A stretch of 64,000 nucleotides of DNA. Origin: Gammaproteobacteria bacterium. Lineage in GTDB: Bacteria > Pseudomonadota > Gammaproteobacteria > Eutrophobiales > Eutrophobiaceae. Within the stretch, counting starts at the first letter, position 1. The number at the start of each line of letters is the position of its first letter. A program made the translations under genes and the position numbers. The notes under the pieces are model-generated. The model had not been told where the DNA came from. It did no database searches and saw nothing but the letters and a program-made list of their open reading frames with translations. This document shows, piece by piece, positions 1-64,000 of the stretch. The stretch lies in NCBI GenBank assembly GCA_016193395.1, contig JACPSH010000002.1, forward strand, positions 62,001 through 126,000. The letters are read 5' to 3'.

Positions 1-687
1 GCCGTTCACCATCTTTTCCACGATCTCCGGCGGTTTGCCGCTTTCGCGCGCCTGCGCGCCGTAGATCTCGCGCTCCGAATCGATCAGTTCGCGTGGTACT
101 TCGCTCTCCGAAACGCACACCGGGCGGCTGGCCGCGATGTGCATCGCGATATCGCGGGCAAGGGTCGCGTCTCCTCCCCGCATCTTCACCAGCACACCGA
201 TGCGCGTGCCGTGCAGATAGGAACCGATACGGCCGCCGTCCGAATGCATGCGATGGAAACGGCGGACACTGATGTTTTCGCCGAGCTTCGCGACCAGTTG
301 CTGGCGCGCTTCCTCCACCGACGCATTCCCACCGGCGGCAGGCATCGCGGCGAGCTCCGCCACCGTGGCGGGCTTTCGCGCCAGAACCGTTGTCGCCACG
401 TTGCGCGCGAACGCCACGAAATTTCCATCCTTGGCGACGAAGTCCGTCTCGCAATTCACCTCGACCACCACGGCCACATTTGCGGATGGATCCTCTGACA
501 GGACAATTGTACCTTCCGCTGCGATGCGTCCGGCTTTCTTCGCGGCCTTCGCCACACCGGACTTGCGCATGGCCTCGATGGCCGCCTCGATATCGCCACG
601 CGCGTCCAGCAGTGCCTTCTTGCAATCCATCATTCCGGAGCCGGTACGCTCCCGCAGCTCCTTTACCAGCGCTGCAGTGATCTCCAT
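1..687 (-). CDS. tsf: Elongation factor Ts, C-terminus beyond window
   Basis: EF-Ts, the cytoplasmic guanine-nucleotide exchange factor that recharges EF-Tu with GTP. The 229 codons in view begin MEITAALVKELRERTGSGMM and continue with the family's DCKKALLDARGDIEAAIEAMRK segment, a UBA-like domain that contacts EF-Tu, and then the core domain with NCETDFVAKD. The reading frame is open to base 1, so the last part (about 60-70 residues by family length) is missing. It starts 4 bases after the rpsB stop, with GGGGAG inside the rpsB end acting as ribosome binding site, so it is co-transcribed and probably coupled with rpsB, as in most bacteria. Confidence 0.97.
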   Translation of the reverse strand, partial: MEITAALVKELRERTGSGMMDCKKALLDARGDIEAAIEAMRKSGVAKAAKKAGRIAAEGTIVLSEDPSANVAVVVEVNCETDFVAKDGNFVAFARNVATTVLARKPATVAELAAMPAAGGNASVEEARQQLVAKLGENISVRRFHRMHSDGGRIGSYLHGTRIGVLVKMRGGDATLARDIAMHIAASRPVCVSESEVPRELIDSEREIYGAQARESGKPPEIVEKMVNG

Positions 688-691
688 GAAC

Positions 692-1705
692 TTACTCCCC
701 GCCACCTGAAGTCTTCTCGCCGGCGTTCTTGCGCGCGACTTTCTTCTTCGCCGGCGCCTTCTTCTTGGTCACCTTGCGCGCGACCACTCTCCTTTCCTCG
801 GACTTTGCTTTGTCCGCCGCTCCGGCTGCGGCGTCCGCCGGCGCCTGGGCCGCAATTTCCACCGGTTCGGCGGCCGGGGCCGCCGTACGCGTGATCTTCT
901 TCTTCCCCCCCTTCCTGCGCGCATCCACGCGCGGACGCCCGGCCTCCTCCTTGACGATGGGCGCGCCGGTGGCATCCAGCTCCACGAATTCATCGGTGCC
1001 TTCGCCGGCTCCCAAGTGCGCGACCGACGACCTGCCGATGAGTATCGCGTCGGCAATGCCCTTCGCATACAACTGGATCGAGCGGATGGCATCGTCGTTT
1101 CCGGGAATGACGTAATCGATGCCGTCGGGGCTGTTGTTGCTGTCGACGATGCCGACGACGGGGATTTTCAGCTTCACCGCTTCCTTGACTGCGATGTCCT
1201 CGTAACCCACGTCGACGACGAACAGCGCGTCGGGGAGCCCCTTCATGTTCTTGATCCCGGCCAGGCTGCGTTGCAGTTTCTCCAGCGTACGGCGGAAACG
1301 CAGCGCTTCCTTCTTGCTCATGCGCTCCACGCTGCCGTCGGTCTGCATCGTTTCCATCTCCATCAGCCGGTTGATGGACTGCCGCACCGTCTTGTAGTTG
1401 GTCAGCAGACCGCCCAGCCAGCGTCGATTGACGAAGGGCATCCCGCAGCGCAGCGCCTCCGCCTCGACAATTTCCTGGGCGGAGCGCTTCGTGCCCACGA
1501 ACAGGATGACCCCTTTGCGCGCGGCCATCTTGCCGACGAAGTTGATTGCCTCCTCGAACAGCGGCAGCGTCTTCTCAAGGTTGATGATGTGGATTTTATT
1601 GCGCTGGCCGTACAGGAACGGGGCCATCTTGGGGTTCCAGTAGCGGGTCTGGTGGCCGAAGTGGACGCCGGCCTCCAGCATTTCGCGCATGGTGACTGCA
1701 GACAT
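692..1705 (-). CDS. rpsB: 30S ribosomal protein S2 with long basic tail
   Basis: Ribosomal protein S2, a late-assembling protein of the 30S body near the mRNA exit. The N-terminus ([22 protein letters not shown]) and the central FVGTKRSAQ and [11 protein letters not shown]-like motifs are typical. The protein is 337 residues, whereas the family is usually about 230-260. The extra roughly 90 residues are an Ala/Lys/Glu-rich tail ending in repeated KKK-A-K blocks, which resembles a histone H1-like low-complexity tail. The start is supported by AAGGAGA at good spacing. It heads an operon with tsf and is preceded by a large leader hairpin that probably mediates S2 feedback. Confidence 0.97.
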
Positions 1706-1732
1706 GTCTGATCTCCTTTGGGGTTAAGCCTC

Positions 1733-1798
1733 CGCACACCTCGCGCATCGACCCCGCAGCGGAACTGCGGGGCACCCCATGCGCGGTGGAAGTGTGCG
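1733..1798 (-). promoter_or_regulatory. rpsB leader hairpin (putative S2 autoregulatory element)
   Basis: Read on the minus strand, the untranslated leader of rpsB folds into one long interrupted stem. CGCACAC pairs with GTGTGCG (1792-1798 with 1733-1739), CGCGCAT pairs with ATGCGCG (1779-1785 with 1742-1748), and CCCCGCAG pairs with CTGCGGGG around a small UUCCG loop (1752-1772). It ends about 28 bases before the start codon. Autoregulation of rpsB-tsf by S2 through a structured leader is known in gammaproteobacteria; that this hairpin is that element is my inference from position and shape. Confidence 0.6.
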
Positions 1799-1832
1799 TG
1801 TGTAATCAGTGGTTTGCGTAATTCGCGGGCGC

Positions 1833-1861
1833 TTTATACCATAGATGCCAATTCGCAACAA
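1833..1861 (-). promoter_or_regulatory. Candidate sigma-70 promoter for rpsB-tsf
   Basis: On the minus strand a TATAAA -10 hexamer (1833-1838) lies exactly 17 bases from TTGTTG (1856-1861). Transcription would begin near 1826, giving a leader of about 120 bases that contains the whole rpsB hairpin. The -35 matches consensus only in TTG, so this is a plausible rather than a proven promoter. Confidence 0.45.
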
Positions 1862-1892
1862 ACTGTCTCCGGGCGATTGCGTCCCGCCGTGA

Positions 1893-2660
1893 ATGTCCGT
1901 CAGCATCAAGAGCCCCGTTGAAATCGAGCGAATGCGCGTCGCCGGGAAACTGGCCTCCCGGGTCCTGCTCATGATCGACCCGCACGTGCGGCAGGGGGTG
2001 ACCACGGGGGAGCTCGATCGGATCTGCCACGATTATATCGTCGACCAGCAGAAGGCGATCCCCGCGCCGTTGAATTACCGCGGTTTCCCCCGGTCGATTT
2101 GCACTTCCGTCAACCACGTAGTCTGTCACGGCATACCGGGAGACCGGGTGCTCAAGGACGGCGACATCATCAACATCGACGTCACGGTGATCAAGGACGG
2201 CTACCACGGCGACACCAGCAGGATGTTTTTCGTCGGCGAGCCCTCGATACGCGCCCGGAGACTGGTCGAGATCACCTACGAGTGCATGGCGCTCGGGATC
2301 CGGATGGTCAGGCCGGGTTTGCGCCTGGGCGACATCGGGCACCTCATCCAGACGCACGCCGAATCGCATAATTTTTCCGTGGTGCGGGAATACTGCGGGC
2401 ACGGCATCGGCCGCGAATTCCACGAAGAGCCACAGGTCCTGCATTACGGCGAGCGCGGCACCGGCCTGGAACTTCAGCCCGGCATGACGTTTACGGTGGA
2501 GCCAATGATCAATGCCGGCAAGCGCCACGTGAAACTGCTTCCGGACAACTGGACCGTTGTGACCAAAGATCGATCCCTGTCCGCCCAGTTCGAGCACACG
2601 GTGCTGGTGACGGAGAGCGGCGTTGAGGTCCTGACCCGTCGCCCGGACGAGGCATTCTGA
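1893..2660 (+). CDS. map: Type I methionine aminopeptidase
   Basis: Removes the initiator methionine from nascent proteins in the cytoplasm. The 255-residue length is that of bacterial type I enzymes. The dimetal-site landmarks are in order: VCHGIPG with the substrate histidine, DGDIINIDVT and GYHGDTSRMF with two metal aspartates, EYCGHGIGREFHE with the metal histidine, and FTVEPM and EHTVLVT with the metal glutamates. It is divergent from rpsB and followed after 4 bases by glnD, an arrangement conserved in gammaproteobacteria. Confidence 0.97.
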   Translation: MSVSIKSPVEIERMRVAGKLASRVLLMIDPHVRQGVTTGELDRICHDYIVDQQKAIPAPLNYRGFPRSICTSVNHVVCHGIPGDRVLKDGDIINIDVTVIKDGYHGDTSRMFFVGEPSIRARRLVEITYECMALGIRMVRPGLRLGDIGHLIQTHAESHNFSVVREYCGHGIGREFHEEPQVLHYGERGTGLELQPGMTFTVEPMINAGKRHVKLLPDNWTVVTKDRSLSAQFEHTVLVTESGVEVLTRRPDEAF

Positions 2661-2664
2661 TCCC

Positions 2665-5325
2665 ATGTGGCACGAGGAAATCTCCGATCCCGTTCTGTTC
2701 GATCAGGCCGCTTTTGAACAGGCGCTGAGGAACGGGACCGCGGCACTGCCGCTCTGCAAACGAACTCTCAGCGACGGACGCCATCGGCTGCTTGACCAGT
2801 TCGCCTCGGGCAAACCGATCCGGGAGCTGGTGCACAAGCGGGCCTGGCTCATCGACCACGTGCTCACGGAAGTCTGGCGACTCAATGTCGATGTCCCGGA
2901 TCTCGCGCTGGTGGCCGTCGGCGGTTATGGCCGGGGCGAACTGCATCCTTGCTCCGATATCGATCTGCTGATCCTCACGAAGTCGCGCCTGAGCAGCGGC
3001 TGCAAATCGCAAATCGAGCGTTTTCTGACCTTCCTCTGGGACACCGGCCTGGAGGTCGGGCACAGCGTTCGCTCCGTCAGACAATGTGTCCGCGAAGCGA
3101 AGTCGGACGTGACCGTCGCCACCAACCTGATCGAGGCACGGCTGTTGTGCGGCAATCGGGACCTGTTCGACGAACTGGTCCGCGAGACCAGTCCGCGGCG
3201 GATGTGGCCGACGCGCCGCTTCTTCGAGGCCAAGCTCAGGGAGCAGGCGGCGCGCCACCAAAAGTTCGAGCACACGGAGCACAGCCTGGAACCGAACGTC
3301 AAGGAGGGCCCCGGTGGCCTGCGCGATATCCAGATGATCGGCTGGGTCGCGCAGCGGCACTTCGGGCCGGGACGGCTGCGCGACCTTGTCGCGCGCGGAT
3401 TCCTGACGGAACAGGAGTATCAGGCGTTGGGTCGCGGCCGCTCGTTCCTCTGGCAGGTGCGGTTCGCGCTGCACAAGCTTACCGGCCGTCGCGAGGACCG
3501 CCTGCAGTTCGACCACCAGAAGAGCGTGGCCGCCCTGTTCGGCTACGAGGCGCCCGACAACAGCGGTGTCGAACAGTTCATGAAGCTCTATTACCGCACC
3601 GTGCGCGAGCTGAACCGCCTCAACGAGATGCTGTTGCAGCACTTCGAGGAAGTGATCATCTATGCGCGCAGGACCGCGAGGATCAGACCGATCAACAAGC
3701 GCTTCCAGGCGCACAACGATTTCATCGAGGCGCGCTCCAGGAACGTCTTCAGCCGCTACCCGCTTGCGCTGCTGGAACTGTTTCTCCTGATTCAGCAGGA
3801 CCCGCGCATCAAGGGCGTGCGGGCCAGCACGATTCGTCTGGTGCGCGAATCGTTGCCGCTCATCGACGACGACTTCCGCGCCGACATCCGCAACCGCAGC
3901 CTGTTCATGGAAATCATCCGCCAGCCGCGCCACGTCGGCCATGAACTGCGGCGCATGCACCGCTACGGCGTGCTCGGCGCCTACCTGCCCGAGTTTGCCT
4001 CCATCGAGGGGCAGATGCAGTTCGACCTGTTCCACGTCTATACCGTGGACGAGCACATCCTCTTCGTCGTGCGGAACATGCGCTACTTCGGACTCAAGGA
4101 AGAGTCGCGCCAGTTTCCGCTCCTGTGCCAGCGCGTGTTGAAGGCGATCCCGAAGCAGGAACTGTTGTATCTGGCCGGTATTTTCCACGATATCGCCAAG
4201 GGCCGTCGGGGCGACCACTCGGACCTCGGGGCGGAAGACGCGGTGCGCTTCTGTATTGCGCACCAACTCTCCGAATTCGACGCGCGTCTGGTCGGCTGGC
4301 TGGTCAAGCACCACCTGCTCATGTCCAAGACCGCACAGCGCGAGGACATCGACGACCCGGACGTGGTTAACCACTTTGCCGCCGCCGTGGGCGATGTCAT
4401 GCACCTTAATTACCTGTACCTGCTGACCGTCGCCGACATCAGCGGAACCAATCCGAAATTGTGGAACAGCTGGAAGGGCGCGCTGCTGGGTGATCTGTAC
4501 GACCGCACGCTGCTGGCGCTGCGCCGCGGCCTCGAGAACCCCATCGACAAAGAGGAGCGCATCCGCGACGTCAAGGCTGAAACCCTCGCCATCCTGCGCA
4601 GGGAGCCGCCTCCGGGCGGGTTCGATCCGGAGGAAGTCTGGAGCGGGTTGGGCGACGATTATTTCCTGCGCCACTCGCCGGACGAAATTGCCTGGCATAC
4701 GTGCGCCATCGCCAGGGTCAGCGACGATCGGCTACCGCTGATCCTGGTGCGCGAGATGACGGATCGTGGTGGTACCGAGATCTTCATCTACATGCGTGAT
4801 CACGACAACATTTTCTCGCGTTCGACCCGCGCGCTCGACCGGCTCGGCCTCAATATCGTCGATGCGCGCATCATCACCTCCAACAGCGGCTACACGCTCG
4901 ATACGTTCATCGTGCTCGAGGAATCCGGAGAAGTCGTCAAAGGAAAGGATCGCATCCGTGAAATCAAGGAAGGGCTCAGGGATGCCCTGATATCGCTCGA
5001 TCAACCGCTCGCCAGGATCACGCGCATCCGTCCCCGCACCCTCAAACATTTCCCGATCCCGACGCACGTTCGCTTCAGCACCGACGACAAGAATAGAAGG
5101 ACGGTGATGGAAGTGATCGCGACCGACCGGCCCGGCTTTCTGTCCTCGGTCGGCGTGGCCATGGAATTCTGCGGCGCGCGCCTGCACGGCGCGAAAATTG
5201 CGACCTACGGCGAGCGCGTGGAGGACATTTTCTTCATCACCGACCGGAGCAATCGCATCATTACGGACCCACCGATGCTGAACTGCCTGCGCAGTTCCAT
5301 CACCGACTCGCTCACCGCGAATTGA
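2665..5325 (+). CDS. glnD: Bifunctional PII uridylyltransferase / uridylyl-removing enzyme
   Basis: GlnD senses glutamine and uridylylates or de-uridylylates PII proteins, setting nitrogen control. At 886 residues it has the full family length. Visible domains are a nucleotidyltransferase (GGYGRGELHPCSDIDLLI at about residues 86-105), a GlnD-type linker, an HD hydrolase domain (HDIAKGRRGDHS from about residue 508) that carries the removal activity, and two C-terminal ACT domains (about 705-790 and 815-886) that bind glutamine. ATG start 4 bases after the map stop, so the two are likely one transcript. Confidence 0.97.
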   Translation: MWHEEISDPVLFDQAAFEQALRNGTAALPLCKRTLSDGRHRLLDQFASGKPIRELVHKRAWLIDHVLTEVWRLNVDVPDLALVAVGGYGRGELHPCSDIDLLILTKSRLSSGCKSQIERFLTFLWDTGLEVGHSVRSVRQCVREAKSDVTVATNLIEARLLCGNRDLFDELVRETSPRRMWPTRRFFEAKLREQAARHQKFEHTEHSLEPNVKEGPGGLRDIQMIGWVAQRHFGPGRLRDLVARGFLTEQEYQALGRGRSFLWQVRFALHKLTGRREDRLQFDHQKSVAALFGYEAPDNSGVEQFMKLYYRTVRELNRLNEMLLQHFEEVIIYARRTARIRPINKRFQAHNDFIEARSRNVFSRYPLALLELFLLIQQDPRIKGVRASTIRLVRESLPLIDDDFRADIRNRSLFMEIIRQPRHVGHELRRMHRYGVLGAYLPEFASIEGQMQFDLFHVYTVDEHILFVVRNMRYFGLKEESRQFPLLCQRVLKAIPKQELLYLAGIFHDIAKGRRGDHSDLGAEDAVRFCIAHQLSEFDARLVGWLVKHHLLMSKTAQREDIDDPDVVNHFAAAVGDVMHLNYLYLLTVADISGTNPKLWNSWKGALLGDLYDRTLLALRRGLENPIDKEERIRDVKAETLAILRREPPPGGFDPEEVWSGLGDDYFLRHSPDEIAWHTCAIARVSDDRLPLILVREMTDRGGTEIFIYMRDHDNIFSRSTRALDRLGLNIVDARIITSNSGYTLDTFIVLEESGEVVKGKDRIREIKEGLRDALISLDQPLARITRIRPRTLKHFPIPTHVRFSTDDKNRRTVMEVIATDRPGFLSSVGVAMEFCGARLHGAKIATYGERVEDIFFITDRSNRIITDPPMLNCLRSSITDSLTAN

Positions 5326-5335
5326 GGCCCGGTCA

Positions 5336-6025
5336 TTGGCTGGCGCGCGTCCCTCCGCTCCCGCATCGGAATCCGAACTGCTGGCACGCGCCCAGGGGCT
5401 TGCCGGCAGGACATTGGGCCGCATTGCCGCGGAAGCCGGACTGGAAGCGCCTGCCGACCAGAAGCGCATGAAGGGCTGGGTCGGCGAGATCATCGAATGG
5501 TGTCTGGGAGCGGACGCCGCCGCCCTGCCCGAACCCGATTTCCGCGCCATCGGCGTTGAGCTGAAGACCCTGCCCGTCAACAGCCTGGGCCGGCCCGCCG
5601 AGTCCACCTATGTCTGCGTCGTGCCCCTGACCGGCGAACTGGGCGAATGGAAGCGATCGAACGTATACCGCAAGCTCGCCCGCGTGCTCTGGGTCCCCGT
5701 GGAAGCGGACAGGGGGCTGCCGCTGCGCCATCGGCGCATCGGCAACGCCTTCCTTTGGAGTCCAGACGTCGATGAAGAACAGGCGCTGCGCACTGACTGG
5801 GAGGAACTGACGGAGATGATTGCGCGGGACGGGCTGGATCGCGTCAGCGCCCGCCATGGCCGCTGCCTGCAGATCCGGCCCAAGGCGGCCCATGCGCGCG
5901 TACTCACCCGTCATGCCTCCCCCGACGGCGCCTCTATTCAGACGAATCCACGCGGTTTCTACCTGCGCGCGAAATTCACCGGGGAGATCCTGGCCGCGCT
6001 GCACGCGGGCGGGGTCCGGCCGTAA
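5336..6025 (+). CDS. mutH: DNA mismatch repair endonuclease MutH
   Basis: Nicks the unmethylated strand at hemimethylated GATC during MutS/MutL-directed repair. The PD-(D/E)XK-type active site is present as D68, E75 and K77 in PDFRAIGVELKT, matching D70/E77/K79 of the E. coli enzyme, with flanking KGWVGEIIEWCLG, SLGRPAEST and GRCLQIRPKAA. Length (229) is normal. The in-frame start is TTG, 10 bases after the glnD stop; no ATG lies nearby. MutH is largely confined to gammaproteobacteria with Dam methylation, so it points to that class and predicts a dam gene elsewhere. Confidence 0.95.
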   Translation: MAGARPSAPASESELLARAQGLAGRTLGRIAAEAGLEAPADQKRMKGWVGEIIEWCLGADAAALPEPDFRAIGVELKTLPVNSLGRPAESTYVCVVPLTGELGEWKRSNVYRKLARVLWVPVEADRGLPLRHRRIGNAFLWSPDVDEEQALRTDWEELTEMIARDGLDRVSARHGRCLQIRPKAAHARVLTRHASPDGASIQTNPRGFYLRAKFTGEILAALHAGGVRP

Positions 6026-6042
6026 CCCGGCACGCGCTGCGG

Positions 6043-7470
6043 ATGGACCCCCGGACAGTTATCGCGGACCTGCCACGCGCGCGCCTCCCGGCGTTTCCGG
6101 GCTGGCTTGCCGCGTTGGGCCCGGGGATCGTCTGGATGGCCCTCGCGCAGGGCAGCGGTGAACTCATCTGGTGGCCCTACATCATCGCGAAATACGGGCT
6201 CGGTTTCCTGTTCCTGCTCGTTCCGGCGTGCCTGCTGCAATTTCCCCTTTCCTACGAGATCGGCCGCTACACCCTGCTCACCGGTGAGAGCATCTTCCAC
6301 GGCTTCTTCCGACTGCACCGTGGACTCGGCATCTTTCTCTGGCTGCTGATGACGGTATCGTTCCTGTGGTTCGGCGCGTTCGCCTCCGCGGGTGGCACGG
6401 CGCTAGCGGCGCTGACCGGTCAGCCGGCGGGCTGGAGTCCGCGCGGGCAGACGCTGTTCTGGGCCTATCTCTCGATTGGCATCTTCGTCGCCGCGCTGCT
6501 GGCCAGCGGCGTCGTCTACAACCTGATTGAGCGCTTCATGAAGTGCGTGGCCCTCGTCACCGTTGCCGGCATGCTTTGGTCGTGCGCCCAGCCTGAAGTC
6601 TGGCGCGCTGCGCCGGCATTCTTCGGCGGATTGCTGCTGCCGCACGGCGGTCTTGCCCGGCCGTGGGACGCGGAGGACGCCACGAAGCTCCTCACCGCGG
6701 TCACCTTCGCCGGGCTGGGCGGCTTCTGGATCCTTTTCTATTCCTACTGGCTAAGGGACAAGGGCAGCGGCATGGCCGCGCGCATCGGCCGCATCACCGG
6801 CCCCCTGAGCGGCAAACCCGAAGCGGTGAGTTGTGACGGCTTCCTGCCGGAACAGGATACGGTCAACGCCGCGCTCTGGACAAAATGGCGAAGGTTCCTG
6901 GCTACGGATGTGTTGATTGGGCTGATCGGCAACCTGCTCACTACGGTGATGACCTGCCTGCTGGCCTACGCCCTGTTGTTCCCGGCGGGACTGCTGCCCG
7001 CGGAATACGACATCGCCGTCGTGCAGAGCCTCTTCTTCGAGATCAGCCTGGGCGAAGCGGGCCGAATCCTGTTCCTGGTCGTCGCCGCCGCGTTTCTCGC
7101 CGATACCTGGCTCGTCACGGCCGACGCGGTGGCAAGGCTGCAAGCCGATATCGTGAATATCCTGTTCCCCGCCAGCCGGCGCATCCCGACGCGCCGCTGG
7201 TATTACCTCTTTATCGCGGCGCTCACAGTCATCACCTGCCTGACGATGCTGCTCGAGGCGCCGGGCCCGCTCATCCTGCTGTCCGCGGTCATCGGGTTCC
7301 TCGGCACAGTACTGTTTCCCCCCCTGCTGTACCGGGTCAACCACCGGCTGTTGGCCAGGCACGTGCCGCGGTGGGCCAGGCCTTCGCGGGCTTCACGCGC
7401 GCTTCTCCTGGTCTCGTTTTGCGCGTATCTTGCGCTCGCCGCAGCCTACGTCGCAGTGCAACTTCTCTAA
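6043..7470 (+). CDS. Nramp-related integral membrane transporter, non-canonical
   Basis: A 475-residue inner-membrane protein with about 11 predicted transmembrane helices. The N-terminal LGPGIVWMALAQGSGELIWWP aligns by eye with helix 1 of Nramp-type transporters, but the DPGN metal-binding motif of true Mn/Fe carriers is replaced by GSGE, and no MPH-type motif is seen in helix 6. The overall layout (GPG start, WLVTADAVARLQADIV near the end) resembles the broader Nramp-like superfamily found in planctomycetes and other bacteria. The substrate is therefore unknown and may not be a divalent metal. It starts 17 bases after mutH. Confidence 0.65.
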   Translation: MDPRTVIADLPRARLPAFPGWLAALGPGIVWMALAQGSGELIWWPYIIAKYGLGFLFLLVPACLLQFPLSYEIGRYTLLTGESIFHGFFRLHRGLGIFLWLLMTVSFLWFGAFASAGGTALAALTGQPAGWSPRGQTLFWAYLSIGIFVAALLASGVVYNLIERFMKCVALVTVAGMLWSCAQPEVWRAAPAFFGGLLLPHGGLARPWDAEDATKLLTAVTFAGLGGFWILFYSYWLRDKGSGMAARIGRITGPLSGKPEAVSCDGFLPEQDTVNAALWTKWRRFLATDVLIGLIGNLLTTVMTCLLAYALLFPAGLLPAEYDIAVVQSLFFEISLGEAGRILFLVVAAAFLADTWLVTADAVARLQADIVNILFPASRRIPTRRWYYLFIAALTVITCLTMLLEAPGPLILLSAVIGFLGTVLFPPLLYRVNHRLLARHVPRWARPSRASRALLLVSFCAYLALAAAYVAVQLL

Positions 7471-7480
7471 ACGCCAGCCC

Positions 7481-7504
7481 CGAGTCCCGAATCCCGAGTC
7501 CCTC
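7481..7504. repeat. GAGTCCC short tandem repeat
   Basis: Three imperfect 7-base units, CGAGTCCC / GAATCCC / GAGTCCC, lie just before the dusA start. Related tracts occur at 46807-46830 and, as GGGTCCC units, at about 40506-40528. They are intergenic micro-repeats of a kind seen in several beta- and gammaproteobacteria. Confidence 0.6.
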
Positions 7505-7508
7505 AAGC

Positions 7509-8495
7509 ATGACCTCACCCGCGGCATCCGACCGTCACCGACTGTGCGTCGCGCCGATGATGGCGTACACGGATCGCGATTTCCGCTATTTCCTGCGCCT
7601 CATCTCGAAACGCGTGATGCTCTACACGGAGATGGTGGCAACGGGGGCGATCCTGCACGGTGGCGGCATGCGCCGGCTGGCGTTTCACGCGGCCGAGCAT
7701 CCGGTCGGCGTGCAACTGGGAGGGGCGGATCCCGGCGCCCTGGCAAGCTGCGCGCGCATTGCGGCGGAGATCGGTTATGACGAGGTGAATCTCAATGTCG
7801 GCTGCCCGAGCGAGCAGGTCGGCCACGCGCGGTTTGGCGCCTGTCTGATGGCGGAGCCACAAAGGGTAGCGGGATGTGTAGCCGCAATGAGAGGCGTCAC
7901 GGCGGTTCCCGTCACGGTCAAGACGCGCATCGGCATCGATTCGCTCGACGGATACGATGACCTCTGCCGCTTCCTGTCCACCGTGGAGGCCGCGGGATGC
8001 CGCATGTTCATATTGCACGCCCGCAAAGCCTGGTTGAGCGGATTGAGCCCCAGGGAAAACCGCGAGATCCCGCCGCTGCGTCATGACGTCGTCCATCGGA
8101 TTAAACGGGACTTCCCGCACCTGCAGATTGTCATCAATGGCGGGATCGAAACGCTCGAACAGGCGTGGGCGCAGCTCCCGCTCGTCGATGGCGCCATGAT
8201 GGGCCGAAGTGTGTGCGCCAATCCTTACCTGCTGGCCCGGGCCGACCGGGAAATCTATGGCATGGATGCGCCGCCGCCTTCACGCTTCGACGTATCGTGG
8301 AAGTACATGGAATACGTGGAGGACCGCGCGCGGGACGGCGCCCCGCTGCACCTGCTCATCCGACACCTGCCGGGTCTGTTTCATGGCCAGCGCGGCGTCG
8401 GCGCATTCAGGCGGGAACTAAGCGTACTGGTCGGCAAACGCTGCTCAGGACGCGACATGCTTCAACGGGCACTGGATTTCGTCGATGCCGCCTGA
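7509..8495 (+). CDS. dusA: tRNA-dihydrouridine(20/20a) synthase
   Basis: Flavoenzyme reducing uridine in the tRNA D-loop with NADPH. The 328-residue protein follows DusA closely: VAPMMAYTDRDFRYFLRL, YTEMVATGAI, NLNVGCPSEQVGHARFGACLM (carrying the catalytic cysteine), VTVKTRIGID, HARKAWLSGLSPRENREIPPL and INGGIETLEQA. The ATG at 7509 is chosen because it precedes the first conserved block; the reading frame stays open far upstream without homology. Confidence 0.95.
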   Translation: MTSPAASDRHRLCVAPMMAYTDRDFRYFLRLISKRVMLYTEMVATGAILHGGGMRRLAFHAAEHPVGVQLGGADPGALASCARIAAEIGYDEVNLNVGCPSEQVGHARFGACLMAEPQRVAGCVAAMRGVTAVPVTVKTRIGIDSLDGYDDLCRFLSTVEAAGCRMFILHARKAWLSGLSPRENREIPPLRHDVVHRIKRDFPHLQIVINGGIETLEQAWAQLPLVDGAMMGRSVCANPYLLARADREIYGMDAPPPSRFDVSWKYMEYVEDRARDGAPLHLLIRHLPGLFHGQRGVGAFRRELSVLVGKRCSGRDMLQRALDFVDAA

Positions 8496-8696
8496 ATGCC
8501 GTGAAAAGTGAATAGTTGAAAGTGCAAAGACTTTTCGCTTTCCACTGAAGTTCTGCCCAGTTCATTCGGCAGCATCCCACTGGACAAGGACGTGTTAAGC
8601 CTTCAGGCGACTCTCTGTCTGAAACCCCTGCCTGATTCAACCATACATTAGAATAGGAGACCTTCGGGCGCCACCCGTCCTTGACCCGTCAACACG

Positions 8697-10505
8697 ATGA
8701 TCCTCTCCTCGCCCGCGCGTCCCGTGGTCGTCTTCGACGGCGACTGCGGGATTTGCCGCGAATGGGTGGAATACTGGCGGGCGCTCACCGGCGGGAGGTT
8801 TGAGTTCCGTCCCTACCAGGAGGCGGCGCCGGATTTCCCGGAGATCGCAGTCGCGGAGTTCACCGAGGCCATCCAGCTCATCGAACCGGATGGAACCGTC
8901 GCAAGCGGCGCGGAAGCCACCTTCCAGATCTACCGCGGGATCGCGCCATACTCCCTCCTCCCGTGGCTGTACCGTTTCGTGCCGGGATTCCGGGCAGTGT
9001 CGGAATCCGCCTACCGGTTTCTCTCCCGCCACCGCGGCATCCTGTCATTCCTGACGCATCTGCTCTGGGGCAGGGACGCCAGACCGGCGCGCTTCACGGC
9101 CACCCGCTGGGTATTCCTCCGCCTGCTCGGGCTCATCTACCTGGCGGCGTTTGCGTCGTTCGGGGTGCAGGTCACGGGCCTCATCGGGAGCGACGGACTT
9201 CTGGCGGTGGGAAACCTGCTCGATGCCGTTTACGGCCAGTTCGGCCCCAGCGCGTGGGTCCTGATGCCGAACATCTTCTGGCTGGCTTCCGGAGACGCAT
9301 TCCTGCAGGGCGCGTGCATTGCCGGCGTCCTGCTCGCGCTCATGGTCGTATTCAACGTGCTCGCGCGCGTTTCGCTCGTCGCGCTGTTCCTCCTTTACCT
9401 GTCGCTGGTCGACGCGGGACAGGCGTTCATGAATTTCCAGTGGGACCTGTTGTTGCTCGAGGCCGGACTTCTCGCCGTCTTCCTCCCCACCGGCTCGCGG
9501 CTCATTCCGTGGCTATATCGGTGGCTTGCATTCCGCTTCATGTTCATGGGGGGCATGGTCAAGATCCTCAGCCGCGATCCGACATGGGACAACCTTACGG
9601 CGCTGAGCTTCCACTTCGAGACGCAACCCCTGCCGACGCCGGCGGCCTGGTTCGCGCACCACCTTCCCGACCCGGTACTGGTGGTGGCCACGGCGGCGAC
9701 ATTGATCATCGAGCTCGTCCTGCCATTCTTTATCTTCGCGCCGCGCCGGATGCGCATGTTTACGGCGTGCGCCATCCTGCTGCTGCAGTCACTCATTATT
9801 GTTACCGGCAATTACAACTTCTTTAACCTGCTCACGATTGCCATCTGCGTGTTCCTGTTTGACGACGCTGCCCTCCTCACCTGCCTCCCGGGGAGAATCG
9901 CGCGGCGACTCGAAAGCCTTCCGGAACGGCGGCCGGGGCGCGCGGCAGGCGTGCTGCTGTTCGGTCTTGCCACCCTCGTGATATTTGTCAGCGGGGAACA
10001 GATAGCACGCGCAATCGGCGGTCATCGCTCGACGCCCGTTTCGCTTGCCGCGCGGCTGATTGCACCCTGCCAGTGCGTGAACAGCTACGGACCCTTCGCG
10101 GTCATGACCACGCGGCGCCACGAAATCGTGATCGAAGGCTCGCGGGACGGCAGGGAATGGAAAGCCTATGAATTCAAGTACAAGCCCGGCGAACTCGCGC
10201 GCATCACGAGTTGGATCACGCCGCACCAACCGCGGCTCGACTGGCAGATGTGGTTCGCCGCGCTCAGTCCCCCGGACCGCAACCCGTGGTTCCGGAACCT
10301 GCTTGGACGGCTGCTGAGTGGCAGCCGACCGGTTCTCGCGCTGCTCGAACCGGGACCATTCGCCGATGCGCCGCCGGTGGCGGTGCGCGCGCGATTCTAC
10401 CGGTACCAGTTCACGACTTCTGCGGAGCGGCGTTCTAACGGCAACTGGTGGAAGCGCGAACTGGTGGCCGAGTATTATCCGCCGGTGCACCTTTCCGGGA
10501 ACTGA
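8697..10505 (+). CDS. Fusion of DCC1-like thiol oxidoreductase and lipase maturation factor-like membrane protein
   Basis: A 602-residue two-part protein. Residues about 9-120 form a DCC1-like (DUF393) thioredoxin-fold domain with FDGDCGIC, so the CxxC pair is C17/C20. After about residue 138 there are multiple transmembrane helices with signatures of the lipase maturation factor (LMF) family: FLRLLGLIYLAAFASF, GLIGSDGLL, FQWDLLLLEAGLLAVFLP, MGGMVKILSRDPTWDNL, LSFHFETQPLPTP and VTGNYNFFNLLTIA. LMF1 in animals acts in ER folding of lipases; the bacterial role is not established. The fused CxxC domain suggests a redox or disulfide job near the membrane, which is inference. The next gene starts directly after the stop. 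Confidence 0.85.
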   Translation: MILSSPARPVVVFDGDCGICREWVEYWRALTGGRFEFRPYQEAAPDFPEIAVAEFTEAIQLIEPDGTVASGAEATFQIYRGIAPYSLLPWLYRFVPGFRAVSESAYRFLSRHRGILSFLTHLLWGRDARPARFTATRWVFLRLLGLIYLAAFASFGVQVTGLIGSDGLLAVGNLLDAVYGQFGPSAWVLMPNIFWLASGDAFLQGACIAGVLLALMVVFNVLARVSLVALFLLYLSLVDAGQAFMNFQWDLLLLEAGLLAVFLPTGSRLIPWLYRWLAFRFMFMGGMVKILSRDPTWDNLTALSFHFETQPLPTPAAWFAHHLPDPVLVVATAATLIIELVLPFFIFAPRRMRMFTACAILLLQSLIIVTGNYNFFNLLTIAICVFLFDDAALLTCLPGRIARRLESLPERRPGRAAGVLLFGLATLVIFVSGEQIARAIGGHRSTPVSLAARLIAPCQCVNSYGPFAVMTTRRHEIVIEGSRDGREWKAYEFKYKPGELARITSWITPHQPRLDWQMWFAALSPPDRNPWFRNLLGRLLSGSRPVLALLEPGPFADAPPVAVRARFYRYQFTTSAERRSNGNWWKRELVAEYYPPVHLSGN

Positions 10506-10880
10506 ATGCGACTGAAACGCCCATTTTCCTGCGTGCTGTTTCCGCTGCTGTGTCTGTTCACGCCCCCTGCCGCTGCGGACGTGGAACATGTCGTCCTGTG
10601 CTGGCTGAACAAACCCGGCGACACGGAGGCGGCCAGAGCTCTGATCCGCGTGTCCAAGGAGTTACGGGATATCCCCGGGGTTCAGAATCTCGTGGCCGGC
10701 CCGCCGCTGGCCAGCGAACGACCCGTCGTCGATGACAGCTTCGACGTGGGCGTGGTGATGCGATTCGCGGACGCCGCCGCGTTGGAAGAATATCTGAATC
10801 ATCCGGAGCACGTGCGCCGTGTCAATGAAACCCTTCGGCCGTTGTGCGGGCGGATCCAGATCTATGATATCCAACACTGA
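10506..10880 (+). CDS. Exported Dabb-domain protein
   Basis: A 124-residue protein with a signal peptide (MRLKRPFSCVLFPLLCLFTPPAAA) followed by one stress-responsive alpha/beta barrel (Dabb) domain: VEHVVLCWLNKPGD, LRDIPGVQNLVAGPP, FDVGVVMRFADAAALEEYLNHPEH. Dabb proteins form small dimeric ferredoxin-like barrels of mostly unknown function; a periplasmic location is predicted from the leader. It begins immediately after the DCC1-LMF stop and overlaps the next gene by 17 bases, so the three look like one operon. Confidence 0.8.
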   Translation: MRLKRPFSCVLFPLLCLFTPPAAADVEHVVLCWLNKPGDTEAARALIRVSKELRDIPGVQNLVAGPPLASERPVVDDSFDVGVVMRFADAAALEEYLNHPEHVRRVNETLRPLCGRIQIYDIQH

Positions 10881-11490
10881 GACCCTGCCGGCGTGGCGCG
10901 CCTTTGTGCTTTTTGCGGCGTTGCTGCTGGCGGGTTGCGGCAAATCTCCGGAGTTGCCGGCACTGCAACCCGATTCGGTCATTCTGGCCTTCGGCGACAG
11001 CCTGACTCACGGGACCGGCGCTTCCGGACATGAAAGTTACCCGGTCGCGCTGGCGGCGCTCACGGGCCGCAAGGTCATCAACGAGGGTATCCCGGGTGAA
11101 GTGTCGCCGGACGGGATGCGGCGACTGCCTGGATTGCTGGAACGGCACCGGCCGGCCCTGGTCATCATCTGCCATGGCGGCAATGACATCCTGCGCAAAC
11201 TGGATTTGCGCGAAACGACCGCAAACCTCGAGAAGATGGTTCAGATCGTCCGCGACAGCGGGGCCGGCGCTGTGCTCCTCGGCGTCCCGCAGCCCGGCCT
11301 GTTTCTCAGTTCCGCGGAACTTTACGACACGGTGGCGGAATCGACCGGCGTTCTGTACCTGGACGATGTCATCCCGGACGTGTTGCAGCACGCCGCGACG
11401 AAATCCGATCCGGTGCATCCCAATGCCGCCGGTTATCGCGAGATCGCGGAACGCATTTACGCCGCTTTGCAGGAAGCCGGTGCCCTCTGA
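10864..11490 (+). CDS. SGNH/GDSL-type esterase lipoprotein (TesA-like)
   Basis: A 208-residue SGNH hydrolase. The N-terminus has a lipoprotein signal (FAALLLAGCGK, lipidated cysteine predicted), so it should be membrane-anchored on the periplasmic side. Block I is ILAFGDSLTHGTG with the nucleophilic serine, block III is GGNDILR, and block V is DPVHPNAAGYREIA with the catalytic Asp and His. This is the arrangement of TesA/lysophospholipase L1. The ATG at 10864 gives the best lipoprotein signal and overlaps the preceding gene by 17 bases. Confidence 0.88.
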   Translation: MISNTETLPAWRAFVLFAALLLAGCGKSPELPALQPDSVILAFGDSLTHGTGASGHESYPVALAALTGRKVINEGIPGEVSPDGMRRLPGLLERHRPALVIICHGGNDILRKLDLRETTANLEKMVQIVRDSGAGAVLLGVPQPGLFLSSAELYDTVAESTGVLYLDDVIPDVLQHAATKSDPVHPNAAGYREIAERIYAALQEAGAL

Positions 11491-11591
11491 TTCCGGGGAT
11501 TGCGGCGCAGCGCGGAACGCTTTACCCTGTGCGCCCCCTGCAAAAGTCCCGTGTTTGCCCGCGCACACTCATACACCCATAGGAAATTGAC

Positions 11592-12266
11592 GTGAACAGA
11601 TTCATCGTCTTCTGGCTGATCCTCGGGCTTTTTTGTTCTGGGGTGGCCTCTGCCGCCGCCACTGCGCCTTCGACGGACAAGGAGAAGCTCAGCTACGCCC
11701 TCGGTGTCCTGTTCGCGCAGAACGTGAAGCTGGAAGCCGACGTGGACAACGAAACCTTCCTCCAGGGAATACGCGACGTGCTGGAGAACGCCGGGCTCAA
11801 ACTTACAAACGAGGAAATGCAGCGCGTGATGCAGCAGTACCGTGAACGCCAGGTGAAAATGCAAGGCGAGCAGGCAAAACAGAACGCGGAGGTGGGCAGA
11901 AAATTCCTCACCGAGAACCAGAAGAAGGACGGCGTAGTGCAGACAGCCAGCGGGCTCCAGTACAAGGTTCTCAAGACGGGCGATGGCAAAAAACCCGCCC
12001 TGGACAGCACCGTGCTGGTGCATTACCGCGGCACGCTGATCAATGGAAAGGAATTCGACAGTTCCTACAGCCGCGGCCAACCGACCGAAATCCCGCTGCA
12101 CCGGGTCATCAAGGGCTGGCAGGAGGCCGTGACGATGATGCAGGCCGGCTCGAAATGGGAAATTTACGTTCCTTCAGCGCTGGGCTATGGCGAAAAGCAG
12201 GCGGGACCGGATATCGGACCCAACTCCACGCTGGTCTTCGAAATCGAGCTGCTCGAAATCAAGTAG
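11592..12266 (+). CDS. Exported FKBP-type peptidyl-prolyl isomerase
   Basis: Periplasmic prolyl cis-trans isomerase of the FkpA/FklB/Mip group. It has a signal peptide (to about residue 22), an N-terminal helical dimerisation domain (TDKEKLSYALGVLFAQNVK, then a long charged helix to about residue 110), and a C-terminal FKBP domain (VLVHYRGTLINGKEFDSSY, GWQEAVTMMQAGSKWEIYVP, LGYGEK, STLVFEIELLEI). The GTG start has AGGAAA at appropriate spacing. At 224 residues it is normal for the family. Confidence 0.93.
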   Translation: MNRFIVFWLILGLFCSGVASAAATAPSTDKEKLSYALGVLFAQNVKLEADVDNETFLQGIRDVLENAGLKLTNEEMQRVMQQYRERQVKMQGEQAKQNAEVGRKFLTENQKKDGVVQTASGLQYKVLKTGDGKKPALDSTVLVHYRGTLINGKEFDSSYSRGQPTEIPLHRVIKGWQEAVTMMQAGSKWEIYVPSALGYGEKQAGPDIGPNSTLVFEIELLEIK

Positions 12267-12269
12267 CGC

Positions 12270-13271
12270 TCAACAGGCGAGCGCGTATTCGGGTTGCGCG
12301 TCCTGCGCCATGCGCACGCCGCAGGAGCGCCGGAGCACTTCACGTACCGCGCCGGCGACCACATCGGGTTCATCCAGGTGGATCAGATGTCCGCTGTTGG
12401 GCGCGATGATCTGCCGCCCGCCCGGCACGCTTTCCACGAGCTCCTGCTGCAACTTGCCCCAGGATTTTTCCTTCGCGTCACCCATCGGTCCGTCCGGCCA
12501 CACCCGGCGGCCGCGCGTCACGACAATCAGCGGCACCTGCGGAAGTTGGCCGGCCTGCTCGACCTGCGCCGCGCTGACGGTGAAGTTCAGGAGCTCACGC
12601 TGCTCGGTCGCCATGGCTTTCGGCGAGGACATCAAGGCCATGATCGGAAACCAGAGCGGCTTGGGGTAGTGAACGTAGACAACGGTTGGATTGAAGAAGG
12701 TCACAAGCCGCCGGGGATCGGGCGCGTTGGCGCGGGTCGGGACGTCGGGCAGCCTCTCGGCCTGTTCGGGGTGAGACGCATCCACCAGAACGAGCCCGGC
12801 CACGGCGCGCGGTCGGGTCTTGGCGAAATATTCCATGTTATAGCCGCCGAACGAATGCCCGACCAGCACGTACGGCGGTTCGATTTCGGCGGCACTCAGC
12901 AGCGTCCACAGCTCTTCCGCGATCTGATCCGAGGAGCGGGGCGATGGTCCGGGGTCGCTCCAGCCGTAACCGGCGCGGTCGTAGGCGCAGACCTGGGTGT
13001 TGACACGCAGCCTCTCCTGGACGTACATCCAGTCCATCGAAAACCCGCCCAGTCCCGCGTCCAGGATGACCGCCGGGCTACCCTGGCCGAGACAATAGAT
13101 ATGCAGGCGGTAACCGCCGACGTCCACCATGCGGCCAGGCGGGTGGTCGAGATCGAATTCGGGCGGATCCGACGATGCGCTGGTCGGCAGAACCAGGAAA
13201 ACAACAAGGAGCAACGACCGCAACGGCAGACGTGAGGTCTCGGACTGGTAGAATACCGGCATCTGAAGCAT
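12270..13271 (-). CDS. Exported alpha/beta hydrolase
   Basis: A 333-residue alpha/beta-hydrolase-fold enzyme with an N-terminal hydrophobic leader (SLLLVVFLVLPTSASS). The nucleophile elbow is LVGHSFGGYN, an oxyanion-type loop is ILDAGLGGFSMDW, and the probable catalytic histidine is in NSGHLIHLDEP. The substrate cannot be told; a lipase, esterase or haloperoxidase-like enzyme are all possible. The ATG at 13271 is preferred (another at 13262 would also keep the leader). It converges on the FKBP gene with 3 bases between and is divergent from the small gene at 13285. Confidence 0.8.
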   Translation of the reverse strand: MLQMPVFYQSETSRLPLRSLLLVVFLVLPTSASSDPPEFDLDHPPGRMVDVGGYRLHIYCLGQGSPAVILDAGLGGFSMDWMYVQERLRVNTQVCAYDRAGYGWSDPGPSPRSSDQIAEELWTLLSAAEIEPPYVLVGHSFGGYNMEYFAKTRPRAVAGLVLVDASHPEQAERLPDVPTRANAPDPRRLVTFFNPTVVYVHYPKPLWFPIMALMSSPKAMATEQRELLNFTVSAAQVEQAGQLPQVPLIVVTRGRRVWPDGPMGDAKEKSWGKLQQELVESVPGGRQIIAPNSGHLIHLDEPDVVAGAVREVLRRSCGVRMAQDAQPEYALAC

Positions 13272-13284
13272 TGGATCTGATCGC

Positions 13285-13563
13285 GTGATTACGGTAACAA
13301 CCTTACCCGGCGGCGGCCCGATGAGCCTCGAAGTCACGATACAGGAAGGCGCCGGCAGCACACAACACCGGGTCACGCTCGATGCGGACACGCTCCAACG
13401 CCTGGGCGCCGGATACTCGCCCGAACATTTCGTCCGTGCCGCGTTCCGCTTTCTTCTGGATAGGGAACCGAAGGAAGCCATCCTCGGGAATTTCAACCTC
13501 AAGGTGATCGCGCAATACTTTCCCGAATTCGATCGGGAGATCGGCACATACCTCGCGTCGTGA
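13285..13563 (+). CDS. Small uncharacterised protein
   Basis: A 92-residue soluble protein I do not recognise. It reads like a real, conserved family: an N-terminal beta-strand region (SLEVTIQEGAGSTQHRVTLD), then a helix-rich C-terminus (YSPEHFVRAAFRFLLDREPKEAIL, FNLKVIAQYFPEFDREI). The GTG at 13285 is used here; an ATG at 13321 would remove 12 residues and is equally possible because neither has a strong ribosome binding site. Confidence 0.6.
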   Translation: MITVTTLPGGGPMSLEVTIQEGAGSTQHRVTLDADTLQRLGAGYSPEHFVRAAFRFLLDREPKEAILGNFNLKVIAQYFPEFDREIGTYLAS

Positions 13564-13591
13564 CCGGCCGCGGCGGTAACGCTTCCAGCGC

Positions 13592-14932
13592 TCAGCGGCC
13601 GGCACGGAGGGCTTGTCCCAGGTAATAAATACGCCAGATGCGGCCCTGCACCGAGTCGGCGACATAAAGCGATCCCTCGGGCCCGACCGCGACGCCCGTT
13701 GGCCGGTATTCGGCGTCTTCCGGGCGCGCCACGCTCGACCTGCCGGCGAAATCTCCCGCGAACACCTCCCAGTTGCCGGAGAGACTTTCACCGGCAAGCG
13801 GAATGAAACCCACTTCATAGCCCTGCTGTCCGAACGGACCGCGGTTGTAGGAGCCGTGAAAGGCGATGAAGGCGCCCCCGTGATAGCGACGCGGGAAGTT
13901 GCCCACTCCGTAAAACACCATGTCATTCGGGCCAAAGTGGGCCGGCAGCGCAACGACCGGCGCCGAATACTCTACGCAACGGCCTGCGTTCGAGCCGTCG
14001 CCTCCGTACTCAGGGGCCAGCAGCAGCTGGTCGCGGCGCGGATCGAAGTAGCAGTACGGCCAGCCATAGGTGCCGCCCTCCTCCAGACGCAGCAATTCCT
14101 CGGCGGGCAGCTCTGCGCCATCACTGGCATTGAAATGTTCGGGCCAGTGTTCGTAAAGGGCGTCCCGGCCGTGCTGCACGACGAACAACGCATTCAGCTG
14201 CGGGTGCCAGTCGATGGCGTAGGCATTGCGGACGCCGGTCGCGAATCGCGCGCCGTCTGAAGGGAATCGCTGACCTGAACGGCTCGCCGAAAAACGCCAG
14301 ATGGCCGCTTGCTCGGCAAGTTGCGGGCAGGGATCCAGACCACGCGAACCCGGTTTGCCCTCCTCTTCCTGGCACGCATTGCCCGGCGCGCCGACATTGA
14401 CAAACAGGTTGTTCTCGCCATCGACGGTCAGGGACTTGCCGCCGTGGCGCGGCTGGGGTGGAAAGCCCTCGATGAGCACTTCCATGCGCTCTTTCTCCGC
14501 AGCGCCATTCTCATCCAGCGGGTAGCGCACGACGCGCCGGTCGGCGCCAAAATAGAGATGGCCGCCCGAAATGGCGATGCCGAGTCCGGGTTCTTCGCTG
14601 ATCTGCTCGATGCGATCGGTGTGCCCGTCGCGGTCGACATCGACCAGCATCAGAAGTCCACCGGCATCCAGCTGCTGGTTGCGCAGAGTGACGTAAATTC
14701 TCCCCTGCGGGCTGACGGCGAGATGCCGGGCAGAACCCAGGTTGTCGGCCACAATGTCCGCGCAGAATCCGGCCGGGACCGCGATGCCGCCATTCCCCGG
14801 CGGACAGGCCACGGTGGATGCGGATGGCTCACTGGCAACCTTGCCGTCGCCAGCGCGATCGCATCCGGCGAGCACGAACAGCATTGCGCACAGCGATCCG
14901 AACAACGAGATGGTGAAAAGTTTCCGGTACAA
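13592..14932 (-). CDS. PQQ-dependent sugar dehydrogenase-like lipoprotein
   Basis: A 446-residue six-bladed beta-propeller protein of the soluble glucose/sorbosone dehydrogenase family. Supporting segments are ADNLGSARHLAVSPQGRIYVTL, HGGKSLTVDGENNLFVNVG, ATGVRNAYAIDWHPQLNALFVVQHG, GTYGWPYCYF and FHGSYNRGPFGQQGYEVGFIPL. These suggest a quinone-linked oxidoreductase, but PQQ binding is not proven. Starting at TTG 14932 gives a clean lipoprotein signal (MYRKLFTISLFG..., then LAGC), so a periplasmic, membrane-anchored enzyme is predicted. No good ATG fits the signal. Confidence 0.82.
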   Translation of the reverse strand: MYRKLFTISLFGSLCAMLFVLAGCDRAGDGKVASEPSASTVACPPGNGGIAVPAGFCADIVADNLGSARHLAVSPQGRIYVTLRNQQLDAGGLLMLVDVDRDGHTDRIEQISEEPGLGIAISGGHLYFGADRRVVRYPLDENGAAEKERMEVLIEGFPPQPRHGGKSLTVDGENNLFVNVGAPGNACQEEEGKPGSRGLDPCPQLAEQAAIWRFSASRSGQRFPSDGARFATGVRNAYAIDWHPQLNALFVVQHGRDALYEHWPEHFNASDGAELPAEELLRLEEGGTYGWPYCYFDPRRDQLLLAPEYGGDGSNAGRCVEYSAPVVALPAHFGPNDMVFYGVGNFPRRYHGGAFIAFHGSYNRGPFGQQGYEVGFIPLAGESLSGNWEVFAGDFAGRSSVARPEDAEYRPTGVAVGPEGSLYVADSVQGRIWRIYYLGQALRAGR

Positions 14933-15035
14933 TTTATGGCTTGAGCTTAACGGATTCGACGCAACAGTCGCCAGCCTGGGGGCCGACATCCCGGAACTGC
15001 AACTGTATCCAATCCACACCATCCAGACACTTCTT

Positions 15036-15479
15036 TTGCGCAGCGACCTTCCCGCGGTCAGCCTGGCACGCCATGCACTCGCCTGCATGTTGATCTGTGC
15101 CTCCGGAACCGCCCTGCCCGGACCCGCCGACGAAAGCTGGCAGAACGGTGTCCTACTCTACAAAGCGCAAAAATTCGCGGAAGCCAGTGTCCAGTTCGAA
15201 CAGGCGGTTGCGCTCACGCCGGAGTCCTCGGCCTTTCATCACTGGCTGGGCAAGAGTTACGGCCGCACCGCGGAGCGATCGCCCTGGTTCAGGGCCATCC
15301 GGCTCGCGCGGCGCACCCGCCGCGAATTCGAGACGGCCGTGCGCCTCGACGACCGCAATGTGGACGCCCTCCGTGACCTCATGGAGTATTACCGTCGCGC
15401 GCCGGCGTTCCTTGGCGGCAGCGCGAAAAAGGCCGGCGCCATCGAACAACGGCTGCGCGAACTGCAGGCGGCGGACTGA
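15036..15479 (+). CDS. Exported TPR protein
   Basis: A protein of about 147 residues with a leader-like N-terminus (LARHALACMLICASGTALP) and tetratricopeptide-type repeats: SWQNGVLLYKAQKFAEASVQFEQAVALTP, then SAFHHWLGKSYGR and FETAVRLDDRNVDALRDLMEYYR. It probably mediates protein-protein contacts in the periplasm. The start is uncertain: TTG 15036 keeps the whole leader, ATG 15087 trims it, and ATG 14910 would overlap the divergent dehydrogenase. Confidence 0.65.
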   Translation: MRSDLPAVSLARHALACMLICASGTALPGPADESWQNGVLLYKAQKFAEASVQFEQAVALTPESSAFHHWLGKSYGRTAERSPWFRAIRLARRTRREFETAVRLDDRNVDALRDLMEYYRRAPAFLGGSAKKAGAIEQRLRELQAAD

Positions 15480-15635
15480 GAACCAGTCTTCATCCGCGGT
15501 CTCACGCGCCGTCGCGCCGGGTCTGGTGCCGGCATCCCTGCCTGAAATGGGCCGGAACCGCTATAATCTTCCAGCCAAACCCGCCGCCCACGTGCGTACG
15601 GCAAAGAACTTGCGCGGACCCCGCGCGTCAAATCG

Positions 15636-17813
15636 ATGGACATGAACCTGCGAAACCTGCGCTTAAAACTCCTTGCCGCCGTGGTGGTCCTGGCAGCGTC
15701 GCTTCCGCTTCAGGCGCAGGCGCCGACCATTCCCGAGTCGCAACTGTACCCGTCGCCAAAACACCAGCGCGCGACGGAGATCATCCTGCACATCATCGAG
15801 ACCTACCATTACAAGAAGCGCGCGCTCGACGATGATTTGTCCAGTCACATCCTGGACAACTACCTGGACAACTTGGATCCGAACCGGAATTTCTTCCTGC
15901 AGAGCGACATCGCGGATTTCGGCCGCCAGCGCTACGAACTGGACGATGCGCTCAGGGCCGATGATCTAAGCAAGGTATTCGCCATTTTCCGTCTGTACCG
16001 CAAGCGCGTCGACGAACGCATCGTCCTCGCGCTCGCGCTGCTGGAGTCGGAGTTCGATTTCACGATACTGGAGGATTACCAGTTCGACCGGCGCAAGTTG
16101 TCCTGGCCGGCGGACGGGGACGCCATGCGCGAGTTATGGCGCAAACGCGTGAAAAACGATTTCCTCAACCTGCAAATCGCCGGCAAGGCGCCTGCGGACA
16201 TTCGCAGCACGCTGCGCAAGCGTTATGAGCGGCTGCGCACCGGGACCTACCAGCTCGACGCGGATGACGTCTACCAGAGTTTCATCAACGCCTACACCAG
16301 CGCCATCGAACCGCATACGGCGTATTTTTCACCGCGCGCCTCCGAGAATTTCGACATCAGCATGCGCCTGTCGCTGGAAGGCATCGGCGCCGTGTTGCGC
16401 GGCGACAGCGACTATACGGAGGTGCAGCGCGTGATCCCGGGCGGCCCGGCGGACCTGAGCAGGCAATTGCAGACCAATGACCGCATCGTCGGCGTGGGTC
16501 AGGACACGGAGGGGGAATTAGTCGACGTGATCGGCTGGCGGCTGGACGATGTGGTCGACCTGATCCGCGGCCCCAAGGGCAGCATCGTGCGGCTGGAGGT
16601 GCTCCCGGCCGGCAACGGACCCGAAGGGCCGATGCGCAGGGTGAATCTTACGCGCGACACGATCCGGCTGGAGGAACAGGCCGCCAAGTCCGAAATCATC
16701 GACCTCAAGGACGGCGGCCGCATCGGCGCCATTACCGTGCCGACTTTCTACAGCGATTTCGCGGCGCAGGCCCGCGGCGATGAAGACTACAAAAGCACGA
16801 CCCGCGACGTGCGCCGGCTGATTGCCGAACTGAAGGACAAGAATCTCGACGGCCTGGTCATCGACCTGCGCGGCAATGGCGGCGGGTCGCTTTCGGAAGC
16901 CCTGGAACTCACGGGCCTGTTCATCGAAAAGGGCCCAATCGTGCAGACGCGCGACGCATCCGGGCGGATAGAAGTGAACCGCGATCCCGACCCCGGCATC
17001 GCGTACGGCGGTCCGCTGGCCGTGCTGGTGGATCGCAACAGCGCCTCGGCGTCGGAGATTTTCGCCGGCGCCATCCAGGATTACCGGCGCGGCATCATCA
17101 TCGGTGAGCCGACCTTCGGCAAGGGCACGGTGCAGAATATCGTCGACCTCAATCGATTTATCCGCACTTCCGACGAGGATCACGGCAGGCTGAAGACCAC
17201 AATCGCGCAGTTCTACCGCATCAGCGGCGGCAGCAACCAGCACAAGGGCGTGGTGCCGGACATCGTTTTCCCGACCGCCCGGTTCGGCGAGGACCACGGC
17301 GAACGCTCCCTGGAAAACGCCCTCCCCTGGGACCAGGTGGAACCCGCGCGCTACGTCCCGGCGAGCGCCCCGACGGAGAGTTTCACGGAGGTCAAGCGCC
17401 AGCACGAAGAGCGGATCCACCAGGATCACCTCTTCCAGCTGCTGGTCGAGGAATTCAGGCTCGTTGACGAGGCCAACGCCCGCACGACGGTTTCCCTTCA
17501 GGCCGACGAGCGCAAGGCGGACCGCGGCAAGCTGCTCACGGCGCGACGGAAGCTGACGAACGAATTTCGCGTAGCCCAGGGGCTCGAACCGCTGCCCGAG
17601 AACGCGTTGCCCGAGGGTGACGATCCCGATTTCAACGACGACGTGGACGAGGAAGACGACATCAAGGAACCGGATATCCTGCTCAGGGAAAGCGCGAACA
17701 TCCTGTTCGACCTGGTCGTTCCTGGACACCGCACCGCGTCCAACCTCAGGGTCTCCACACAGAAGGACCGGGCTCCCGTGGACTGGACGCAGGCCGTGGG
17801 CGACCGGCTCTAG
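15636..17813 (+). CDS. prc: Tail-specific (C-terminal processing) protease
   Basis: Periplasmic S41A serine protease that degrades ssrA-tagged and other proteins from nonpolar C-termini and processes PBP3-type substrates. 725 residues: signal peptide, N-terminal helical domain (HQRATEIILHIIETYHYKK), a PDZ domain (about 240-330) and the S41 catalytic domain. The catalytic serine lies in SASASE (469-474, probably S471), and the general-base lysine is K496 in GEPTFGKGTVQ, 25 residues away as in E. coli Prc. The C-terminal charged domain is typical of proteobacterial Prc. Confidence 0.96.
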   Translation: MDMNLRNLRLKLLAAVVVLAASLPLQAQAPTIPESQLYPSPKHQRATEIILHIIETYHYKKRALDDDLSSHILDNYLDNLDPNRNFFLQSDIADFGRQRYELDDALRADDLSKVFAIFRLYRKRVDERIVLALALLESEFDFTILEDYQFDRRKLSWPADGDAMRELWRKRVKNDFLNLQIAGKAPADIRSTLRKRYERLRTGTYQLDADDVYQSFINAYTSAIEPHTAYFSPRASENFDISMRLSLEGIGAVLRGDSDYTEVQRVIPGGPADLSRQLQTNDRIVGVGQDTEGELVDVIGWRLDDVVDLIRGPKGSIVRLEVLPAGNGPEGPMRRVNLTRDTIRLEEQAAKSEIIDLKDGGRIGAITVPTFYSDFAAQARGDEDYKSTTRDVRRLIAELKDKNLDGLVIDLRGNGGGSLSEALELTGLFIEKGPIVQTRDASGRIEVNRDPDPGIAYGGPLAVLVDRNSASASEIFAGAIQDYRRGIIIGEPTFGKGTVQNIVDLNRFIRTSDEDHGRLKTTIAQFYRISGGSNQHKGVVPDIVFPTARFGEDHGERSLENALPWDQVEPARYVPASAPTESFTEVKRQHEERIHQDHLFQLLVEEFRLVDEANARTTVSLQADERKADRGKLLTARRKLTNEFRVAQGLEPLPENALPEGDDPDFNDDVDEEDDIKEPDILLRESANILFDLVVPGHRTASNLRVSTQKDRAPVDWTQAVGDRL

Positions 17814-17844
17814 ATTGACTGGCGCGCGCCCTCCCGCGCCGCGC

Positions 17845-18801
17845 ATGACCACCGCAATCGCCTACGACCCTGCCTTCCTTCGCCACGAGACCGGTCAGGG
17901 ACATCCTGAACGCGCGGCGCGGCTGACAACCACCTGGAATCACCTGCGCGAGCAGGCGTGGTTCACGGACCTCGCACCGATTGCCTCCCGGCGCGCCGAA
18001 ATGGAAGACATTCTGGCGGTGCACTCCGGCGACTACATCCGGCGTGCGCGGGAAACCTGCGCTTCCGGCGCCCCGTTCCTCGATTCAATGGATGTGAGCG
18101 TGTGCCCGGAATCCTTCGACATCGCGATGCTTGCCGCCGGAACACCGCTGGCCATTGCAGACGAGGTCGCCGCCGGCCGGATGCAGAACGGCTTCGCGCT
18201 CCTGCGTCCGCCCGGACACCACGCGGAACATGAAATGGCGCTGGGCTTCTGCCTCTTCAACAATGTGGCGATCCTTGCCCGCTACGTGCAGAAGAAGCAT
18301 GGCGTCGACAAGATATTGATCCTCGATTGGGACGTGCATCATGGCAATGGCACGCAGCACACCTTCGAGGAGGATCCCTCGGTCCTGTACGTCAGCACGC
18401 ACCAGTACCCCTTCTATCCGGGTACTGGCGCGGCCTATGAGGAAGGGTTGGGACGCGGGCGCGGCGCAACGCTCAACTGCCCGATGCCGGCCGGCAGCAC
18501 GGACGCTGATTACGAAGCCGCGTTCATGGACCGGATCCTCCCGAAGATCGGCCGCTATCGCCCCGAATTCGTGATCATCTCCGCCGGCTTCGATGCCCAC
18601 GAGGATGACCCGCTGGCGCAGATCTCCCTCAGTACCGGTTTCTTCGGATGGATGACGGAGCGGCTGATGGAGACGGCCGATCAGCACGCCGCCGGACGCA
18701 TCGTTTCCGTTCTGGAAGGAGGATACAATCTGCATCAGTTGCCCCTCTGCGTCGCGCAACACCTCGCGTCCCTGAGCCAGAACCCGGTGATATCGACATG
18801 A
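17845..18801 (+). CDS. Histone deacetylase-like amidohydrolase
   Basis: A 318-residue zinc amidohydrolase of the arginase/deacetylase fold (AcuC / acetylpolyamine amidohydrolase group). Motifs are LLRPPGHHAEH with the paired active-site histidines, LDWDVHHGNGTQ with zinc ligands, and SAGFDAHEDDP with the remaining zinc aspartate. Bacterial members deacetylate polyamines, acetyl-CoA synthetase or other amides; the substrate here is unknown. Its stop overlaps the next start by ATGA, so the two are translationally coupled. Confidence 0.92.
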   Translation: MTTAIAYDPAFLRHETGQGHPERAARLTTTWNHLREQAWFTDLAPIASRRAEMEDILAVHSGDYIRRARETCASGAPFLDSMDVSVCPESFDIAMLAAGTPLAIADEVAAGRMQNGFALLRPPGHHAEHEMALGFCLFNNVAILARYVQKKHGVDKILILDWDVHHGNGTQHTFEEDPSVLYVSTHQYPFYPGTGAAYEEGLGRGRGATLNCPMPAGSTDADYEAAFMDRILPKIGRYRPEFVIISAGFDAHEDDPLAQISLSTGFFGWMTERLMETADQHAAGRIVSVLEGGYNLHQLPLCVAQHLASLSQNPVIST

Positions 18802-19100
18802 AAAGATTCGCGCTGGTTGCCCTGATCCTGATCATAGTCGTCGCCATCAATCTTCCCCATGGCGCCCTCACTGAAGTCGGCATCAGCCCGAATATCCTCA
18901 TCGGGGTACTTGCCGCCCTGATCATCGCCGGGCTCGTATCAAACCAGAACCTCGGGATTATCGCGCTCGTGATCCTCGCCGCGATCGCGGCCAATGTGCC
19001 GCCCGAGATCGCGGCCAACATCGGCTACGACCGCGACATCATGCTGGCGGTCCTCATCGGACTCGTGGTGCTGCCGTTCATTGCGCGGCACCTCTCCTAA
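18798..19100 (+). CDS. Small three-helix membrane protein
   Basis: A 100-residue hydrophobic protein with three likely transmembrane segments: MKRFALVALILIIVVAINL, then ILIGVLAALIIAGLVS plus LGIIALVILAAIAANV, and IMLAVLIGLVVLPFIA. I do not recognise a named family. It overlaps the deacetylase-like gene (ATGA). Its TAA stop is the first three bases of the palindromic element that follows. Confidence 0.75.
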   Translation: MKRFALVALILIIVVAINLPHGALTEVGISPNILIGVLAALIIAGLVSNQNLGIIALVILAAIAANVPPEIAANIGYDRDIMLAVLIGLVVLPFIARHLS

Positions 19101-19257
19101 CAGGTTGTTGAAAAATTCCGTCCATGGACTTTTTCAACTCGAAAAGCAAAAAGTGTGATTTTTGCTTTTCTCCATTTTTCAATGGCTTGAAAAATGGCGG
19201 CGCATCCTGCACCGCTTTATCAGGCTGTTGAAAAGGCTTTTTCAACAGCCTGCTAAG
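19098..19257. repeat. Hairpin-array repeat element, A'-type ends
   Basis: A 160-base element made of four successive hairpins: GTTGAAAAA/TTTTTCAAC (19107-19138), GAAAAGCAAAAA/TTTTTGCTTTTC (19141-19170, 12 bp), CCATTTTTCAA/TTGAAAAATGG (19172-19197, 11 bp) and CAGGCTGTTGAAAA/TTTTCAACAGCCTG (19221-19252, 14 bp). Its outer ends are inverted (TAACAGGTTGTTGAAAA... and ...TTTTCAACAGCCTGCTAA). The left end supplies the stop codon of the preceding membrane-protein gene; the right end lies 3 bases from the stop of the opposite-strand gene. Confidence 0.85.
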
Positions 19258-19259
19258 CC

Positions 19260-19793
19260 CTAGCTGCCGGGCGCGCCCCCGGCCGAGGCACGCGCGGCTT
19301 CAATCACAGGCTGTAGATCATCCAGGCCCGACTGGACCGCCCGCAGACGCGCCCGTTCCTGCTCGATATCCAGCGCATCCGCAAAAGCGCCCAGCAGAGG
19401 TGGATTCCTGAGGAGTGCGTGCCCCTGCATCATCAGGCGGGTCAGGGATTTCGACGGGTCCGCTTGCAGCTTCACCTGCCACAACTGCGCCTTCAGCAGA
19501 CCCAGCCGCTCCGCCAGTTCACGCCGTTCCTTTTCGAGTGAGGCGTATGCAGCGAGCATGGCCTGGTGCCGGACTTCCTCCTTTGGCTCGGCGGATGCCT
19601 GTGCCATGCTTCCCGCGGGTGCCACCAGGACCACCTCCGACCCGGCCTTCCTTGGCGGCCCGGCATCGATCTGTTCGGTCGCGACATCCTGATTCGGGCC
19701 GGTTGAGAGAAAAACATACCCGGCAACACAGCCGAGAACCGCGGCGATGACAGGGACGAGCCTGATCGGCACGCGCGGTCTCGAATGGCGCAT
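19260..19793 (-). CDS. Membrane-anchored coiled-coil protein, uncharacterised
   Basis: A 177-residue protein with a short basic cytoplasmic N-terminus, one transmembrane helix (VPVIAAVLGCVAGYVFLS) and a periplasmic region rich in Glu/Lys/Arg heptads (ASLEKERRELAERLGLLKAQL, ALDIEQERARLRAVQSGLDDL) that should form a coiled coil. I recognise no family. The ATG at 19793 is preferred because GAGGG lies 7-8 bases upstream; the reading frame remains open further upstream without leader-like features. Confidence 0.6.
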   Translation of the reverse strand: MRHSRPRVPIRLVPVIAAVLGCVAGYVFLSTGPNQDVATEQIDAGPPRKAGSEVVLVAPAGSMAQASAEPKEEVRHQAMLAAYASLEKERRELAERLGLLKAQLWQVKLQADPSKSLTRLMMQGHALLRNPPLLGAFADALDIEQERARLRAVQSGLDDLQPVIEAARASAGGAPGS

Positions 19794-19982
19794 GAACATC
19801 ACCCTCAGGTTAAATACCTTTTGTAAACATGTAGATAATGAAGATCTGCTCCGGCGACGTTGCTCAAAAATAACATCATAAAGTACTGTTAACATGCGGA
19901 TTATTAAAGAAAACTGCTTGATTTAGCTCCGCAGATGAACTAGAACTGACCTGAATTCCGCTCGGTTCCTAGATCAAAAACA
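19794..19982. other. AT-rich divergent intergenic region
   Basis: About 190 bases, clearly more AT-rich than the surrounding DNA, between the divergent coiled-coil and PilZ-like genes. It contains A/T tracts and a TGTTAACATG-like inverted sequence near 19888. It should hold promoters for both genes, but I could not fix -10/-35 pairs with confidence. Confidence 0.4.
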
Positions 19983-20501
19983 ATGCTTGCTCAACGAGTT
20001 AGCCAGCTCTCCTGGCAGCCCGCCCGGGATGGGGCCCGGCTTCCGCGGATGCGCCCACTCGAAAAAAGTGCGCCGTTGTGCGATCGCCAGACCGGGTTCA
20101 TTCACCATCCGTCGGGCTTTCCCCTGGAATTCAAGCGCATCTGGTTTGGCGGCCGCGCCCGGCGCGTGGAAGAGGAATTGCATGACATCGGCCTGCTCTT
20201 CGAGTGCGATCGTTACCTGCCGCCGGGCGCGATCATCGAGATCCGCATCCCCCTCCGATCCGAAACCGAGCGATTCCGCGGCCGCGTCGTGCTCGTCCGC
20301 CACAACGGAGAATGCCACGAGATCGGGTTGTGGGTGACTTGCCGGGAAGATGCCGCCCGCATGCGCATCGTCGAGCAGATCTGTCACATTGAATCCTATC
20401 TCAAGCAGAAGAAGTATTCGGAAGGGCCCTACACAATCAACCGCGAGCAAATCGCGGCGGAATGGATCCGGCGCTACGCCGACAGCGTGCCGTCGCTGTA
20501 G
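19983..20501 (+). CDS. PilZ-like domain protein
   Basis: A 172-residue protein whose central part resembles a PilZ beta-barrel: RRVEEELHDIGLLFECDRYLPPGAIIEIRIPL, then RFRGRVVLVRHNG and HEIGLWVTC, followed by a helical tail (MRIVEQICHIESYLKQKK). PilZ domains often bind cyclic di-GMP through RxxxR and D/NxSxxG; here the second motif is reduced to HDIGLLF and no clear RxxxR is present, so nucleotide binding is doubtful. Start at ATG 19983 follows AT-rich DNA; ATG 20049 is an alternative. Confidence 0.6.
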   Translation: MLAQRVSQLSWQPARDGARLPRMRPLEKSAPLCDRQTGFIHHPSGFPLEFKRIWFGGRARRVEEELHDIGLLFECDRYLPPGAIIEIRIPLRSETERFRGRVVLVRHNGECHEIGLWVTCREDAARMRIVEQICHIESYLKQKKYSEGPYTINREQIAAEWIRRYADSVPSL

Positions 20502-20549
20502 CTCACGGACGGTCGCCGGTTTTTCCTTCCGTGGAGCGGGCCGAATTCC

Positions 20550-21185
20550 TTACACGGGACAACGGACCCCCGTCCCGCCAAGACCGCAATAGCTGCCCGG
20601 ATTCTTGGCAAGATATTGCTGATGATAATCCTCGGCATAGTAGAACTCCGGGACGTCCCGGATCTCGGTCGTGATCTCGCCAAACCCGACCCTTCCCAGC
20701 GCCTCGCCGTAAACCCGCGATGATTCCTCCGCGGCCCGCCTTTGCCGCGCATCATGGACGTAAATTCCGGAGCGGTATTGCGTACCCACATCGTTGCCCT
20801 GGCGCATGCCCTGCGTCGGATTATGCGCCTCCCAGAACACTTGCAGCAGCCGCTCGTAGGACACTTGCCCCGGATCGTAAATCACCTGCACGACTTCGTT
20901 GTGGCCGGTGTGCCCTGTGCAGACTTCTTCGTACCTCGGATTGCGGGTATAGCCCCCCGCGTATCCGACCGCGGTCGAATACACGCCCGGCACCTGCCAG
21001 AACTTGCGTTCGGCGCCCCAGAAGCAGCCCAACCCGAACAGCGCAGTTTCCATTCCCGCCGGAAACGGCGGCTTGATGAAATGGCCGTTGACAAAGTGAC
21101 GGTTCGCAATCGGCATTTCCGCGTCGCGCCCGGGCAGCGCCTCGGCGCGATCCGGCATGTCGAGCTTTTTGTTCAGCAGACGCAT
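20550..21185 (-). CDS. msrA: Peptide methionine sulfoxide reductase A
   Basis: Reduces methionine-S-sulfoxide in proteins. The catalytic motif GLGCFWGAE carries the nucleophilic cysteine, followed by [47 protein letters not shown] and [20 protein letters not shown], whose cysteine is a candidate resolving residue. At 211 residues it resembles the longer E. coli-type form with an N-terminal extension (LLNKKLDMP). It is cytoplasmic; no leader is seen. Confidence 0.96.
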
Positions 21186-21203
21186 GTGATCGGATGCGCC
21201 GGA

Positions 21204-21968
21204 TCAGACTTTGGGTCCGGGAGACGGTTCACCGGCAGCGGCCGCCGGAACCGTGGCGGAAAAGATCTCCTTGTAGCCGATATACAGGCTCGCCATCACC
21301 ATCGGCAGAAATACCAGCCACCCCAATCCCATGGGAATGGTTGCAATGATGGCCAGGAACAGGCCCACCACGCCGTAAACCAGGAATGGCATGATATTGG
21401 CCAGGCAGCCGTTGAAACTCTGCTTCATCGCGTCCGCGGCATTCTTGCGATCGAGCACGATCAGCGCCGGCGCAAACCAGACCGCCATCAACAGCGGCAC
21501 GCTAAGTCCGATGGCGACCAGCACGGGGAGGAGCAGCACGCCAAAGTTGACGCTGATGCCTGAGGCATTCCCGGATTGCATGGCGCTTGCGAACTGTCCG
21601 AAGTTGAATCCGAACAATAACGCACCCAGCGCGGCGATAAGGATGATTCCGATCAGCCCGGCCGTGTAGAAAACGCCGAGGAGCAGAAGTTGGGCGGCGT
21701 CGGCCGAAAAGCCGGCGAATAGATGGTTGATTTCGAGTTTGCCGCCGCTGTCCTGCGACTTGCAGCCGAGCACCAACCCTCCGGCAAACACCGGCGACAG
21801 GATCTGGGACACGAGCCCTCCGACGACGGGCAACAGTTTCAGTAAAAAGTAGACGATGAACATCAGGACCGTGACGCCGATCCACGTCAGCGGGTCACGC
21901 TTGAAGTAATCGAACCCGTCCAGAAGCCACCCCGCCCCGCGTCCCGCCTCTGCTGTCCTGATCTGCAT
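21204..21968 (-). CDS. BPSS1780-family multi-pass membrane protein
   Basis: A 254-residue membrane protein with about six transmembrane helices and the family pattern RGAGWLLDGFDYFKRDPLTWIGVTVLMFIVY near the start, VFAGGLVLGC with an associated loop, and ALIVLDRKNAADAMKQSF before the last helices. The function of this family is unknown. It lies 18 bases upstream of msrA on the same strand, so co-transcription is likely. Confidence 0.75.
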   Translation of the reverse strand: MQIRTAEAGRGAGWLLDGFDYFKRDPLTWIGVTVLMFIVYFLLKLLPVVGGLVSQILSPVFAGGLVLGCKSQDSGGKLEINHLFAGFSADAAQLLLLGVFYTAGLIGIILIAALGALLFGFNFGQFASAMQSGNASGISVNFGVLLLPVLVAIGLSVPLLMAVWFAPALIVLDRKNAADAMKQSFNGCLANIMPFLVYGVVGLFLAIIATIPMGLGWLVFLPMVMASLYIGYKEIFSATVPAAAAGEPSPGPKV

Positions 21969-22072
21969 GACGTGTCACCTCCGGATTGTCCACCCGCGCG
22001 CGCTCGGTAGCGGCGCCTGTGCCCATCCAAAATAGGCGAAAAGCCCGGCTGCGGCAATCGCGCCCGCCTCGT

Positions 22073-23518
22073 TCACTGCGTCGCGCGCCCCATGATCGCC
22101 CGGCGCAGCGCGGCGGCATCCACATTGCCGCCCGGCACAACCCGGCGGCCGCGCACTTCCAGCCCGAGTTCCGCGTACGGCAAGGCCAGATCCGGGAATT
22201 GATCGGAATCGACGAAACGGCGGTAGAGCGGCATGAAGACCGGCATCCCCGCCAGTCCATCGAGCGTCTCCAGGAATTCCGCCGCCAGCCACATGCGCGG
22301 CTCCGCCAGGCAGCAATCATGGAACCGGGAAAGCACGCGGTCCAGTGACTGACCGTTGCGGCGCAACTGCAGATCGGCGATCAGGGCCATGGCGGCCCCG
22401 CTCCAGTAGACGCGCATGAACAGACGCCTTTTCAGCATGTCGTGCGTGGCCTCGTTCAACGTCACGCCGGCTTCCGTCTCACCCATGCCGCGTTGAAATC
22501 CATCGTGCAGCTTCTGCCATGCCTGAGGAGCGGCGAGCACGCCGGACCGCGCGCGCAACACGTTCTGATAATACGTGGCCAGTCCTTCCGCCAGCCATTC
22601 CCCGTCTTCATGCAGGTTTGGATGCAGCATGTGGCTGAGTTCATGCACCAGCACCCAGTCTGCGCGGAATTCCTCCGCCGGACGCGTTTGGTCGATGAAC
22701 AGTTGGGCCGCCGCGCCGCCCCCGCGCAGCACCTGGCCCCAGGGAACCGGCTCAACACCCCTGCCGAGCGGCACCACCAGGACCTGCGGCGCATCCAGTG
22801 GAAATAGGCCATACGCCCCCGCGACTGCGGCGGCACCCTCCCCGATCCATTTTCGAATCGCAGCCTGGTCCGGCGCCGGACGGCCCTCCAGTACAGCCAG
22901 CCGCAACTTCGCGCCGGACACCTCGACCGCCTCCATTTCGAACCGGCCGATGGCCACGAGCGCCGGCCAATCGCGCGGGGTTGTGCCGATAGCGAAGATC
23001 GCGGCATCTTCCGAATCCAGGCGTTGCGGCCATGGAGCGGAAACGGACATGCCTTCCGGCAGTTGGAATCGCAGCGTGATTGGCTGTCTGTCCCCGACTG
23101 GCGGCAACCACAGCCACGCGTCAGGCGCAGTCAGCACGGCATGTTCTCCCGCGGCGCCCAGTTCCGGGAACCGGCGGGCGCGCGCGATCGCCCGCAGGTC
23201 CACCGTGTAGTTCACCAGGCTGCTCTCGCCGCCGCGCGGGAGCGCGATGGATCCATCCAACTGCACGGGCGACCCTACCGTCCGGCCATTGATGCGCACG
23301 TGCCCGAGATACTTCCTGGCGGAACCGTCTTGCGCCTCCAGTGCCTGCGGCGCGGGCGCCGGGAATTGCGCTTCAACCGTGAGCGTCGCCAAGTCCGCGG
23401 AAACCATCACCTCGTAATTCGCCGCCGCACACACGGCGGTTGAGGCCAGCAGCAGGCTGCATGACAGGGCGCAGCGCCGGATCAACAGTCCTGCACAACA
23501 AGCTCGCGGGCGATACAT
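22073..23518 (-). CDS. Exported gluzincin-type metallopeptidase-like protein
   Basis: A 481-residue protein with an N-terminal signal peptide (to about residue 33). A zinc-binding HELSH motif is at residues 292-296, followed by EGEWLAEGLATYY-like sequence in which E311 could be the third ligand. The domain before it looks like the beta-rich N-terminal region of M1/M61 peptidases. The gap between HExxH and E311 is shorter than the 18 residues usual in M1, so I place it only in the wider gluzincin group. Periplasmic or surface location is predicted. Confidence 0.7.
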   Translation of the reverse strand: MYRPRACCAGLLIRRCALSCSLLLASTAVCAAANYEVMVSADLATLTVEAQFPAPAPQALEAQDGSARKYLGHVRINGRTVGSPVQLDGSIALPRGGESSLVNYTVDLRAIARARRFPELGAAGEHAVLTAPDAWLWLPPVGDRQPITLRFQLPEGMSVSAPWPQRLDSEDAAIFAIGTTPRDWPALVAIGRFEMEAVEVSGAKLRLAVLEGRPAPDQAAIRKWIGEGAAAVAGAYGLFPLDAPQVLVVPLGRGVEPVPWGQVLRGGGAAAQLFIDQTRPAEEFRADWVLVHELSHMLHPNLHEDGEWLAEGLATYYQNVLRARSGVLAAPQAWQKLHDGFQRGMGETEAGVTLNEATHDMLKRRLFMRVYWSGAAMALIADLQLRRNGQSLDRVLSRFHDCCLAEPRMWLAAEFLETLDGLAGMPVFMPLYRRFVDSDQFPDLALPYAELGLEVRGRRVVPGGNVDAAALRRAIMGRATQ

Positions 23519-23607
23519 GGGTGATGAGAAGAAAGAAGTTGGTGCGGGGTTCCTCGCCTAGACTAACATGATTGCTCCGGCAATCCGGTTCCCGCCGTCT
23601 GAAGCAG

Positions 23608-25020
23608 ATGAAATTCACCGCCCGCCTGACGCTGTCCCTGATGTTCTGCGTTACGACCTGCACTGGCGCCGAACCGACAGCGCAGCAGATCGACGGACTG
23701 ATCGCGGGCATCGCGGCGGCACGTGTCGAACTGGACATACCGGCCGTCGCCTTGACGCTGGTGAACCCGGATCGCGTGTTGTGGTCGGGCGCCTTCGGCA
23801 CGGCCGATCGAGCCAGCGGACGTCCGGCGGATGCGCGAACCTTGTTCCGTATCGGCTCGATCACGAAAATATTCACCGCGCTCGCCCTGCTGATCGCGCA
23901 GGAGGACGGCCGCCTTGATCTGGACGCGCGCGCTGCCGCCATCGTTCCGGTTTTCCCCATGCGCAACCCCTGGGAATCGACGCATCCTGTGCGCGTCGCG
24001 GATCTCCTGGAACTCACCGCCGGACTGCCAGACATGAGCCGAGCCGAATTCGACCATAATGAGCCCATGACACCGCGCCAGGCGCTTGACTGGAAGGCCG
24101 CCGACCGACAGGCCCAGTGGCCGCCCAGCCTGCACCTCTCCTACACCAACGTCGCACCGGGGCTTGCCGCCCTCGTTCTGGAGGAGGCGACCGGGATGCG
24201 CTACGAGGATTTTGTGCGTGAACGGATTTTCGCCCCCTTGGGCATGGATTCGGCGGGGTTCAGCGGCGACGCGGACACGCTCTCGCGACTTGCGACGGGA
24301 TATGACTCCGACGGCGTGAAGGTCATCCCATACTGGCATATCCTCTATCGCGCATCCGGCGCGATCAACGTGCTGCCGGCACAGATGGGTCCGTTCATAC
24401 AGTTATTGTTGAACCGCGGCGCCCATCGCGGCCGGCAACTCATCAGCGCCGCGGCCATCGAGCGCATGGAAACGCCGGGCGCGACGCTCGCCGCAAGTAC
24501 CGGGCTGCGTTTCGGCTACGGACTTGGCAATTACACCTGGCTGCGCCGGGGCGTATTGTTCCACGGTCATGGCGGCGATGGCGATGGATTCCTTGCGCGT
24601 CTGGGCTACAGCCGCGAACAGGCCATGGGCTATATCGTAGTCATCAATGTATTTCGGAGCGCGGATCTGAACCGAATCCGCCACCTGATTGAGGATTTCA
24701 TTGCCGCGGAATCGTCGGCGCGGCCGCCGCCGCCCTATTCGATTGCCCCGGAACGACTTGATGCCTTGGCCGGTTCGTACGAGCCGGTGACCTGGAGATT
24801 TGACGGAGAAAGCGCGGCATCCCGCCGCGGGCTGCTCATTGAAGTTGACGGGGCTGAACTCAAAACCCGGCGCGGCGGCGCAATACGCCGCCTTATCCCG
24901 GTCAATGACAACCATTTCCGGTATGCCCGCGACAGCGTTTCCACATCCGCTTTCATCGACTATGAAGGACGCCTATATTTCCAGGACGAAAACGGCAATT
25001 ACGTCAAGGAGCAGAAATGA
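23608..25020 (+). CDS. Exported beta-lactamase-related serine hydrolase
   Basis: A 470-residue protein with a signal peptide (MKFTARLTLSLMFCVTTCTGA) and a class C beta-lactamase/D-alanyl-D-alanine carboxypeptidase fold. The SxxK nucleophile motif is SITK in TLFRIGSITKIFTALALL, the YxN motif is SYTNVAPG, and a KTG-like box is replaced by HGHGGDGDGF. Related enzymes include esterases and peptidases, so antibiotic resistance should not be assumed. The residues after about 365 form a separate beta-rich domain. It overlaps the next gene by ATGA. Confidence 0.85.
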   Translation: MKFTARLTLSLMFCVTTCTGAEPTAQQIDGLIAGIAAARVELDIPAVALTLVNPDRVLWSGAFGTADRASGRPADARTLFRIGSITKIFTALALLIAQEDGRLDLDARAAAIVPVFPMRNPWESTHPVRVADLLELTAGLPDMSRAEFDHNEPMTPRQALDWKAADRQAQWPPSLHLSYTNVAPGLAALVLEEATGMRYEDFVRERIFAPLGMDSAGFSGDADTLSRLATGYDSDGVKVIPYWHILYRASGAINVLPAQMGPFIQLLLNRGAHRGRQLISAAAIERMETPGATLAASTGLRFGYGLGNYTWLRRGVLFHGHGGDGDGFLARLGYSREQAMGYIVVINVFRSADLNRIRHLIEDFIAAESSARPPPPYSIAPERLDALAGSYEPVTWRFDGESAASRRGLLIEVDGAELKTRRGGAIRRLIPVNDNHFRYARDSVSTSAFIDYEGRLYFQDENGNYVKEQK

Positions 25021-25286
25021 ATCTTCCTGCTACGTTCCGCTTTTACGCCGGACTGAATGAACACCTGCCGCCTTCCTTCAGGATGCGAACGCTTTCCGTT
25101 TCCCTCCGCGGACGCGTTTCCATTCGGCAGACGACTGACTCGCTGGGGATCCCCAGCGACGCAATCGATCTCATCCTCGTCAACGGCGACCCGGTCGATC
25201 CCGCGTACGCCGTCCAGCCTGGGGATCGCGTCAGCATTTACCCGAAATTCGAGACATTCGATATATCCATTCTTCGGCGCCACTGA
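25017..25286 (+). CDS. Stand-alone MoaD/ThiS-like ubiquitin-fold protein (Ub-Mut7-C type)
   Basis: An 89-residue beta-grasp protein: ATFRFYAGLNEHLPP, TTDSLGIPSDAIDLILVNGDPVDPAYAVQPGDRVSIYP. This is the pattern of the ubiquitin-like domain normally fused to a Mut7-C PIN-type RNase domain. Here the RNase part is absent and the protein ends in FDISILRRH, without the C-terminal Gly-Gly used by MoaD and ThiS as sulfur carriers. It overlaps the serine hydrolase stop (ATGA), so the two are coupled. Function unknown. Confidence 0.7.
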   Translation: MNLPATFRFYAGLNEHLPPSFRMRTLSVSLRGRVSIRQTTDSLGIPSDAIDLILVNGDPVDPAYAVQPGDRVSIYPKFETFDISILRRH

Positions 25287-25333
25287 GTCCGTTTGGTAAA
25301 ACGCAAAACGCCGGACAGTGGCAGGATAATCAA

Positions 25334-25891
25334 GTGGAAAAAACGTTTATCAGTGCAGGCGAATTGCTCGCGGATTCCTTCCGCCTCGCGGCGCGCATAT
25401 ACCGAAGCGGGTACCGCCCGGATTTCGTCATCGGCATCTGGCGGGGCGGCGCACCCGTTGCGGCCCCGATCCATGAGTACCTGCAGGTCCGTGGCATCAG
25501 GGCGGATCACATCGCCATCAAGGCTTCTTCGTACACGGGGATCGACCAACGGTCCAGGACGGTGGAAGTCGCGGGCCTCGAGCCTCTCCTCGAACGTGTC
25601 CGCGGGGAGCACGCCTTGCTGCTCGTGGACGATGTATTCGACACGGGTCTCACGCTGCAGGCGATCGTGACCCGGCTGTGCGCCGCCGCCGACCCTCACA
25701 CCCCCGCGCAGATCCGTATCGCCTGCCCGTGGTACAAGCCCGCCCGCAACCGCACACCACTTCGTCCTGACTTCTACCTGCACGAAACCGAGCGCTGGCT
25801 TGTGTTTCCGCACGAGCTTGCGGGGCTCACGCCCGCGGAAATCCGGCAAAAGCCGGACCTGAAACAGGTGTTCAGCGAACTCGACCTTTGA
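25334..25891 (+). CDS. Phosphoribosyltransferase-family protein
   Basis: A 185-residue type I PRTase fold protein. The PRPP-binding loop is LLLVDDVFDTGLTLQ and the early loop is DFVIGIWRGGAPVA. It resembles hypoxanthine/xanthine PRTase-like proteins; the purine substrate cannot be fixed from sequence. The GTG start has AGGA about 9 bases upstream. It probably belongs with the two genes before it. Confidence 0.82.
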   Translation: MEKTFISAGELLADSFRLAARIYRSGYRPDFVIGIWRGGAPVAAPIHEYLQVRGIRADHIAIKASSYTGIDQRSRTVEVAGLEPLLERVRGEHALLLVDDVFDTGLTLQAIVTRLCAAADPHTPAQIRIACPWYKPARNRTPLRPDFYLHETERWLVFPHELAGLTPAEIRQKPDLKQVFSELDL

Positions 25892-25939
25892 TTCTCGGCG
25901 GATTCCGGGACCGATCGTCGGCTTTATACCCTGCTGTCG

Positions 25940-26081
25940 CTGTGAATTAATTATTCATTAATAGAATAAAAAAATATATTGTTATATATAAATAATCTTA
26001 AATAAATGTTGCGATGCACCAATGACCCTCTTATGATGCACCGCAACAAACACCTTATCAGCGTCAACCGAGGAACCACAT
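25940..26081. promoter_or_regulatory. AT-rich upstream region of the phasin gene
   Basis: A strikingly AT-rich tract (about 25945-26005, runs such as TTAATTATTCATTAATAG and ATATATAAATAATC) precedes the phasin start in otherwise GC-rich DNA. Downstream of it GATGCACC occurs twice as a direct repeat (26013-26020 and 26035-26042), a possible operator. The tract could act as an UP element giving high expression; a specific -10/-35 pair could not be fixed. Confidence 0.45.
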
Positions 26082-26396
26082 ATGAACGCCCAGATTGAAA
26101 AGTATTTTGCGCCGGTACAGGAACTCAATACCCTGACCGTGGATAACGTCGAGAAGATCGTCGCTCTCCAGGTCAAGCGGATTGAAGAAAACGCGAAGAT
26201 CGGACTCGAACAGCTCAAGGCCGCGGCAGCCGTGAAGGACGTCGATGGCCTGAAGGACTACCTGAGCAATTACGCCGAGGCCCTGCGCCAGATCAGCGAG
26301 CACACGGTTGAAGACCTGCGCACGGTTTTTGATCTGGGCAACGCGTTCAGCAGCGAAGCCCGGCGGATCTTCAAGGATGCGATGAAGGTCAACTGA
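26082..26396 (+). CDS. Phasin-family protein
   Basis: A 104-residue amphipathic helical protein of the phasin family: LNTLTVDNVEKIVALQVKRIEENAKIGLEQLKAAAAV and LSNYAEALRQISEHTVEDLRTVFDLG. Phasins coat polyhydroxyalkanoate granules and are often very abundant, which fits the AT-rich upstream region and the strong terminator after the gene. No PHA synthase is in this window, so a link to storage granules is by family only. Confidence 0.85.
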   Translation: MNAQIEKYFAPVQELNTLTVDNVEKIVALQVKRIEENAKIGLEQLKAAAAVKDVDGLKDYLSNYAEALRQISEHTVEDLRTVFDLGNAFSSEARRIFKDAMKVN

Positions 26397-26447
26397 TCCC
26401 CCTCTCCGCTACAGACTTCCTCTAACCGGGAAGTCAGCGGAATTCTC

Positions 26448-26476
26448 AAGCCGCCCGCCTTGGGCGGCTTTTTTTT
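26448..26476 (+). terminator. Rho-independent terminator after the phasin gene
   Basis: A 9-bp GC-rich stem AAGCCGCCC/GGGCGGCTT with loop GCCTT, followed by a run of T's (26469-26476). This is the clearest intrinsic terminator in the window and isolates the phasin gene as a single transcription unit. Confidence 0.93.
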
Positions 26477-26617
26477 ACTTGTCGTTCGGCGGCAGGCCGG
26501 ATTTGTCGGGCGCCACGGACTAGATTCCGCGTGTCATGGCCCCTCTAAATCATTGAATGTACGCGCTGCAATGCATTAAGTTGCGATTCCCTGGTTGTCT
26601 ACCGGTCACATAGCCGC

Positions 26618-29218
26618 ATGTCCGATCACGCTACACTCAAGCGCCTGCTGATCCTCGACGACGACGCGGATTTCCGGAAGCTTTTGCAGCTCTACCTCCG
26701 CAAGATGTTCGAGGGCGTGGAGATAAGCGAGTATGACCCGGTTGCCCGCGGCGTACCGGGAGAGGACTTCGACTGGTCGAGCTACGACGTTTTGATCCTC
26801 GACTATTACCTCTGCATCCATAACGTGACCGGCCTGGACATCCTCCAGGCCAACCGCAAGAACCGCCTCTTCCCCGCCACCATCATGCTGACCGGCGCCG
26901 GCAGCGAGGAGGTCGCCGTGCGCGCCATCAAGGCGGGCGTCTATGACTACCTGCGCAAGGAAAAACTGGACAAGGACCAACTACGCAGGTCGATTCTCGA
27001 CGCTTTCGAAAAACACAAGGTCGAGCAGCAGCGCCTGAGCGAACTCACCAACCAGAGCAACGCCTTCAACAAGGCCCTCTTCTACCAGGAACTGGAGCAG
27101 GGGGGCGCGGACGAATCCGGACGGAATCGCGTCCTGTTGCTCTTACAACTTGACGGCCACAAGGAACTGGAAGATCGGTTCGGCATCATCATGCGCGACA
27201 ACGTCGTCCGCCATCTGGCCAAACAGAGTTTCGACGTTTTCCAGCTCGGCGAATGCAATCCGCATATCACGCGTCTGAGCGATGATTGTGTGGCCCTGAT
27301 CATCGACGATCCCGAATCGGAGAAGACGCTCGAATTCAACGTCTCCGGCCTGTGCACCCACCTCCAGAAACAACCCTACAAGTTTGACGACCGGAAGATC
27401 CGCTTCACTGTCAGCGTGGGCGTGGTCCCGATCCCGCGCGAGGGGCGCAGCGCGGACCTGCTGATCAGCCGCGCGCGGCAGGCCTGCGCGCTTGCGGCGC
27501 AACAGGTCGGCAACAGCTTCCACATTCTCGAGGGCGGCGAACCGGAGCAGACGGCGGCGCCGGCTCCCGTGGAGATCACGGCGCAAACCGGGGCGGTGGT
27601 CCCCGAAACCATCGAGTTGCCGCAACCGGTCATGACCGTGGCGATGCCGCTCACGGAAACACCGGGCGAGATCAGGGTGATCGTCGAACCGCCCGCGGCC
27701 GACGCAGGCACGTTGATCGAGGCTGCGCGCGCCGCCGCGGCAACCGCAGAACCGGAGCCGGCCGCCGGGCCGGAATGGGTCCTGACGCTGGAACCTGAAA
27801 CGACGCTTGAGAGCGCGCGCGCCGCGGAACCCGAGCTGACCGTGACCCTGAAGCCGGAGTCGCCGTCAGCGCTCCCGCCCGAGAACGTGATTGAACCGCC
27901 GTTGACACTGGAGCCCGTCGAACCGAAGCGTATCGCTGTACCTCCCGCCAAGCCATGGCTCCCCGAGATCGAGCCCGAGATCGCTGAAATCCTGCCCGTC
28001 CCGGGCAAAGCGGCGCCGGCCGAATCCCCGCCCCCGGAATTGCTTGTGACCGTGGCAAAGGTCCCGCAACCGCCGGTCGCCGCGCCCAGACCGACCGTGC
28101 CCGAGCCGCAGGTCAAAATTCCGGAACCCGCCGCTCCACCGACGCCAACGGCAGGTCCCCCAAAGGGTCCGGCCACAGCGCCCGCTGCAGCGCAGGAGCC
28201 CTCGAAACCAACCGCTCCGCCGGTCAGCCATGTTGCACCCGCCCCGAAGCCCGCGGCGCCGACCGCGCCAGCGGCTCGCCCTGCCGCCGCTGCGCCTGCA
28301 CCCATCCAGCCGAAACCCGCCGTAACACCCGCGGCTCCCAGGCCGGTTCCACCCCAGGCCGCACCCGCCGCTCCGGCGCCAGTTCAACCAAAACCGGCTG
28401 TCAAGGATGAAGCAGAACTCGACGATGCACAGCTCGATCCGGCGGCGTTGAAAATCAAGAAGGCATTCGATGAGAAACGCGTAGTCCAGGCCTTCCAACC
28501 GGTCATGCCGCTGTTCAACACGGAAGGCACCGACGAGCGCGAAGTCTTCAAGGTGCGGCTCCAGCTCGTCGATCGGGACGGCAAGCTGATGCAGGAGGAC
28601 GAAATTTACGCAAAGGCCGCTTCGCCCACATTCCGCAAGTTCATCGATCGATGGCTGTTGCGCGAAATCATCGGCCGCCTGGTCACCAGCAAGGAGAATG
28701 ATTACTTCTTCGTTCTCCGGATCAGCGGCGCCTCGCTTGCCGATCCCGCGTTGTTCAACTGGCTGCGCAAGCTGCTTGCGGGTCTGGAACAGCGGCACCC
28801 CGGACGCAACATTGCGCTCGAACTGACGGCGGGCGAATATTCAGGTCAGGAGAAAAAAGCGGCCGCGCTCATGGATTACCTGCATAAGTCACACGGGTTC
28901 AATTTTGTCCTCGCCGGATCCAGCAGCCTGGACGAAGCCAGGAAGTTGACCGCCTCGAAGCGCTTCAACCTGTTGCGCGTCAGTTCCGCGACCCTGGCGA
29001 AAGCCCCGGAAGGCAAGCCCGCCCCGGCCAAAGGTGCATCCGACTTTGAATGGATCAAGGCCGGCGGGATCCGGATCATTGTCGATCACGTCGAGGATTC
29101 CACGACATTGACCAACATCATCAGCGCCGGCGCGGACTACGCAATGGGGAATTTCATCGGCGAACCCGTCAGCCGGCTTGGCGATACCACCAACGTGGAA
29201 TCATTCGAAATCACCTGA
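26618..29218 (+). CDS. REC - degenerate GGDEF - degenerate EAL protein (FimX-like)
   Basis: An 866-residue cytoplasmic signalling protein. Residues 9-125 are a response-regulator receiver (acid pocket D14-D16, phospho-acceptor D62 in LILDYYL, T92, K114). Residues about 150-305 look like a GGDEF fold whose signature is changed to RLSDDCVALII, so cyclase activity is unlikely. A Pro/Ala/Glu-rich linker of about 270 residues follows. Residues about 600-866 form an EAL-like domain (VQAFQPVMPL) in which EAL is replaced by FKVRLQLVD, so it is probably a c-di-GMP binder rather than a phosphodiesterase. The plan recalls FimX of type IV pilus control, but with REC. Confidence 0.8.
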   Translation: MSDHATLKRLLILDDDADFRKLLQLYLRKMFEGVEISEYDPVARGVPGEDFDWSSYDVLILDYYLCIHNVTGLDILQANRKNRLFPATIMLTGAGSEEVAVRAIKAGVYDYLRKEKLDKDQLRRSILDAFEKHKVEQQRLSELTNQSNAFNKALFYQELEQGGADESGRNRVLLLLQLDGHKELEDRFGIIMRDNVVRHLAKQSFDVFQLGECNPHITRLSDDCVALIIDDPESEKTLEFNVSGLCTHLQKQPYKFDDRKIRFTVSVGVVPIPREGRSADLLISRARQACALAAQQVGNSFHILEGGEPEQTAAPAPVEITAQTGAVVPETIELPQPVMTVAMPLTETPGEIRVIVEPPAADAGTLIEAARAAAATAEPEPAAGPEWVLTLEPETTLESARAAEPELTVTLKPESPSALPPENVIEPPLTLEPVEPKRIAVPPAKPWLPEIEPEIAEILPVPGKAAPAESPPPELLVTVAKVPQPPVAAPRPTVPEPQVKIPEPAAPPTPTAGPPKGPATAPAAAQEPSKPTAPPVSHVAPAPKPAAPTAPAARPAAAAPAPIQPKPAVTPAAPRPVPPQAAPAAPAPVQPKPAVKDEAELDDAQLDPAALKIKKAFDEKRVVQAFQPVMPLFNTEGTDEREVFKVRLQLVDRDGKLMQEDEIYAKAASPTFRKFIDRWLLREIIGRLVTSKENDYFFVLRISGASLADPALFNWLRKLLAGLEQRHPGRNIALELTAGEYSGQEKKAAALMDYLHKSHGFNFVLAGSSSLDEARKLTASKRFNLLRVSSATLAKAPEGKPAPAKGASDFEWIKAGGIRIIVDHVEDSTTLTNIISAGADYAMGNFIGEPVSRLGDTTNVESFEIT

Positions 29219-29367
29219 TTCCACCGAGTAGAGCGCAAGTGTTTGAAATATCGGGGAATAGACCCAAAATCTGCACGCAGCAGTAGACCCGCAAGTGGTG
29301 CTTAATATGGCGGCCGTTTTTGGCGTAAACTTGGCTCCGACTGGAGCACAGGGGCAGGGTTTCAAGC

Positions 29368-29994
29368 GTGGAAAACGAGCAGAAAAACGGCATCAAGCGT
29401 CTTGGCGACTACCTGATATGCTCGCCGGGCTTGCTGCAAAGCGCCGTGAAGAAGCAGGGACAGCTTCTCAAACGTGGTGAAAAGCCGCCGCCGATCGGGA
29501 CCATCCTGCTCGACAATGGCGACATTTCCAACGACGAACTTGAAATCGCGCTGCGTCGCCAGCGTATCGACAGGCTGCGCCGCTGCCCCGTCTTCAGCAT
29601 GCTTTCCCACGCGGAGCTGTCCGCAATCAGTTCGCGTTTCACCGAAGTATCGGTCCCGCCGGGCATGCAGTTCATCATCCAAGATGAACCCGATCCCACT
29701 CTTTTCGTGCTGGCCCATGGCAAGGTGGAAGTCTACCGAACCATGCTCGACGGCAAGCACATCCACATCGCGGACGTGGAACCGCCCGAACCGATCGGCG
29801 AGATGGGATATTTCACCGGCGGCAAGCGCACGGCCTCGGTGCGCGCCATCGAGTCGACGGAATTACTGCGTGCGCAGTACTCCTCGTTGACGCATTACTT
29901 CGAACACGTGCCTCGCGTCGCGCATGAATTCATGCGCATCGTCGAGCAACGGCGCCGCGCGACGGAACAGATTCTTCAGGCACAGACAGGCTGA
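29368..29994 (+). CDS. Cyclic-nucleotide-binding domain protein with GspE-N-like N-terminus
   Basis: A 208-residue protein from a GTG start. Residues about 8-70 (LGDYLI..., PPIGTILLDNGDISNDELEIALRRQ) resemble the helical N-terminal domain of GspE/PilB/MshE ATPases. Residues 75-190 form a CRP-type beta-roll with PEPIGEMGYFTGGKRTASVRA as phosphate-binding cassette. No helix-turn-helix follows, so it is a sensor or adaptor rather than a transcription factor. It lies 150 bases downstream of the FimX-like gene, on the same strand. Confidence 0.75.
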   Translation: MENEQKNGIKRLGDYLICSPGLLQSAVKKQGQLLKRGEKPPPIGTILLDNGDISNDELEIALRRQRIDRLRRCPVFSMLSHAELSAISSRFTEVSVPPGMQFIIQDEPDPTLFVLAHGKVEVYRTMLDGKHIHIADVEPPEPIGEMGYFTGGKRTASVRAIESTELLRAQYSSLTHYFEHVPRVAHEFMRIVEQRRRATEQILQAQTG

Positions 29995-30006
29995 GCAGGA
30001 GAAATT

Positions 30007-30078
30007 CAGAATATAGAATTCAGAATGCCGGGATCTGCATCAAAGTCGGTCCCCGAGCATTCTACCTTCTACATTCTG
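30007..30078. repeat. CAGAAT-type inverted micro-repeat
   Basis: Two arms, CAGAATATAGAATTCAGAATGC (30007-30028) and its imperfect inverse ending TACATTCTG (30057-30078), flank a short spacer. This is a low-complexity GAATTCAGAAT-type repeat found between genes of several proteobacteria. The right arm encodes the C-terminus of the phosphatase gene on the minus strand. Confidence 0.6.
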
Positions 30079-30630
30079 CCTGCTGCTCGCCGCACATCGC
30101 CGTACATAGCGTTCCTGCGCAATCGTCTGTATCGTCCCGGGCCGGGCGGCGCGCACGGCGCATATCGCCGATTCCGGTTCCATTCCCAGTTCTACCAGCA
30201 GGCGCGAGGCAATGGTTCCGGTGCGCCCCAGCCCGGCAAGGCAATGCAACACGATGCGACCGCCGGACCTGAGCACGTCGCGCAGTTCCGCGCCCGCATC
30301 GATCCAGGCCTGTTCGAAGCCGGCATCCGGCACATCCATGTCGGGGATGGGAAGGTGCATGTGCCTCAGTCCGGCGCGCACGGCCAGCTCAGGCAGGTTG
30401 CCGATGCCGTAGCTGCCCAGTTCATCGAACTCCATCAGCGTCACCAGCGCCGCTGCTCCCCAGCGGCTGAACGCGCCGAGATCCGCGTACAGTCCTTCCG
30501 GATCGGCCAGCGCAAAGAAATTCCCGTTCCTCATGCCCGGACACATGCTCATGCCGATCATCCCGCCTCCCGGGACGCTCACCGCATCGATCAGCTCCGC
30601 GCCGGATCCCGCGATGCGAGCGTTCAACAT
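30040..30630 (-). CDS. Dual-specificity / protein tyrosine phosphatase-like protein
   Basis: A 196-residue protein with the cysteine phosphatase signature HCLAGLGRTG (the P-loop, nucleophilic Cys and transition-state Arg). Upstream are PIPDMDVPD, a candidate for the general-acid loop, and an N-terminal MIGMSMCPGMRNG segment. It resembles the CDKN3/KAP-like and DSP-like bacterial phosphatases; substrate unknown. ATG 30630 is chosen because GAGGGA lies just upstream; GTG 30642 is less likely. The C-terminus runs into an intergenic micro-repeat. Confidence 0.78.
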   Translation of the reverse strand: MLNARIAGSGAELIDAVSVPGGGMIGMSMCPGMRNGNFFALADPEGLYADLGAFSRWGAAALVTLMEFDELGSYGIGNLPELAVRAGLRHMHLPIPDMDVPDAGFEQAWIDAGAELRDVLRSGGRIVLHCLAGLGRTGTIASRLLVELGMEPESAICAVRAARPGTIQTIAQERYVRRCAASSRQNVEGRMLGDRL

Positions 30631-30681
30631 TTCTTCCCTCACCCCTGCCGGGTCTCGATCCCCATTCCTGTGCCGAAGGCG

Positions 30682-31308
30682 TCAGTGACGCAGGGCCTTG
30701 AGCGCCTTCTTCCAGGCCTTCGTTTCGAAAACCCGCCGGGTCCAGTTGCGGACGTGGTCGTAGCCGCCGAGCGGCATGGATGCGGGTTCGGCGTGCGCCA
30801 GCGATGAAGCGACGTGGTGATCGGCCAGCGTGATGCCGGTGCCCACCAGCCATTCGCGCCCGGCCAGATGTCCGTTCAGCACCTTGGCGTAACGGTGGAA
30901 ATTCGCCTCCCCTTTTTCGATTTCCCTCGGATCCGGATCGCCCAGGTTGAGGAGCTTTTTAACGAAGCGCTCGAACTGCAGAGTTACGCAGGCCGGCTGC
31001 AATTCAGACAGGTTCCACGTGATCCACTTGAACATGTGCATGCGCTCATGCCGTTCCTTGGGGACGAGTTTCGATCGCGGCTTGAGCTCGGCGAGGTAGA
31101 GCATGATGGCGGTGGATTCCCACAGCACGAAATCCCCGTCAACCAGCGTCGGGATCTTGTGGTTCGGGTTCATCGCGAGGAATTCGGGCTTCATCTGCTC
31201 GCCTTTGGTGAGATCCACCGGCACGATTTCAAGGTCGATATGCGCCTGGTTGGCGACCGCCACGACGCGCAGGGAATTAGGTGAAAGCGGAAAGGTATAG
31301 AACTTCAT
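30682..31308 (-). CDS. Glutathione S-transferase
   Basis: A 208-residue cytosolic GST: thioredoxin-like N-terminal domain (MKFYTFPLSPNSLRVVAVA, NPNHKIPTLVDGDFVLWESTAIMLYLAE, with the cis-Pro and Glu-Ser glutathione site) and all-helical C-terminal domain (GREWLVGTGITLADHHVASSL). The class is closest to theta/beta-like bacterial GSTs, with a serine rather than tyrosine or cysteine the likely thiol-activating residue. The substrate is unknown. Confidence 0.92.
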   Translation of the reverse strand: MKFYTFPLSPNSLRVVAVANQAHIDLEIVPVDLTKGEQMKPEFLAMNPNHKIPTLVDGDFVLWESTAIMLYLAELKPRSKLVPKERHERMHMFKWITWNLSELQPACVTLQFERFVKKLLNLGDPDPREIEKGEANFHRYAKVLNGHLAGREWLVGTGITLADHHVASSLAHAEPASMPLGGYDHVRNWTRRVFETKAWKKALKALRH

Positions 31309-31375
31309 TTTCTTCTCCCCTCGGGGTGCACGTTGGAAGTGGCCAGTTTACAGCGCATTCGCGGGTTACCGCGAA

Positions 31376-32137
31376 TCAGTCCGGCGAATCCGCAAACAGC
31401 AGGTGCACGGTGTCGTTGTAACGGCACTGTTCACAGTCGGGAGACGACGGGGGCGGTACGGGCTGTTCCAGGCATTCCCGGGCCGCGCCCAGCGTGGCTT
31501 CGACCCAGCCGTCGTCACCCGCGTATGGAATGACGGCCACTTCGAATTCGAGGCGCTGGTTGAACGAATCGCGATCGCGCAGTCCGTTGCAATAGATGAA
31601 ATAACCGGTGGCTGAAACCCCGCAGGCATTCCGGCGCAGCAACCACTGGTAGAACTCCATCTGCCGCTTGTAGGCGCGCTGCCATGGGGAATCAATGCCG
31701 AGCTGTCCCGACTTGCTGGTGGCCTTGTAGTCGACAACGATCAGGTCTCCATCGCCATCGATCCACAAGTCGTCGATGGCACCGCTCAGCGTGAAATGGG
31801 TCGGGGCATGGTGGTGGCGCACTCCCCTGAAATTATTCCGCCAGTCGTCCAATTCGGGACGATCGCAGGGAATGGCGTCCACGCCTGCGCGCTCCATCAG
31901 CGGGTGCGGCTTGCCCGCGCGGCGATAAACGTCGAACTCCTTTTTCAGCAGGGCATCGACAGCGGAATTCAGGTTGAACGGCGGTCCGGGCGGCGGTGCA
32001 ACGCCGAGACGCCGGTCGAGATAAAAGCAGCGCGGGCAATTGACGAACAGTTCAACCTTCGAACGCGACAGGCTGAAGGGCCGATCCGACCCCGGATCAA
32101 ACAAGTTGCGCGTGCGCCGTGGATTGTATTCCGACAC
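31376..32137 (-). CDS. PD-(D/E)XK nuclease-family protein with CxxC pairs
   Basis: A 253-residue RecB/Cas4-like nuclease fold. The core is LSGAIDDLWIDGDGDLIVVDYKATSKSG with the metal-binding D and DxK, then a RQMEFYQWLL helix. There are two CxxC pairs, NCPRCFYLDRRLG at the N-terminus and SPDCEQCRY near the C-terminus, which could hold an iron-sulfur cluster as in Cas4/AddB. No CRISPR array or cas gene is nearby, so a general DNA-repair role is more likely. GTG start (GTGTCGGAATAC). Confidence 0.82.
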   Translation of the reverse strand: MSEYNPRRTRNLFDPGSDRPFSLSRSKVELFVNCPRCFYLDRRLGVAPPPGPPFNLNSAVDALLKKEFDVYRRAGKPHPLMERAGVDAIPCDRPELDDWRNNFRGVRHHHAPTHFTLSGAIDDLWIDGDGDLIVVDYKATSKSGQLGIDSPWQRAYKRQMEFYQWLLRRNACGVSATGYFIYCNGLRDRDSFNQRLEFEVAVIPYAGDDGWVEATLGAARECLEQPVPPPSSPDCEQCRYNDTVHLLFADSPD

Positions 32138-32166
32138 GGGACGAAGCGCGCGGCTCGACGCGCGCC

Positions 32167-32829
32167 TTACGACCGGGCGCCATGCGCCATGAGCGCGCGG
32201 TCGCCCACAAACGGGTTCGTGCGCCGCTCATAGCCGAACGTCGAAACCGGCCCGTGGCCGGGGATGAACTGCACGTCGTCCCCTAGCGGCCAGAGGCGCT
32301 GCGTAATGGAATGGATCAGCGCCGGGTAATCGCCGCGCGGGAAATCGGTGCGGCCGACGGATCCGCGGAACAGCACGTCGCCGACGACCGCCAGGCGCGA
32401 GGGGGGGTGGAAGAAAATGACATGACCGGGGGTGTGGCCCGGGCAATGATGCACCTGCATCTCGATGTTGCCGAAGGAAACCCTGTCGCCCTCCTCCAAC
32501 CAGCGATCCGGCTCGAAGGGCCTGCTCTCGGGAAATCCAAACATCGCGGACTGCTGGCCCAGAGCATCGATCCAGAATTGATCGTCCCGGTGCGGGCCTT
32601 CGATCGGCACCTGAAGGCGTTCGGCCAGCTCCGTGACACCACCGGCATGGTCGATGTGAGCATGAGTGACGAGGATCTTTTCAATTCGGGCGTCGTTGTC
32701 CGCCGCGGCCCCGATGATGCGTTCGATCTCGCCGCCCGGATCCACCACCGCTGCCTTTCCGGACTGCTCGCAGTAGAGCAGGGAGCAATTCTGTTGAAAA
32801 GGCGTAACGGGAATAACCGTGACTCTCAT
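32167..32829 (-). CDS. Metallo-beta-lactamase-fold hydrolase, YcbL/glyoxalase II-like
   Basis: A 220-residue MBL-fold enzyme. Metal-site motifs are LVTHAHIDHAGG (HxHxDH), HCPGHTPGHVIF, VGDVLFRGSVGRTDFPRGD with the bridging Asp, and PGHGPVSTFGYERRTNPF. The short length and the missing C-terminal helical domain are typical of YcbL-type type II glyoxalases or related thioesterases. ATG 32829 begins the conserved MRVTVIPVTPFQQN. Confidence 0.9.
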   Translation of the reverse strand: MRVTVIPVTPFQQNCSLLYCEQSGKAAVVDPGGEIERIIGAAADNDARIEKILVTHAHIDHAGGVTELAERLQVPIEGPHRDDQFWIDALGQQSAMFGFPESRPFEPDRWLEEGDRVSFGNIEMQVHHCPGHTPGHVIFFHPPSRLAVVGDVLFRGSVGRTDFPRGDYPALIHSITQRLWPLGDDVQFIPGHGPVSTFGYERRTNPFVGDRALMAHGARS

Positions 32830-32895
32830 GGCCTGAGATGCGCGCAAACCGCGTAGGCCATTCAGTATACACCGCCGCTTGGCGGCGGCCGGCCG

Positions 32896-33363
32896 TCAGA
32901 AGAGAGCGTACAGCGCCAGCGTGGCGAGGACTGCCACCGCGCCCGCGGCAAACCACCGCCAATACGAGGCAATCATGTCCATGATCCGGCTCACCACTCC
33001 CATGTCCCGCATCACGAACACCGGCAGGTAATCGCGGCGATTCAGGAGGATGTACACCCGGTCGCGCCGCCCGCTCTGCCGGTAATACTCCTCCAGCCTC
33101 CCGCGCAAGCGCGCCGCCTCGGTGCGCACAATGGAGTCCGTTTCCGGATCGAAGGAATGACCGCGCTGGAATACCTGGGCCGCGATGGCATTGCCGGTCA
33201 GACAATCCAATCTGCCTTCCAGTGCGCGACTGACCACGAATTCAAGCAATTCCTTCAAGCCCGTCGTGCGGCCGAACTCCGGGCTTTCCAGGATGCGGCG
33301 CATCTGGCGCTGGACTTCGTCCGGCGACGGCGCAGGGTTGAACAGGTCGAGAGGCCAGGCCAT
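32896..33363 (-). CDS. Tail-anchored protein with adenylate-cyclase-associated N-terminal-type domain
   Basis: A 155-residue protein. Residues about 15-115 match a domain often found at the N-terminus of cyclase-like/TPR proteins: LLEFVVSRALEGRLDCLTGNAIAAQVFQRGHSFDPETDSIVRTEAARLRGRLEEYY, then RVYILLNRRDYLPVF. A single C-terminal transmembrane helix (WFAAGAVAVLATLALYALF) would anchor it with that domain in the cytoplasm. The usual output domains are absent. Function unknown. Confidence 0.65.
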   Translation of the reverse strand: MAWPLDLFNPAPSPDEVQRQMRRILESPEFGRTTGLKELLEFVVSRALEGRLDCLTGNAIAAQVFQRGHSFDPETDSIVRTEAARLRGRLEEYYRQSGRRDRVYILLNRRDYLPVFVMRDMGVVSRIMDMIASYWRWFAAGAVAVLATLALYALF

Positions 33364-33396
33364 CGTCCGCGGTAACGGCGGATCCGCGCCGATCCG

Positions 33397-33837
33397 CTAT
33401 CCCCGGACCATTACCACCGGAATGGGCGCGCGGCGCAGGACGTTCTCGGCCACGCTCCCCACCAGCAATTCGCGCAAACCGGTGCGACCGTGGGTGCCCA
33501 TGACGATCATCTCAACGCCGGGAGCCTGCGCGGCTCGCAGTATTTCCAATTGCGGCTCGCCGGAGAGTATTTCGGCTTCGACATCCGATGCGCGACGCAC
33601 GTGTTTTTCCACGAACTCCTCGAGCTGGATCTTTGCGCCCTGCACCTGTTGCATGTGCAGGTCTTCGAGATAGACGGGATCGGCATTTTTCGGGAGGTCG
33701 CCGTCCTCCATCGCAAGGATGTGCAACGCCTTGACCCGCGCTCCGGTCTTCCCCGCCAGCTCGACCGCGGTCTTCAATGCCGCCGCCGAGACCGCCGAAA
33801 AATCCACCGCCACGAGAATGTTCTTCTTGTCAGCCAT
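33397..33837 (-). CDS. Universal stress protein, UspA family (second of pair)
   Basis: A 146-residue UspA-fold protein: ILVAVDFSAVSAAALKTAVELA at the start and MGTHGRTGLRELLVGSVAENVLRRAPIPVVMVR at the end, the latter containing the G-x2-G-x9-G(S) ATP-binding motif. It lies 51 bases downstream of a paralogue on the same strand and should be expressed from the same promoter under stress or low oxygen. Confidence 0.94.
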   Translation of the reverse strand: MADKKNILVAVDFSAVSAAALKTAVELAGKTGARVKALHILAMEDGDLPKNADPVYLEDLHMQQVQGAKIQLEEFVEKHVRRASDVEAEILSGEPQLEILRAAQAPGVEMIVMGTHGRTGLRELLVGSVAENVLRRAPIPVVMVRG

Positions 33838-33888
33838 ATGCTGTCATCCTCTTTCCGCGCTTGCAGAGCGAATCCCGTTGATCTGCGT

Positions 33889-34332
33889 TCAGCCCTTGAC
33901 GCACAAAACCGGTATTTTGGATTTCTTGATCACGCTTTCGGCCACGCTTCCCATGATCAAATGACGCAACCCGGTGCGGCCATGGGTGCCCATGACAATG
34001 AGATCCGCGCCGGCCTCCTGCGCAGCCCGGTTCACCTCATCCGTCGGAAACCCGGATAGCACCTCAATTTCATATCCGGTACCGGCGTCCGCGTACTCCG
34101 CGACAAAGCGCTCCAGCTCCCGCTTCGCGCCCTCGAGGTGCTGCTGGTGCAGATCCGGATCTACGTAGCCCGGGCCCCCGTCCATCGGCAAGCCGGTGAC
34201 CTGCACGGGTACGGCGTGCACAATCTTGACCCGGCAGGCCAGTTGCTTCGCCAACCCCACTGCGGTCCGCAACGCCGCCCTGGAAACCGGCGAAAAATCG
34301 ACGGCGACGACAATGGTCTTGAATTTTTCCAT
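33889..34332 (-). CDS. Universal stress protein, UspA family (first of pair)
   Basis: A 147-residue UspA-fold protein: TIVVAVDFSPVSRAALRTAVGLAKQL and MGTHGRTGLRHLIMGSVAESVIKKSKIPVLCV with the ATP-binding glycines. ATG 34332 has AAGGGGGA upstream. The gene is preceded by a perfect TTGAC-N4-GTCAA palindrome at the distance of a class II CRP/FNR activator site, so anaerobic or redox control is likely. Paralogue of the next gene downstream. Confidence 0.94.
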   Translation of the reverse strand: MEKFKTIVVAVDFSPVSRAALRTAVGLAKQLACRVKIVHAVPVQVTGLPMDGGPGYVDPDLHQQHLEGAKRELERFVAEYADAGTGYEIEVLSGFPTDEVNRAAQEAGADLIVMGTHGRTGLRHLIMGSVAESVIKKSKIPVLCVKG

Positions 34333-34365
34333 GGCGGGTCGTCCCCCTTTACGCAAGTTCGGAGT

Positions 34366-34407
34366 TATTATTTCGCCTGTTCCCGCGTGGACGTTGACGC
34401 AGGTCAA
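34366..34407 (-). promoter_or_regulatory. CRP/FNR-type operator and promoter for the usp pair
   Basis: The palindrome TTGACCTGCGTCAA on the minus strand (34394-34407) is a perfect FNR/ANR-like half-site pair. A -10 hexamer AATAAT (34367-34372, 5 of 6 to consensus) places the palindrome centre at about -40.5 from the expected start. This is the class II activator position. The operator is about 62 bases upstream of the first usp start codon. Confidence 0.7.
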
Positions 34408-34458
34408 TTCCGGATGTCCCGAAAACGGGGCACCCTGCCGAGCAAATCGGCGCGATCC

Positions 34459-34875
34459 TTACTTTGCGCCCAGCGCTTTCGCCGCGCTGGCGTAATCCCG
34501 GGGTTTCACCCAGACGATCATGCCATATCGCCGCTTGCCAGCGGCCACGGCATCGACCGCGGTCAGGTTGATCCGGACGCGCGCCAGCCGTCCGAGCACC
34601 TGCGCCACCGCGCCGACCTTGTCATCGCCCTGGATCAGGAAGGCCCGTTTCGCGGCGCTCACCTTCCAGCCCTGTCGGGACGCCACGCGACGGATCGCCC
34701 CCAGGCTTTCCGCGACCAGATCGACCTGCGCCTTGCCGCCCCCGGCCGGGAATCCTGTGAACGCCAGCAGGCTCACGCCTGCGTCGCGCAACGCGTTCAG
34801 AACCCTGATCCCCTGCCCGGCCCGGCTCGGCAGCATCAATTTGCAGTAATGGACCTTGCGTACCTGATTAGCCAT
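34459..34875 (-). CDS. ACT-domain regulatory protein
   Basis: A 138-residue protein with two ACT-like halves: KLMLPSRAGQGIRVLNALRDAGVSLLAFTGFP and FLIQGDDKVGAVAQVLGRLARVRINLTAVDAV. ACT domains bind small ligands such as amino acids; there is no attached enzyme. The C-terminal RRYGMIVWVKPRDYASAAKALG is typical of small stand-alone ACT proteins seen near methylotrophy or stress genes. ATG 34875 is chosen at the start of the conserved region. Confidence 0.75.
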   Translation of the reverse strand: MANQVRKVHYCKLMLPSRAGQGIRVLNALRDAGVSLLAFTGFPAGGGKAQVDLVAESLGAIRRVASRQGWKVSAAKRAFLIQGDDKVGAVAQVLGRLARVRINLTAVDAVAAGKRRYGMIVWVKPRDYASAAKALGAK

Positions 34876-34944
34876 ATTGCTTTCCCTCGTTTGAACCTGG
34901 ACAACCGATCCAAGTGTAGCCCACAAAAAGGCGCACCGAAGCGA

Positions 34945-35018
34945 GATGTAAAAGTCCATGGACGGACTCTTGCATCAACCTGTTAGGGAAGCTCTGAACT
35001 TGTTCAGAGGTTCCTTAG
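34945..35018. repeat. Composite hairpin repeat, A-type next to B-type
   Basis: An imperfect A-type palindrome (GATGTAAAAGTCC...GGACTCTTGCATC, 34945-34976) with the CAACCTGTTAG end is directly followed by a B-type palindrome (GGAAGCTCTGAAC/GTTCAGAGGTTCC, 34987-35014). It lies between the aldehyde dehydrogenase stop and the ACT gene start, where it could also end transcription. Confidence 0.75.
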
Positions 35019-35055
35019 GGCTGCCCCGCGCTCCCGGTTCCGCCGGCCCCGTGAC

Positions 35056-36510
35056 TTACGGAAACGCGCGCTTGTTCCGCTGATAGGAGATCCAGCGCAG
35101 TTCGGTGAATTCCTCGAGCGCCGCCTTTCCTCCCATGCGGCCCCAGCCGCTGCCCTTCACGCCGCCGAACGGCGCCTGCGGCTCGTCGTTTATGGTCTGA
35201 TCGTTGATATGGACCATGCCGGTGTCGAGTCGCTGCGCAATGTCCAGTGCCTTGTTGAAGTCATTGGTGATGATCCCGGAGGACAGCCCGTATTTGGAAT
35301 CGTTCGCGACCCTGAGCGCTTCCTCCGCGTCTTCCACGACCACGATCGGAGCCACCGGCCCGAAAGTCTGGTCCGTGAAAATCTTCATTTCGCGCTTGAC
35401 GTCGGTCAGGACGGTCGGCAGATAGACCAGGCGTTCGTACGTGCCGCCGGTCAGCACTTTCGCGCCGCCGCCGACCGCTTCCTCGACATGGGAATGCACC
35501 TTGTTGACGGCCGCCTGGTTGATCAGCGGTCCAATCGTCGTATGCGGATCGCGCGGGTCACCGACCTTCAGCGCCATGGCCCGTTTCACGAGCCTCTCGG
35601 TGAATGCCCTGGCGACCGGTTTTTCCACGATGATGCGCTCGGTTGACATGCAGATCTGACCCTGGTGCAGGAACGCGCCCCAGGCGGCGGCGTCCGCCGC
35701 GTAATCCAGATCCGCGTCCCTGAGGATAATCAACGGATCCTTGCCGCCCAGTTCGAGCACCGCGCGTTTCAGATACCGGCCCGATTTCTCGCCGATGATG
35801 CGTCCGACTTCGGTGGATCCGGTGAAACTGATGCGCCGCACGGCCGGGTGGACGATCATTTCGTCGCCGACTTCCGGCGCATCCTCCTTGCTGTGCGTGA
35901 TGACATTGAGCACGCCGGGCGGGAACCCGGCCTCTTCGAATACCTCCGCGATCAGCAGGCCGCCGGTCACCGGGGCCTCCTCGGACGGCTTCAGCACCGC
36001 GGTGTTACCGTAGGCGATCGGCAGTGCGATCGCCCGCGTGCAGAGAATGTAAGGGACGTTGAACGGACCGAAGCCCGAGACGACGCCGCAGGGCTGGCGC
36101 AGGGCCATGAAGAACGCGCCGGGGTAATCCGCCGGGATCACTTCCCCGGTGACGTTGTAAACCTGCGCGGCGGCTTCACGCAGCAGACCGGGGAGGAAAA
36201 ACATCTGGAACATGGCGATGCCGATCGTCGAGCCGGTTTCGATATTGAGCGACTGCACGAGCTCCTCCTGGCGCTTCTCCCAGACATCGGCGGCCTTCAA
36301 GAACAACTTGCGCTTGACCATCGGCGGCGTGGCGGCCCATTCCGGGAACGCGGCCGCCGCGGCCTCGATCGCGCGCTTCGCGTCTTCGCGTTTACCGGCC
36401 GGCACTTTGGCGAACAATTCGCCGTTATACGGGTTGAGGTCGTCGAATGTTTTTCCGCCGGCGGCGTCCACCCACTTGCCGCCGATGTACATCCGGTATT
36501 GCTTTGCCAT
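35056..36510 (-). CDS. NAD(P)-dependent aldehyde dehydrogenase
   Basis: A 484-residue aldehyde dehydrogenase of the benzaldehyde/vanillin/salicylaldehyde group. The Rossmann and active-site landmarks are GPFNVPYILCTRAIALPIAYGNTAVLKPSEEAP, FTGSTEVGRIIGEKS, LELGGKDPLIIL (general-base Glu) and FLHQGQICMSTERI (catalytic Cys), with EDAEEALRVANDSKYGLSSGIITND and FGGVKGSGWGRMGG near the end. It oxidises an aldehyde to the acid; the particular substrate is not clear from sequence. Confidence 0.93.
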   Translation of the reverse strand: MAKQYRMYIGGKWVDAAGGKTFDDLNPYNGELFAKVPAGKREDAKRAIEAAAAAFPEWAATPPMVKRKLFLKAADVWEKRQEELVQSLNIETGSTIGIAMFQMFFLPGLLREAAAQVYNVTGEVIPADYPGAFFMALRQPCGVVSGFGPFNVPYILCTRAIALPIAYGNTAVLKPSEEAPVTGGLLIAEVFEEAGFPPGVLNVITHSKEDAPEVGDEMIVHPAVRRISFTGSTEVGRIIGEKSGRYLKRAVLELGGKDPLIILRDADLDYAADAAAWGAFLHQGQICMSTERIIVEKPVARAFTERLVKRAMALKVGDPRDPHTTIGPLINQAAVNKVHSHVEEAVGGGAKVLTGGTYERLVYLPTVLTDVKREMKIFTDQTFGPVAPIVVVEDAEEALRVANDSKYGLSSGIITNDFNKALDIAQRLDTGMVHINDQTINDEPQAPFGGVKGSGWGRMGGKAALEEFTELRWISYQRNKRAFP

Positions 36511-36605
36511 TTCCTCGTCCTATGCTGGATTCGTTGTTGTATTGACTTTTTGCACTCCTGGCAGGAAGCGTTGACGGGAGCACCTTACGCTACCACAAGC
36601 GGGAC

Positions 36606-37403
36606 TTACCCGATCAGTCCCTCCCCGATCCGGTAGGCCTCGGTGAAGCGTGTCAACCCGTGGCTGCCGCCGTTCACAAGCTTGCGCGCCTGTTTGAAGT
36701 TCCGATCCAGCAGTGCCTCCTTGATCTCGCGCTCCCTGTTCTTGAGGAAGCTGGCGAGTAATTTCGCGGCAATATCGGGATCGTTCGCGAGTTCCGGGTT
36801 GTCGAGGAGCTGCGTGCCAAGGCCGAGCGCAGTGCCATGTCTTTCGTAGTTGTGACGGCCGGTTAACTGAATAAAGCCGCGGCCGCGGAATACCTCCCCG
36901 TCGGGCGGCCCCTGGTTGCCGAGGTCCGCGCGGTTGTCGTACAAATCGAACGGATGGCCGACCGGAGAAGTGTTGTACCGGGATATGCCCTCGTCGATGG
37001 GCACGAACGCTTCCGTCTCGGCGCGGATCGTCGCCAGCGCCATGATCACCATCGGCTTATCCACGAGTTGCCGCTCCTTGAGGCCACCGAGCACGTGCGG
37101 AAGGTGCGTGGAAATGTTCCTGCGCGGGGTATTAGGGAAGATCCGGGCGACAATCGCGACCGTCACGCCCGGGATCGCGGAGGGCAGGCTGTCATCCTCG
37201 GCAAGGCCCAGTGCGGTGAGCGTGCGCGGGCCCGCGACGCCGTCTCCCAACATTCCGGCGCACCGCTGGAAGGCCAGTACCGCCGCCTTCGTGCCGGTGC
37301 CGAACTTGCCGTCGAATGCCCCCGGGCTGAATCCGAGTTCATCCAGTTTCTGCTGCAGCCGGGTGACTTCCGGTCCCGAGGAACCCTGGCGAAGAACTGG
37401 CAC
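36606..37403 (-). CDS. Peptidoglycan-binding GH19-like lysozyme
   Basis: A 265-residue endolysin-type enzyme. The N-terminal domain (about 1-70) is a PG_binding_1 repeat: LRQGSSGPEVTRLQQKLDELGFSPGAFDGKFGTGTKAAVLAFQR. The C-terminal domain resembles glycoside hydrolase family 19: TIRAETEAFVPIDEG (candidate catalytic Glu), YDNRADLGNQGPPDG, FRGRGFIQLTGRHNYERHG. There is no signal peptide, so it may be a phage- or prophage-derived lysozyme, a secreted effector, or exported by another route; no phage genes are nearby. GTG start with GAGGG 7 bases upstream. Confidence 0.85.
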   Translation of the reverse strand: MPVLRQGSSGPEVTRLQQKLDELGFSPGAFDGKFGTGTKAAVLAFQRCAGMLGDGVAGPRTLTALGLAEDDSLPSAIPGVTVAIVARIFPNTPRRNISTHLPHVLGGLKERQLVDKPMVIMALATIRAETEAFVPIDEGISRYNTSPVGHPFDLYDNRADLGNQGPPDGEVFRGRGFIQLTGRHNYERHGTALGLGTQLLDNPELANDPDIAAKLLASFLKNREREIKEALLDRNFKQARKLVNGGSHGLTRFTEAYRIGEGLIG

Positions 37404-37552
37404 GCTGCTGCCCTCAAAATGGGTGGTCCGTGCCGGCTGGAGCGTCCGGCCCTGACATTCTACGCCAGCATCACCGCGTACCCCCTCGACCGCCCGCCGG
37501 GCAATCGCAGGTCTGTGAATTGCCCGTTCCCGCTGTCCCCGTGCCCCCGCAT

Positions 37553-38377
37553 TCAGAACCCGCGGGAAGCCAACACAAAAAGTCCGATCACGACCATCAC
37601 GGCGGCGAAGAATTTCTGCAGGCGCGGCCCGGCGATGCGCCGCGCGAACCCATGTCCCAGGATCATTCCGAGGAATCCACCGGCGACGAACATTCCCGTC
37701 AGCGCCCAGGGCAGCGACCGTCCTTCCAGCACGACCGCGGCCGCGCCAGCGAGCCCGATCAGCGTGATCACCAGCAACGAAGTCGCCACCGCGCGATGGA
37801 TTTCGAGCTCGGTAACAAAGGTCAGCGCGGGCACGATCAGAAACCCGCCCCCCACCCCGAACAGGCCTGCAAGCACTCCGGTCGCGCCGCCGCTGAGGGC
37901 CAGCACCATGCTGCACGGGCCGGTCAGGTGCAGTTTCTGATCCGGATTGATCCTACAGATGGCTTCTGAGTCCTCGATCTGCTCGGGGACGAAATCAGCA
38001 CGCACGACGGCGGCGGCATCGGGCCGGCGCGAAGCTCTCTGCCACATGGACGCCGCCACCAGCACCATCAATGTCGCGAACGCCGTCAGGATGACGCCTT
38101 CGGACAGCTGATTTGCCAGTTTCACGCCCAGCGGCGCAGTCAGCATCCCCGCGGCCGCGAAGACGAGTCCGGCCCGGTACTCGACCAGCTTCGCGCGCAA
38201 TCCCCCGGCGGCGCCGAATGCGGAAACGAGGGCCACGACAACGAGCGACATGCCAATGGCATCGTGCGGCTCCACGCCCAACCCGTAGATCAGGAGGGGC
38301 ACGGCGAAGATGGATCCCCCGCCGCCCGTCAGCCCGAGGGCCAGCCCGATGATGATCCCGAAGGGGAACGCGAGCAT
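37553..38377 (-). CDS. TauE/SafE-family sulfite/organosulfonate exporter
   Basis: A 274-residue inner-membrane protein with about eight transmembrane helices and the two glycine-rich family repeats: FGIIIGLALGLTGGGGSIFAVPLLIYGLGVEPHDAIGMSL and GVLAGLFGVGGGFLIVPALTFVTELEIHRAVATSLL. TauE/SafE proteins export sulfite or sulfoacetate-like anions. It starts 8 bases after a persulfide dioxygenase gene, which produces sulfite, so export of that sulfite is a reasonable inference. Confidence 0.9.
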   Translation of the reverse strand: MLAFPFGIIIGLALGLTGGGGSIFAVPLLIYGLGVEPHDAIGMSLVVVALVSAFGAAGGLRAKLVEYRAGLVFAAAGMLTAPLGVKLANQLSEGVILTAFATLMVLVAASMWQRASRRPDAAAVVRADFVPEQIEDSEAICRINPDQKLHLTGPCSMVLALSGGATGVLAGLFGVGGGFLIVPALTFVTELEIHRAVATSLLVITLIGLAGAAAVVLEGRSLPWALTGMFVAGGFLGMILGHGFARRIAGPRLQKFFAAVMVVIGLFVLASRGF

Positions 38378-38385
38378 CGACGGGA

Positions 38386-39135
38386 TCAGCCTTGCGGGCT
38401 GTACTCCATCTGCAGGCAGTATTCCTTCATCTTTTCCGGCAGGTCTTCCGGACACACGCCACAGAGCCTGTTTCCCGGCACCGCGTGGTCGATGAACCTG
38501 GGGTACGGCAGTTTGAGCGCGTGCATGATCCGGACGAATTCGCCCAGATCGATCCCGTCCCTGAGCCGGGGATTCCGCCGTCTCTCCTGGCCGATGGTGG
38601 ACACGCGCCGCTCGTGGTAGTCATGCGCGGGATAAACCAGGCAATCGTCCGGCAGGCTGAACAGTTTCTCCCGGATGCTTCGATAAAGACTCGGGGCGTC
38701 GCCGTTCTGGAAATCGGTCCGGCCGCAGCCGTCGATCAGCAATGCATCCCCGGAGAACAGCCGGTCTTCCCAGCAGTAGGTGAAATGGTCATCGGTGTGG
38801 CCCGGTGTGAACAGCGGATGCAGCGTGATGCTGCCCATTTGCAGCGGCCTGCCTTCCTCGATGCCCAGATCGGCGCAAGGCAGCCGGTCTACCGCGGGAA
38901 AGGCAGTCTGGCAGCGCGTTTCCTTCTTCAGGCGCAGTGCGGAAGTGATGTGGTCGGCATGTACGTGGGTCTCGACCGTATACATGAGCCGGAGCCCGAG
39001 CGACCGGATCACCGACAGATCCCGCTCCCACGACGGATAGACCGGATCGATCAGCAGCGCCTGCCCCGTCTCGCGGCATCCGATCAGGTAGGTCAACGTG
39101 CTGGACAAGGGTTCGAATAGCTGCCGGAAGATCAT
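38386..39135 (-). CDS. Persulfide dioxygenase (ETHE1-like)
   Basis: A 249-residue MBL-fold, mononuclear iron enzyme of the ETHE1/SDO group, oxidising glutathione persulfide to sulfite. Motifs are ETHVHADHITSA, TPGHTDDHFTY, FSGDALLIDGCGRTDFQNGDAPSLY and LPDDCLVYPAHDYHERRVSTIGQERRRNPRL, the last being very characteristic of ETHE1. It is followed after 8 bases by the TauE-type exporter, giving a compact sulfide-oxidation and sulfite-export pair. Confidence 0.93.
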   Translation of the reverse strand: MIFRQLFEPLSSTLTYLIGCRETGQALLIDPVYPSWERDLSVIRSLGLRLMYTVETHVHADHITSALRLKKETRCQTAFPAVDRLPCADLGIEEGRPLQMGSITLHPLFTPGHTDDHFTYCWEDRLFSGDALLIDGCGRTDFQNGDAPSLYRSIREKLFSLPDDCLVYPAHDYHERRVSTIGQERRRNPRLRDGIDLGEFVRIMHALKLPYPRFIDHAVPGNRLCGVCPEDLPEKMKEYCLQMEYSPQG

Positions 39136-39197
39136 CTTCGAGGCTCCCGCGTGGCGGCATCACCACTTAGCGGCGCATATTACCGGATGGACAGCCG

Positions 39198-40433
39198 CTA
39201 TCGCCCCAGGATCGAAACGCATGCAGCCGCGACATCCGAGCCGATGAACCCCCCGCCGTTCTCCGCCATCGCCAGCCGCGCGTTGTCGACCTGGCGCCTG
39301 CCGGCCCGACCCTGGAGCTGCTCGGTGAGTTCGACGAGCTGGGCGATGCCGGTCGCGCCGATGGGATGGCCCTTGCGCAACAGGCCGCCGGAAGTATTGA
39401 CGGGCAATTTCCCGCCCAGCCGGCTGTGGCCCATCTCGACGAAACGTCCGCCCTCTCCGCGTGGGCAGAAGCCCAGCGCCTCGTACAGTTCCACTTCGGC
39501 GGCTGCGCATGCATCGTGGACTTCCGCGCAATGGAGATCCGCCGGGGCGATGCCTGCCGCGGCGTAGGCCTGCCGCGCGCAAAACTCCGTGACGTGCTCG
39601 CTTTCGCGTTCGGCGTAGTCCCAGCCGCCTGCCAGCACGCTCGCCAGCACCTTCACGGGCTTGCCTATCGCCATCTCGCGTGCCTTTTTGCGGCTGACCA
39701 GCACGACCGCGGCCGCGCCGTCGCCGATCGGCGAACACATCGGCAACGTCAGCGGCCAGGTGATCTCGCGGGCCTCCAGCACCTGCTCAAGCGTGAGCGA
39801 CTCCTGGAACTGGGCGCGGGGGTTGAGGCTTCCTTGGAAGGAATTCTTCACGGACACCATCGCGAACTGCTCTCGCGTCGTGCCAAACCGCTTCATGTGC
39901 GTCAACGCGGCAGCAGCGTAGATGTCCATGAACAGGGAACGGTCCGTGCCGGAGCCTTCCAGTTTCGCGTTCGGATGGACCGCCGACATGCGCTTCCGCA
40001 CGGCCTTCTTGATGTTGTCCAGGTTCTCGACGTCCACCGAGCCGGTGAACACGGAAAAAGTCTTCTGTTTGTCCTCGTGGTAGAGCTTTTCATATCCGCA
40101 GGCCAGCACCACATCGTAGGCCCCCGCTGAAATCATGTTGGACGCCTGATTGAACGCGGTGGAAGCGGAGGCGCAGGCATTCTCGACATTGATGACCGGG
40201 ATCTTTCCGATCCCCATTTCGCGCAGGACGATTTGACCCGGAATGCAGATCTGGCCCGTGATCACGCTGGCGGCGGCATTGGCCATCCAGGCTGCCTGCA
40301 AGTCGGGGGCCGCGAGACCCGCGTCCCGCATGGCCTGCTGAATGGCCTCGCCGGCGAGCGATTTCAGGTTGCGGCCGAGGTGTTTGCCGAAGCGGGTCAT
40401 GCCGACGCCGGCGATGACTGCGGTCTGCTTCAT
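39198..40433 (-). CDS. Thiolase-family acyl-CoA acetyltransferase, SCPx-like
   Basis: A 411-residue thiolase-fold enzyme. The nucleophilic cysteine is in NVENACASASTAF, the mid-motif EVHDACAAAEVELYEALGF is typical of the SCPx/lipid-transfer branch, and GGLLRKGHPIGATGIAQ carries the catalytic histidine. This branch cleaves or forms 3-ketoacyl-CoA with branched or steroid-like substrates. The usual small DUF35 OB-fold partner is not adjacent. Confidence 0.9.
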   Translation of the reverse strand: MKQTAVIAGVGMTRFGKHLGRNLKSLAGEAIQQAMRDAGLAAPDLQAAWMANAAASVITGQICIPGQIVLREMGIGKIPVINVENACASASTAFNQASNMISAGAYDVVLACGYEKLYHEDKQKTFSVFTGSVDVENLDNIKKAVRKRMSAVHPNAKLEGSGTDRSLFMDIYAAAALTHMKRFGTTREQFAMVSVKNSFQGSLNPRAQFQESLTLEQVLEAREITWPLTLPMCSPIGDGAAAVVLVSRKKAREMAIGKPVKVLASVLAGGWDYAERESEHVTEFCARQAYAAAGIAPADLHCAEVHDACAAAEVELYEALGFCPRGEGGRFVEMGHSRLGGKLPVNTSGGLLRKGHPIGATGIAQLVELTEQLQGRAGRRQVDNARLAMAENGGGFIGSDVAAACVSILGR

Positions 40434-40572
40434 GGGTAAATTGTATCAGGCCCCGATTTGCGGCAAACCACGGACTACCCTGGGGCGGGAATGGGGACCC
40501 TTGACTCGTCCCGGGTCCCGGGTCCCGAAGGCCGCATATTCCCCAGTCCTTTGATCGAGTCAATAATGCGTC

Positions 40573-41517
40573 ATGGGCAACAAACGCATCCGCATCGCCA
40601 TCAGCAGTTGCCTGCTCGGCGAGCGCGTGCGTTACGACGGCAACCACAAGCGCGACGCCTACATCAACGATGTCCTCTCGCAGCACTTCGAATTCGTCCC
40701 TTTCTGTCCGGAAATGGCGATCGGCCTCGGCGTGCCGCGCGCCACCCTCCGACTGCGGCTGTCGAGCCACGGCGTGCGTGCCGTGCAGTCCGACAGGGGC
40801 GGGCACGACGTCACCAGGGCGCTGGCGGCGTACGGCCGGCGTGTCGCAGGGTCTGATACCGGGATCAGCGGGTACATTTTCAAGGCACGCTCGCCGAGTT
40901 GCGGACCGGCGCGGGTGAAAGTGTACGATTTCAACGGCTCTCCTTCCGGCACGGCCATGGGCATTTATGCCTCGGCGATCATGGAAACGCTACCGTTGCT
41001 TCCGGTGGAAGATGAAGGGCGGCTGAATGACCCCGATTTGCGCGACAGCTTCATCGAACGCGTGTGGGTCTGCCACTGCTGGCACCAACTGCTTGAGAAA
41101 GGAATGACCGCGGCTGCGCTGCTGAAGTTTCACACCGAGCACAAGTTCCTGATCCCGGCCCACAGCCGGACGGCGCTTCGTGTGCTCGGGCAAATCACCG
41201 CCGGCCTGAATCATGACGTCAACATGGCCGCAGACCACTACGTGCAACGGCTGATGCAGGCCCTGTCACGGCCGGCGAGACGCGTCAACCAGGCGAATGT
41301 GTTGCAGCAGGTCGCCGGGTTCTTCCAAGGCGCGCTGAATGCAAGCGATCGCAAGGAACTGCATGACGCGATTGACTCCTTCGGGAAGGCGGACCTTCCT
41401 ATCATCGTTCCGCTCACGCTGATCAGGCATCACCTGCGGCAGAATCCCCATGCCTGGCGGGAAGGCCAGCGCTTCCTGGAGTCCCGACCGCGCGCCACGG
41501 GCACGCGCCGCCGGTGA
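40573..41517 (+). CDS. TudS-like (DUF523) and YbgA-like (DUF1722) fusion protein
   Basis: A 314-residue protein of two domains. The first (residues 1-150) is a DUF523/TudS domain: RIRIAISSCLLGERVRYDG, FCPEMAIGLGVPR and KARSPSCG, whose three cysteines (SSC, FC, SC) could hold the iron-sulfur cluster used in thiouracil desulfuration. The second (about 170-290) is a DUF1722/YbgA domain: LLKFHTEHKFLIPAHS, ALRVLGQI, with NQANVLQQVAGFF. E. coli YbgA combinations are known; the cellular substrate is not settled. It converges on thiI. Confidence 0.88.
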   Translation: MGNKRIRIAISSCLLGERVRYDGNHKRDAYINDVLSQHFEFVPFCPEMAIGLGVPRATLRLRLSSHGVRAVQSDRGGHDVTRALAAYGRRVAGSDTGISGYIFKARSPSCGPARVKVYDFNGSPSGTAMGIYASAIMETLPLLPVEDEGRLNDPDLRDSFIERVWVCHCWHQLLEKGMTAAALLKFHTEHKFLIPAHSRTALRVLGQITAGLNHDVNMAADHYVQRLMQALSRPARRVNQANVLQQVAGFFQGALNASDRKELHDAIDSFGKADLPIIVPLTLIRHHLRQNPHAWREGQRFLESRPRATGTRRR

Positions 41518-41524
41518 ACGCGGG

Positions 41525-41576
41525 TTAGCAGGTTGATGCAAAAGTCCACGGATGGACTTTTGCATCAACCTGTTAG
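41525..41576. repeat. Solo A-type hairpin repeat
   Basis: One near-perfect palindrome: CAGGTTGATGCAAAAGTCCA and its exact inverse flank the tetraloop CGGA (20-bp stem), with TTAG at each outer edge. It sits between the convergent TudS-like and thiI genes; its right end contains the thiI stop codon. It may act as a bidirectional terminator, although the T-tract of a canonical terminator is missing. Confidence 0.85.
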
Positions 41577-42874
41577 ACCGGCTGTGTGCGTTGCCCCGTC
41601 AATTCCCCGCAGTCAAATTCGAGACAGAGCGTTTCCCGGAAAGTATCGGCTATGAGCTTGCCGTAATCGGGGAACAGCTCCTCCTCGATCAGGCAGAGTT
41701 CCTCATGGCGCGAACGCGTGCGCGGATGGCGCGCGATGAGGGCGCAGCAGTCTTTGTAAGGCTCGATGGAGATTTCGTAAGTCCCGATGCGCCGCCCATG
41801 ACTGATGATCTCCTGCTTGTTCATCCCGATCAGCGGTCGCAGGATCGGCAGCGTCACGACGCGCGAGGCGGAAGTGAGGTTCTCCAGGGTCTGCGAGGCG
41901 ACCTGGCCCAGGCTGTCGCCCGTGATAATCGCGCCGGCCCCGATTCTCAGGGCCAGGTACTCCGCGCAGCGCATGAGAAAGCGGCGGAACATCACCAGTT
42001 CAAAACCGCTCGGCTTGCCCTTCAGGCACAGATCGAAATAGGTGTAGGGAGTGACGTACAGCCTGCTGCGCAGCGTCGTGTGGCTGAGCCGCCGCGAGAG
42101 ACGGGCGACCACCGCGGTGTCGGGATCCAGGTTGTGCGCGTGACCTGCGGAAATGTGAAACAGATCCAGCATGCAGCCGCGCTTGGCAAGCATGAATGCC
42201 GCGACCGGCGAATCAATGCCGCCGGACAGCAGCGCGATCACGCGGCCGCCGGTGCCGACCGGAAGCCCGCCGATGCCAATGTGCTTGCCGGGGTAGATAT
42301 AAAGTCCGTCCGGGTAGGCATCGATCTGAATGCGCAGATCCGGGTCGTCCAGATCGACCAGGCTCCACTTCGTCTGCCGGCGAATGGCATCTCCGAGGCG
42401 GACTTCGATCTCCCTGGACGTGGCCGGCAGCGACTTGTCCACTCGGTTGACGCGCACGGCGAAGCTGGCGTCCGGTTCGAAGGCCGTTGCCGCCAGCATC
42501 ACGACACTCCGCTCGATGATGGGCCAGTTCAGCTCGCCGCCGGCCGTGACTGTTTCACCGGGGCGCAGCCAGATCGCCGCGCCCACGGACGAAACCCCCG
42601 CCGTCATCTCCAGCAGCGGAATAATGCGTTCCAGCTCGGCGGGATCCTGACCCGTCGTTTCGACGTAAACCCGGCCGCGGGCGGAACCGACGCGCCAGCC
42701 GAGGCCGGCGCGCTTCAGAACATGCCGGACATTGTCATCCAGCGCATTCTGGAAATCGTCCTGGTTGCGGCCCTTGAGCGTAATGTCGGGACAATGCAGC
42801 AATATGCGCCGTGCGCTGCCAGGCTCGCCACCCGCCTGCCGCAACGGCTCCGCCTGTGCGGTTGAGGAGGTCAA
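41573..42874 (-). CDS. thiI: tRNA 4-thiouridine synthetase, without rhodanese domain
   Basis: Installs s4U8 in tRNA and helps make the thiazole of thiamine. 433 residues: an N-terminal ferredoxin-like/THUMP region (about 25-170) and an ATP pyrophosphatase domain with the PP-loop SGGIDSPVAAFM, plus SLGQVASQTLENL and YKDCCALIARHPRT. The rhodanese domain of the 482-residue E. coli ThiI is absent, as in many bacteria. The start is TTG with AGGG a few bases upstream. The stop codon overlaps the hairpin repeat. Confidence 0.9.
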   Translation of the reverse strand: MTSSTAQAEPLRQAGGEPGSARRILLHCPDITLKGRNQDDFQNALDDNVRHVLKRAGLGWRVGSARGRVYVETTGQDPAELERIIPLLEMTAGVSSVGAAIWLRPGETVTAGGELNWPIIERSVVMLAATAFEPDASFAVRVNRVDKSLPATSREIEVRLGDAIRRQTKWSLVDLDDPDLRIQIDAYPDGLYIYPGKHIGIGGLPVGTGGRVIALLSGGIDSPVAAFMLAKRGCMLDLFHISAGHAHNLDPDTAVVARLSRRLSHTTLRSRLYVTPYTYFDLCLKGKPSGFELVMFRRFLMRCAEYLALRIGAGAIITGDSLGQVASQTLENLTSASRVVTLPILRPLIGMNKQEIISHGRRIGTYEISIEPYKDCCALIARHPRTRSRHEELCLIEEELFPDYGKLIADTFRETLCLEFDCGELTGQRTQPV

Positions 42875-42971
42875 GGAAATACCCTGCCGGCAAGAGTAAT
42901 CATTGCTGAATGATCGTCCAAGCTTATAGGATGGTCGTTGTCATTTTCACTGTGAGGAATTGCCCCATCTC

Positions 42972-43577
42972 ATGAGTACCAACCGTCCTGAAGAGGCCGC
43001 TGCCGCCCCGGTCGTGACCATCAGTCAGTCCGTCGCCATCCTGGTGGACGGCAACAATATCGAACGCAGCATACAGGATGAGACCGGCGATCCGCATACG
43101 CTGGTCAACTTCGACACCCTGGTGCCCAGGCTGCTCGGCAACCGCGGCCTGAACCGTTTCGTCTACTTCCGCGAAGGCAAAAACATCTCATCCAAGCTGG
43201 GCGAGCGGCTCTATCAGCACTACCACGGCTCTGTACGCCCGTGCCACAAGAGCGCGGACATCCCGCTCACCATCAAGGCCATGCAACTCTCGAGCAAGGT
43301 GGACACGATCATCATCCTGTCCGGGGATTCGGATTACGTTGAATTGGTCCGGCACCTGAAGACCGAAGGCGTGCGTGTTGAGATCGCGGCGATCCCGAGT
43401 TCGACCTCGCATGTGCTCAAGGAAGAGGCAGATTATTACCACGAGATCAGCAGGGAGGATTGGTACAAGGTCCCGCAGAAACGCGGCATGCCGCACCCGC
43501 GCCACCGGCAGCACCGCAACCGCGGTCAGCGCGCTGCCCACAACCCGCCCCCGTCCTCAGGGGGAGAGGAGGGCTGA
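42972..43577 (+). CDS. NYN/LabA-type (PIN-like) domain protein
   Basis: A 201-residue protein with a NYN domain (DUF88/LabA): VAILVDGNNIERS with the first acidic metal ligand, ADIPLTIKAMQ with the middle one, IIILSGDSDYVELVRHLKTEGVRVEI with the last. NYN domains are PIN-like RNases or nucleotide-binding regulators. The basic, His/Arg/Pro-rich tail (HPRHRQHRNRGQR) could bind RNA. ATG 42972 is chosen; a TTG at 42960 lies nearer to the GAGGAA. Confidence 0.85.
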   Translation: MSTNRPEEAAAAPVVTISQSVAILVDGNNIERSIQDETGDPHTLVNFDTLVPRLLGNRGLNRFVYFREGKNISSKLGERLYQHYHGSVRPCHKSADIPLTIKAMQLSSKVDTIIILSGDSDYVELVRHLKTEGVRVEIAAIPSSTSHVLKEEADYYHEISREDWYKVPQKRGMPHPRHRQHRNRGQRAAHNPPPSSGGEEG

Positions 43578-43582
43578 GACCC

Positions 43583-44755
43583 TTACTCTGCTTTGAAAAA
43601 GCGGCCGAGACGTCGTAACGCCTCCTCCAGAAGTGAGTCCTCCTTGCAGAAACAGAAACGCGCGAGCCGGCGCGGAATATTGGCGCTGTCTTTCTGGTAG
43701 AAGGCGCTCACCGGGATCGCCGCGACGCGGGCATCCACGGTGATCTTCCGGCAGAAGTCCAAATCGTCCGATACGGGATCCAGGGCGCTGAAGTCCGCAT
43801 TGACAAAATAGGTGCCGTGGCACGGCAGCACTCTGAATCCGATCCGTTCGAGTCCGGTGGCAAGCCGGTCGCGCTTGCGTTCCAACTCGCCGGCGAGGTT
43901 CAGGAAATATTCATCTTCGCTGCGCAAGCCGACGGCGACAGCATGCTGAAGGGCCGGCGCCGAGGTGAAGGTGACGAACTGGTGCGTCTTGGCGATGACG
44001 TCCGCCAGCGATCGATCCACCGTGACGTAACCGATCTTCCAGCCCGTGAGGGAAAAGGTCTTGCCGGCCGATCCGATGCGCAAGCAGCGTTCGCGCATGC
44101 CTGGCAGGGTCATCAGCGGAGCGTGCCGCCGGCCATCGAAGGTCAGGTGCTCATAGACTTCGTCGCACACGGCAAAGGCATCGTGCTCGCAAAGGAGCCC
44201 GGCGATGGTCGACAGTTCCTGCGCCGTGAACACTTTCCCGGTGGGGTTCATCGGCGAGTTGATGATGATCAGCTTGGTGCGCGAATTGAACGCGGCGCAT
44301 AGTGCGGCCACGTCGAAACTCCAATCCGGCGGTTGTAACTGTATGTAGCGCGGAGCCGCGCCCGCCGCCCGCACCAGCGGCGCGTACGCATCATAGGCCG
44401 GTTCCACGATGACCGCCTCGTCGCCTGGCCGGAGCAGCGCCAGGAGACAGTCCGCCAGCGCCTCGGTGGCGCCTGAGGTAACGATGACTTCACGATCCGG
44501 ATCGACATCCAGCCCGTAGAAACGCCGGTTGTGCTGCGCCACGGCCAGGCGCAGTTCCGGCGTGCCCATGCTCGGCGGATACTGGTTCGGGCCGCTGATG
44601 ATCGCCTCGGCGGCCGCGGCACGCACATGGTCCGGCCCGTTGCTGTCCGGGAACCCCTGCCCGAGGTTGACCGCATCATGCTCGCGCGCCAATGCCGACA
44701 TGATCGTGAAGATCGTCGTCGGCAATTCGGCAAAGACCGGATTGGCTGGCTTCAC
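43583..44755 (-). CDS. PLP-dependent aminotransferase (methionine/kynurenine aminotransferase-like)
   Basis: A 390-residue class I/II aminotransferase, close to YbdL/KAT-type enzymes: TIFTIMSALAREHDAVNLGQGFPDSNGP, VTSGATEALADCLLALL, IINSPMNPTGKVF, FAVCDEVYEHLTFDG and RIGSAGKTFSLTGWKIGYV with the PLP lysine. Likely substrates are methionine, glutamine or aromatic amino acids with an oxo-acid partner. GTG 44755 lies 11 bases after the DUF3775 stop, giving a likely operon. Confidence 0.9.
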   Translation of the reverse strand: MKPANPVFAELPTTIFTIMSALAREHDAVNLGQGFPDSNGPDHVRAAAAEAIISGPNQYPPSMGTPELRLAVAQHNRRFYGLDVDPDREVIVTSGATEALADCLLALLRPGDEAVIVEPAYDAYAPLVRAAGAAPRYIQLQPPDWSFDVAALCAAFNSRTKLIIINSPMNPTGKVFTAQELSTIAGLLCEHDAFAVCDEVYEHLTFDGRRHAPLMTLPGMRERCLRIGSAGKTFSLTGWKIGYVTVDRSLADVIAKTHQFVTFTSAPALQHAVAVGLRSEDEYFLNLAGELERKRDRLATGLERIGFRVLPCHGTYFVNADFSALDPVSDDLDFCRKITVDARVAAIPVSAFYQKDSANIPRRLARFCFCKEDSLLEEALRRLGRFFKAE

Positions 44756-44766
44756 ACCCGACCAGT

Positions 44767-45150
44767 CTATTCCAGCGGCTGACCGAGGGCGGACAGGCCC
44801 TCCTCCAGGTAGTCCGCGACGAGCGGCGTGGCGATGAGGTATTCCGCGGTTCGCCGCGTCCAGCGGTCGCGGGCCTGGGCGAGGGCCTCCTCCCATTCGT
44901 CGGCGTCGAAGTCCCCGCGACCCACCCACATGAGCGCCACCAGGCTCATCTGTTGATCCGGTTCCAGGTCGCGGATGAGGTCGCGCAATTCCTGGAACGT
45001 CAGATCGTCGGCGTGGTTGGCGAGAATCTGCATGGCCCAGTCATCCGTAGGACTGTTCGGATCCTCCGGGAAGACCACGCCTTCCTGCGCATGGAATTCG
45101 TGCGCCTTGTCGATGATGGAACGGATGATGTCGGTGCTGATATCCAGCAT
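44767..45150 (-). CDS. DUF3775-family protein
   Basis: A 127-residue protein of a conserved but uncharacterised family (DUF3775): MLDISTDIIRSIIDKAHEFHAQEGVVFPED, then LTFQELRDLIRDLEPDQQMSLVALMWVGRGDFDADEWEEALAQA. Helix-rich, with no leader. ATG 45150 has AAGGTGG 6 bases upstream. It shares a likely transcript with the aminotransferase gene. Function unknown. Confidence 0.8.
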   Translation of the reverse strand: MLDISTDIIRSIIDKAHEFHAQEGVVFPEDPNSPTDDWAMQILANHADDLTFQELRDLIRDLEPDQQMSLVALMWVGRGDFDADEWEEALAQARDRWTRRTAEYLIATPLVADYLEEGLSALGQPLE

Positions 45151-45198
45151 GCTGATCCACCTTACCGGTTGAACCGCACCCTGCAATCGCGCATCAGT

Positions 45199-45420
45199 CT
45201 AACAGGTTGATGCAAAAGTCCATCCATGGACTTTTGCATCTCGCGTCAAGCAATGCACAGCTTCGGCCTCGCTCCGCATATCAAACACTTATGTGTTAGA
45301 TATGCGGAGCGTCCCATCCGACCGCCAGGGATGGCGGAAGTGCAGATTTCGCAGGAGCAGGAAATTTGCCCTGGGGCGCTTCAGGTTGATGCAAAAACAA
45401 GTTTTGCATCAACCTGCTAA
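45199..45420. repeat. Full-length A-type hairpin-array repeat element
   Basis: A 222-base element with inverted ends (CTAACAGGTTGATGCAAAA... and ...TTTTGCATCAACCTGCTAA). It holds three main hairpins: GATGCAAAAGTCCAT/ATGGACTTTTGCATC (45209-45240, 15-bp stem), GCTCCGCATATC/GATATGCGGAGC enclosing AACAC/GTGTT (45271-45310) and CAGGTTGATGCAAAA/TTTTGCATCAACCTG (45382-45416, 15-bp stem). The right end contains the TAG stop codon of the following minus-strand gene. It is the largest member of the family and is related, in the other orientation, to the element at 51245-51413. Confidence 0.88.
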
Positions 45421-46274
45421 TTCATCGGCTTGCGGAAGCGCAATGTCATGCGGTCGGACTCGCCGATTTCCTGCCACGGTTTCTTGCAGGCATCGGCCTC
45501 CGGGCCAGGTTTCAGTTCCCGGCACAGCGCGAATCCGGGCGGCAGGGTCCAAACCCCGCGCGGATGGTTTGTGGAATCGGCGGCATTGGCGTTGATTTCC
45601 GACTTCTCCTCCAGCGCGAATCCCGCTTCCCGCGCATAGGCGATCACCTGTTCTTCCGTGACGTAACCGCTGTCGATCATCTGCTGCAGCGGGGTGCCGG
45701 GCCTGGCGCGGTGCTCTACGACACCCAGCACGCCGCCCGGCTTGAGCGTGGTGTAGAACGCCTTGAAGGCATTCTGAACGAAGCCGCCTTTCATCCAGTT
45801 GTGCACGTTGCGAAAGGTCAGTACGAGGTCCGCGCTGCCTGCGGGCGCGATGTCCATCCTGCCGGCGCCCATTTCCGTGAGTTTGACCCGGTCATACAGC
45901 GCCGGAGTTCCCTTCAGCTTGTCGAGGAAAGCGGCTTGAATCCCGTGCTGGTATTCGGGTGATTCCGCCGTCAGGACAAATATCGCACCGTAATACTGAC
46001 CGGCATCGCGCACGAATGGTGCGAGGATCTCCGTGTACCAGCCGGCTGCCGGCCAGATCTCGACGACGGTCATCCCCGGCCGGAGGCCCATGAATTCGAG
46101 CGTTTCCTTCGGATGCCGGTAGCGGTCCCGCTCCCGGTTCGCCGCATCGCGATGCGTCGCGGCCAGCGCTTGCTCAAGCAGGCTTCCCGTCGCGGGCGCC
46201 GCCGCTGAGCTCAACATGCCGATTCCCAGGAGCAGAATGCCCAGGCTCGTGCCGAAGATTGTTCTTAGACCCAT
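45417..46274 (-). CDS. Exported methyltransferase-fold protein with altered SAM motif
   Basis: A 285-residue protein with a signal peptide (TIFGTSLGILLLGIGMLSSAAA) and a class I methyltransferase fold: TLEFMGLRPGMTVVEIWPAAGWYTEILAPFV, then DLVLTFRNVHNWMKGGFVQNAF and LKPGGVLGVVEHRARPGT. Motif I has VVEIWPAAGWY where the family has V-x-E/D-x-G-x-G-x-G, so SAM binding is not assured. Similar secreted proteins are annotated as methyltransferases in other bacteria; a periplasmic supply of SAM is not known, so the role is unclear. Its stop is the end of the repeat element. Confidence 0.75.
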   Translation of the reverse strand: MGLRTIFGTSLGILLLGIGMLSSAAAPATGSLLEQALAATHRDAANRERDRYRHPKETLEFMGLRPGMTVVEIWPAAGWYTEILAPFVRDAGQYYGAIFVLTAESPEYQHGIQAAFLDKLKGTPALYDRVKLTEMGAGRMDIAPAGSADLVLTFRNVHNWMKGGFVQNAFKAFYTTLKPGGVLGVVEHRARPGTPLQQMIDSGYVTEEQVIAYAREAGFALEEKSEINANAADSTNHPRGVWTLPPGFALCRELKPGPEADACKKPWQEIGESDRMTLRFRKPMN

Positions 46275-46384
46275 CTCACACCCCCAAATTGTTAACCAGT
46301 TCTCACTTGCTCACGCCGCATCGACTTTTCTAATACCCTGAAAAATCTGGAAATACCGGGAATGGATTCGCCGCGCACCGGGGT

Positions 46385-46426
46385 TTGATCCAGGTCACAT
46401 CCTTGACGACGAACTGACCGGATAAT
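46385..46426 (+). promoter_or_regulatory. CRP/FNR-like operator and promoter for the 58-residue gene
   Basis: TTTGATCCAGGTCACA (TTTGA-N6-TCACA) lies at 46384-46399, and a -10 hexamer GATAAT (5 of 6) is at 46421-46426. The operator centre falls at about -41.5 from the predicted start near 46433. Its core, TTGATCCAGGTCA, closely resembles the operator in front of the usp pair. The half-sites could suit either CRP or FNR. Confidence 0.6.
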
Positions 46427-46452
46427 GCATTTGAAACCGGAGGAACGCAATC

Positions 46453-46629
46453 ATGGCACTGGTACAGGTGACACAGGATCTGCAACAGAAGGTGCAAACG
46501 GCCATGGCCGACCCCTACCGCTTCGAGCGCTACGAGAGATTCGCCATGCGGGAAGTGCTGAAATCCTGGGATGAGCAAAGCCCGGCGGAAAAGGTGTTCG
46601 TCGACACCGTTCACGCCGCGCTGGAATGA
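46453..46629 (+). CDS. 58-residue uncharacterised protein
   Basis: A small gene with strong translation signals: GGAGGAAC 8 bases before ATG. The protein (MALVQVTQDLQQKVQTAMAD, then YRFERYERFAMREVLKSWDE and AEKVFVDTVHAALE) is charged, helix-rich and has no leader. I do not recognise its family. A CRP/FNR-like class II promoter lies directly upstream, which suggests anaerobic, redox or carbon control. It stands alone between two minus-strand genes. Confidence 0.75.
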   Translation: MALVQVTQDLQQKVQTAMADPYRFERYERFAMREVLKSWDEQSPAEKVFVDTVHAALE

Positions 46630-46806
46630 CCCAGGCGACCGGCGCGATGGACGGCCGTGATTCCCGCGCCACGCGTTTCCGCCGCCGCCTGACGACCTGA
46701 ATCGCTGCCGCCGCGCGGCACTCCATGCCCGGCCGCGCGCGACAGAAAACATTCGTGGCCAAAGAGGCAGGGGGACTCGTGGCGCACGCGGTGAAGGTCG
46801 ATGCTA

Positions 46807-46830
46807 CGAGTCCCGAGTCCCTAGTCCCCA
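46807..46830. repeat. GAGTCCC short tandem repeat
   Basis: Three 7-base units, CGAGTCCC / GAGTCCC / TAGTCCC, at the 3' end of the dUTPase gene. The last unit, read on the minus strand, supplies that gene's TAG stop. Same repeat type as at 7481-7504. Confidence 0.6.
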
Positions 46831-47288
46831 ATGCCTATTTCCCTGTTGTCCGTCTCGTCCTTGGTGGCCTTGCTGTAACCGCTGTCCTGCCGCTTCACAT
46901 TGACGGCGTGCTTCTGGCGGTAAATCTCGTACACCTGCTCCGCGGTCACGCCCGAGCAGATCATGGCGGAGACCAGGAAATGCAGGATGTCGATCAACTC
47001 CACGCGCACGTTCTGGATGTCGATCCTGTCCTTGCTCCACCATTTCCACAACAGGTCCGCGTCCAGCTCCTTCAGTTCCTCCGCCATCGCTTTCGAGTAC
47101 CGCCCGAGCCACTGATTCGGCAGGTCGTTGACCATAAGCGCGCCGGCGTTCGCCGCAGATTCGATCGCGGCCATCGATAGCGCATGACCGGCGCTGTCAG
47201 TCAGGCCGTTCTTCCGGAACACGTAGTCGTTGAGCTCCGCCTGCATGGCGAAGATACGCTGGAGCATGTCAGTGCGGACTTCGGTCAT
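46821..47288 (-). CDS. Dimeric all-alpha dUTP diphosphatase
   Basis: A 155-residue member of the all-alpha NTP pyrophosphatase superfamily (dUTPase_2/MazG-like): MQAELNDYVF, AMAEELKELDADLLWKWWSK (EExxE metal site) and VRVELIDILHFLVSAMICSG (ExxD metal site), followed by YRQKHAVNVKRQDSGYS. It would hydrolyse dUTP to dUMP, preventing uracil incorporation. The C-terminal GIGD and stop come from the adjacent micro-repeat, so the last residues are probably not functional. Confidence 0.85.
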   Translation of the reverse strand: MTEVRTDMLQRIFAMQAELNDYVFRKNGLTDSAGHALSMAAIESAANAGALMVNDLPNQWLGRYSKAMAEELKELDADLLWKWWSKDRIDIQNVRVELIDILHFLVSAMICSGVTAEQVYEIYRQKHAVNVKRQDSGYSKATKDETDNREIGIGD

Positions 47289-47312
47289 GATCCTCTCCGT
47301 ACTTGATGAAGT

Positions 47313-47475
47313 TTAAGGAACCTCTGAACAAGTTCAGAGGTTCCTGCCATACAGGGATGTATGGCCATTTTCCGATCGCGTAAGCGATTGGAAAATGAAG
47401 GAAAACGAAAACCACGCTTTTCGTTTTCCGTGCTCTGACAAGTCCTGGACGGACTTGTTCAGAGCTTCCTTAAGG
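47313..47475. repeat. B-type hairpin-array repeat element
   Basis: A 163-base element with inverted ends (TTAAGGAACCTCTGAACAAG... and ...CTTGTTCAGAGCTTCCTTAA). It contains five successive hairpins: GGAACCTCTGAAC/GTTCAGAGGTTCC (about 47317-47344), CCATAC/GTATGG (about 47347-47364), CATTTTCC/GGAAAATG (47366-47397), GGAAAACGAAAA/TTTTCGTTTTCC (about 47400-47429) and CTCTGACAAGTCC/GGACTTGTTCAGAG (47433-47464). Its right end, CCTTAAGG, contains the mtfA stop codon. Confidence 0.85.
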
Positions 47476-48246
47476 CCCCGCACCTGCGGGATTCTGCCGG
47501 TAATACAGCGCCAGTTGCGCGTAGACCTGCGGCCAGACGTCGCGCAACAGTTCCGGGGATTCGAAGAAAACCTCGCTCGCCACCGCGAAAAACTCCCCCG
47601 GATCTTCCGCGGCATAAGGATCGATGGCGGTGTCAAGGCCGGCCTCAACCTGCCGCTCGTGTTCCGCGTAGGCGGAGCCCAGCGCGTCCGTCCAGACCCG
47701 CGCTTCCATGTCCGCATGCAGCGGCGGGCGGCCATTGGTGGCTCCATCCAGCAGATCCAGCTTGTGCGCCATTTCGTGAATGATGACATTGAACCCCGGC
47801 TCGCCGGCCGCGACGTCCTCCCACGAGATCACGACCGGGCCATGTTCCCAGGCTTCGCCGAGGCGCGCCTCGCGTTCGTCGTGCTCCACGCCAGCCTCGT
47901 CCACGTAGCGATGACGGGCAATGAATTCGCCCGGATAAACAATCACGGAATACCAGTTCCGGTACAACTCAAGGCCCAGGTTCAGGATGGGGATGCAGGC
48001 CTCGCAGGCGATGCGGGACCGCATCGGATCCGCCAGTTCCAGTCCGCCGGCCGGTTCGATCGACTTTTCGTGGAGGAACAGCGAGGCCAGATCGCGCAGA
48101 TGCCAACGATCGCTGTCCGTGAGATGTGATGCCGCGGGACTGCTCTCCACCACCGGCCACCAGATCTCGGCGTCGATGAGACAATGGTCCAGGATGCGCC
48201 GGCGCCGCCACTGCCGCCACAACCGGATCGGGGCCAGTGCCTGCAT
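47470..48246 (-). CDS. mtfA: Zinc-dependent peptidase MtfA
   Basis: A 258-residue metallopeptidase of the MtfA family, which in E. coli binds the repressor Mlc (DgsA) and modulates the phosphotransferase system. The zinc motif is NVIIHEMAHKLDLLDGATNGRPPLH (HExxH). Supporting segments are RDLASLFLHEKSIEPAGG, ACEACIPILNLGLELYRNWYSVIVYPGEF and FAVASEVFFESPELL. Whether an Mlc-like partner exists in this organism is unknown. Its stop lies in the B-type repeat element. Confidence 0.9.
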   Translation of the reverse strand: MQALAPIRLWRQWRRRRILDHCLIDAEIWWPVVESSPAASHLTDSDRWHLRDLASLFLHEKSIEPAGGLELADPMRSRIACEACIPILNLGLELYRNWYSVIVYPGEFIARHRYVDEAGVEHDEREARLGEAWEHGPVVISWEDVAAGEPGFNVIIHEMAHKLDLLDGATNGRPPLHADMEARVWTDALGSAYAEHERQVEAGLDTAIDPYAAEDPGEFFAVASEVFFESPELLRDVWPQVYAQLALYYRQNPAGAGP

Positions 48247-48657
48247 TCAGGCGATGCCCACGATGGACGCGTTTAGCATCCTGTCCCGCACATGCAGTCC
48301 GGCCCCTCGTCGCCCGCGCAGACCAGGCGGTATTGCTCCACTCCACGCCAGCGAACCCCGTGCGTCGGGTTTTCGGCCGCTTGCCTCCGCGAGGTTCAGC
48401 TTCTTGTCTTCCATCTTCATCTTGCAAGCCGCGGGCCGGCTGTGCCGCACAGAGGGATTCCGCCGGAGTATAGAGAAATCGAATGGGTGCGACCACGGCG
48501 CGATCCAGTCGTTGACAGTCCTGGAACCCTAACGTAGATTTTGCCGCGAACAGTTGTCGCGACCCCGCCTGTTTCTGAGGAACGGACCGGGCGGGCAATC
48601 CTGAATCTCGGTAAATTTATTTATTGATTCGTGACTTTTGACATTTCACTTTCTCGT
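48247..48657. other. Gene-poor interval with a possible broken Cys-rich gene
   Basis: Between mtfA and tRNA-Ala I see no intact recognised gene. On the minus strand, a start at 48420 (MKMEDKKLNLAEASGRK...) is out of frame by one base with a downstream segment ending ...CAGDEGPDCMCGTGC at a TAA (48273-48275). The Cys-rich tail looks protein-like, so this may be a frameshifted or mis-sequenced small gene. Just before the tRNA there is a short GTGACTTTTGACATTTCAC low-complexity tract. Confidence 0.35.
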
Positions 48658-48733
<76 letters not shown>

Positions 48734-48917
48734 ACTCCATCCATTTCTGATCCCGCAGCGATTCCCGCGCGAATGGACGCCAGCGAGCCGCCACCCGGAC
48801 GGCGACACCCGTCCAGGCGGCCTCCCGCCACGGATTTGGGGCCCGATACTGCATCCAGGCCGTTCGCACTCTCGTTCGTCGACCTCCAACCCATTTCAGC
48901 AAAGGGGACTTGAAGCA

Positions 48918-49499
48918 ATGGACCAGGCCATTTCCGCCCACTACGTGAACCCGAAACTGGAGGCGCGCCCCGCCCGGCACAAAGGCGGCTATGCCTTGTT
49001 CGCCGTGGAACCCGTGGCGCGCGGCGAATTGCTGGTGGTCTGGGGCGGAGTGGTAATAACCGGCGAGCAGCTCACCCTGCTCCCGTCCCGGCGCCGCGCG
49101 CACAGCATCCAGGTCGAAGAGAACCTGTACCAGCTATCGCCGGAGGAAAGGCATCCGGCGGATTTCATCAACCATTCCTGCAGTCCCAATGCGGGACTGT
49201 CCGGGCAGATCTCGCTCGTCGCCCTGTTTCCGATCACGCCCGGCGAGGAAATCTGCTACGACTACGCGATGAGCGACGGCACGACCTACGATGAGTTCGA
49301 CTGCGCCTGCGGCGCGGTCCATTGCCGCGGCCGGGTGACCGGCTCGGACTGGAAGCTCCCGGAACTACAGCGCCGGTACAACGGATATTTCTCGCCCTAT
49401 CTCCAGCACCGCATCGAACGCCTGCGTCGCGAGCAACAGCGGCTGGTCCACAGCGACGAACCGGTCTCCCTCCGCGGCGCCGCGCGCACGGGTTCCTAG
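48918..49499 (+). CDS. SET-domain protein (putative lysine methyltransferase)
   Basis: A 193-residue protein with a SET domain: ALFAVEPVARGELLVVWGG, then DFINHSCSPNAGLS (pseudoknot NHS motif), GEEICYDYAM (catalytic-region tyrosine) and a post-SET-like cysteine set, FDCACGAVHCRG. SET proteins transfer methyl groups from SAM to lysine side chains. The bacterial target is not known; ribosomal or DNA-binding proteins are candidates. It has no leader. It stands between tRNA-Ala and a convergent antiporter. Confidence 0.88.
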   Translation: MDQAISAHYVNPKLEARPARHKGGYALFAVEPVARGELLVVWGGVVITGEQLTLLPSRRRAHSIQVEENLYQLSPEERHPADFINHSCSPNAGLSGQISLVALFPITPGEEICYDYAMSDGTTYDEFDCACGAVHCRGRVTGSDWKLPELQRRYNGYFSPYLQHRIERLRREQQRLVHSDEPVSLRGAARTGS

Positions 49500-49556
49500 T
49501 CGGATCGATTGGAAACCCACGGCGGTGAACGGCCGGGTTCCCATTGCGTGGGTCGG

Positions 49557-49638
49557 CGGGCGGGTCCTGCCATCGGGTACCGTCTTCGTGCTCGCTATCG
49601 CTGCGCGCGAAGAGCGGTGACCCGATGTCACCCGCCCG
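49557..49638. repeat. Family C palindromic repeat, copy 1 (inverse orientation)
   Basis: Arms CGGGCGGGTCCTG... and ...GTCACCCGCCCG enclose CATCGGGTACC/GGTGACCCGATG-type inner arms and the core CTGCGCGCG. About 82 bases. It faces copy 2 tail to tail, 48 bases away, in the 3' region between the SET and NhaC genes. Confidence 0.75.
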
Positions 49639-49686
49639 TTCGGCGCCCGTGGCTGAATCCGGCAAGGCTCAAGCGCAGGAGTCAAA

Positions 49687-49780
49687 CGGACGGGTGGCAC
49701 CGGGCATTCCCCTTGTCCGCGCGCAAGCGAGGGAACCGAGCGCGCACGGACAAGGGGTGCCCGGTGACAGGACCCGTCCG
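49687..49780. repeat. Family C palindromic repeat, copy 2
   Basis: Outer arms CGGACGGGT and ACCCGTCCG, inner arms CACCGGGCA/TGCCCGGTG, then CCTTGTCCGCGCGC and GCGCGCACGGACAAGG as further inverted segments. 94 bases. It ends 17 bases before the NhaC stop. Confidence 0.8.
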
Positions 49781-49797
49781 GCACGGTTTGCTGCCGT

Positions 49798-51153
49798 TCA
49801 AGCGATCAGCAGATAACCCAGCGCCGCCACGGCTGCCGCAACAAGCGCCAGCGGCAGTTGCGTGATGGCATGCTGGAATGACGTGCAACCCGAAGCCTGC
49901 GCGCTCAGCACGGTCGCATCCGAATACAGGCAGGCATGACTGCCAAAGGTGCTCGCCGAGAGTGTCGCGCCAACCACGAGAACCATGTCGGCCCCTACCG
50001 CGATCGCAAGGCTCGACACGATCGGCAGGATGATCACGAACACGCCCCAGTTCGAGCCGGTAGTGAACGACACCAGCCCCATGGTCGTAAACACCACCAT
50101 CGGCAGCAGCGTGGGGGTCATGAGCGGCTTGACGTTCTCGATGACGTAGGGCGCGAGTCCGAGTGCGTCATTCACCTCCTTGAACATGAAGGCCGCGATG
50201 AGCACGGACAGCGGCGCGATCATTAATTTGATCCCTTCCATGAAGGTATCGAAAGTCTCATTGAAACCGAGCGTCTTCCGGCCGATCAACATAGCAACCG
50301 TGATCACGATCGTGACGAACAACCCCTTGAGAAAATCGATCTCGAAATACCAGGTGAAGAACACCAGCGTCGCCAGTGGAATGAGGAAGTTCGACACGCG
50401 CGGTTTCGCATCGGGGCCTTCCACGATTGACTGGTTGGCCTGCTCCAGGTGTTCCGCCCCCGGCGGCACCGGCCGGCCGGCCGCGGCGCGCGCCTCCGCC
50501 CGGCTCATCGGTCCGAACAACGGCATCTTGCCCCAGATCACCAGCGGCATCATGAACACCGCGACCCAGGCATAGAACATGTAGGGGATGGCGCTGATGT
50601 AATAGGCCACGCCCTGCCCGTCCGCGGCGATCTTGTTCGCTTCCAGCAGGCCGCCGAAGAACACCGCCCAGGTGGAGATGGGAATGATCACGCTGACCGG
50701 CGCCGCCGTGGAATCGACCACGTAGGCCAGCATCTCGCGCGAGATTTTGAAACGATCCGTCACCCTGCGCATGGACGCGCCCACGGAGAGGGAACTCAGA
50801 TAGTCATCGACGAACAGAAAAATCCCGAGCACCCAGGCGCAGGTCAGGGCGCCGGCCCGCGAATGCACGTAGCGCGTCATCTGCTCCGTGAAGGCGGCGA
50901 TCGCGCCGCTGCGGATCCAGAGCCCGATCAGGCCGCCCATGAGACCGCAGACCAGCACGGTCCAAGCGACGTCTTGATTTGTCATGACGCTCATCGCGGC
51001 GTCCTTGACCCCACCGAGGATCGTCGCCGGGTCGAGTATGGCCAGGCCGGTGACCACACCCATCAGCAGACACTCGGTCGACCGCCGCGTAATAATCGCA
51101 AGCGTGAGCACGAGTGCGGTGGGGACAAGGGTGACGAGGCCGTGGTGTTCCAT
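49798..51153 (-). CDS. nhaC: Na+/H+ antiporter, NhaC family
   Basis: A 451-residue inner-membrane protein with about 11 helices. NhaC-type signatures include WVLGIFLFVDDYLSSLSVGASMRRVTDRFKISREMLAYVVDSTAAPVSVIIPISTWAVFFGGLL, TTGSNWGVFVIILPIV and FGSHACLYSDATVLSAQASGC. It exchanges sodium for protons, or transports a related organic anion, as some NhaC members do. ATG 51153 begins the conserved MEHHGLVTLVPTALVL. Downstream (3') lies a family C repeat pair. Confidence 0.9.
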   Translation of the reverse strand: MEHHGLVTLVPTALVLTLAIITRRSTECLLMGVVTGLAILDPATILGGVKDAAMSVMTNQDVAWTVLVCGLMGGLIGLWIRSGAIAAFTEQMTRYVHSRAGALTCAWVLGIFLFVDDYLSSLSVGASMRRVTDRFKISREMLAYVVDSTAAPVSVIIPISTWAVFFGGLLEANKIAADGQGVAYYISAIPYMFYAWVAVFMMPLVIWGKMPLFGPMSRAEARAAAGRPVPPGAEHLEQANQSIVEGPDAKPRVSNFLIPLATLVFFTWYFEIDFLKGLFVTIVITVAMLIGRKTLGFNETFDTFMEGIKLMIAPLSVLIAAFMFKEVNDALGLAPYVIENVKPLMTPTLLPMVVFTTMGLVSFTTGSNWGVFVIILPIVSSLAIAVGADMVLVVGATLSASTFGSHACLYSDATVLSAQASGCTSFQHAITQLPLALVAAAVAALGYLLIA

Positions 51154-51244
51154 GTTCGGTCTTTCCGCGGTGGTTGTTGATCCCGCGGATGGCCGCGGCC
51201 GGACAGATCGGGATAATGGCATTCCGGCAGCGCCGCCGCTAAAA

Positions 51245-51413
51245 GCAGGGTGATGCGCAAGCAATCTTCGCATCACTCTGCAGCGCCCCAAGGACAAGAC
51301 GCACCGTTTATCAAGCATACAAGTGCTTGATAAACGAAGCGAGGCTGAAGCTGCGCTTTGGCCGTAGCGCGATGCAAAAGTCCATGGATGGACTTTTGCA
51401 TAATCCTGTAGAG
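51245..51413. repeat. A-type hairpin-array repeat element, inverse orientation
   Basis: A roughly 169-base element, homologous by eye to the reverse complement of that at 45199-45420 (shared CAGCTTC-GCCTCGCT and GGGGCGCT blocks). It holds an imperfect hairpin GCAGGGTGATGCG...CGCATCACTCTGC (51245-51281), a perfect CGTTTATCAAGCA/TGCTTGATAAACG (51305-51336) and ATGCAAAAGTCCAT/ATGGACTTTTGCAT (51372-51401). It lies between the NhaC start and tRNA-Arg; its end CTGTAGAG is degenerate. Confidence 0.8.
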
Positions 51414-51426
51414 TAGCGCCGGCACC

Positions 51427-51502
51427 GCCCCGGTAGCTCAGGGGATAGAGCAATCGCCTCCTAAGCGGTAGGTCGGCGGTTCGAGTCCGCCCCGGGGCGC
51501 CA
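51427..51502 (+). tRNA. tRNA-Arg (CCT anticodon)
   Basis: A 76-base tRNA with encoded CCA. The acceptor stem is GCCCCGG/CCGGGGC, the D arm GCTC...GAGC, the anticodon stem ATCGC/GCGGT with loop CTCCTAA (anticodon CCT, reading AGG), and the T arm GGCGG-TTCGAGT-CCGCC. It is 13 bases downstream of a hairpin-array repeat. Confidence 0.96.
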
Positions 51503-51589
51503 TTTCAACAGTTCAGTAGCGTCGAATACCTCACTCAACCCGCAACGTTGGCTCACCAGTCAACATGACGGCGTCCAGGTTGTACCGCC

Positions 51590-53728
51590 TCAAACCTTGC
51601 TGACTGGAAATCCCCGGTCCCGCATCAGCGCATCGGTATCGACATCGCGGCCGCGGAAGCGGCGGAAGGCTTCATCTGGGGGGATGGAATTGCCGACACT
51701 CATGATGGTGTCGTATAGCCGCTTCGCCACGTCCTTGTCATAGAGTCCGCCCGGCGCTTCCTTGAAGGCTTCGATCGCATCGGCGGTGAGCGTATCCGCC
51801 CAGATGTAATTGAAGTAGCCGGCGGAGTAGCCGTCGCCCGCGAAGATGTGGCCGAACTGCGTCGGGCGGTGGCGCATGACGATTTCGCCCGGACAACCGA
51901 TCTCCGTCAGGCACTGCTTCTCGAATGCGCCCGCATCGATCGCCGGCTCGGCCGGGGCCAGGTGGACTTTCAAGTCGTAGATCGCCGAGGCGAGGTACTC
52001 GACTGTGGAGAATCCCTGGTTGAAGGTTCGTGCTTTCTCCAGCTTCGCCACGAGCTCGGCCGGGATCGGCTTGCCCATCTTGTAGTGCAGGGCAAAGCGG
52101 TTCAGCACCTCGGGCGTCGACAGCCAGTGCTCGTTGATTTGGCTCGGGAACTCGACGAAGTCGCGCTTGACGGCGGTACCGGCGAGTCCGGGGTAGCGCA
52201 CGTTCGACAGGAGGCCATGCAGCGCGTGGCCGAATTCGTGGAACATCGTGCGTGCATCATCCCAGGACACCAGCACCGGCTCGCCGGGCGCGCCCTTCAC
52301 GAAGTTCGAATTGTTGGAGACGATCGGCGTTACCTCATGCTGGAACCGCTCCTGCGTGCGGTAGGAATTCATCCAGGCCCCGGATCGTTTGCCGTCCCGC
52401 GCGTAAGGATCGAAGTACCAGAGGCCGACATGGGCGCCGCCACGGCGCACTTCGTAGACGACCATGTCGGGATGGTAGACGGGCACGCCCGTCACCGGCA
52501 CGAACTCGAGTCCGTAGACCTGCCCCGCTGCCCAGAACATGCCTTCGCGGAGCTTATCGAGCTGCAGGTAGGACTTCACCTCGTTCTGATCCAGATCGTA
52601 TTTCGCCTTGCGCACCTTCTCGGCGTAGTGGCGATAGTCCCAGGGTTCGATTTTCAGCCCGGCGCCCTCGCCATCCGCGATGGCCTGCATGTCGGCGACT
52701 TCCTCGCGGACGCGGGCCACTGCCGCCGGCCACACCTTCATCATCAGGTTCATGGCGGCGTCCGGCGTTCCGGCCATGCCGTCATCCGTGACCCAGTGCG
52801 CATGGGTCGGGAAGCCGAGGAGCTTCGCGCGTTCAGCACGCAATTGAAGAATCTTCGAGATATTGGACTTGTTGTCGCGTGTATCACCGTTATCGCCGCG
52901 CATGATCCACATGCGCCAGCCCTTCTCGCGCAGGTCGCGGCGCGCGGAATAGGTGATGAACGGCTCCATGGACGAGCGCGTGTTGGTGATCACCCATTTG
53001 CCGCTCATGCCCTTGGCATCGGCGCTGGCCGCGGCGGAGGCGCGCAGGCTCTCCGGCAGGCCTTCGAGATCGCTCTCGGAATCGAGTGTCAGGATGTAGG
53101 ACTCCTCATCCGCAAGCTGATTCTGCCGGAAGCTCGTGTAGAGGCTCGCGAGCTGCTTGTTGATTTCAGCGAGGCGTGCCTTGTAGGCCTTGCCCAGGCC
53201 GGCGCCCCGGCGCGCGAAGTAGCGGTAGACCACATCCATCAGCCGTTGCTGCTCGGCATCCAGACCGGCGCTCTCGCGCGCGTCGTACACCGACTTGATG
53301 CGTTCAAAGAGCGCCTCGTTCTGGACGATCTCGTCATCGAAGGCGGCGATCGCAGGCTCGAGTTCGGTTTCCACCTCGCTCATTCGATCGTCATTCATGG
53401 TCGCGGTGAAGATCGAATACAGCCGCTCGGCGCGGTCGTAGGCACGGCCGGCGTCCTGGTAGGCCGCGAGCGTGTTCCCGAATGTAGGCGCGACCTTGTT
53501 CTCGAAGATCCGCTTCAAATCGGCGCGCGCCATGTGCATCGCCTGGAGCACGCCCGGCTTGAAATGCGGAACCTCGATACGGTCAAAGGGCGGCACGCCG
53601 CCGTACGGTCCGGTCCATGCCATGGTCACCGGGTTGGCGGATCCGTCAGCGGCGCCGAAGACAGGCCGGCGAACGCCGGTCAGTGCCGCAGCAGCGGCCG
53701 TCGTTTTCAGGAATGTGCGTCTGAGCAT
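51590..53728 (-). CDS. dcp: Exported M3-family peptidyl-dipeptidase (Dcp-like)
   Basis: A 712-residue zinc metallopeptidase of family M3: TMFHEFGHALHGLLSNVRYPGLAGTAVKRDFVEFPSQINEHWL with HExxH and the downstream Glu ligand region. Flanking segments LLGFPTHAHWVTDDGMAGT and VGLWYFDPYARDGKRSGAWMNSYRTQ are typical of peptidyl-dipeptidase Dcp. The N-terminus MLRRTFLKTTAAAAALTG carries a twin-arginine motif, so Tat export and a periplasmic role in peptide clipping are predicted. Confidence 0.92.
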   Translation of the reverse strand: MLRRTFLKTTAAAAALTGVRRPVFGAADGSANPVTMAWTGPYGGVPPFDRIEVPHFKPGVLQAMHMARADLKRIFENKVAPTFGNTLAAYQDAGRAYDRAERLYSIFTATMNDDRMSEVETELEPAIAAFDDEIVQNEALFERIKSVYDARESAGLDAEQQRLMDVVYRYFARRGAGLGKAYKARLAEINKQLASLYTSFRQNQLADEESYILTLDSESDLEGLPESLRASAAASADAKGMSGKWVITNTRSSMEPFITYSARRDLREKGWRMWIMRGDNGDTRDNKSNISKILQLRAERAKLLGFPTHAHWVTDDGMAGTPDAAMNLMMKVWPAAVARVREEVADMQAIADGEGAGLKIEPWDYRHYAEKVRKAKYDLDQNEVKSYLQLDKLREGMFWAAGQVYGLEFVPVTGVPVYHPDMVVYEVRRGGAHVGLWYFDPYARDGKRSGAWMNSYRTQERFQHEVTPIVSNNSNFVKGAPGEPVLVSWDDARTMFHEFGHALHGLLSNVRYPGLAGTAVKRDFVEFPSQINEHWLSTPEVLNRFALHYKMGKPIPAELVAKLEKARTFNQGFSTVEYLASAIYDLKVHLAPAEPAIDAGAFEKQCLTEIGCPGEIVMRHRPTQFGHIFAGDGYSAGYFNYIWADTLTADAIEAFKEAPGGLYDKDVAKRLYDTIMSVGNSIPPDEAFRRFRGRDVDTDALMRDRGFPVSKV

Positions 53729-53801
53729 GGGGACTCACCGCTCCTGAATGATTGGGCGGTCTTCAGAACCCGGCACCAGGCGGCTCCGGGACGATACGTC
53801 T

Positions 53802-55094
53802 TCAAACATCCTGAGACATCTTTTCCGTGGTGGCCGAAAGACGGTGGATAAGGGTACGGAGAAACACCTTGAGGAAGCGCACCTGGCAGTTGAGGGACAC
53901 CTGCGAGATCACGGTGGAGTTGATCTTGAGGAGCGCGGTGTCTTCCTGCGCGGCGATTGTCGCGGTGCGCTTGGTCTTGGCGAGATAACCCATCTCGCCG
54001 AAGCAGTCGCCGGTGGTCAGCGTGCGGATCACCTTCCTGCCCTTCTTCACCGCAACCTTTCCGGACACAATAATATAGAAGCAGTCGTCGAGATCGCCCT
54101 CGACGATGATGTCCTCGCCGCGCGTGTAGTCGGTCCAGGTCGCCGCGCGGATGATTTCCCAAATCTCCGAATCCGGGAAACCGAGGAAGAATTCCAGCTT
54201 CTTCACCGAGTTGAATTTCTCCTCGATGGAGATGTCCTGCTCCGGGCGCTCGAGGGATTCGAAGGCCTTGCTCAGATCAGCGGCGAGATCGAGCCCCATC
54301 TGGTAGCGATCCTCGAGCTTCTTGGCCGTGGCCTTGCGCACGATGGGCTCGAGTACTTCGGGCAAATCGGCGCGCATGTCGCGCAGCGGCGGCGCCTCCT
54401 CGTTCAGGATGCGGTTCACCAACCGCGAGAAATTCTCCGCGGCGAAGGGATGCTTACCGGTCAGCATCTCGTACATCACGAGCCCAAGCGAGAACAGGTC
54501 GGTCTGCGTGCCCACCGATTCCTCGCGCAACTGCTCCGGCGACATGTACTTGGGGGAACCCATCATCCCGGCATGTTGCGTCGTTGTGGAGTCGGGCTTG
54601 TTGATGTGGGCGATGCTGAAGTCCGCGATCTTGACGTCGATGTCCTTGGTCACCAGCAGGTTGGAAGGCTTGATGTCGCGGTGGACCACGCCCTGCCGGT
54701 GCGCGTAGTCGAGGGCCTTGGCGCACTTGAAGATGATCTCGACCACCTTCTCTACCGGCAGCAGGTTATTCGGGCGCGTGTAGGTCTTCAGCGTCTCCCC
54801 GCCCTCGATGTACTCCATGACGATGTAGCAGGTCTCTTCGTCCGCCCCGGCGTCGAAGATGCTGATGATGTTCGGGTGTGCCAGCTTGCCGGCGGTGTGT
54901 GCTTCGTTGAAGAACATCTTCCGGTACCGGGCGCCGGATTCTTTGTCGTTCAATGTATCCGCCAGCGCCACTTTGATCGCGACGGGCCGGTCGATGTACG
55001 GGTCATGGCCGAGGTAGACGATGCCCATGCTGCCCCGGCTGATCTCGTTGCGGACTTCGTATTTTCCCAGTCTCTCGGGAGCTTCGTTCGTCAT
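53802..55094 (-). CDS. Serine/threonine kinase fused to a cyclic-nucleotide-binding domain (paralogue 1)
   Basis: A 430-residue protein. Kinase domain (about 10-290): glycine loop ISRGSMGIVY, K41 in VAIK, E64, HRD at 138-140 with DIKPSN, and a metal-binding loop with DFS (158-160) in place of the usual DFG; SPEQ replaces APE. CNBD (about 300-420): DDCFYIIVSGKVAV and TTGDCFGEMGYLAKTKRTATI, the phosphate-binding cassette. Cyclic nucleotide control of a Hanks-type kinase on one chain is suggested. Its catalytic Asp and Lys remain, so it may be active. ATG 55094 is chosen over GTG 55103. Confidence 0.9.
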   Translation of the reverse strand: MTNEAPERLGKYEVRNEISRGSMGIVYLGHDPYIDRPVAIKVALADTLNDKESGARYRKMFFNEAHTAGKLAHPNIISIFDAGADEETCYIVMEYIEGGETLKTYTRPNNLLPVEKVVEIIFKCAKALDYAHRQGVVHRDIKPSNLLVTKDIDVKIADFSIAHINKPDSTTTQHAGMMGSPKYMSPEQLREESVGTQTDLFSLGLVMYEMLTGKHPFAAENFSRLVNRILNEEAPPLRDMRADLPEVLEPIVRKATAKKLEDRYQMGLDLAADLSKAFESLERPEQDISIEEKFNSVKKLEFFLGFPDSEIWEIIRAATWTDYTRGEDIIVEGDLDDCFYIIVSGKVAVKKGRKVIRTLTTGDCFGEMGYLAKTKRTATIAAQEDTALLKINSTVISQVSLNCQVRFLKVFLRTLIHRLSATTEKMSQDV

Positions 55095-55138
55095 AACCGG
55101 CACTGGCGTGAATTACTCATGAATTTCGAGTCGAGAAG

Positions 55139-55244
55139 CGGACGGGTGGCATCGGGTACCGCCATCCGCGCGCAGCGGAAGGGACCCACTGGGGGATGGG
55201 CGAAGCGAGCACGGATGGCGGTACCCGATGACAGGACCCGGCCG
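55139..55244. repeat. Family C palindromic repeat, copy 3
   Basis: Outer arms CGGACGGGT and ACCCGGCCG, perfect inner arms CATCGGGTACCGCCATCCG and CGGATGGCGGTACCCGATG, and the core CGCGCAGCGGAAGGGACC...GCGAAGCGAGCA. 106 bases. It lies between the divergent kinase 1 and pgi genes, so it could influence their promoters. Confidence 0.85.
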
Positions 55245-55394
55245 CGTCAAGTCTGAATCTTTCATGAATAATCCGGGCTGAATAGGCGTGGAATGGTACT
55301 GGAATCATGCTGGTTTGGACAGCGCGGGCGGCCGCGCCCGTGACGCGCTGCGCACGGCGCCTCGCCTGGCAGGGGAATATGCAAGAATACCGTC

Positions 55395-56993
55395 ATGCCC
55401 GCCGCACGACCTCCGCAGCCGTCACGCCTGCCGCAATGGCGCGCCCTCGCGCAACATCACCGCGAGATCCGCAGGACGCACATGCGCGATCTGTTCGCGC
55501 GCGATCCGGATCGCGCCCGCCGTTTCACGCGGCACATCGGCGATCTTGTCGTGGACTTGTCCAAACACCGTTTCGCCGAAGAAACGCTGATCCTGCTGCT
55601 CGACCTGGCGCGCGCCGTACAGATGGAAGCGCGCATCCAGGAGATGTTCTCCGGCGCCGCCATCAATCTCTCCGAGCGGCGCCCGGTGTTGCACGTCGCG
55701 CTGCGCGCGCCGGCGGGCTCCACGCTTTGCGTGAACGGCACGGATGTCATGCCGGCGGTCCACGCGGAGCTGGGACGCATGCACGAACGGGTTCGGTCGC
55801 TCAACGCGGGTGAGAGGAAAGGCTGGACCGGGAGAAACATCGACACCGTCGTCAACATCGGCATCGGCGGATCGGATCTCGGGCCGCGCCTCGCCGTCGA
55901 GGCGTTGCGCGCACGCCGTGCGACCCGGCTCAAGGTACGCTTCGTCACCAATCTCGATGGCCGCGATCTGCACGGCGTGCTCGAAAAATGTGATCCGGAA
56001 ACGACGCTGTTCATCGTCGCTTCGAAATCCTTCACAACATTGGAAACGCTGACGAACGCGGACAGCGCGCGCGGCTGGCTGACGCAACGCGGCTGCCCGA
56101 CGCCGAACGCGCACTTCCTCGCGGTGACCTGCAATGACAAGGCGGCGCTGAAGTGGGGGATTGCGAAAGATCACGTCCACCTGATCTGGGACTGGGTCGG
56201 CGGGCGCTATTCGGTCTGGTCCGCGGTCGGTCTGCCGCTCGCGCTCGGGATTGGGCGCGCCGGATTCCAGGAATTTCTCGACGGCGCGCACGCCATGGAC
56301 CGTCATTTCCAGCAATCCCCGCTGGATGGGAACGTGCCGGTGCTGCTTGCGTTGCTGGATGTCTGGTACTCGGATTTTTACCGGGCCGCGACGCGCGCGG
56401 TGATCCCCTACGACCAGCGCCTGCGGCTGCTGCCGGATTATCTCGGCCAGCTCGTCATGGAAAGCAACGGCAAGCGGGTGGATCGGCATGGCCGTGCGGT
56501 GCGACAGGGGACCTCGCCCGTGGTCTGGGGCGCGCTCGGCACAAATTCGCAGCATGCCTTCTTCCAGTTGCTACACCAGGGCACGCAGTTGATACCGATC
56601 GAATTCCTGCTGCCCCTGAAGGCGGACGGGGACGAGCGCCATCAACTCCGCCTCGTCGCGAGTGGCCTCGCGCAAAGCAAGGCACTGATGGCCGGCCGGA
56701 AAGGACGGGAACACCGGCACTTCCCCGGCAACCAGCCGAGCACGACCATCCTCTATCCGGATCTCACGCCGTTCACGCTGGGCGCGCTGCTTGCACTGTA
56801 CGAGCACCGCACCTTCGCGGAGGCCGTGCTTTGGGGCATCAATGCCTTCGACCAGTGGGGTGTTGAGCTCGGCAAACAGCTCACGACGGAACTGGTGAGC
56901 CAACTGGAAGGCGGCCTGGCCGCCGCGCACGATTCCTCGACCGCCTCACTGCTGGATCTCTACCGAAAACGCAACACCACCCGCCAAGGCTGA
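55395..56993 (+). CDS. pgi: Glucose-6-phosphate isomerase
   Basis: Interconverts glucose-6-phosphate and fructose-6-phosphate in the cytoplasm. At 532 residues it is of the longer E. coli-like type. Landmarks: VVNIGIGGSDLGPRLAVEAL, FIVASKSFTTLETLTNA, DWVGGRYSVWSAVGLPLAL (sugar-phosphate loop), LPDYLGQLVMESNGKRVDR (with catalytic Glu), WGALGTNSQHAFFQLLHQGTQ and the C-terminal GINAFDQWGVELGKQL with the catalytic Lys. ATG 55395 is taken as start. It is flanked by the two minus-strand kinase genes. Confidence 0.96.
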   Translation: MPAARPPQPSRLPQWRALAQHHREIRRTHMRDLFARDPDRARRFTRHIGDLVVDLSKHRFAEETLILLLDLARAVQMEARIQEMFSGAAINLSERRPVLHVALRAPAGSTLCVNGTDVMPAVHAELGRMHERVRSLNAGERKGWTGRNIDTVVNIGIGGSDLGPRLAVEALRARRATRLKVRFVTNLDGRDLHGVLEKCDPETTLFIVASKSFTTLETLTNADSARGWLTQRGCPTPNAHFLAVTCNDKAALKWGIAKDHVHLIWDWVGGRYSVWSAVGLPLALGIGRAGFQEFLDGAHAMDRHFQQSPLDGNVPVLLALLDVWYSDFYRAATRAVIPYDQRLRLLPDYLGQLVMESNGKRVDRHGRAVRQGTSPVVWGALGTNSQHAFFQLLHQGTQLIPIEFLLPLKADGDERHQLRLVASGLAQSKALMAGRKGREHRHFPGNQPSTTILYPDLTPFTLGALLALYEHRTFAEAVLWGINAFDQWGVELGKQLTTELVSQLEGGLAAAHDSSTASLLDLYRKRNTTRQG

Positions 56994-57058
56994 GTAATTC
57001 CACAAGGACAGAGCGCCGGGTGCTCGTGCCGCTTCCAGCACATCGTAAGGCCGCCCAT

Positions 57059-57152
57059 CCGGTAGTGCCGCTGCGGACACGCCGTGTATACATCCCTGTA
57101 AGCTCGCGTTCGGCTATCCCTGGCCTCCCACGGTCCGCCGCGGCACTACCGG
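57059..57152. repeat. Family D inverted repeat
   Basis: A 94-base element with 20-base ends CCGGTAGTGCCGCTGCGGAC and GTCCGCCGCGGCACTACCGG (19 of 20 paired) around GTGTATACATCCCTGTAAGCTCG. It sits 3' of pgi. Only one complete copy is seen in the window; a small GTATGG/CCATAC hairpin with the same CAGGGAT core occurs in the element at 47313-47475. Confidence 0.7.
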
Positions 57153-57218
57153 ACCGGCGGCTCGGCTGCGCATGAGTACCGCGGGGCGGGTCGGCTGGAT
57201 TCATGCGGCGGCGCTGAA

Positions 57219-57302
57219 CGGACGGGTGGCATCGGGTACCTCTGCTCCGCGCGCAGAGTGGAACGAACACCCGGCGATCCGCCAAGCCTCGCGAAGCGAG
57301 TG
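57219..57302. repeat. Family C palindromic repeat, copy 4, right arm missing
   Basis: Left arm CGGACGGGTGGCATCGGGTACC is intact, followed by the core CCGCGCGCAGAGTGGAACG and then CCTCGCGAAGCGAG. The right outer arm is missing. It stops next to the TAA of kinase 2 (57303-57305), so kinase 2 ends where the element begins or vice versa. Confidence 0.65.
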
Positions 57303-58601
57303 TTAATTGGACGGCGCGGCCGCCATGACGGTGGTGGAGGACAGGCGCTTGACCAGCGTCCGCAGGAATACGCGGCTGAAGCGTAACTGGCAGTCGACCG
57401 ATACTTGCTCGATCAGGGTCGAGTTGAGCTTCATGAGATCCACCGGCTCTGTTGCCACGATCGTCGCCGTGCGCTCGGCCTTGGACAGGTAACCCATTTC
57501 GCCGAAACAGTCCCCGGCGACCAGCTGGCCGATCGCGCGCGAGCCCTTACGCACCTCGACCCTGCCGCTGACAATAATAAAGAAGGAATCGTCAATATCG
57601 CCCTCAGTGATGATGCCAGCGCCAGGGTTGAACTTCTGCCACGTGCAAGCATGGACGATTTCCCAGATCTCCGAGTCCATGAAGTCCCGGAAAAAGTCGA
57701 GCTTCTTGATTGCATTGAATTTCTCTTCCGCTTCGATGTCCTCCTCGTGCTGTTCCAGATAATCGAATGCCAGGCTGAGGTCGGCCGCCATGTTCAGTCC
57801 CATCTTGTAGCGTTTCTCCGGGTTCTTCTGCAGCGCGTGATGGATGATCTTCTCGAGGATGTCCGGCAGGTCCGAGCGATGGGTCTTCAGCAGCGGCTGC
57901 TTCTCATTGATGATCTTGTGGATGAGGCGGGAAAAGCTGTCCGCGATGAATGGATGCTTCCCGGTCAGCATTTCGTACATGACGATGCCGAGCGAAAAGA
58001 GATCGGTCTGGTTGGTGATGCTGTCCTCCTGCACCTGTTCCGGCGACATGTACCGGGGCGAGCCCACAAAGCCCATGGGCATGGTGTGCGTGGAGGTGTC
58101 CGAGCCGATGATGTGGGCAATGCTGAAATCACCGATCTTCACGTCCCGCGTCGGGGTGATCAGGATATTGGTCGGCTTGATGTCGCGATGGACCACGCCC
58201 TGGCGGTGGGCATAGTCGAGCGCTTTGGCGCACTTGAAGATGATCTCGACCACCTGGTGGATCGGCAGGAGGTTGTCCTGCTTGCAGTGGGTCTTCAGGG
58301 TCTCCCCGTCCTGCACCAGCTCCATGACGATGTAGCAGTCCTCGCCATCGGCGCCCGCGTCCAGGATTTCGAGGATGTTGGGGTGGCGCAGCTTGCCCGC
58401 GGTATGCGCCTCGTTGAAAAACATCTTGCGGTAGCGGGCGCCCGACTCCTTGTCCTTCAGCGAATCCGCCAGGGCGACCTTGACGGCCACAGGCCGATCC
58501 GCAAACGGATCGTACCCTTCGTATACGATCCCCATGCTGCCCCGCCCCACCTGCCGGCGGATGTCGTATTTGCCTATCTTGTCAGGAGCCAGGGTGCTCA
58601 T
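57303..58601 (-). CDS. Serine/threonine kinase fused to a cyclic-nucleotide-binding domain (paralogue 2)
   Basis: A 432-residue paralogue of the protein at 53802-55094, aligned by eye without gaps through the kinase core: VGRGSMGIVY, K41 in VAVK, HRDIKPTN at 138-145, and DFS again at 158-160, with SPEQ. The CNBD is SFFIIVSGRVEV, VAGDCFGEMGYLSKAERTATI. The same substitutions in both copies suggest that DFS is functional and inherited. It lies downstream of pgi on the other strand and upstream of the phosphonate genes. Confidence 0.9.
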   Translation of the reverse strand: MSTLAPDKIGKYDIRRQVGRGSMGIVYEGYDPFADRPVAVKVALADSLKDKESGARYRKMFFNEAHTAGKLRHPNILEILDAGADGEDCYIVMELVQDGETLKTHCKQDNLLPIHQVVEIIFKCAKALDYAHRQGVVHRDIKPTNILITPTRDVKIGDFSIAHIIGSDTSTHTMPMGFVGSPRYMSPEQVQEDSITNQTDLFSLGIVMYEMLTGKHPFIADSFSRLIHKIINEKQPLLKTHRSDLPDILEKIIHHALQKNPEKRYKMGLNMAADLSLAFDYLEQHEEDIEAEEKFNAIKKLDFFRDFMDSEIWEIVHACTWQKFNPGAGIITEGDIDDSFFIIVSGRVEVRKGSRAIGQLVAGDCFGEMGYLSKAERTATIVATEPVDLMKLNSTLIEQVSVDCQLRFSRVFLRTLVKRLSSTTVMAAAPSN

Positions 58602-58868
58602 AGTTCAGTGCGGAGTGGTGTCCGGACGGACTTCAGAACCCATATCAAGTTCGCGACTAAATCAGGTTAAAATCAATCAGTTACTTTTCAATACTACAGA
58701 AATCCCTGGAGCCATGATAGTCACAGCTGGACGCACAAGGCACTTCCTCAAAGGTCGAACTGTGACGTGGAGCCGGATCGAACCACGCTCCCGGCAACGG
58801 GCCCGCGGGCAGCGGTTCGCTATACTGGCGCGTCGCGAATCGATCCCCGTCACTCGTCCCGCAAGCAG

Positions 58869-59618
58869 ATGAAAGTCGTCATTCTCGCCGCCGGAGTGGG
58901 CGAACGGCTCGCCGATGCCGCCGGCGGCAAGCCCAAGTGTCTGCTGGAGTTCGGCGGGTGTACCCTGCTTGAGCGGCACCTGCGCGTTCTGGACAGGCTG
59001 GACCCGGCGGACATCACGATCGTGACGGGTTTCCGGCAGGAGCTGATCCAGGCGGCGGTCGCAAACATCGGCCTGAGGATGCCTGTCAACACCATCATCA
59101 ATCCCGATTTCCGGCTCGGCAGCATCGTCAGCCTCTGGTGCGCGAGGCCGGTGCTGGAAAGCGGGGACGATGTCGTCGTGATGGACGCGGACGTGCTTTA
59201 CGATCCGTCCGTGTTGCAGAGGCTGTTCGAAACGCAATATGCCAACTGCTTTCTGCTCGATCGCGATTTCGAGCCGGGCGAAGAGCCGGTCAAAGTATGC
59301 TTGCGCGGCGGGCGTATAGTGGAATTCCGCAAACAGCTGGCGCCCGACCTGGAATACGACGCGCAGGGGGAATCCGTGGGCTTCTTCCGCTTCGATCGGG
59401 GCACAGCGCGCGCGCTCGCGGCGCGGGCCACGCACTATGTCGACGGCGGGCGCAGCGATGCCCCTTACGAAGAGGCGATCCGCGATCTCGTGCTCCGCGA
59501 ACCGGAGGCGTTCGGCTGCGAGGACGTAACCGGTCTCCCCTGGATCGAAATCGATTTCCCGCAGGATATCGAATGCGCGCGCGCCGGGATACTGCCGCGG
59601 ATCTCCATGGAAATCTGA
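58869..59618 (+). CDS. Sugar/choline-type nucleotidyltransferase
   Basis: A 249-residue NTP-transferase: MKVVILAAGVGERLADAAGGKPKCLLEFGG (NTP-binding loop GxGxR-like and PK), TIVTGFRQELI, VVVMDADVLYD (metal Asp pair) and VDGGRSDAPYEEAIRDLV. Such enzymes make CDP- or other NDP-activated small phosphates. It starts a three-gene run with PEP mutase and phosphonopyruvate decarboxylase, with no gap to the next gene, so a cytidylyltransferase acting on a phosphonate or its alcohol is plausible. Confidence 0.82.
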   Translation: MKVVILAAGVGERLADAAGGKPKCLLEFGGCTLLERHLRVLDRLDPADITIVTGFRQELIQAAVANIGLRMPVNTIINPDFRLGSIVSLWCARPVLESGDDVVVMDADVLYDPSVLQRLFETQYANCFLLDRDFEPGEEPVKVCLRGGRIVEFRKQLAPDLEYDAQGESVGFFRFDRGTARALAARATHYVDGGRSDAPYEEAIRDLVLREPEAFGCEDVTGLPWIEIDFPQDIECARAGILPRISMEI

Positions 59619-61274
59619 ATGGCCACACAACCCTCGCGCGTTCACCAGGACGGCTCCAAGTGCCGGCGGCTGCGCGCGTTGCTCGCCTCGCCGCGGCTGG
59701 AATTCATACTCGAGGCCCACAACGGCATATCCGCGCGCATCGTCGAGGAGGCGGGCTTCCGGGGGATATGGGCCAGCGGGCTGGCGCTGTCCGCGCAATT
59801 CGGGGTGCGCGACAACAACGAGGCGAGCTGGACGCAGCTCGTGGATATGCTCGAATTCATGTCCGATGTCACGACCATCCCGATCCTGCTCGACGGCGAT
59901 ACCGGCTACGGCAATTTCAACAACATGCGGCGCCTGGTGCGCAAGCTCGAGCAGCGCCACATCGCCGGCGTCTGCATTGAAGACAAGCAATTCCCAAAGA
60001 CGAACAGCTTCATCGACGGCGAGCGCCAGCCGCTCGCGGACATCGACGAATTCTGCGGCAAGATCAAGGCTGGCAAGGACAGTCAGCAGGACGACGACTT
60101 CTGCATCATCGCCCGGGTGGAGGCGCTGATCGCAGGTTGGGGATTGACGGAGGCCCTGCGGCGGGCCGAGGCCTATCGCCTGGCGGGGGCGGACGGCATC
60201 CTCATCCACAGCAAGCTGTCGCGCCCCGACGAGATCCTGGAGTTCGCCGAGGAATGGGCCGGCCGCGCGCCCGTCGTCATCGTCCCGACGAAGTACTACA
60301 GCACGCCAGTGGATGTCTTCCGCAAGGCCGGAATCAGCATGGTGATCTGGGCCAACCACATGATCCGCGCGTCGATCGCCGCGTTCGAGCGCGTCAGCCG
60401 CCGCATCCTCGAAGATCAATCGGTGTCCGGTATCGAGGATCAGATCGCGCCAATCGAGCGGGTCTTCACCCTTCAGGGCGCCGATGAACTGAGCCGCGCC
60501 CAAGCCCGCTATCTCGGCAACCACGGCAAGACGCACGCCATCGTGCTGGCCGCGAGCCGTGGCAATGCGCTGCATGAACTCACCGAGACCCGCCCCAAGG
60601 TCATGCTCAAGATCGGCGGCAGGCCGCTCCTCGATCGGCTCGCGGAGGAATTCAGGCGCCAGTCAGTCGGCCGGATCATCGTGGTGGTCGGCTACCGGGC
60701 CGAAGCCATCAACACCAGCGGCATCGAAAAGCGCGTCAACGAGTCCTTCGCCACGACCGGGGAACTGGCGTCGCTCGCCTGCGCCGAGGACGCGCTCGAC
60801 GGGGACATGGTTATCCTCTACGGCGATCTGCTGTTCCGCGGCTACATCCTGCGGGATCTGCTGGACAGCGAAGCGGAACTGACCGTCACCGTGGACTCCG
60901 CGCTGCAAGGCAGCCGCAAGAGTGGAGCGCCGGACTTCGCCTATTGCACGCGCCCGGATGAACGATCGCTGTTCCGGGAGACGGTGCGGCTGCTGCACAT
61001 TGCGGAACTGGGCGCAACGCCGAAGCTGCAATCCCCGTCCGGCCGCTGGATCGGCATGCTCCGCGCCCGCGGCGAGGGCGCACGCTGGATCCGCGACGCC
61101 CTGGCGGCACTGCGGCAACGGAACGATTTCGCCAGATTGACGATCCCTGACCTGATCAATTTCCTGGTGGATTCCGGGAAACCAGTGCAGGTGCATTACA
61201 TCCACGGACACTGGCTGGACGTCAATTCGCTCGACGACATCGATCGCGCCGGCGACTTCACCCACGGACAGTGA
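59619..61274 (+). CDS. Phosphoenolpyruvate mutase fused to nucleotidyltransferase
   Basis: A 551-residue bifunctional protein. Residues 1-290 are PEP mutase, which makes the C-P bond of phosphonates: [47 protein letters not shown] and the diagnostic [11 protein letters not shown] loop. Residues about 305-550 are a second NTP transferase with [40 protein letters not shown] and [11 protein letters not shown]. The fusion implies that the product is later nucleotide-activated. It starts immediately after the preceding gene stop. Confidence 0.93.
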
Positions 61275-61281
61275 TTCTGCC

Positions 61282-62439
61282 TTGATCGACGCGCGGGATT
61301 TTGTCGAGGCGGCGCGCACGGCCGGCTTCACGCGTTACTCCGGCGTCCCCTGTTCGTATCTCACGCCGTTCATCAACTACGTCATCAATGACGAAACGCT
61401 GAGCTACGTGTCCGCGGCCAACGAGGGCGATGCGGTCGCGATCGCGGCGGGCTCCGCTATCGGCGGGAAGCGTGCCGTAGCCATGATGCAGAATTCCGGC
61501 CTCGGCAACGCGGTCAGTCCACTGACTTCGCTCGCGTGGGTATTCCGGATCCCGCTGCTGCTGATCACGACCCATCGTGGCGCGCCCGGGGAGAAGGATG
61601 AGCCCCAGCATGAACTCATGGGCCGCATCACGCCCACCATGCTCGAATCGATGGAAATCCCGTGGGCGCCCTTCCCCGCGGAAGCCCCGCAGATCGCCCC
61701 GGCCCTGAAGCAGGCGCAGGCATGGTTCGCGCGTGAACAACGGCCTTACGGCTTCATCATGCGCAAGGATACCGTCGCGCCCTGCGTACTCGCGCGCCAG
61801 CCAGTCCCGATCAGGGAAACGTCCGGCGCCACGCGCAGGCATTTCGAACGTCCAGGCAAAACCCGGCCGTCCCGCGTGGAAGCGCTCCGACGGATCCTGG
61901 GTCTCACGCCCGTGGATCGCACGGTCGTGATCGCGACCACCGGATACACGGGCCGCGAGCTGTATGCGCTTGAGGACCGCCCCAACCAGCTCTACATGGT
62001 GGGCTCGATGGGCTGCGCGTCCTCGCTGGGCCTGGGTCTGGCGCTGGCGCGGCCCGATATGAAGATCGTGGTCATCGACGGTGACGGTGCCGCGCTCATG
62101 CGCATGGGAAACCTTGCGACCGCGGGGACCTATGCCGGAAACAACCTGGTGCATATCGTCCTCGACAACGGTGTACACGATTCGACCGGGGCCCAGGCGA
62201 CCGTTTCCGCGAACGTGGATTTTGCCGCAATCGCCAGCGCTTGTGGTTACGGCCTCGCGATCAGCGGCGACGACACCACGCTGCTAGGAGACTTGCTGAA
62301 GGAAGGGACGAACCGCCGTGGTCCGCTGTTCGCGCACCTGAAGATCACCGCAGGAACCATCGACAACCTGCCGCGCCCGAAAATCAGTCCCCCCGATGTA
62401 CTGCGCAGGCTGATGGCGCACATCGGCACACAGTTCTAA
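61282..62439 (+). CDS. Phosphonopyruvate decarboxylase
   Basis: A 385-residue thiamine-diphosphate enzyme converting phosphonopyruvate to phosphonoacetaldehyde, the irreversible pull for the mutase. Landmarks: SYLTPFINYV, SAANEGDAVAIAAGSAIGGKRAVAMMQNSGLGNAVSPLTSL, SMGCASSLGLGLALARPDMKIVVIDGDGAALMRMGNLATAG (ThDP and Mg site) and LDNGVHDSTGAQ. TTG start 7 bases after the PEP mutase stop. The aminotransferase or dehydrogenase expected for the next step is not in the window. Confidence 0.94.
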   Translation: MIDARDFVEAARTAGFTRYSGVPCSYLTPFINYVINDETLSYVSAANEGDAVAIAAGSAIGGKRAVAMMQNSGLGNAVSPLTSLAWVFRIPLLLITTHRGAPGEKDEPQHELMGRITPTMLESMEIPWAPFPAEAPQIAPALKQAQAWFAREQRPYGFIMRKDTVAPCVLARQPVPIRETSGATRRHFERPGKTRPSRVEALRRILGLTPVDRTVVIATTGYTGRELYALEDRPNQLYMVGSMGCASSLGLGLALARPDMKIVVIDGDGAALMRMGNLATAGTYAGNNLVHIVLDNGVHDSTGAQATVSANVDFAAIASACGYGLAISGDDTTLLGDLLKEGTNRRGPLFAHLKITAGTIDNLPRPKISPPDVLRRLMAHIGTQF

Positions 62440-62532
62440 CGCGGCCGGATTCATGTGCGCATGGTACCGGACGGGTCCTGTCACGGGGCCTTTAACTGTT
62501 GTAGCCGGCCGGTTCCAATCCTGCATCCGGGG

Positions 62533-62639
62533 CGGGCAGGCCCTGCCATCGGGTACCGCCGTTCGTGCTCGATCCAACCCTCCCCCAGTGGGGCCCTTCC
62601 GCTGCGCGCGGACGACGGTGACCCGATGTCACCCGCCCG
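62533..62639. repeat. Family C palindromic repeat, copy 5 (inverse orientation)
   Basis: Arms CGGGCAGGCCCTGCCATCGGGTACC and ...GGTGACCCGATGTCACCCGCCCG with core GTTCGTGCTCGA...CCGCTGCGCGCGGACG. It precedes copy 6 tail to tail, as at 49557/49687. A further single arm, CCGGACGGGTCCTGTCAC, is at about 62467-62484. The whole 62440-62836 interval between the phosphonate and dxs genes is taken up by these repeats. Confidence 0.75.
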
Positions 62640-62689
62640 TTTGGCACCCGAGCCGGGATCCGGCCGGATTCACACGTAGGAGATAAACG

Positions 62690-62784
62690 CGACGGGTGGC
62701 ACCGGGCACTCCCCTTCTTCCGCGCGCAGGCGAGGGGACCGAGCGAGCACGGAAAAGGGGTGCCCGGTGACAGGACCCGTCCGG
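62690..62784. repeat. Family C palindromic repeat, copy 6
   Basis: Arms GACGGGTGGCACCGGGCA and TGCCCGGTGACAGGACCCGTC with core CTTCCGCGCGCAGGCGAGGGGACCGAGCGAGCACGGAA. About 95 bases. It is very close to copy 2 in sequence and lies downstream of dxs. Confidence 0.82.
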
Positions 62785-62836
62785 CACCCTACGAAAGAAC
62801 AAATATGGCCGGGATCGCTGAGCAGCGAGGCTACGT

Positions 62837-64000
62837 TCAGGCGGACTTTGCGGCCTGGCCGGCCGCATTCACACGCTCGCGGACGAAGGCGAGTAGACCC
62901 TCCGCCGTGAGACCGGCGTCGCGCAGCATGTCTTCGCGCTCGCCGTGCTGGATCAGGCGATCAGGGATCCCGTAGTTGTACGCCCGTTGCAGGACGCCGT
63001 TCGCGGCCAGCACTTCGTTTACCGCGCTGCCCGCGCCGCCCTGCACCATGTTGTCCTCGACCGTGAACAGGAACTCGTGCTCCAGCGCGTGCCGCAGGAT
63101 CGCATCCTCGTCGATCGGCTTGACGAAGCGCATGTTCACGACCGTGGCGTCCAGCGCTTCGCCGGCCTCCTGCGCCGCGGGCACCATCGCGCCGAATGCG
63201 AGTATCGCAATGCGACGGCCCTTGCGCCGCGACTCCGACTTGCCCAAGGGGAGGGCCGTCATCTCCGCCTGCACCGGCACACCCGGGCCGCTGCCGCGCG
63301 GATAGCGGACCGCCGCAGGCTGGTTCAGCTGGAAGCCGGTATACAACATCTGCCGGCACTCGTTCTCGTCGGCCGGCGCCATGACGACCATGCCCGGCAG
63401 GCAGCGCAGATAGCTGAGATCGTAAACACCGTTGTGTGTCGGACCGTCGCCGCCCACCAGTCCCGCGCGATCAATGGCGAAGAGCACGGGAAGCGACTGC
63501 GTCACGACATCGTGTATGAGCTGGTCGTAGCCGCGCTGCAGGAAGGTTGAGTAAATGGCAACCACTGGCTTCAGGCCATCGCAGGCCATGCCGGCGGCGA
63601 CCGCCACGCTGTGCTGCTCCGCAATTGCCACGTCGAAATAGCGTTCCGGAAATTCTTTCTCGAAACGCACCAGCCCGGAGCCTTCGCGCATCGCGGGCGT
63701 GATGGCAACCAGGCGCGGATCGCGCGCGGCCATGTCGCAGACCCAATCGCTGAAGACGTCGCTGTATTTCGGCCGGCTGGGCTTCTTGGATGCGACCATT
63801 CCCTGCTTCGGATCAAAAGGCGTGACGGCGTGGTATTTGACCGGGTCAGCTTCGGCCGGGGCATAACCCTTGCCCTTCTTGGTGATGACATGCAGCAACT
63901 GCGGTCCCTCGAGCCGCTTCAGGTTTCGGATGGTTTCGAGCAGCGTCGGCAGATCGTGGCCGTCGACGGGGCCGATGTAGTTGAATCCGAACTCTTCAAA
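62837..64000 (-). CDS. dxs: 1-deoxy-D-xylulose-5-phosphate synthase, N-terminus beyond window
   Basis: First enzyme of the MEP isoprenoid pathway, joining pyruvate and glyceraldehyde-3-phosphate with thiamine diphosphate. The 387 residues in view begin in [25 protein letters not shown] and contain [104 protein letters not shown] and the C-terminal transketolase-like domain. The frame is open to base 64000; about 230 N-terminal residues lie outside the window. Family C repeats follow its 3' end. Confidence 0.96.

Follow-up and report, generated by a model that had tools for sequence, protein, structure and literature searches.

Three contiguous genes close to the end of the window, the whole 64,000-nucleotide stretch of DNA that was analysed, encode a stand-alone nucleotidyltransferase (NTPt1), a PEP mutase fused to a second NTP-transferase-like domain (the PepM fusion) and a phosphonopyruvate decarboxylase (Table 1). 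Open reading frames, sequence and family profiles bear out the first-pass annotation of this trio and of its tight spacing, with the PepM fusion starting 0 bases past the TGA of NTPt1 and ppd starting 7 bases past the TGA of the fusion. The mutase and the decarboxylase both score above the equivalog cut-offs of their families, and the mutase carries the EDKxxxxxNS motif, which is kept as EDKxFPKxNS in 101 of the 101 PepM proteins that we collected. The fused NTP-transferase part matches PF12804 (45.4 bits, residues 307–417). Downstream, a MITE-like repeat, with other copies at 49555–49784, 55136–55245 and on further contigs, separates ppd from dxs at the site occupied by the 2-aminoethylphosphonate (AEP) aminotransferase in relatives.

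Table 1 Features of the phosphonate cluster and its downstream flank.
Feature	Position	Strand	Details
NTPt1, stand-alone PntC/LicC-like nucleotidyltransferase	58869..59618	+	ATG start, 249 aa; PF12804 57.9 bits
PEP mutase fused to NTP-transferase-like domain	59619..61274	+	ATG start, 551 aa; TIGR02320 399.7 bits (equivalog cut-off 319.55)
PEP mutase domain of fusion, residues 18-289	59670..60485	+	TIGR02320 match; alignment to Mytilus PEP mutase 1m1b, E=2e-123
NTP-transferase-like domain of fusion, residues 305-548	60531..61262	+	Altered signature loop; alignment with LicC 1jyk
ppd, phosphonopyruvate decarboxylase	61282..62439	+	TTG start, 385 aa; TIGR03297 440.4 bits (equivalog cut-off 312.5)
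MITE-like dispersed repeat	62458..62793		32-nt terminal inverted repeats, 88% inverted-repeat match
dxs, 1-deoxy-D-xylulose-5-phosphate synthase	62837..64000, runs past window	-	PF02779, PF02780, PF13292

Within the order, 46 of the 53 genomes carry the PepM module, with full-length orthologues of the fusion that are 62–71% identical. A frameshift check found two separate frames for the fusion in three drafts (G021, G025, G048) and partial recovery at contig ends in a few other genomes; it is a single open frame in the great majority. This conservation, which resembles that of a core trait, and the constancy of lipid genes as partners (see below) make it highly improbable that the cluster produces a small diffusible phosphonate, with the NTP transferases activating intermediates for tailoring as in the synthesis of fosfomycin or FR-900098, even though those pathways do include cytidylyltransferase steps (PMC6697681).

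The two nucleotidyltransferase domains

NTPt1 resembles enzymes that activate phosphonates. The top solved relative of its family profile is Tde-PntC (6pd1; E=1.9e-21, residues 2–247), followed by LicC (1jyk), and characterised PntC enzymes make CMP-AEP (PMC6697681). The GxGxR loop and the metal-binding acidic residues of PntC-type enzymes are present as LAAGVGERL, MDADV and WIEID, and among 80 homologues the corresponding motifs are nearly invariant (LAAGxGxRL in 78, MDADV in 77 and WxExD in 80). At the two amine-contacting positions (PMC6697681), NTPt1 is mixed, combining the Asp106 of LicC type with the Glu201 of Tde-PntC type. We predict from these features that NTPt1 is an AEP cytidylyltransferase.

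The fused domain lacks the canonical GxGxR signature; other letters replace LAAGxGxRL, and LAA[ST]RG occurs at this site in 87 of the 101 collected PepM fusions. An AlphaFold model of the fusion, moderate in quality (mean pLDDT 76.6) and used solely to judge fold completeness, contains a complete alpha/beta fold in the fused domain, with the signature loop at residues 316–326 modeled at pLDDT <50. The presence of two NTP transferase domains had been taken to indicate that activation occurs twice. Because the canonical GxGxR sequence is kept only in the stand-alone domain, a second domain does not necessarily imply a second activated product, and pairs of fused and separate NTP transferases in one cluster have already been described (PMC6697681), which further weakens that reading.

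Pathway genes elsewhere in the genome

An aminotransferase and a phosphatidyltransferase partner had been considered missing. They are absent from the window only, and a genome search recovered both an AEP transaminase and a CDP-alcohol phosphotransferase. The transaminase, PhnW, lies on contig C17, unlinked to the cluster, and scores 452.5 bits against TIGR02326 (equivalog cut-off 400.8), also passing NF010006. Most relatives have an AEP aminotransferase placed after ppd. Close PhnW homologues (12 genomes) and the in-cluster aminotransferase (35 genomes) are mutually exclusive, with 0 genomes carrying both, and the sole mutase genome with neither is one partial, contaminated assembly. We propose that the C17 PhnW replaces the in-cluster enzyme of most relatives. 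A catabolic role for PhnW was rejected, given this complementarity and the lack of any phosphonatase above cut-off in the 53 genomes. PhnW adjoins hpnL in the source genome; linkage to hopanoid genes was not seen for the PhnW genes of relatives.

The CDP-alcohol phosphotransferase gene sits between hpnN and hpnA, away from the cluster, in a region that spans two contigs of the source genome joined by an exact 141-base overlap. The two contig halves score 29.6 and 41.4 bits against PF01066 (cut-off 22), and the family motif D-x2-D-G-x2-A-R-x8-G-x3-D-x3-D is present as DHTDGELARLTGNMTRFGHYYDLASD. Its profile relatives are the CDP-alcohol phosphotransferases AF2299, IPCT/DIPPS and CEPT1. The same placement between hpnN and hpnA recurs in many genera, and in Burkholderiaceae and cyanobacteria a CDP-alcohol phosphotransferase lies within the pepM operon itself. 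The source enzyme and the pepM-operon copies of Burkholderiaceae, Nevskia, Nostoc and Calothrix share one clade (support 83/99), in a tree with moderate clade support and an uncertain root. Together with the similarity of NTPt1 to Tde-PntC, these operons support the proposal that the phosphonate is activated by coupling to a nucleotide and then attached to a lipid by a CDP-alcohol phosphotransferase; both the activation and its association with a transferase are well supported.

Among other candidate transferases, we set aside pgsA and a phosphatidylserine-synthase-like gene as belonging to ordinary phospholipid synthesis, and rejected LicD, which is absent from the source genome and from 49 of the 53 genomes of the order. 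Separately, a CDP-alcohol transferase match on contig C29 has a partial NTP-transferase-like N-terminus and adjoins a diacylglycerol-kinase-like gene.

The absence of LicD also bears on a glycan or lipopolysaccharide as the site of attachment, the arrangement in Lic-like phosphonoglycan clusters. Most studied PepM–PntC clusters have been assigned to cell-surface glycans (PMC6697681), and one genome, G282, may show a glycan context for a related fusion. However, at the loci examined within the order, with a gene caller retrained for each, lipid genes recur as neighbors, not capsule or glycan genes, and the G282 locus lacks NTPt1, a linked CDP-alcohol phosphotransferase and hpn genes, in a genome without squalene-hopene cyclase (SHC). 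We consider a glycan acceptor unlikely.

Association with hopanoid genes

Beyond dxs, the same contig carries hpnH, hpnB, hpnM and vacJ, with HpnH, HpnB and HpnM scoring 549 (TIGR03470), 374 (TIGR03469) and 194.5 bits (TIGR03481), respectively. The source genome encodes HpnA, B, D-like, G, H, L, M, N and SHC. It thus has the combination expected of a hopanoid producer, namely SHC (above the TIGR01507 cut-off) and HpnH, with HpnG for C35 hopanoids scoring 174.1 bits, slightly below its cut-off of 187.1. Kinase and PGI neighbors are also conserved within the order, so part of the synteny there reflects shared ancestry.

More distant lineages link the same functions in other arrangements. Several other gammaproteobacterial families have a single superlocus with all of the module and hopanoid genes. 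Elsewhere, the module lies beside hpnJ–hpnK–hpnI (Calothrix, Nostoc), hpnA–hpnH (Brasilonema), hpnR (Nitrococcus), or hpnN and hpnH (Pandoraea). Most Burkholderiaceae loci have no hopanoid gene within 10 kb except an hpnL-like gene, and HpnL belongs to a broad membrane family.

The association extends to whole genomes. In an even sample of 276 Gammaproteobacteria (19 with the mutase and 257 without), SHC is present in 18/19 mutase genomes and in 21/257 others (Fisher p=1.4e-16); counted by family, the mutase occurs with SHC in 10/11 families. Outside the order, 41 of 43 module genomes have SHC. In genus g6, PepM, SHC and HpnH are jointly absent from three genomes and jointly present in two. 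G282 is the sole mutase genome of the class sample without SHC. Hopanoids do not need the mutase, as the 21 genomes with SHC alone attest.

These patterns must be weighed against an ordinary phosphonolipid, in which CMP-AEP would donate to diacylglycerol and hopanoids would be co-inherited as part of the same membrane adaptation. The phosphotransferase profile also matches CPT1/CEPT1, eukaryotic relatives that use diacylglycerol, and the majority of Burkholderiaceae modules do not adjoin hpn genes. In addition, a cluster with the same module in a lichen Nostoc and Burkholderia (CDP-alcohol phosphatidyltransferase, 2-oxoglutarate Fe(II) oxidase, NTPT, pepM, ppd, AEPT and hpnL) has been interpreted as phosphonolipid synthesis, with hopanoids going unmentioned in the passages of that paper that were searched (PMC5987646). 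Yet a diacylglycerol lipid does not require SHC, which nearly all carriers possess; the phosphotransferase sits between two hopanoid genes in many genera; and hpnJKI, hpnA–hpnH and hpnR turn up next to the module repeatedly, in separate lineages with differing gene orders. We regard diacylglycerol as a possible but less likely acceptor.

Discussion

Enzyme families, gene linkage and the association with SHC, all read from sequence, suggest that the cluster supplies the opening half of a phosphonolipid pathway that most likely uses a hopanoid as acceptor, a reading to which we assign a probability of roughly 0.6. PEP mutase would convert PEP to phosphonopyruvate, the decarboxylase would generate phosphonoacetaldehyde, and the unlinked PhnW would produce AEP, which NTPt1 would convert to CMP-AEP. 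SHC, HpnH and HpnG would supply a C35 bacteriohopanepolyol, one of whose hydroxyls could then receive AEP from CMP-AEP, the inferred donor, through the CDP-alcohol phosphotransferase. HpnL and HpnN-like proteins may move the finished lipid, and any roles of the fused NTP transferase domain and of two 2-oxoglutarate oxygenases are likewise putative. The earlier suggestion that the product may be unusual thus gains from the hopanoid association and loses its original argument, the supposedly missing genes.

Parts of this system have precedents. Pnt clusters with PntC (Rice et al. 2019, PMC6697681) share the PepM–PF12804 fusion, a separate PntC-like cytidylyltransferase, Ppd, an AEP transaminase and the CMP-AEP logic. 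Here, by contrast, a CDP-alcohol phosphotransferase of the hopanoid-linked clade replaces LicD and glycosyltransferases, and the fused domain lacks GxGxR. Compared with the cluster of Nostoc and Burkholderia, as far as its searched passages describe it, the module of the source genome is divided between two contigs and associated with hpnHBM, hpnN and hpnA. In Roseomonas, a link between hopene cyclase and PEP mutase was noticed and a terpene-phosphonate suggested (PMC8776678), in a remark on a few Acetobacteraceae without an acceptor, a transferase or a genome-wide test. Since the module has been described before and the cyclase–pepM link noted, we view the present locus as a variant of a known system. 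IPCT/DIPPS also pairs a MobA-like cytidylyltransferase with CDP-alcohol phosphotransferase chemistry, but the match here is 55.6 bits against a family cut-off of 580. The standard hpn gene set includes neither a linked CDP-alcohol phosphotransferase nor a PhyH oxygenase. To our knowledge, the known BHP head groups (amino, glucosamine, cyclitol ether) contain no phosphonate, and we found no description of a phosphono-hopanoid in the openly accessible literature.

More broadly, we lean slightly toward the view that many Gammaproteobacteria, along with some Burkholderiales and cyanobacteria, make aminoethylphosphonyl-hopanoids, a class of membrane lipid that would be both widespread and uncharacterised, via CMP-AEP and a CDP-alcohol phosphotransferase specific for hopanoids. 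The bacterial counterparts of sterols, hopanoids give rise to molecular fossils that are widely used, and the reasons for, and routes to, the variety of their polar heads are still being worked out. If the proposal is correct, a phosphonate head group would yield a hydrolysis-resistant hopanoid, provide a lipid source for biogenic C–P compounds and give a function to a share of unexplained PepM clusters. It would also assign a likely role to the CDP-alcohol phosphotransferase present in many hpn operons.

Results

The stand-alone PntC/LicC-like nucleotidyltransferase (NTPt1), the PEP mutase with a C-terminal NTP transferase domain (PepM fusion) and phosphonopyruvate decarboxylase (Ppd) form the contiguous cluster that the first-pass annotation described, with gaps of 0 and 7 bases, and the mutase and decarboxylase exceed curated cut-offs. 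That annotation also noted that partner genes are missing from the window, which spans bases 62001-126000 of contig C57 in a 2.7-Mb draft genome; the genome search it proposed recovered both. The 2-aminoethylphosphonate (AEP) transaminase, PhnW, is on contig C17 (TIGR02326, 452.5 bits versus a cut-off of 400.8; NF010006, 496.8 versus 296). The CDP-alcohol phosphotransferase gene is divided between the end of C17, where it starts, and C3; the contig ends have 141 identical bases in common, and the joined protein has 204 residues and a complete D-x2-DG-x2-AR-x8-G-x3-D-x3-D motif. Its gene is flanked by the hopanoid genes hpnN and hpnA, and ahead of hpnN are a PhyH-type oxygenase, hpnG, a squalene-synthase-like gene and hpnL, from which the transaminase diverges. 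Because dxs, hpnH, hpnB, hpnM and vacJ follow the phosphonate cluster beyond the window on its own contig, both halves of the pathway stand beside hopanoid genes.

Coordinates of the features discussed (L, genomic locus)
Feature	Location	Strand	Remarks
NTPt1	window 58869-59618	+	passes Pfam PF12804
PepM fusion	window 59619-61274	+	TIGR02320 399.7 bits, cut-off 319.55; NTP transferase domain passes PF12804
Ppd	window 61282-62439	+	TIGR03297 440.4 bits, cut-off 312.5
Ser/Thr kinase pair	window 53802-55094, 57303-58601	-	
MITE-like repeat	window 62458-62793		at aminotransferase site of relatives
MITE-like repeat, other copies	window 49555-49784, 55136-55245, 57192-57256; L018 13346-13577; L021 8050-8280		
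PhyH-type oxygenase	L020 15737-16480		between hpnG and hpnN
Second 2-oxoglutarate Fe(II) oxygenase (HalD/2OG-FeII_Oxy_3)	L145 9254-10000; L113 9185-9868; L136 7276-8115		
Oxygenase-phosphotransferase fusion	L175 6741-8162		Pandoraea
Second-clade CDP-alcohol phosphotransferases	L081 10030-10623; L083 8810-9409; L078 17179-17760		genomes G040, G041 and others
CDP-alcohol phosphotransferase, partial NTP-transferase-like N-terminus	L004 955-2169		contig C29

Among 53 genomes of the order (one family, 18 genera), the PepM fusion occurs in 46, squalene-hopene cyclase (SHC) above cut-off in 43 and HpnH in 49; mutase and SHC coincide in 42, every mutase genome has HpnH, and in genus g6 all three are present in two genomes and absent from three. 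The gene order NTPt1, PepM fusion, ppd, aminotransferase, dxs, hpnH, hpnB, hpnM is repeated in most genera. Also kept through most of the order are two similar Ser/Thr kinase proteins with C-terminal cyclic-nucleotide-binding domains, which bracket phosphoglucose isomerase beside the cluster.

Among 276 evenly drawn Gammaproteobacteria (≥90% complete), the mutase fusion was found in 19 genomes, SHC in 39 and both in 18, placing SHC in 18/19 carriers versus 21/257 non-carriers (Fisher p=1.4e-16, inflated by relatedness). By family, SHC occurs in 10 of 11 carrier families (p ~2e-8, assuming ~155 families in the draw and likewise inflated). Judged by its genes, the sole exception, genome G282, does not carry the module under study, since its locus has no NTPt1, phosphotransferase or hpn genes and a different NTP transferase follows the aminotransferase. 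Outside the order, 41 of 43 fusion genomes have SHC above cut-off; the other two are drafts with hpn genes within the locus itself.

The aminotransferase that follows ppd in most relatives is only ~35% identical to the PhnW of the window's genome. A close PhnW is present in twelve genomes including this one, all of which lack the in-cluster aminotransferase; within the order none has both, and the only mutase genome with neither is partial and contaminated. This mutually exclusive distribution is best read as one transaminase replacing the other. A MITE-like dispersed repeat (~260-330 bases, 32-nt terminal inverted repeats) occupies the exact site of the aminotransferase lost from the window's genome.

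A scan of 85,000 genomes yielded 80 loci from Gammaproteobacteria, Burkholderiaceae (Burkholderia, Paraburkholderia, Cupriavidus, Trinickia, Caballeronia, Pandoraea), Nevskia, Nitrococcus and cyanobacteria. Several gammaproteobacterial families have, with varying completeness, a single unbroken block: squalene-synthase-like gene, SHC, hpnG, PhyH, hpnN, phosphotransferase, hpnA, 2-oxoglutarate oxygenase, NTPt1, mutase fusion, ppd, aminotransferase, dxs, hpnH, hpnB and hpnM. Many Burkholderiaceae loci consist of phosphotransferase, oxygenase, an hpnL-like gene, NTPt1, fusion, ppd and aminotransferase, with no further hpn genes within 10 kb. Pandoraea has dxs, hpnN and hpnH after the module. Nearby are hpnJ, hpnK and hpnI in Calothrix and Nostoc, hpnA and hpnH in Brasilonema, and hpnR in Nitrococcus. 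The hpn-operon phosphotransferase of the window's genome falls in one clade (83/99) with pepM-operon copies from Burkholderiaceae, Nevskia, Nostoc and Calothrix. Contig C29 encodes another CDP-alcohol phosphotransferase, which resembles a worn IPCT/DIPPS protein and adjoins a diacylglycerol-kinase-like gene.

Discussion

The first-pass annotation proposed two nucleotide-activating domains. Both pass the family model, but the fused one reads LAA[ST]RGxxL in 87 of 101 proteins, its signature arginine gone, and retains as invariant in the order the PK lysine, an Asp in YGDLLF and a C-terminal Asp. The NTPt1 family profile matches Tde-PntC first, over its whole length (E=1.9e-21), and then LicC; LAAGxGxRL, MDADV and WxExD are kept in 78, 77 and 80 of 80 homologues. 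On the simplest reading, NTPt1 would be the cytidylyltransferase and the fused domain would have a changed activity or a binding or assembly role. The enzymes assayed by Rice et al. (PMC6697681) are of the type not fused to the mutase.

The proposed pathway would run from PEP through phosphonopyruvate, phosphonoacetaldehyde and AEP to CMP-AEP, followed by transfer onto a lipid hydroxyl. Its first steps rest on established enzyme families; CMP-AEP is the predicted donor because of the PntC similarity and the operons shared by NTPt1 and the phosphotransferase. We infer that the acceptor is probably a hopanoid, since hopanoid genes neighbour the module in separate lineages, the phosphotransferase gene is placed between hpnN and hpnA, and the mutase co-occurs with SHC. 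The main rival is that diacylglycerol is the acceptor instead. The same gene set drawn for lichen Nostoc and Burkholderia was read as a phosphonolipid cluster (PMC5987646, whose main text lacks 'hopan-'), and for some Roseomonas a link between hopene cyclase and PEP mutase was remarked on, together with a possible terpene-phosphonate (PMC8776678). Our search of open-access papers turned up no description of a phosphono-hopanoid. New here are the genome-wide SHC association, the common phosphotransferase clade, the transaminase replacement and the signature loss in the fused domain.

The PhyH-type oxygenase is related to methylphosphonate hydroxylase (194 bits versus a cut-off of 500) and is conserved in the hpn operons of several families as well as in Brasilonema; its substrate for hydroxylation may be either the phosphonate or the side chain of the hopanoid. 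Burkholderiaceae, cyanobacteria and several Gammaproteobacteria encode a second 2-oxoglutarate Fe(II) oxygenase near the phosphotransferase and NTPt1, and in Pandoraea it is fused to the phosphotransferase. Finally, in several genera of the order a second phosphotransferase clade (~40% identical) lies beside hpnJ-like and hpnK-like genes, so that two kinds of head group may be attached in some genomes.
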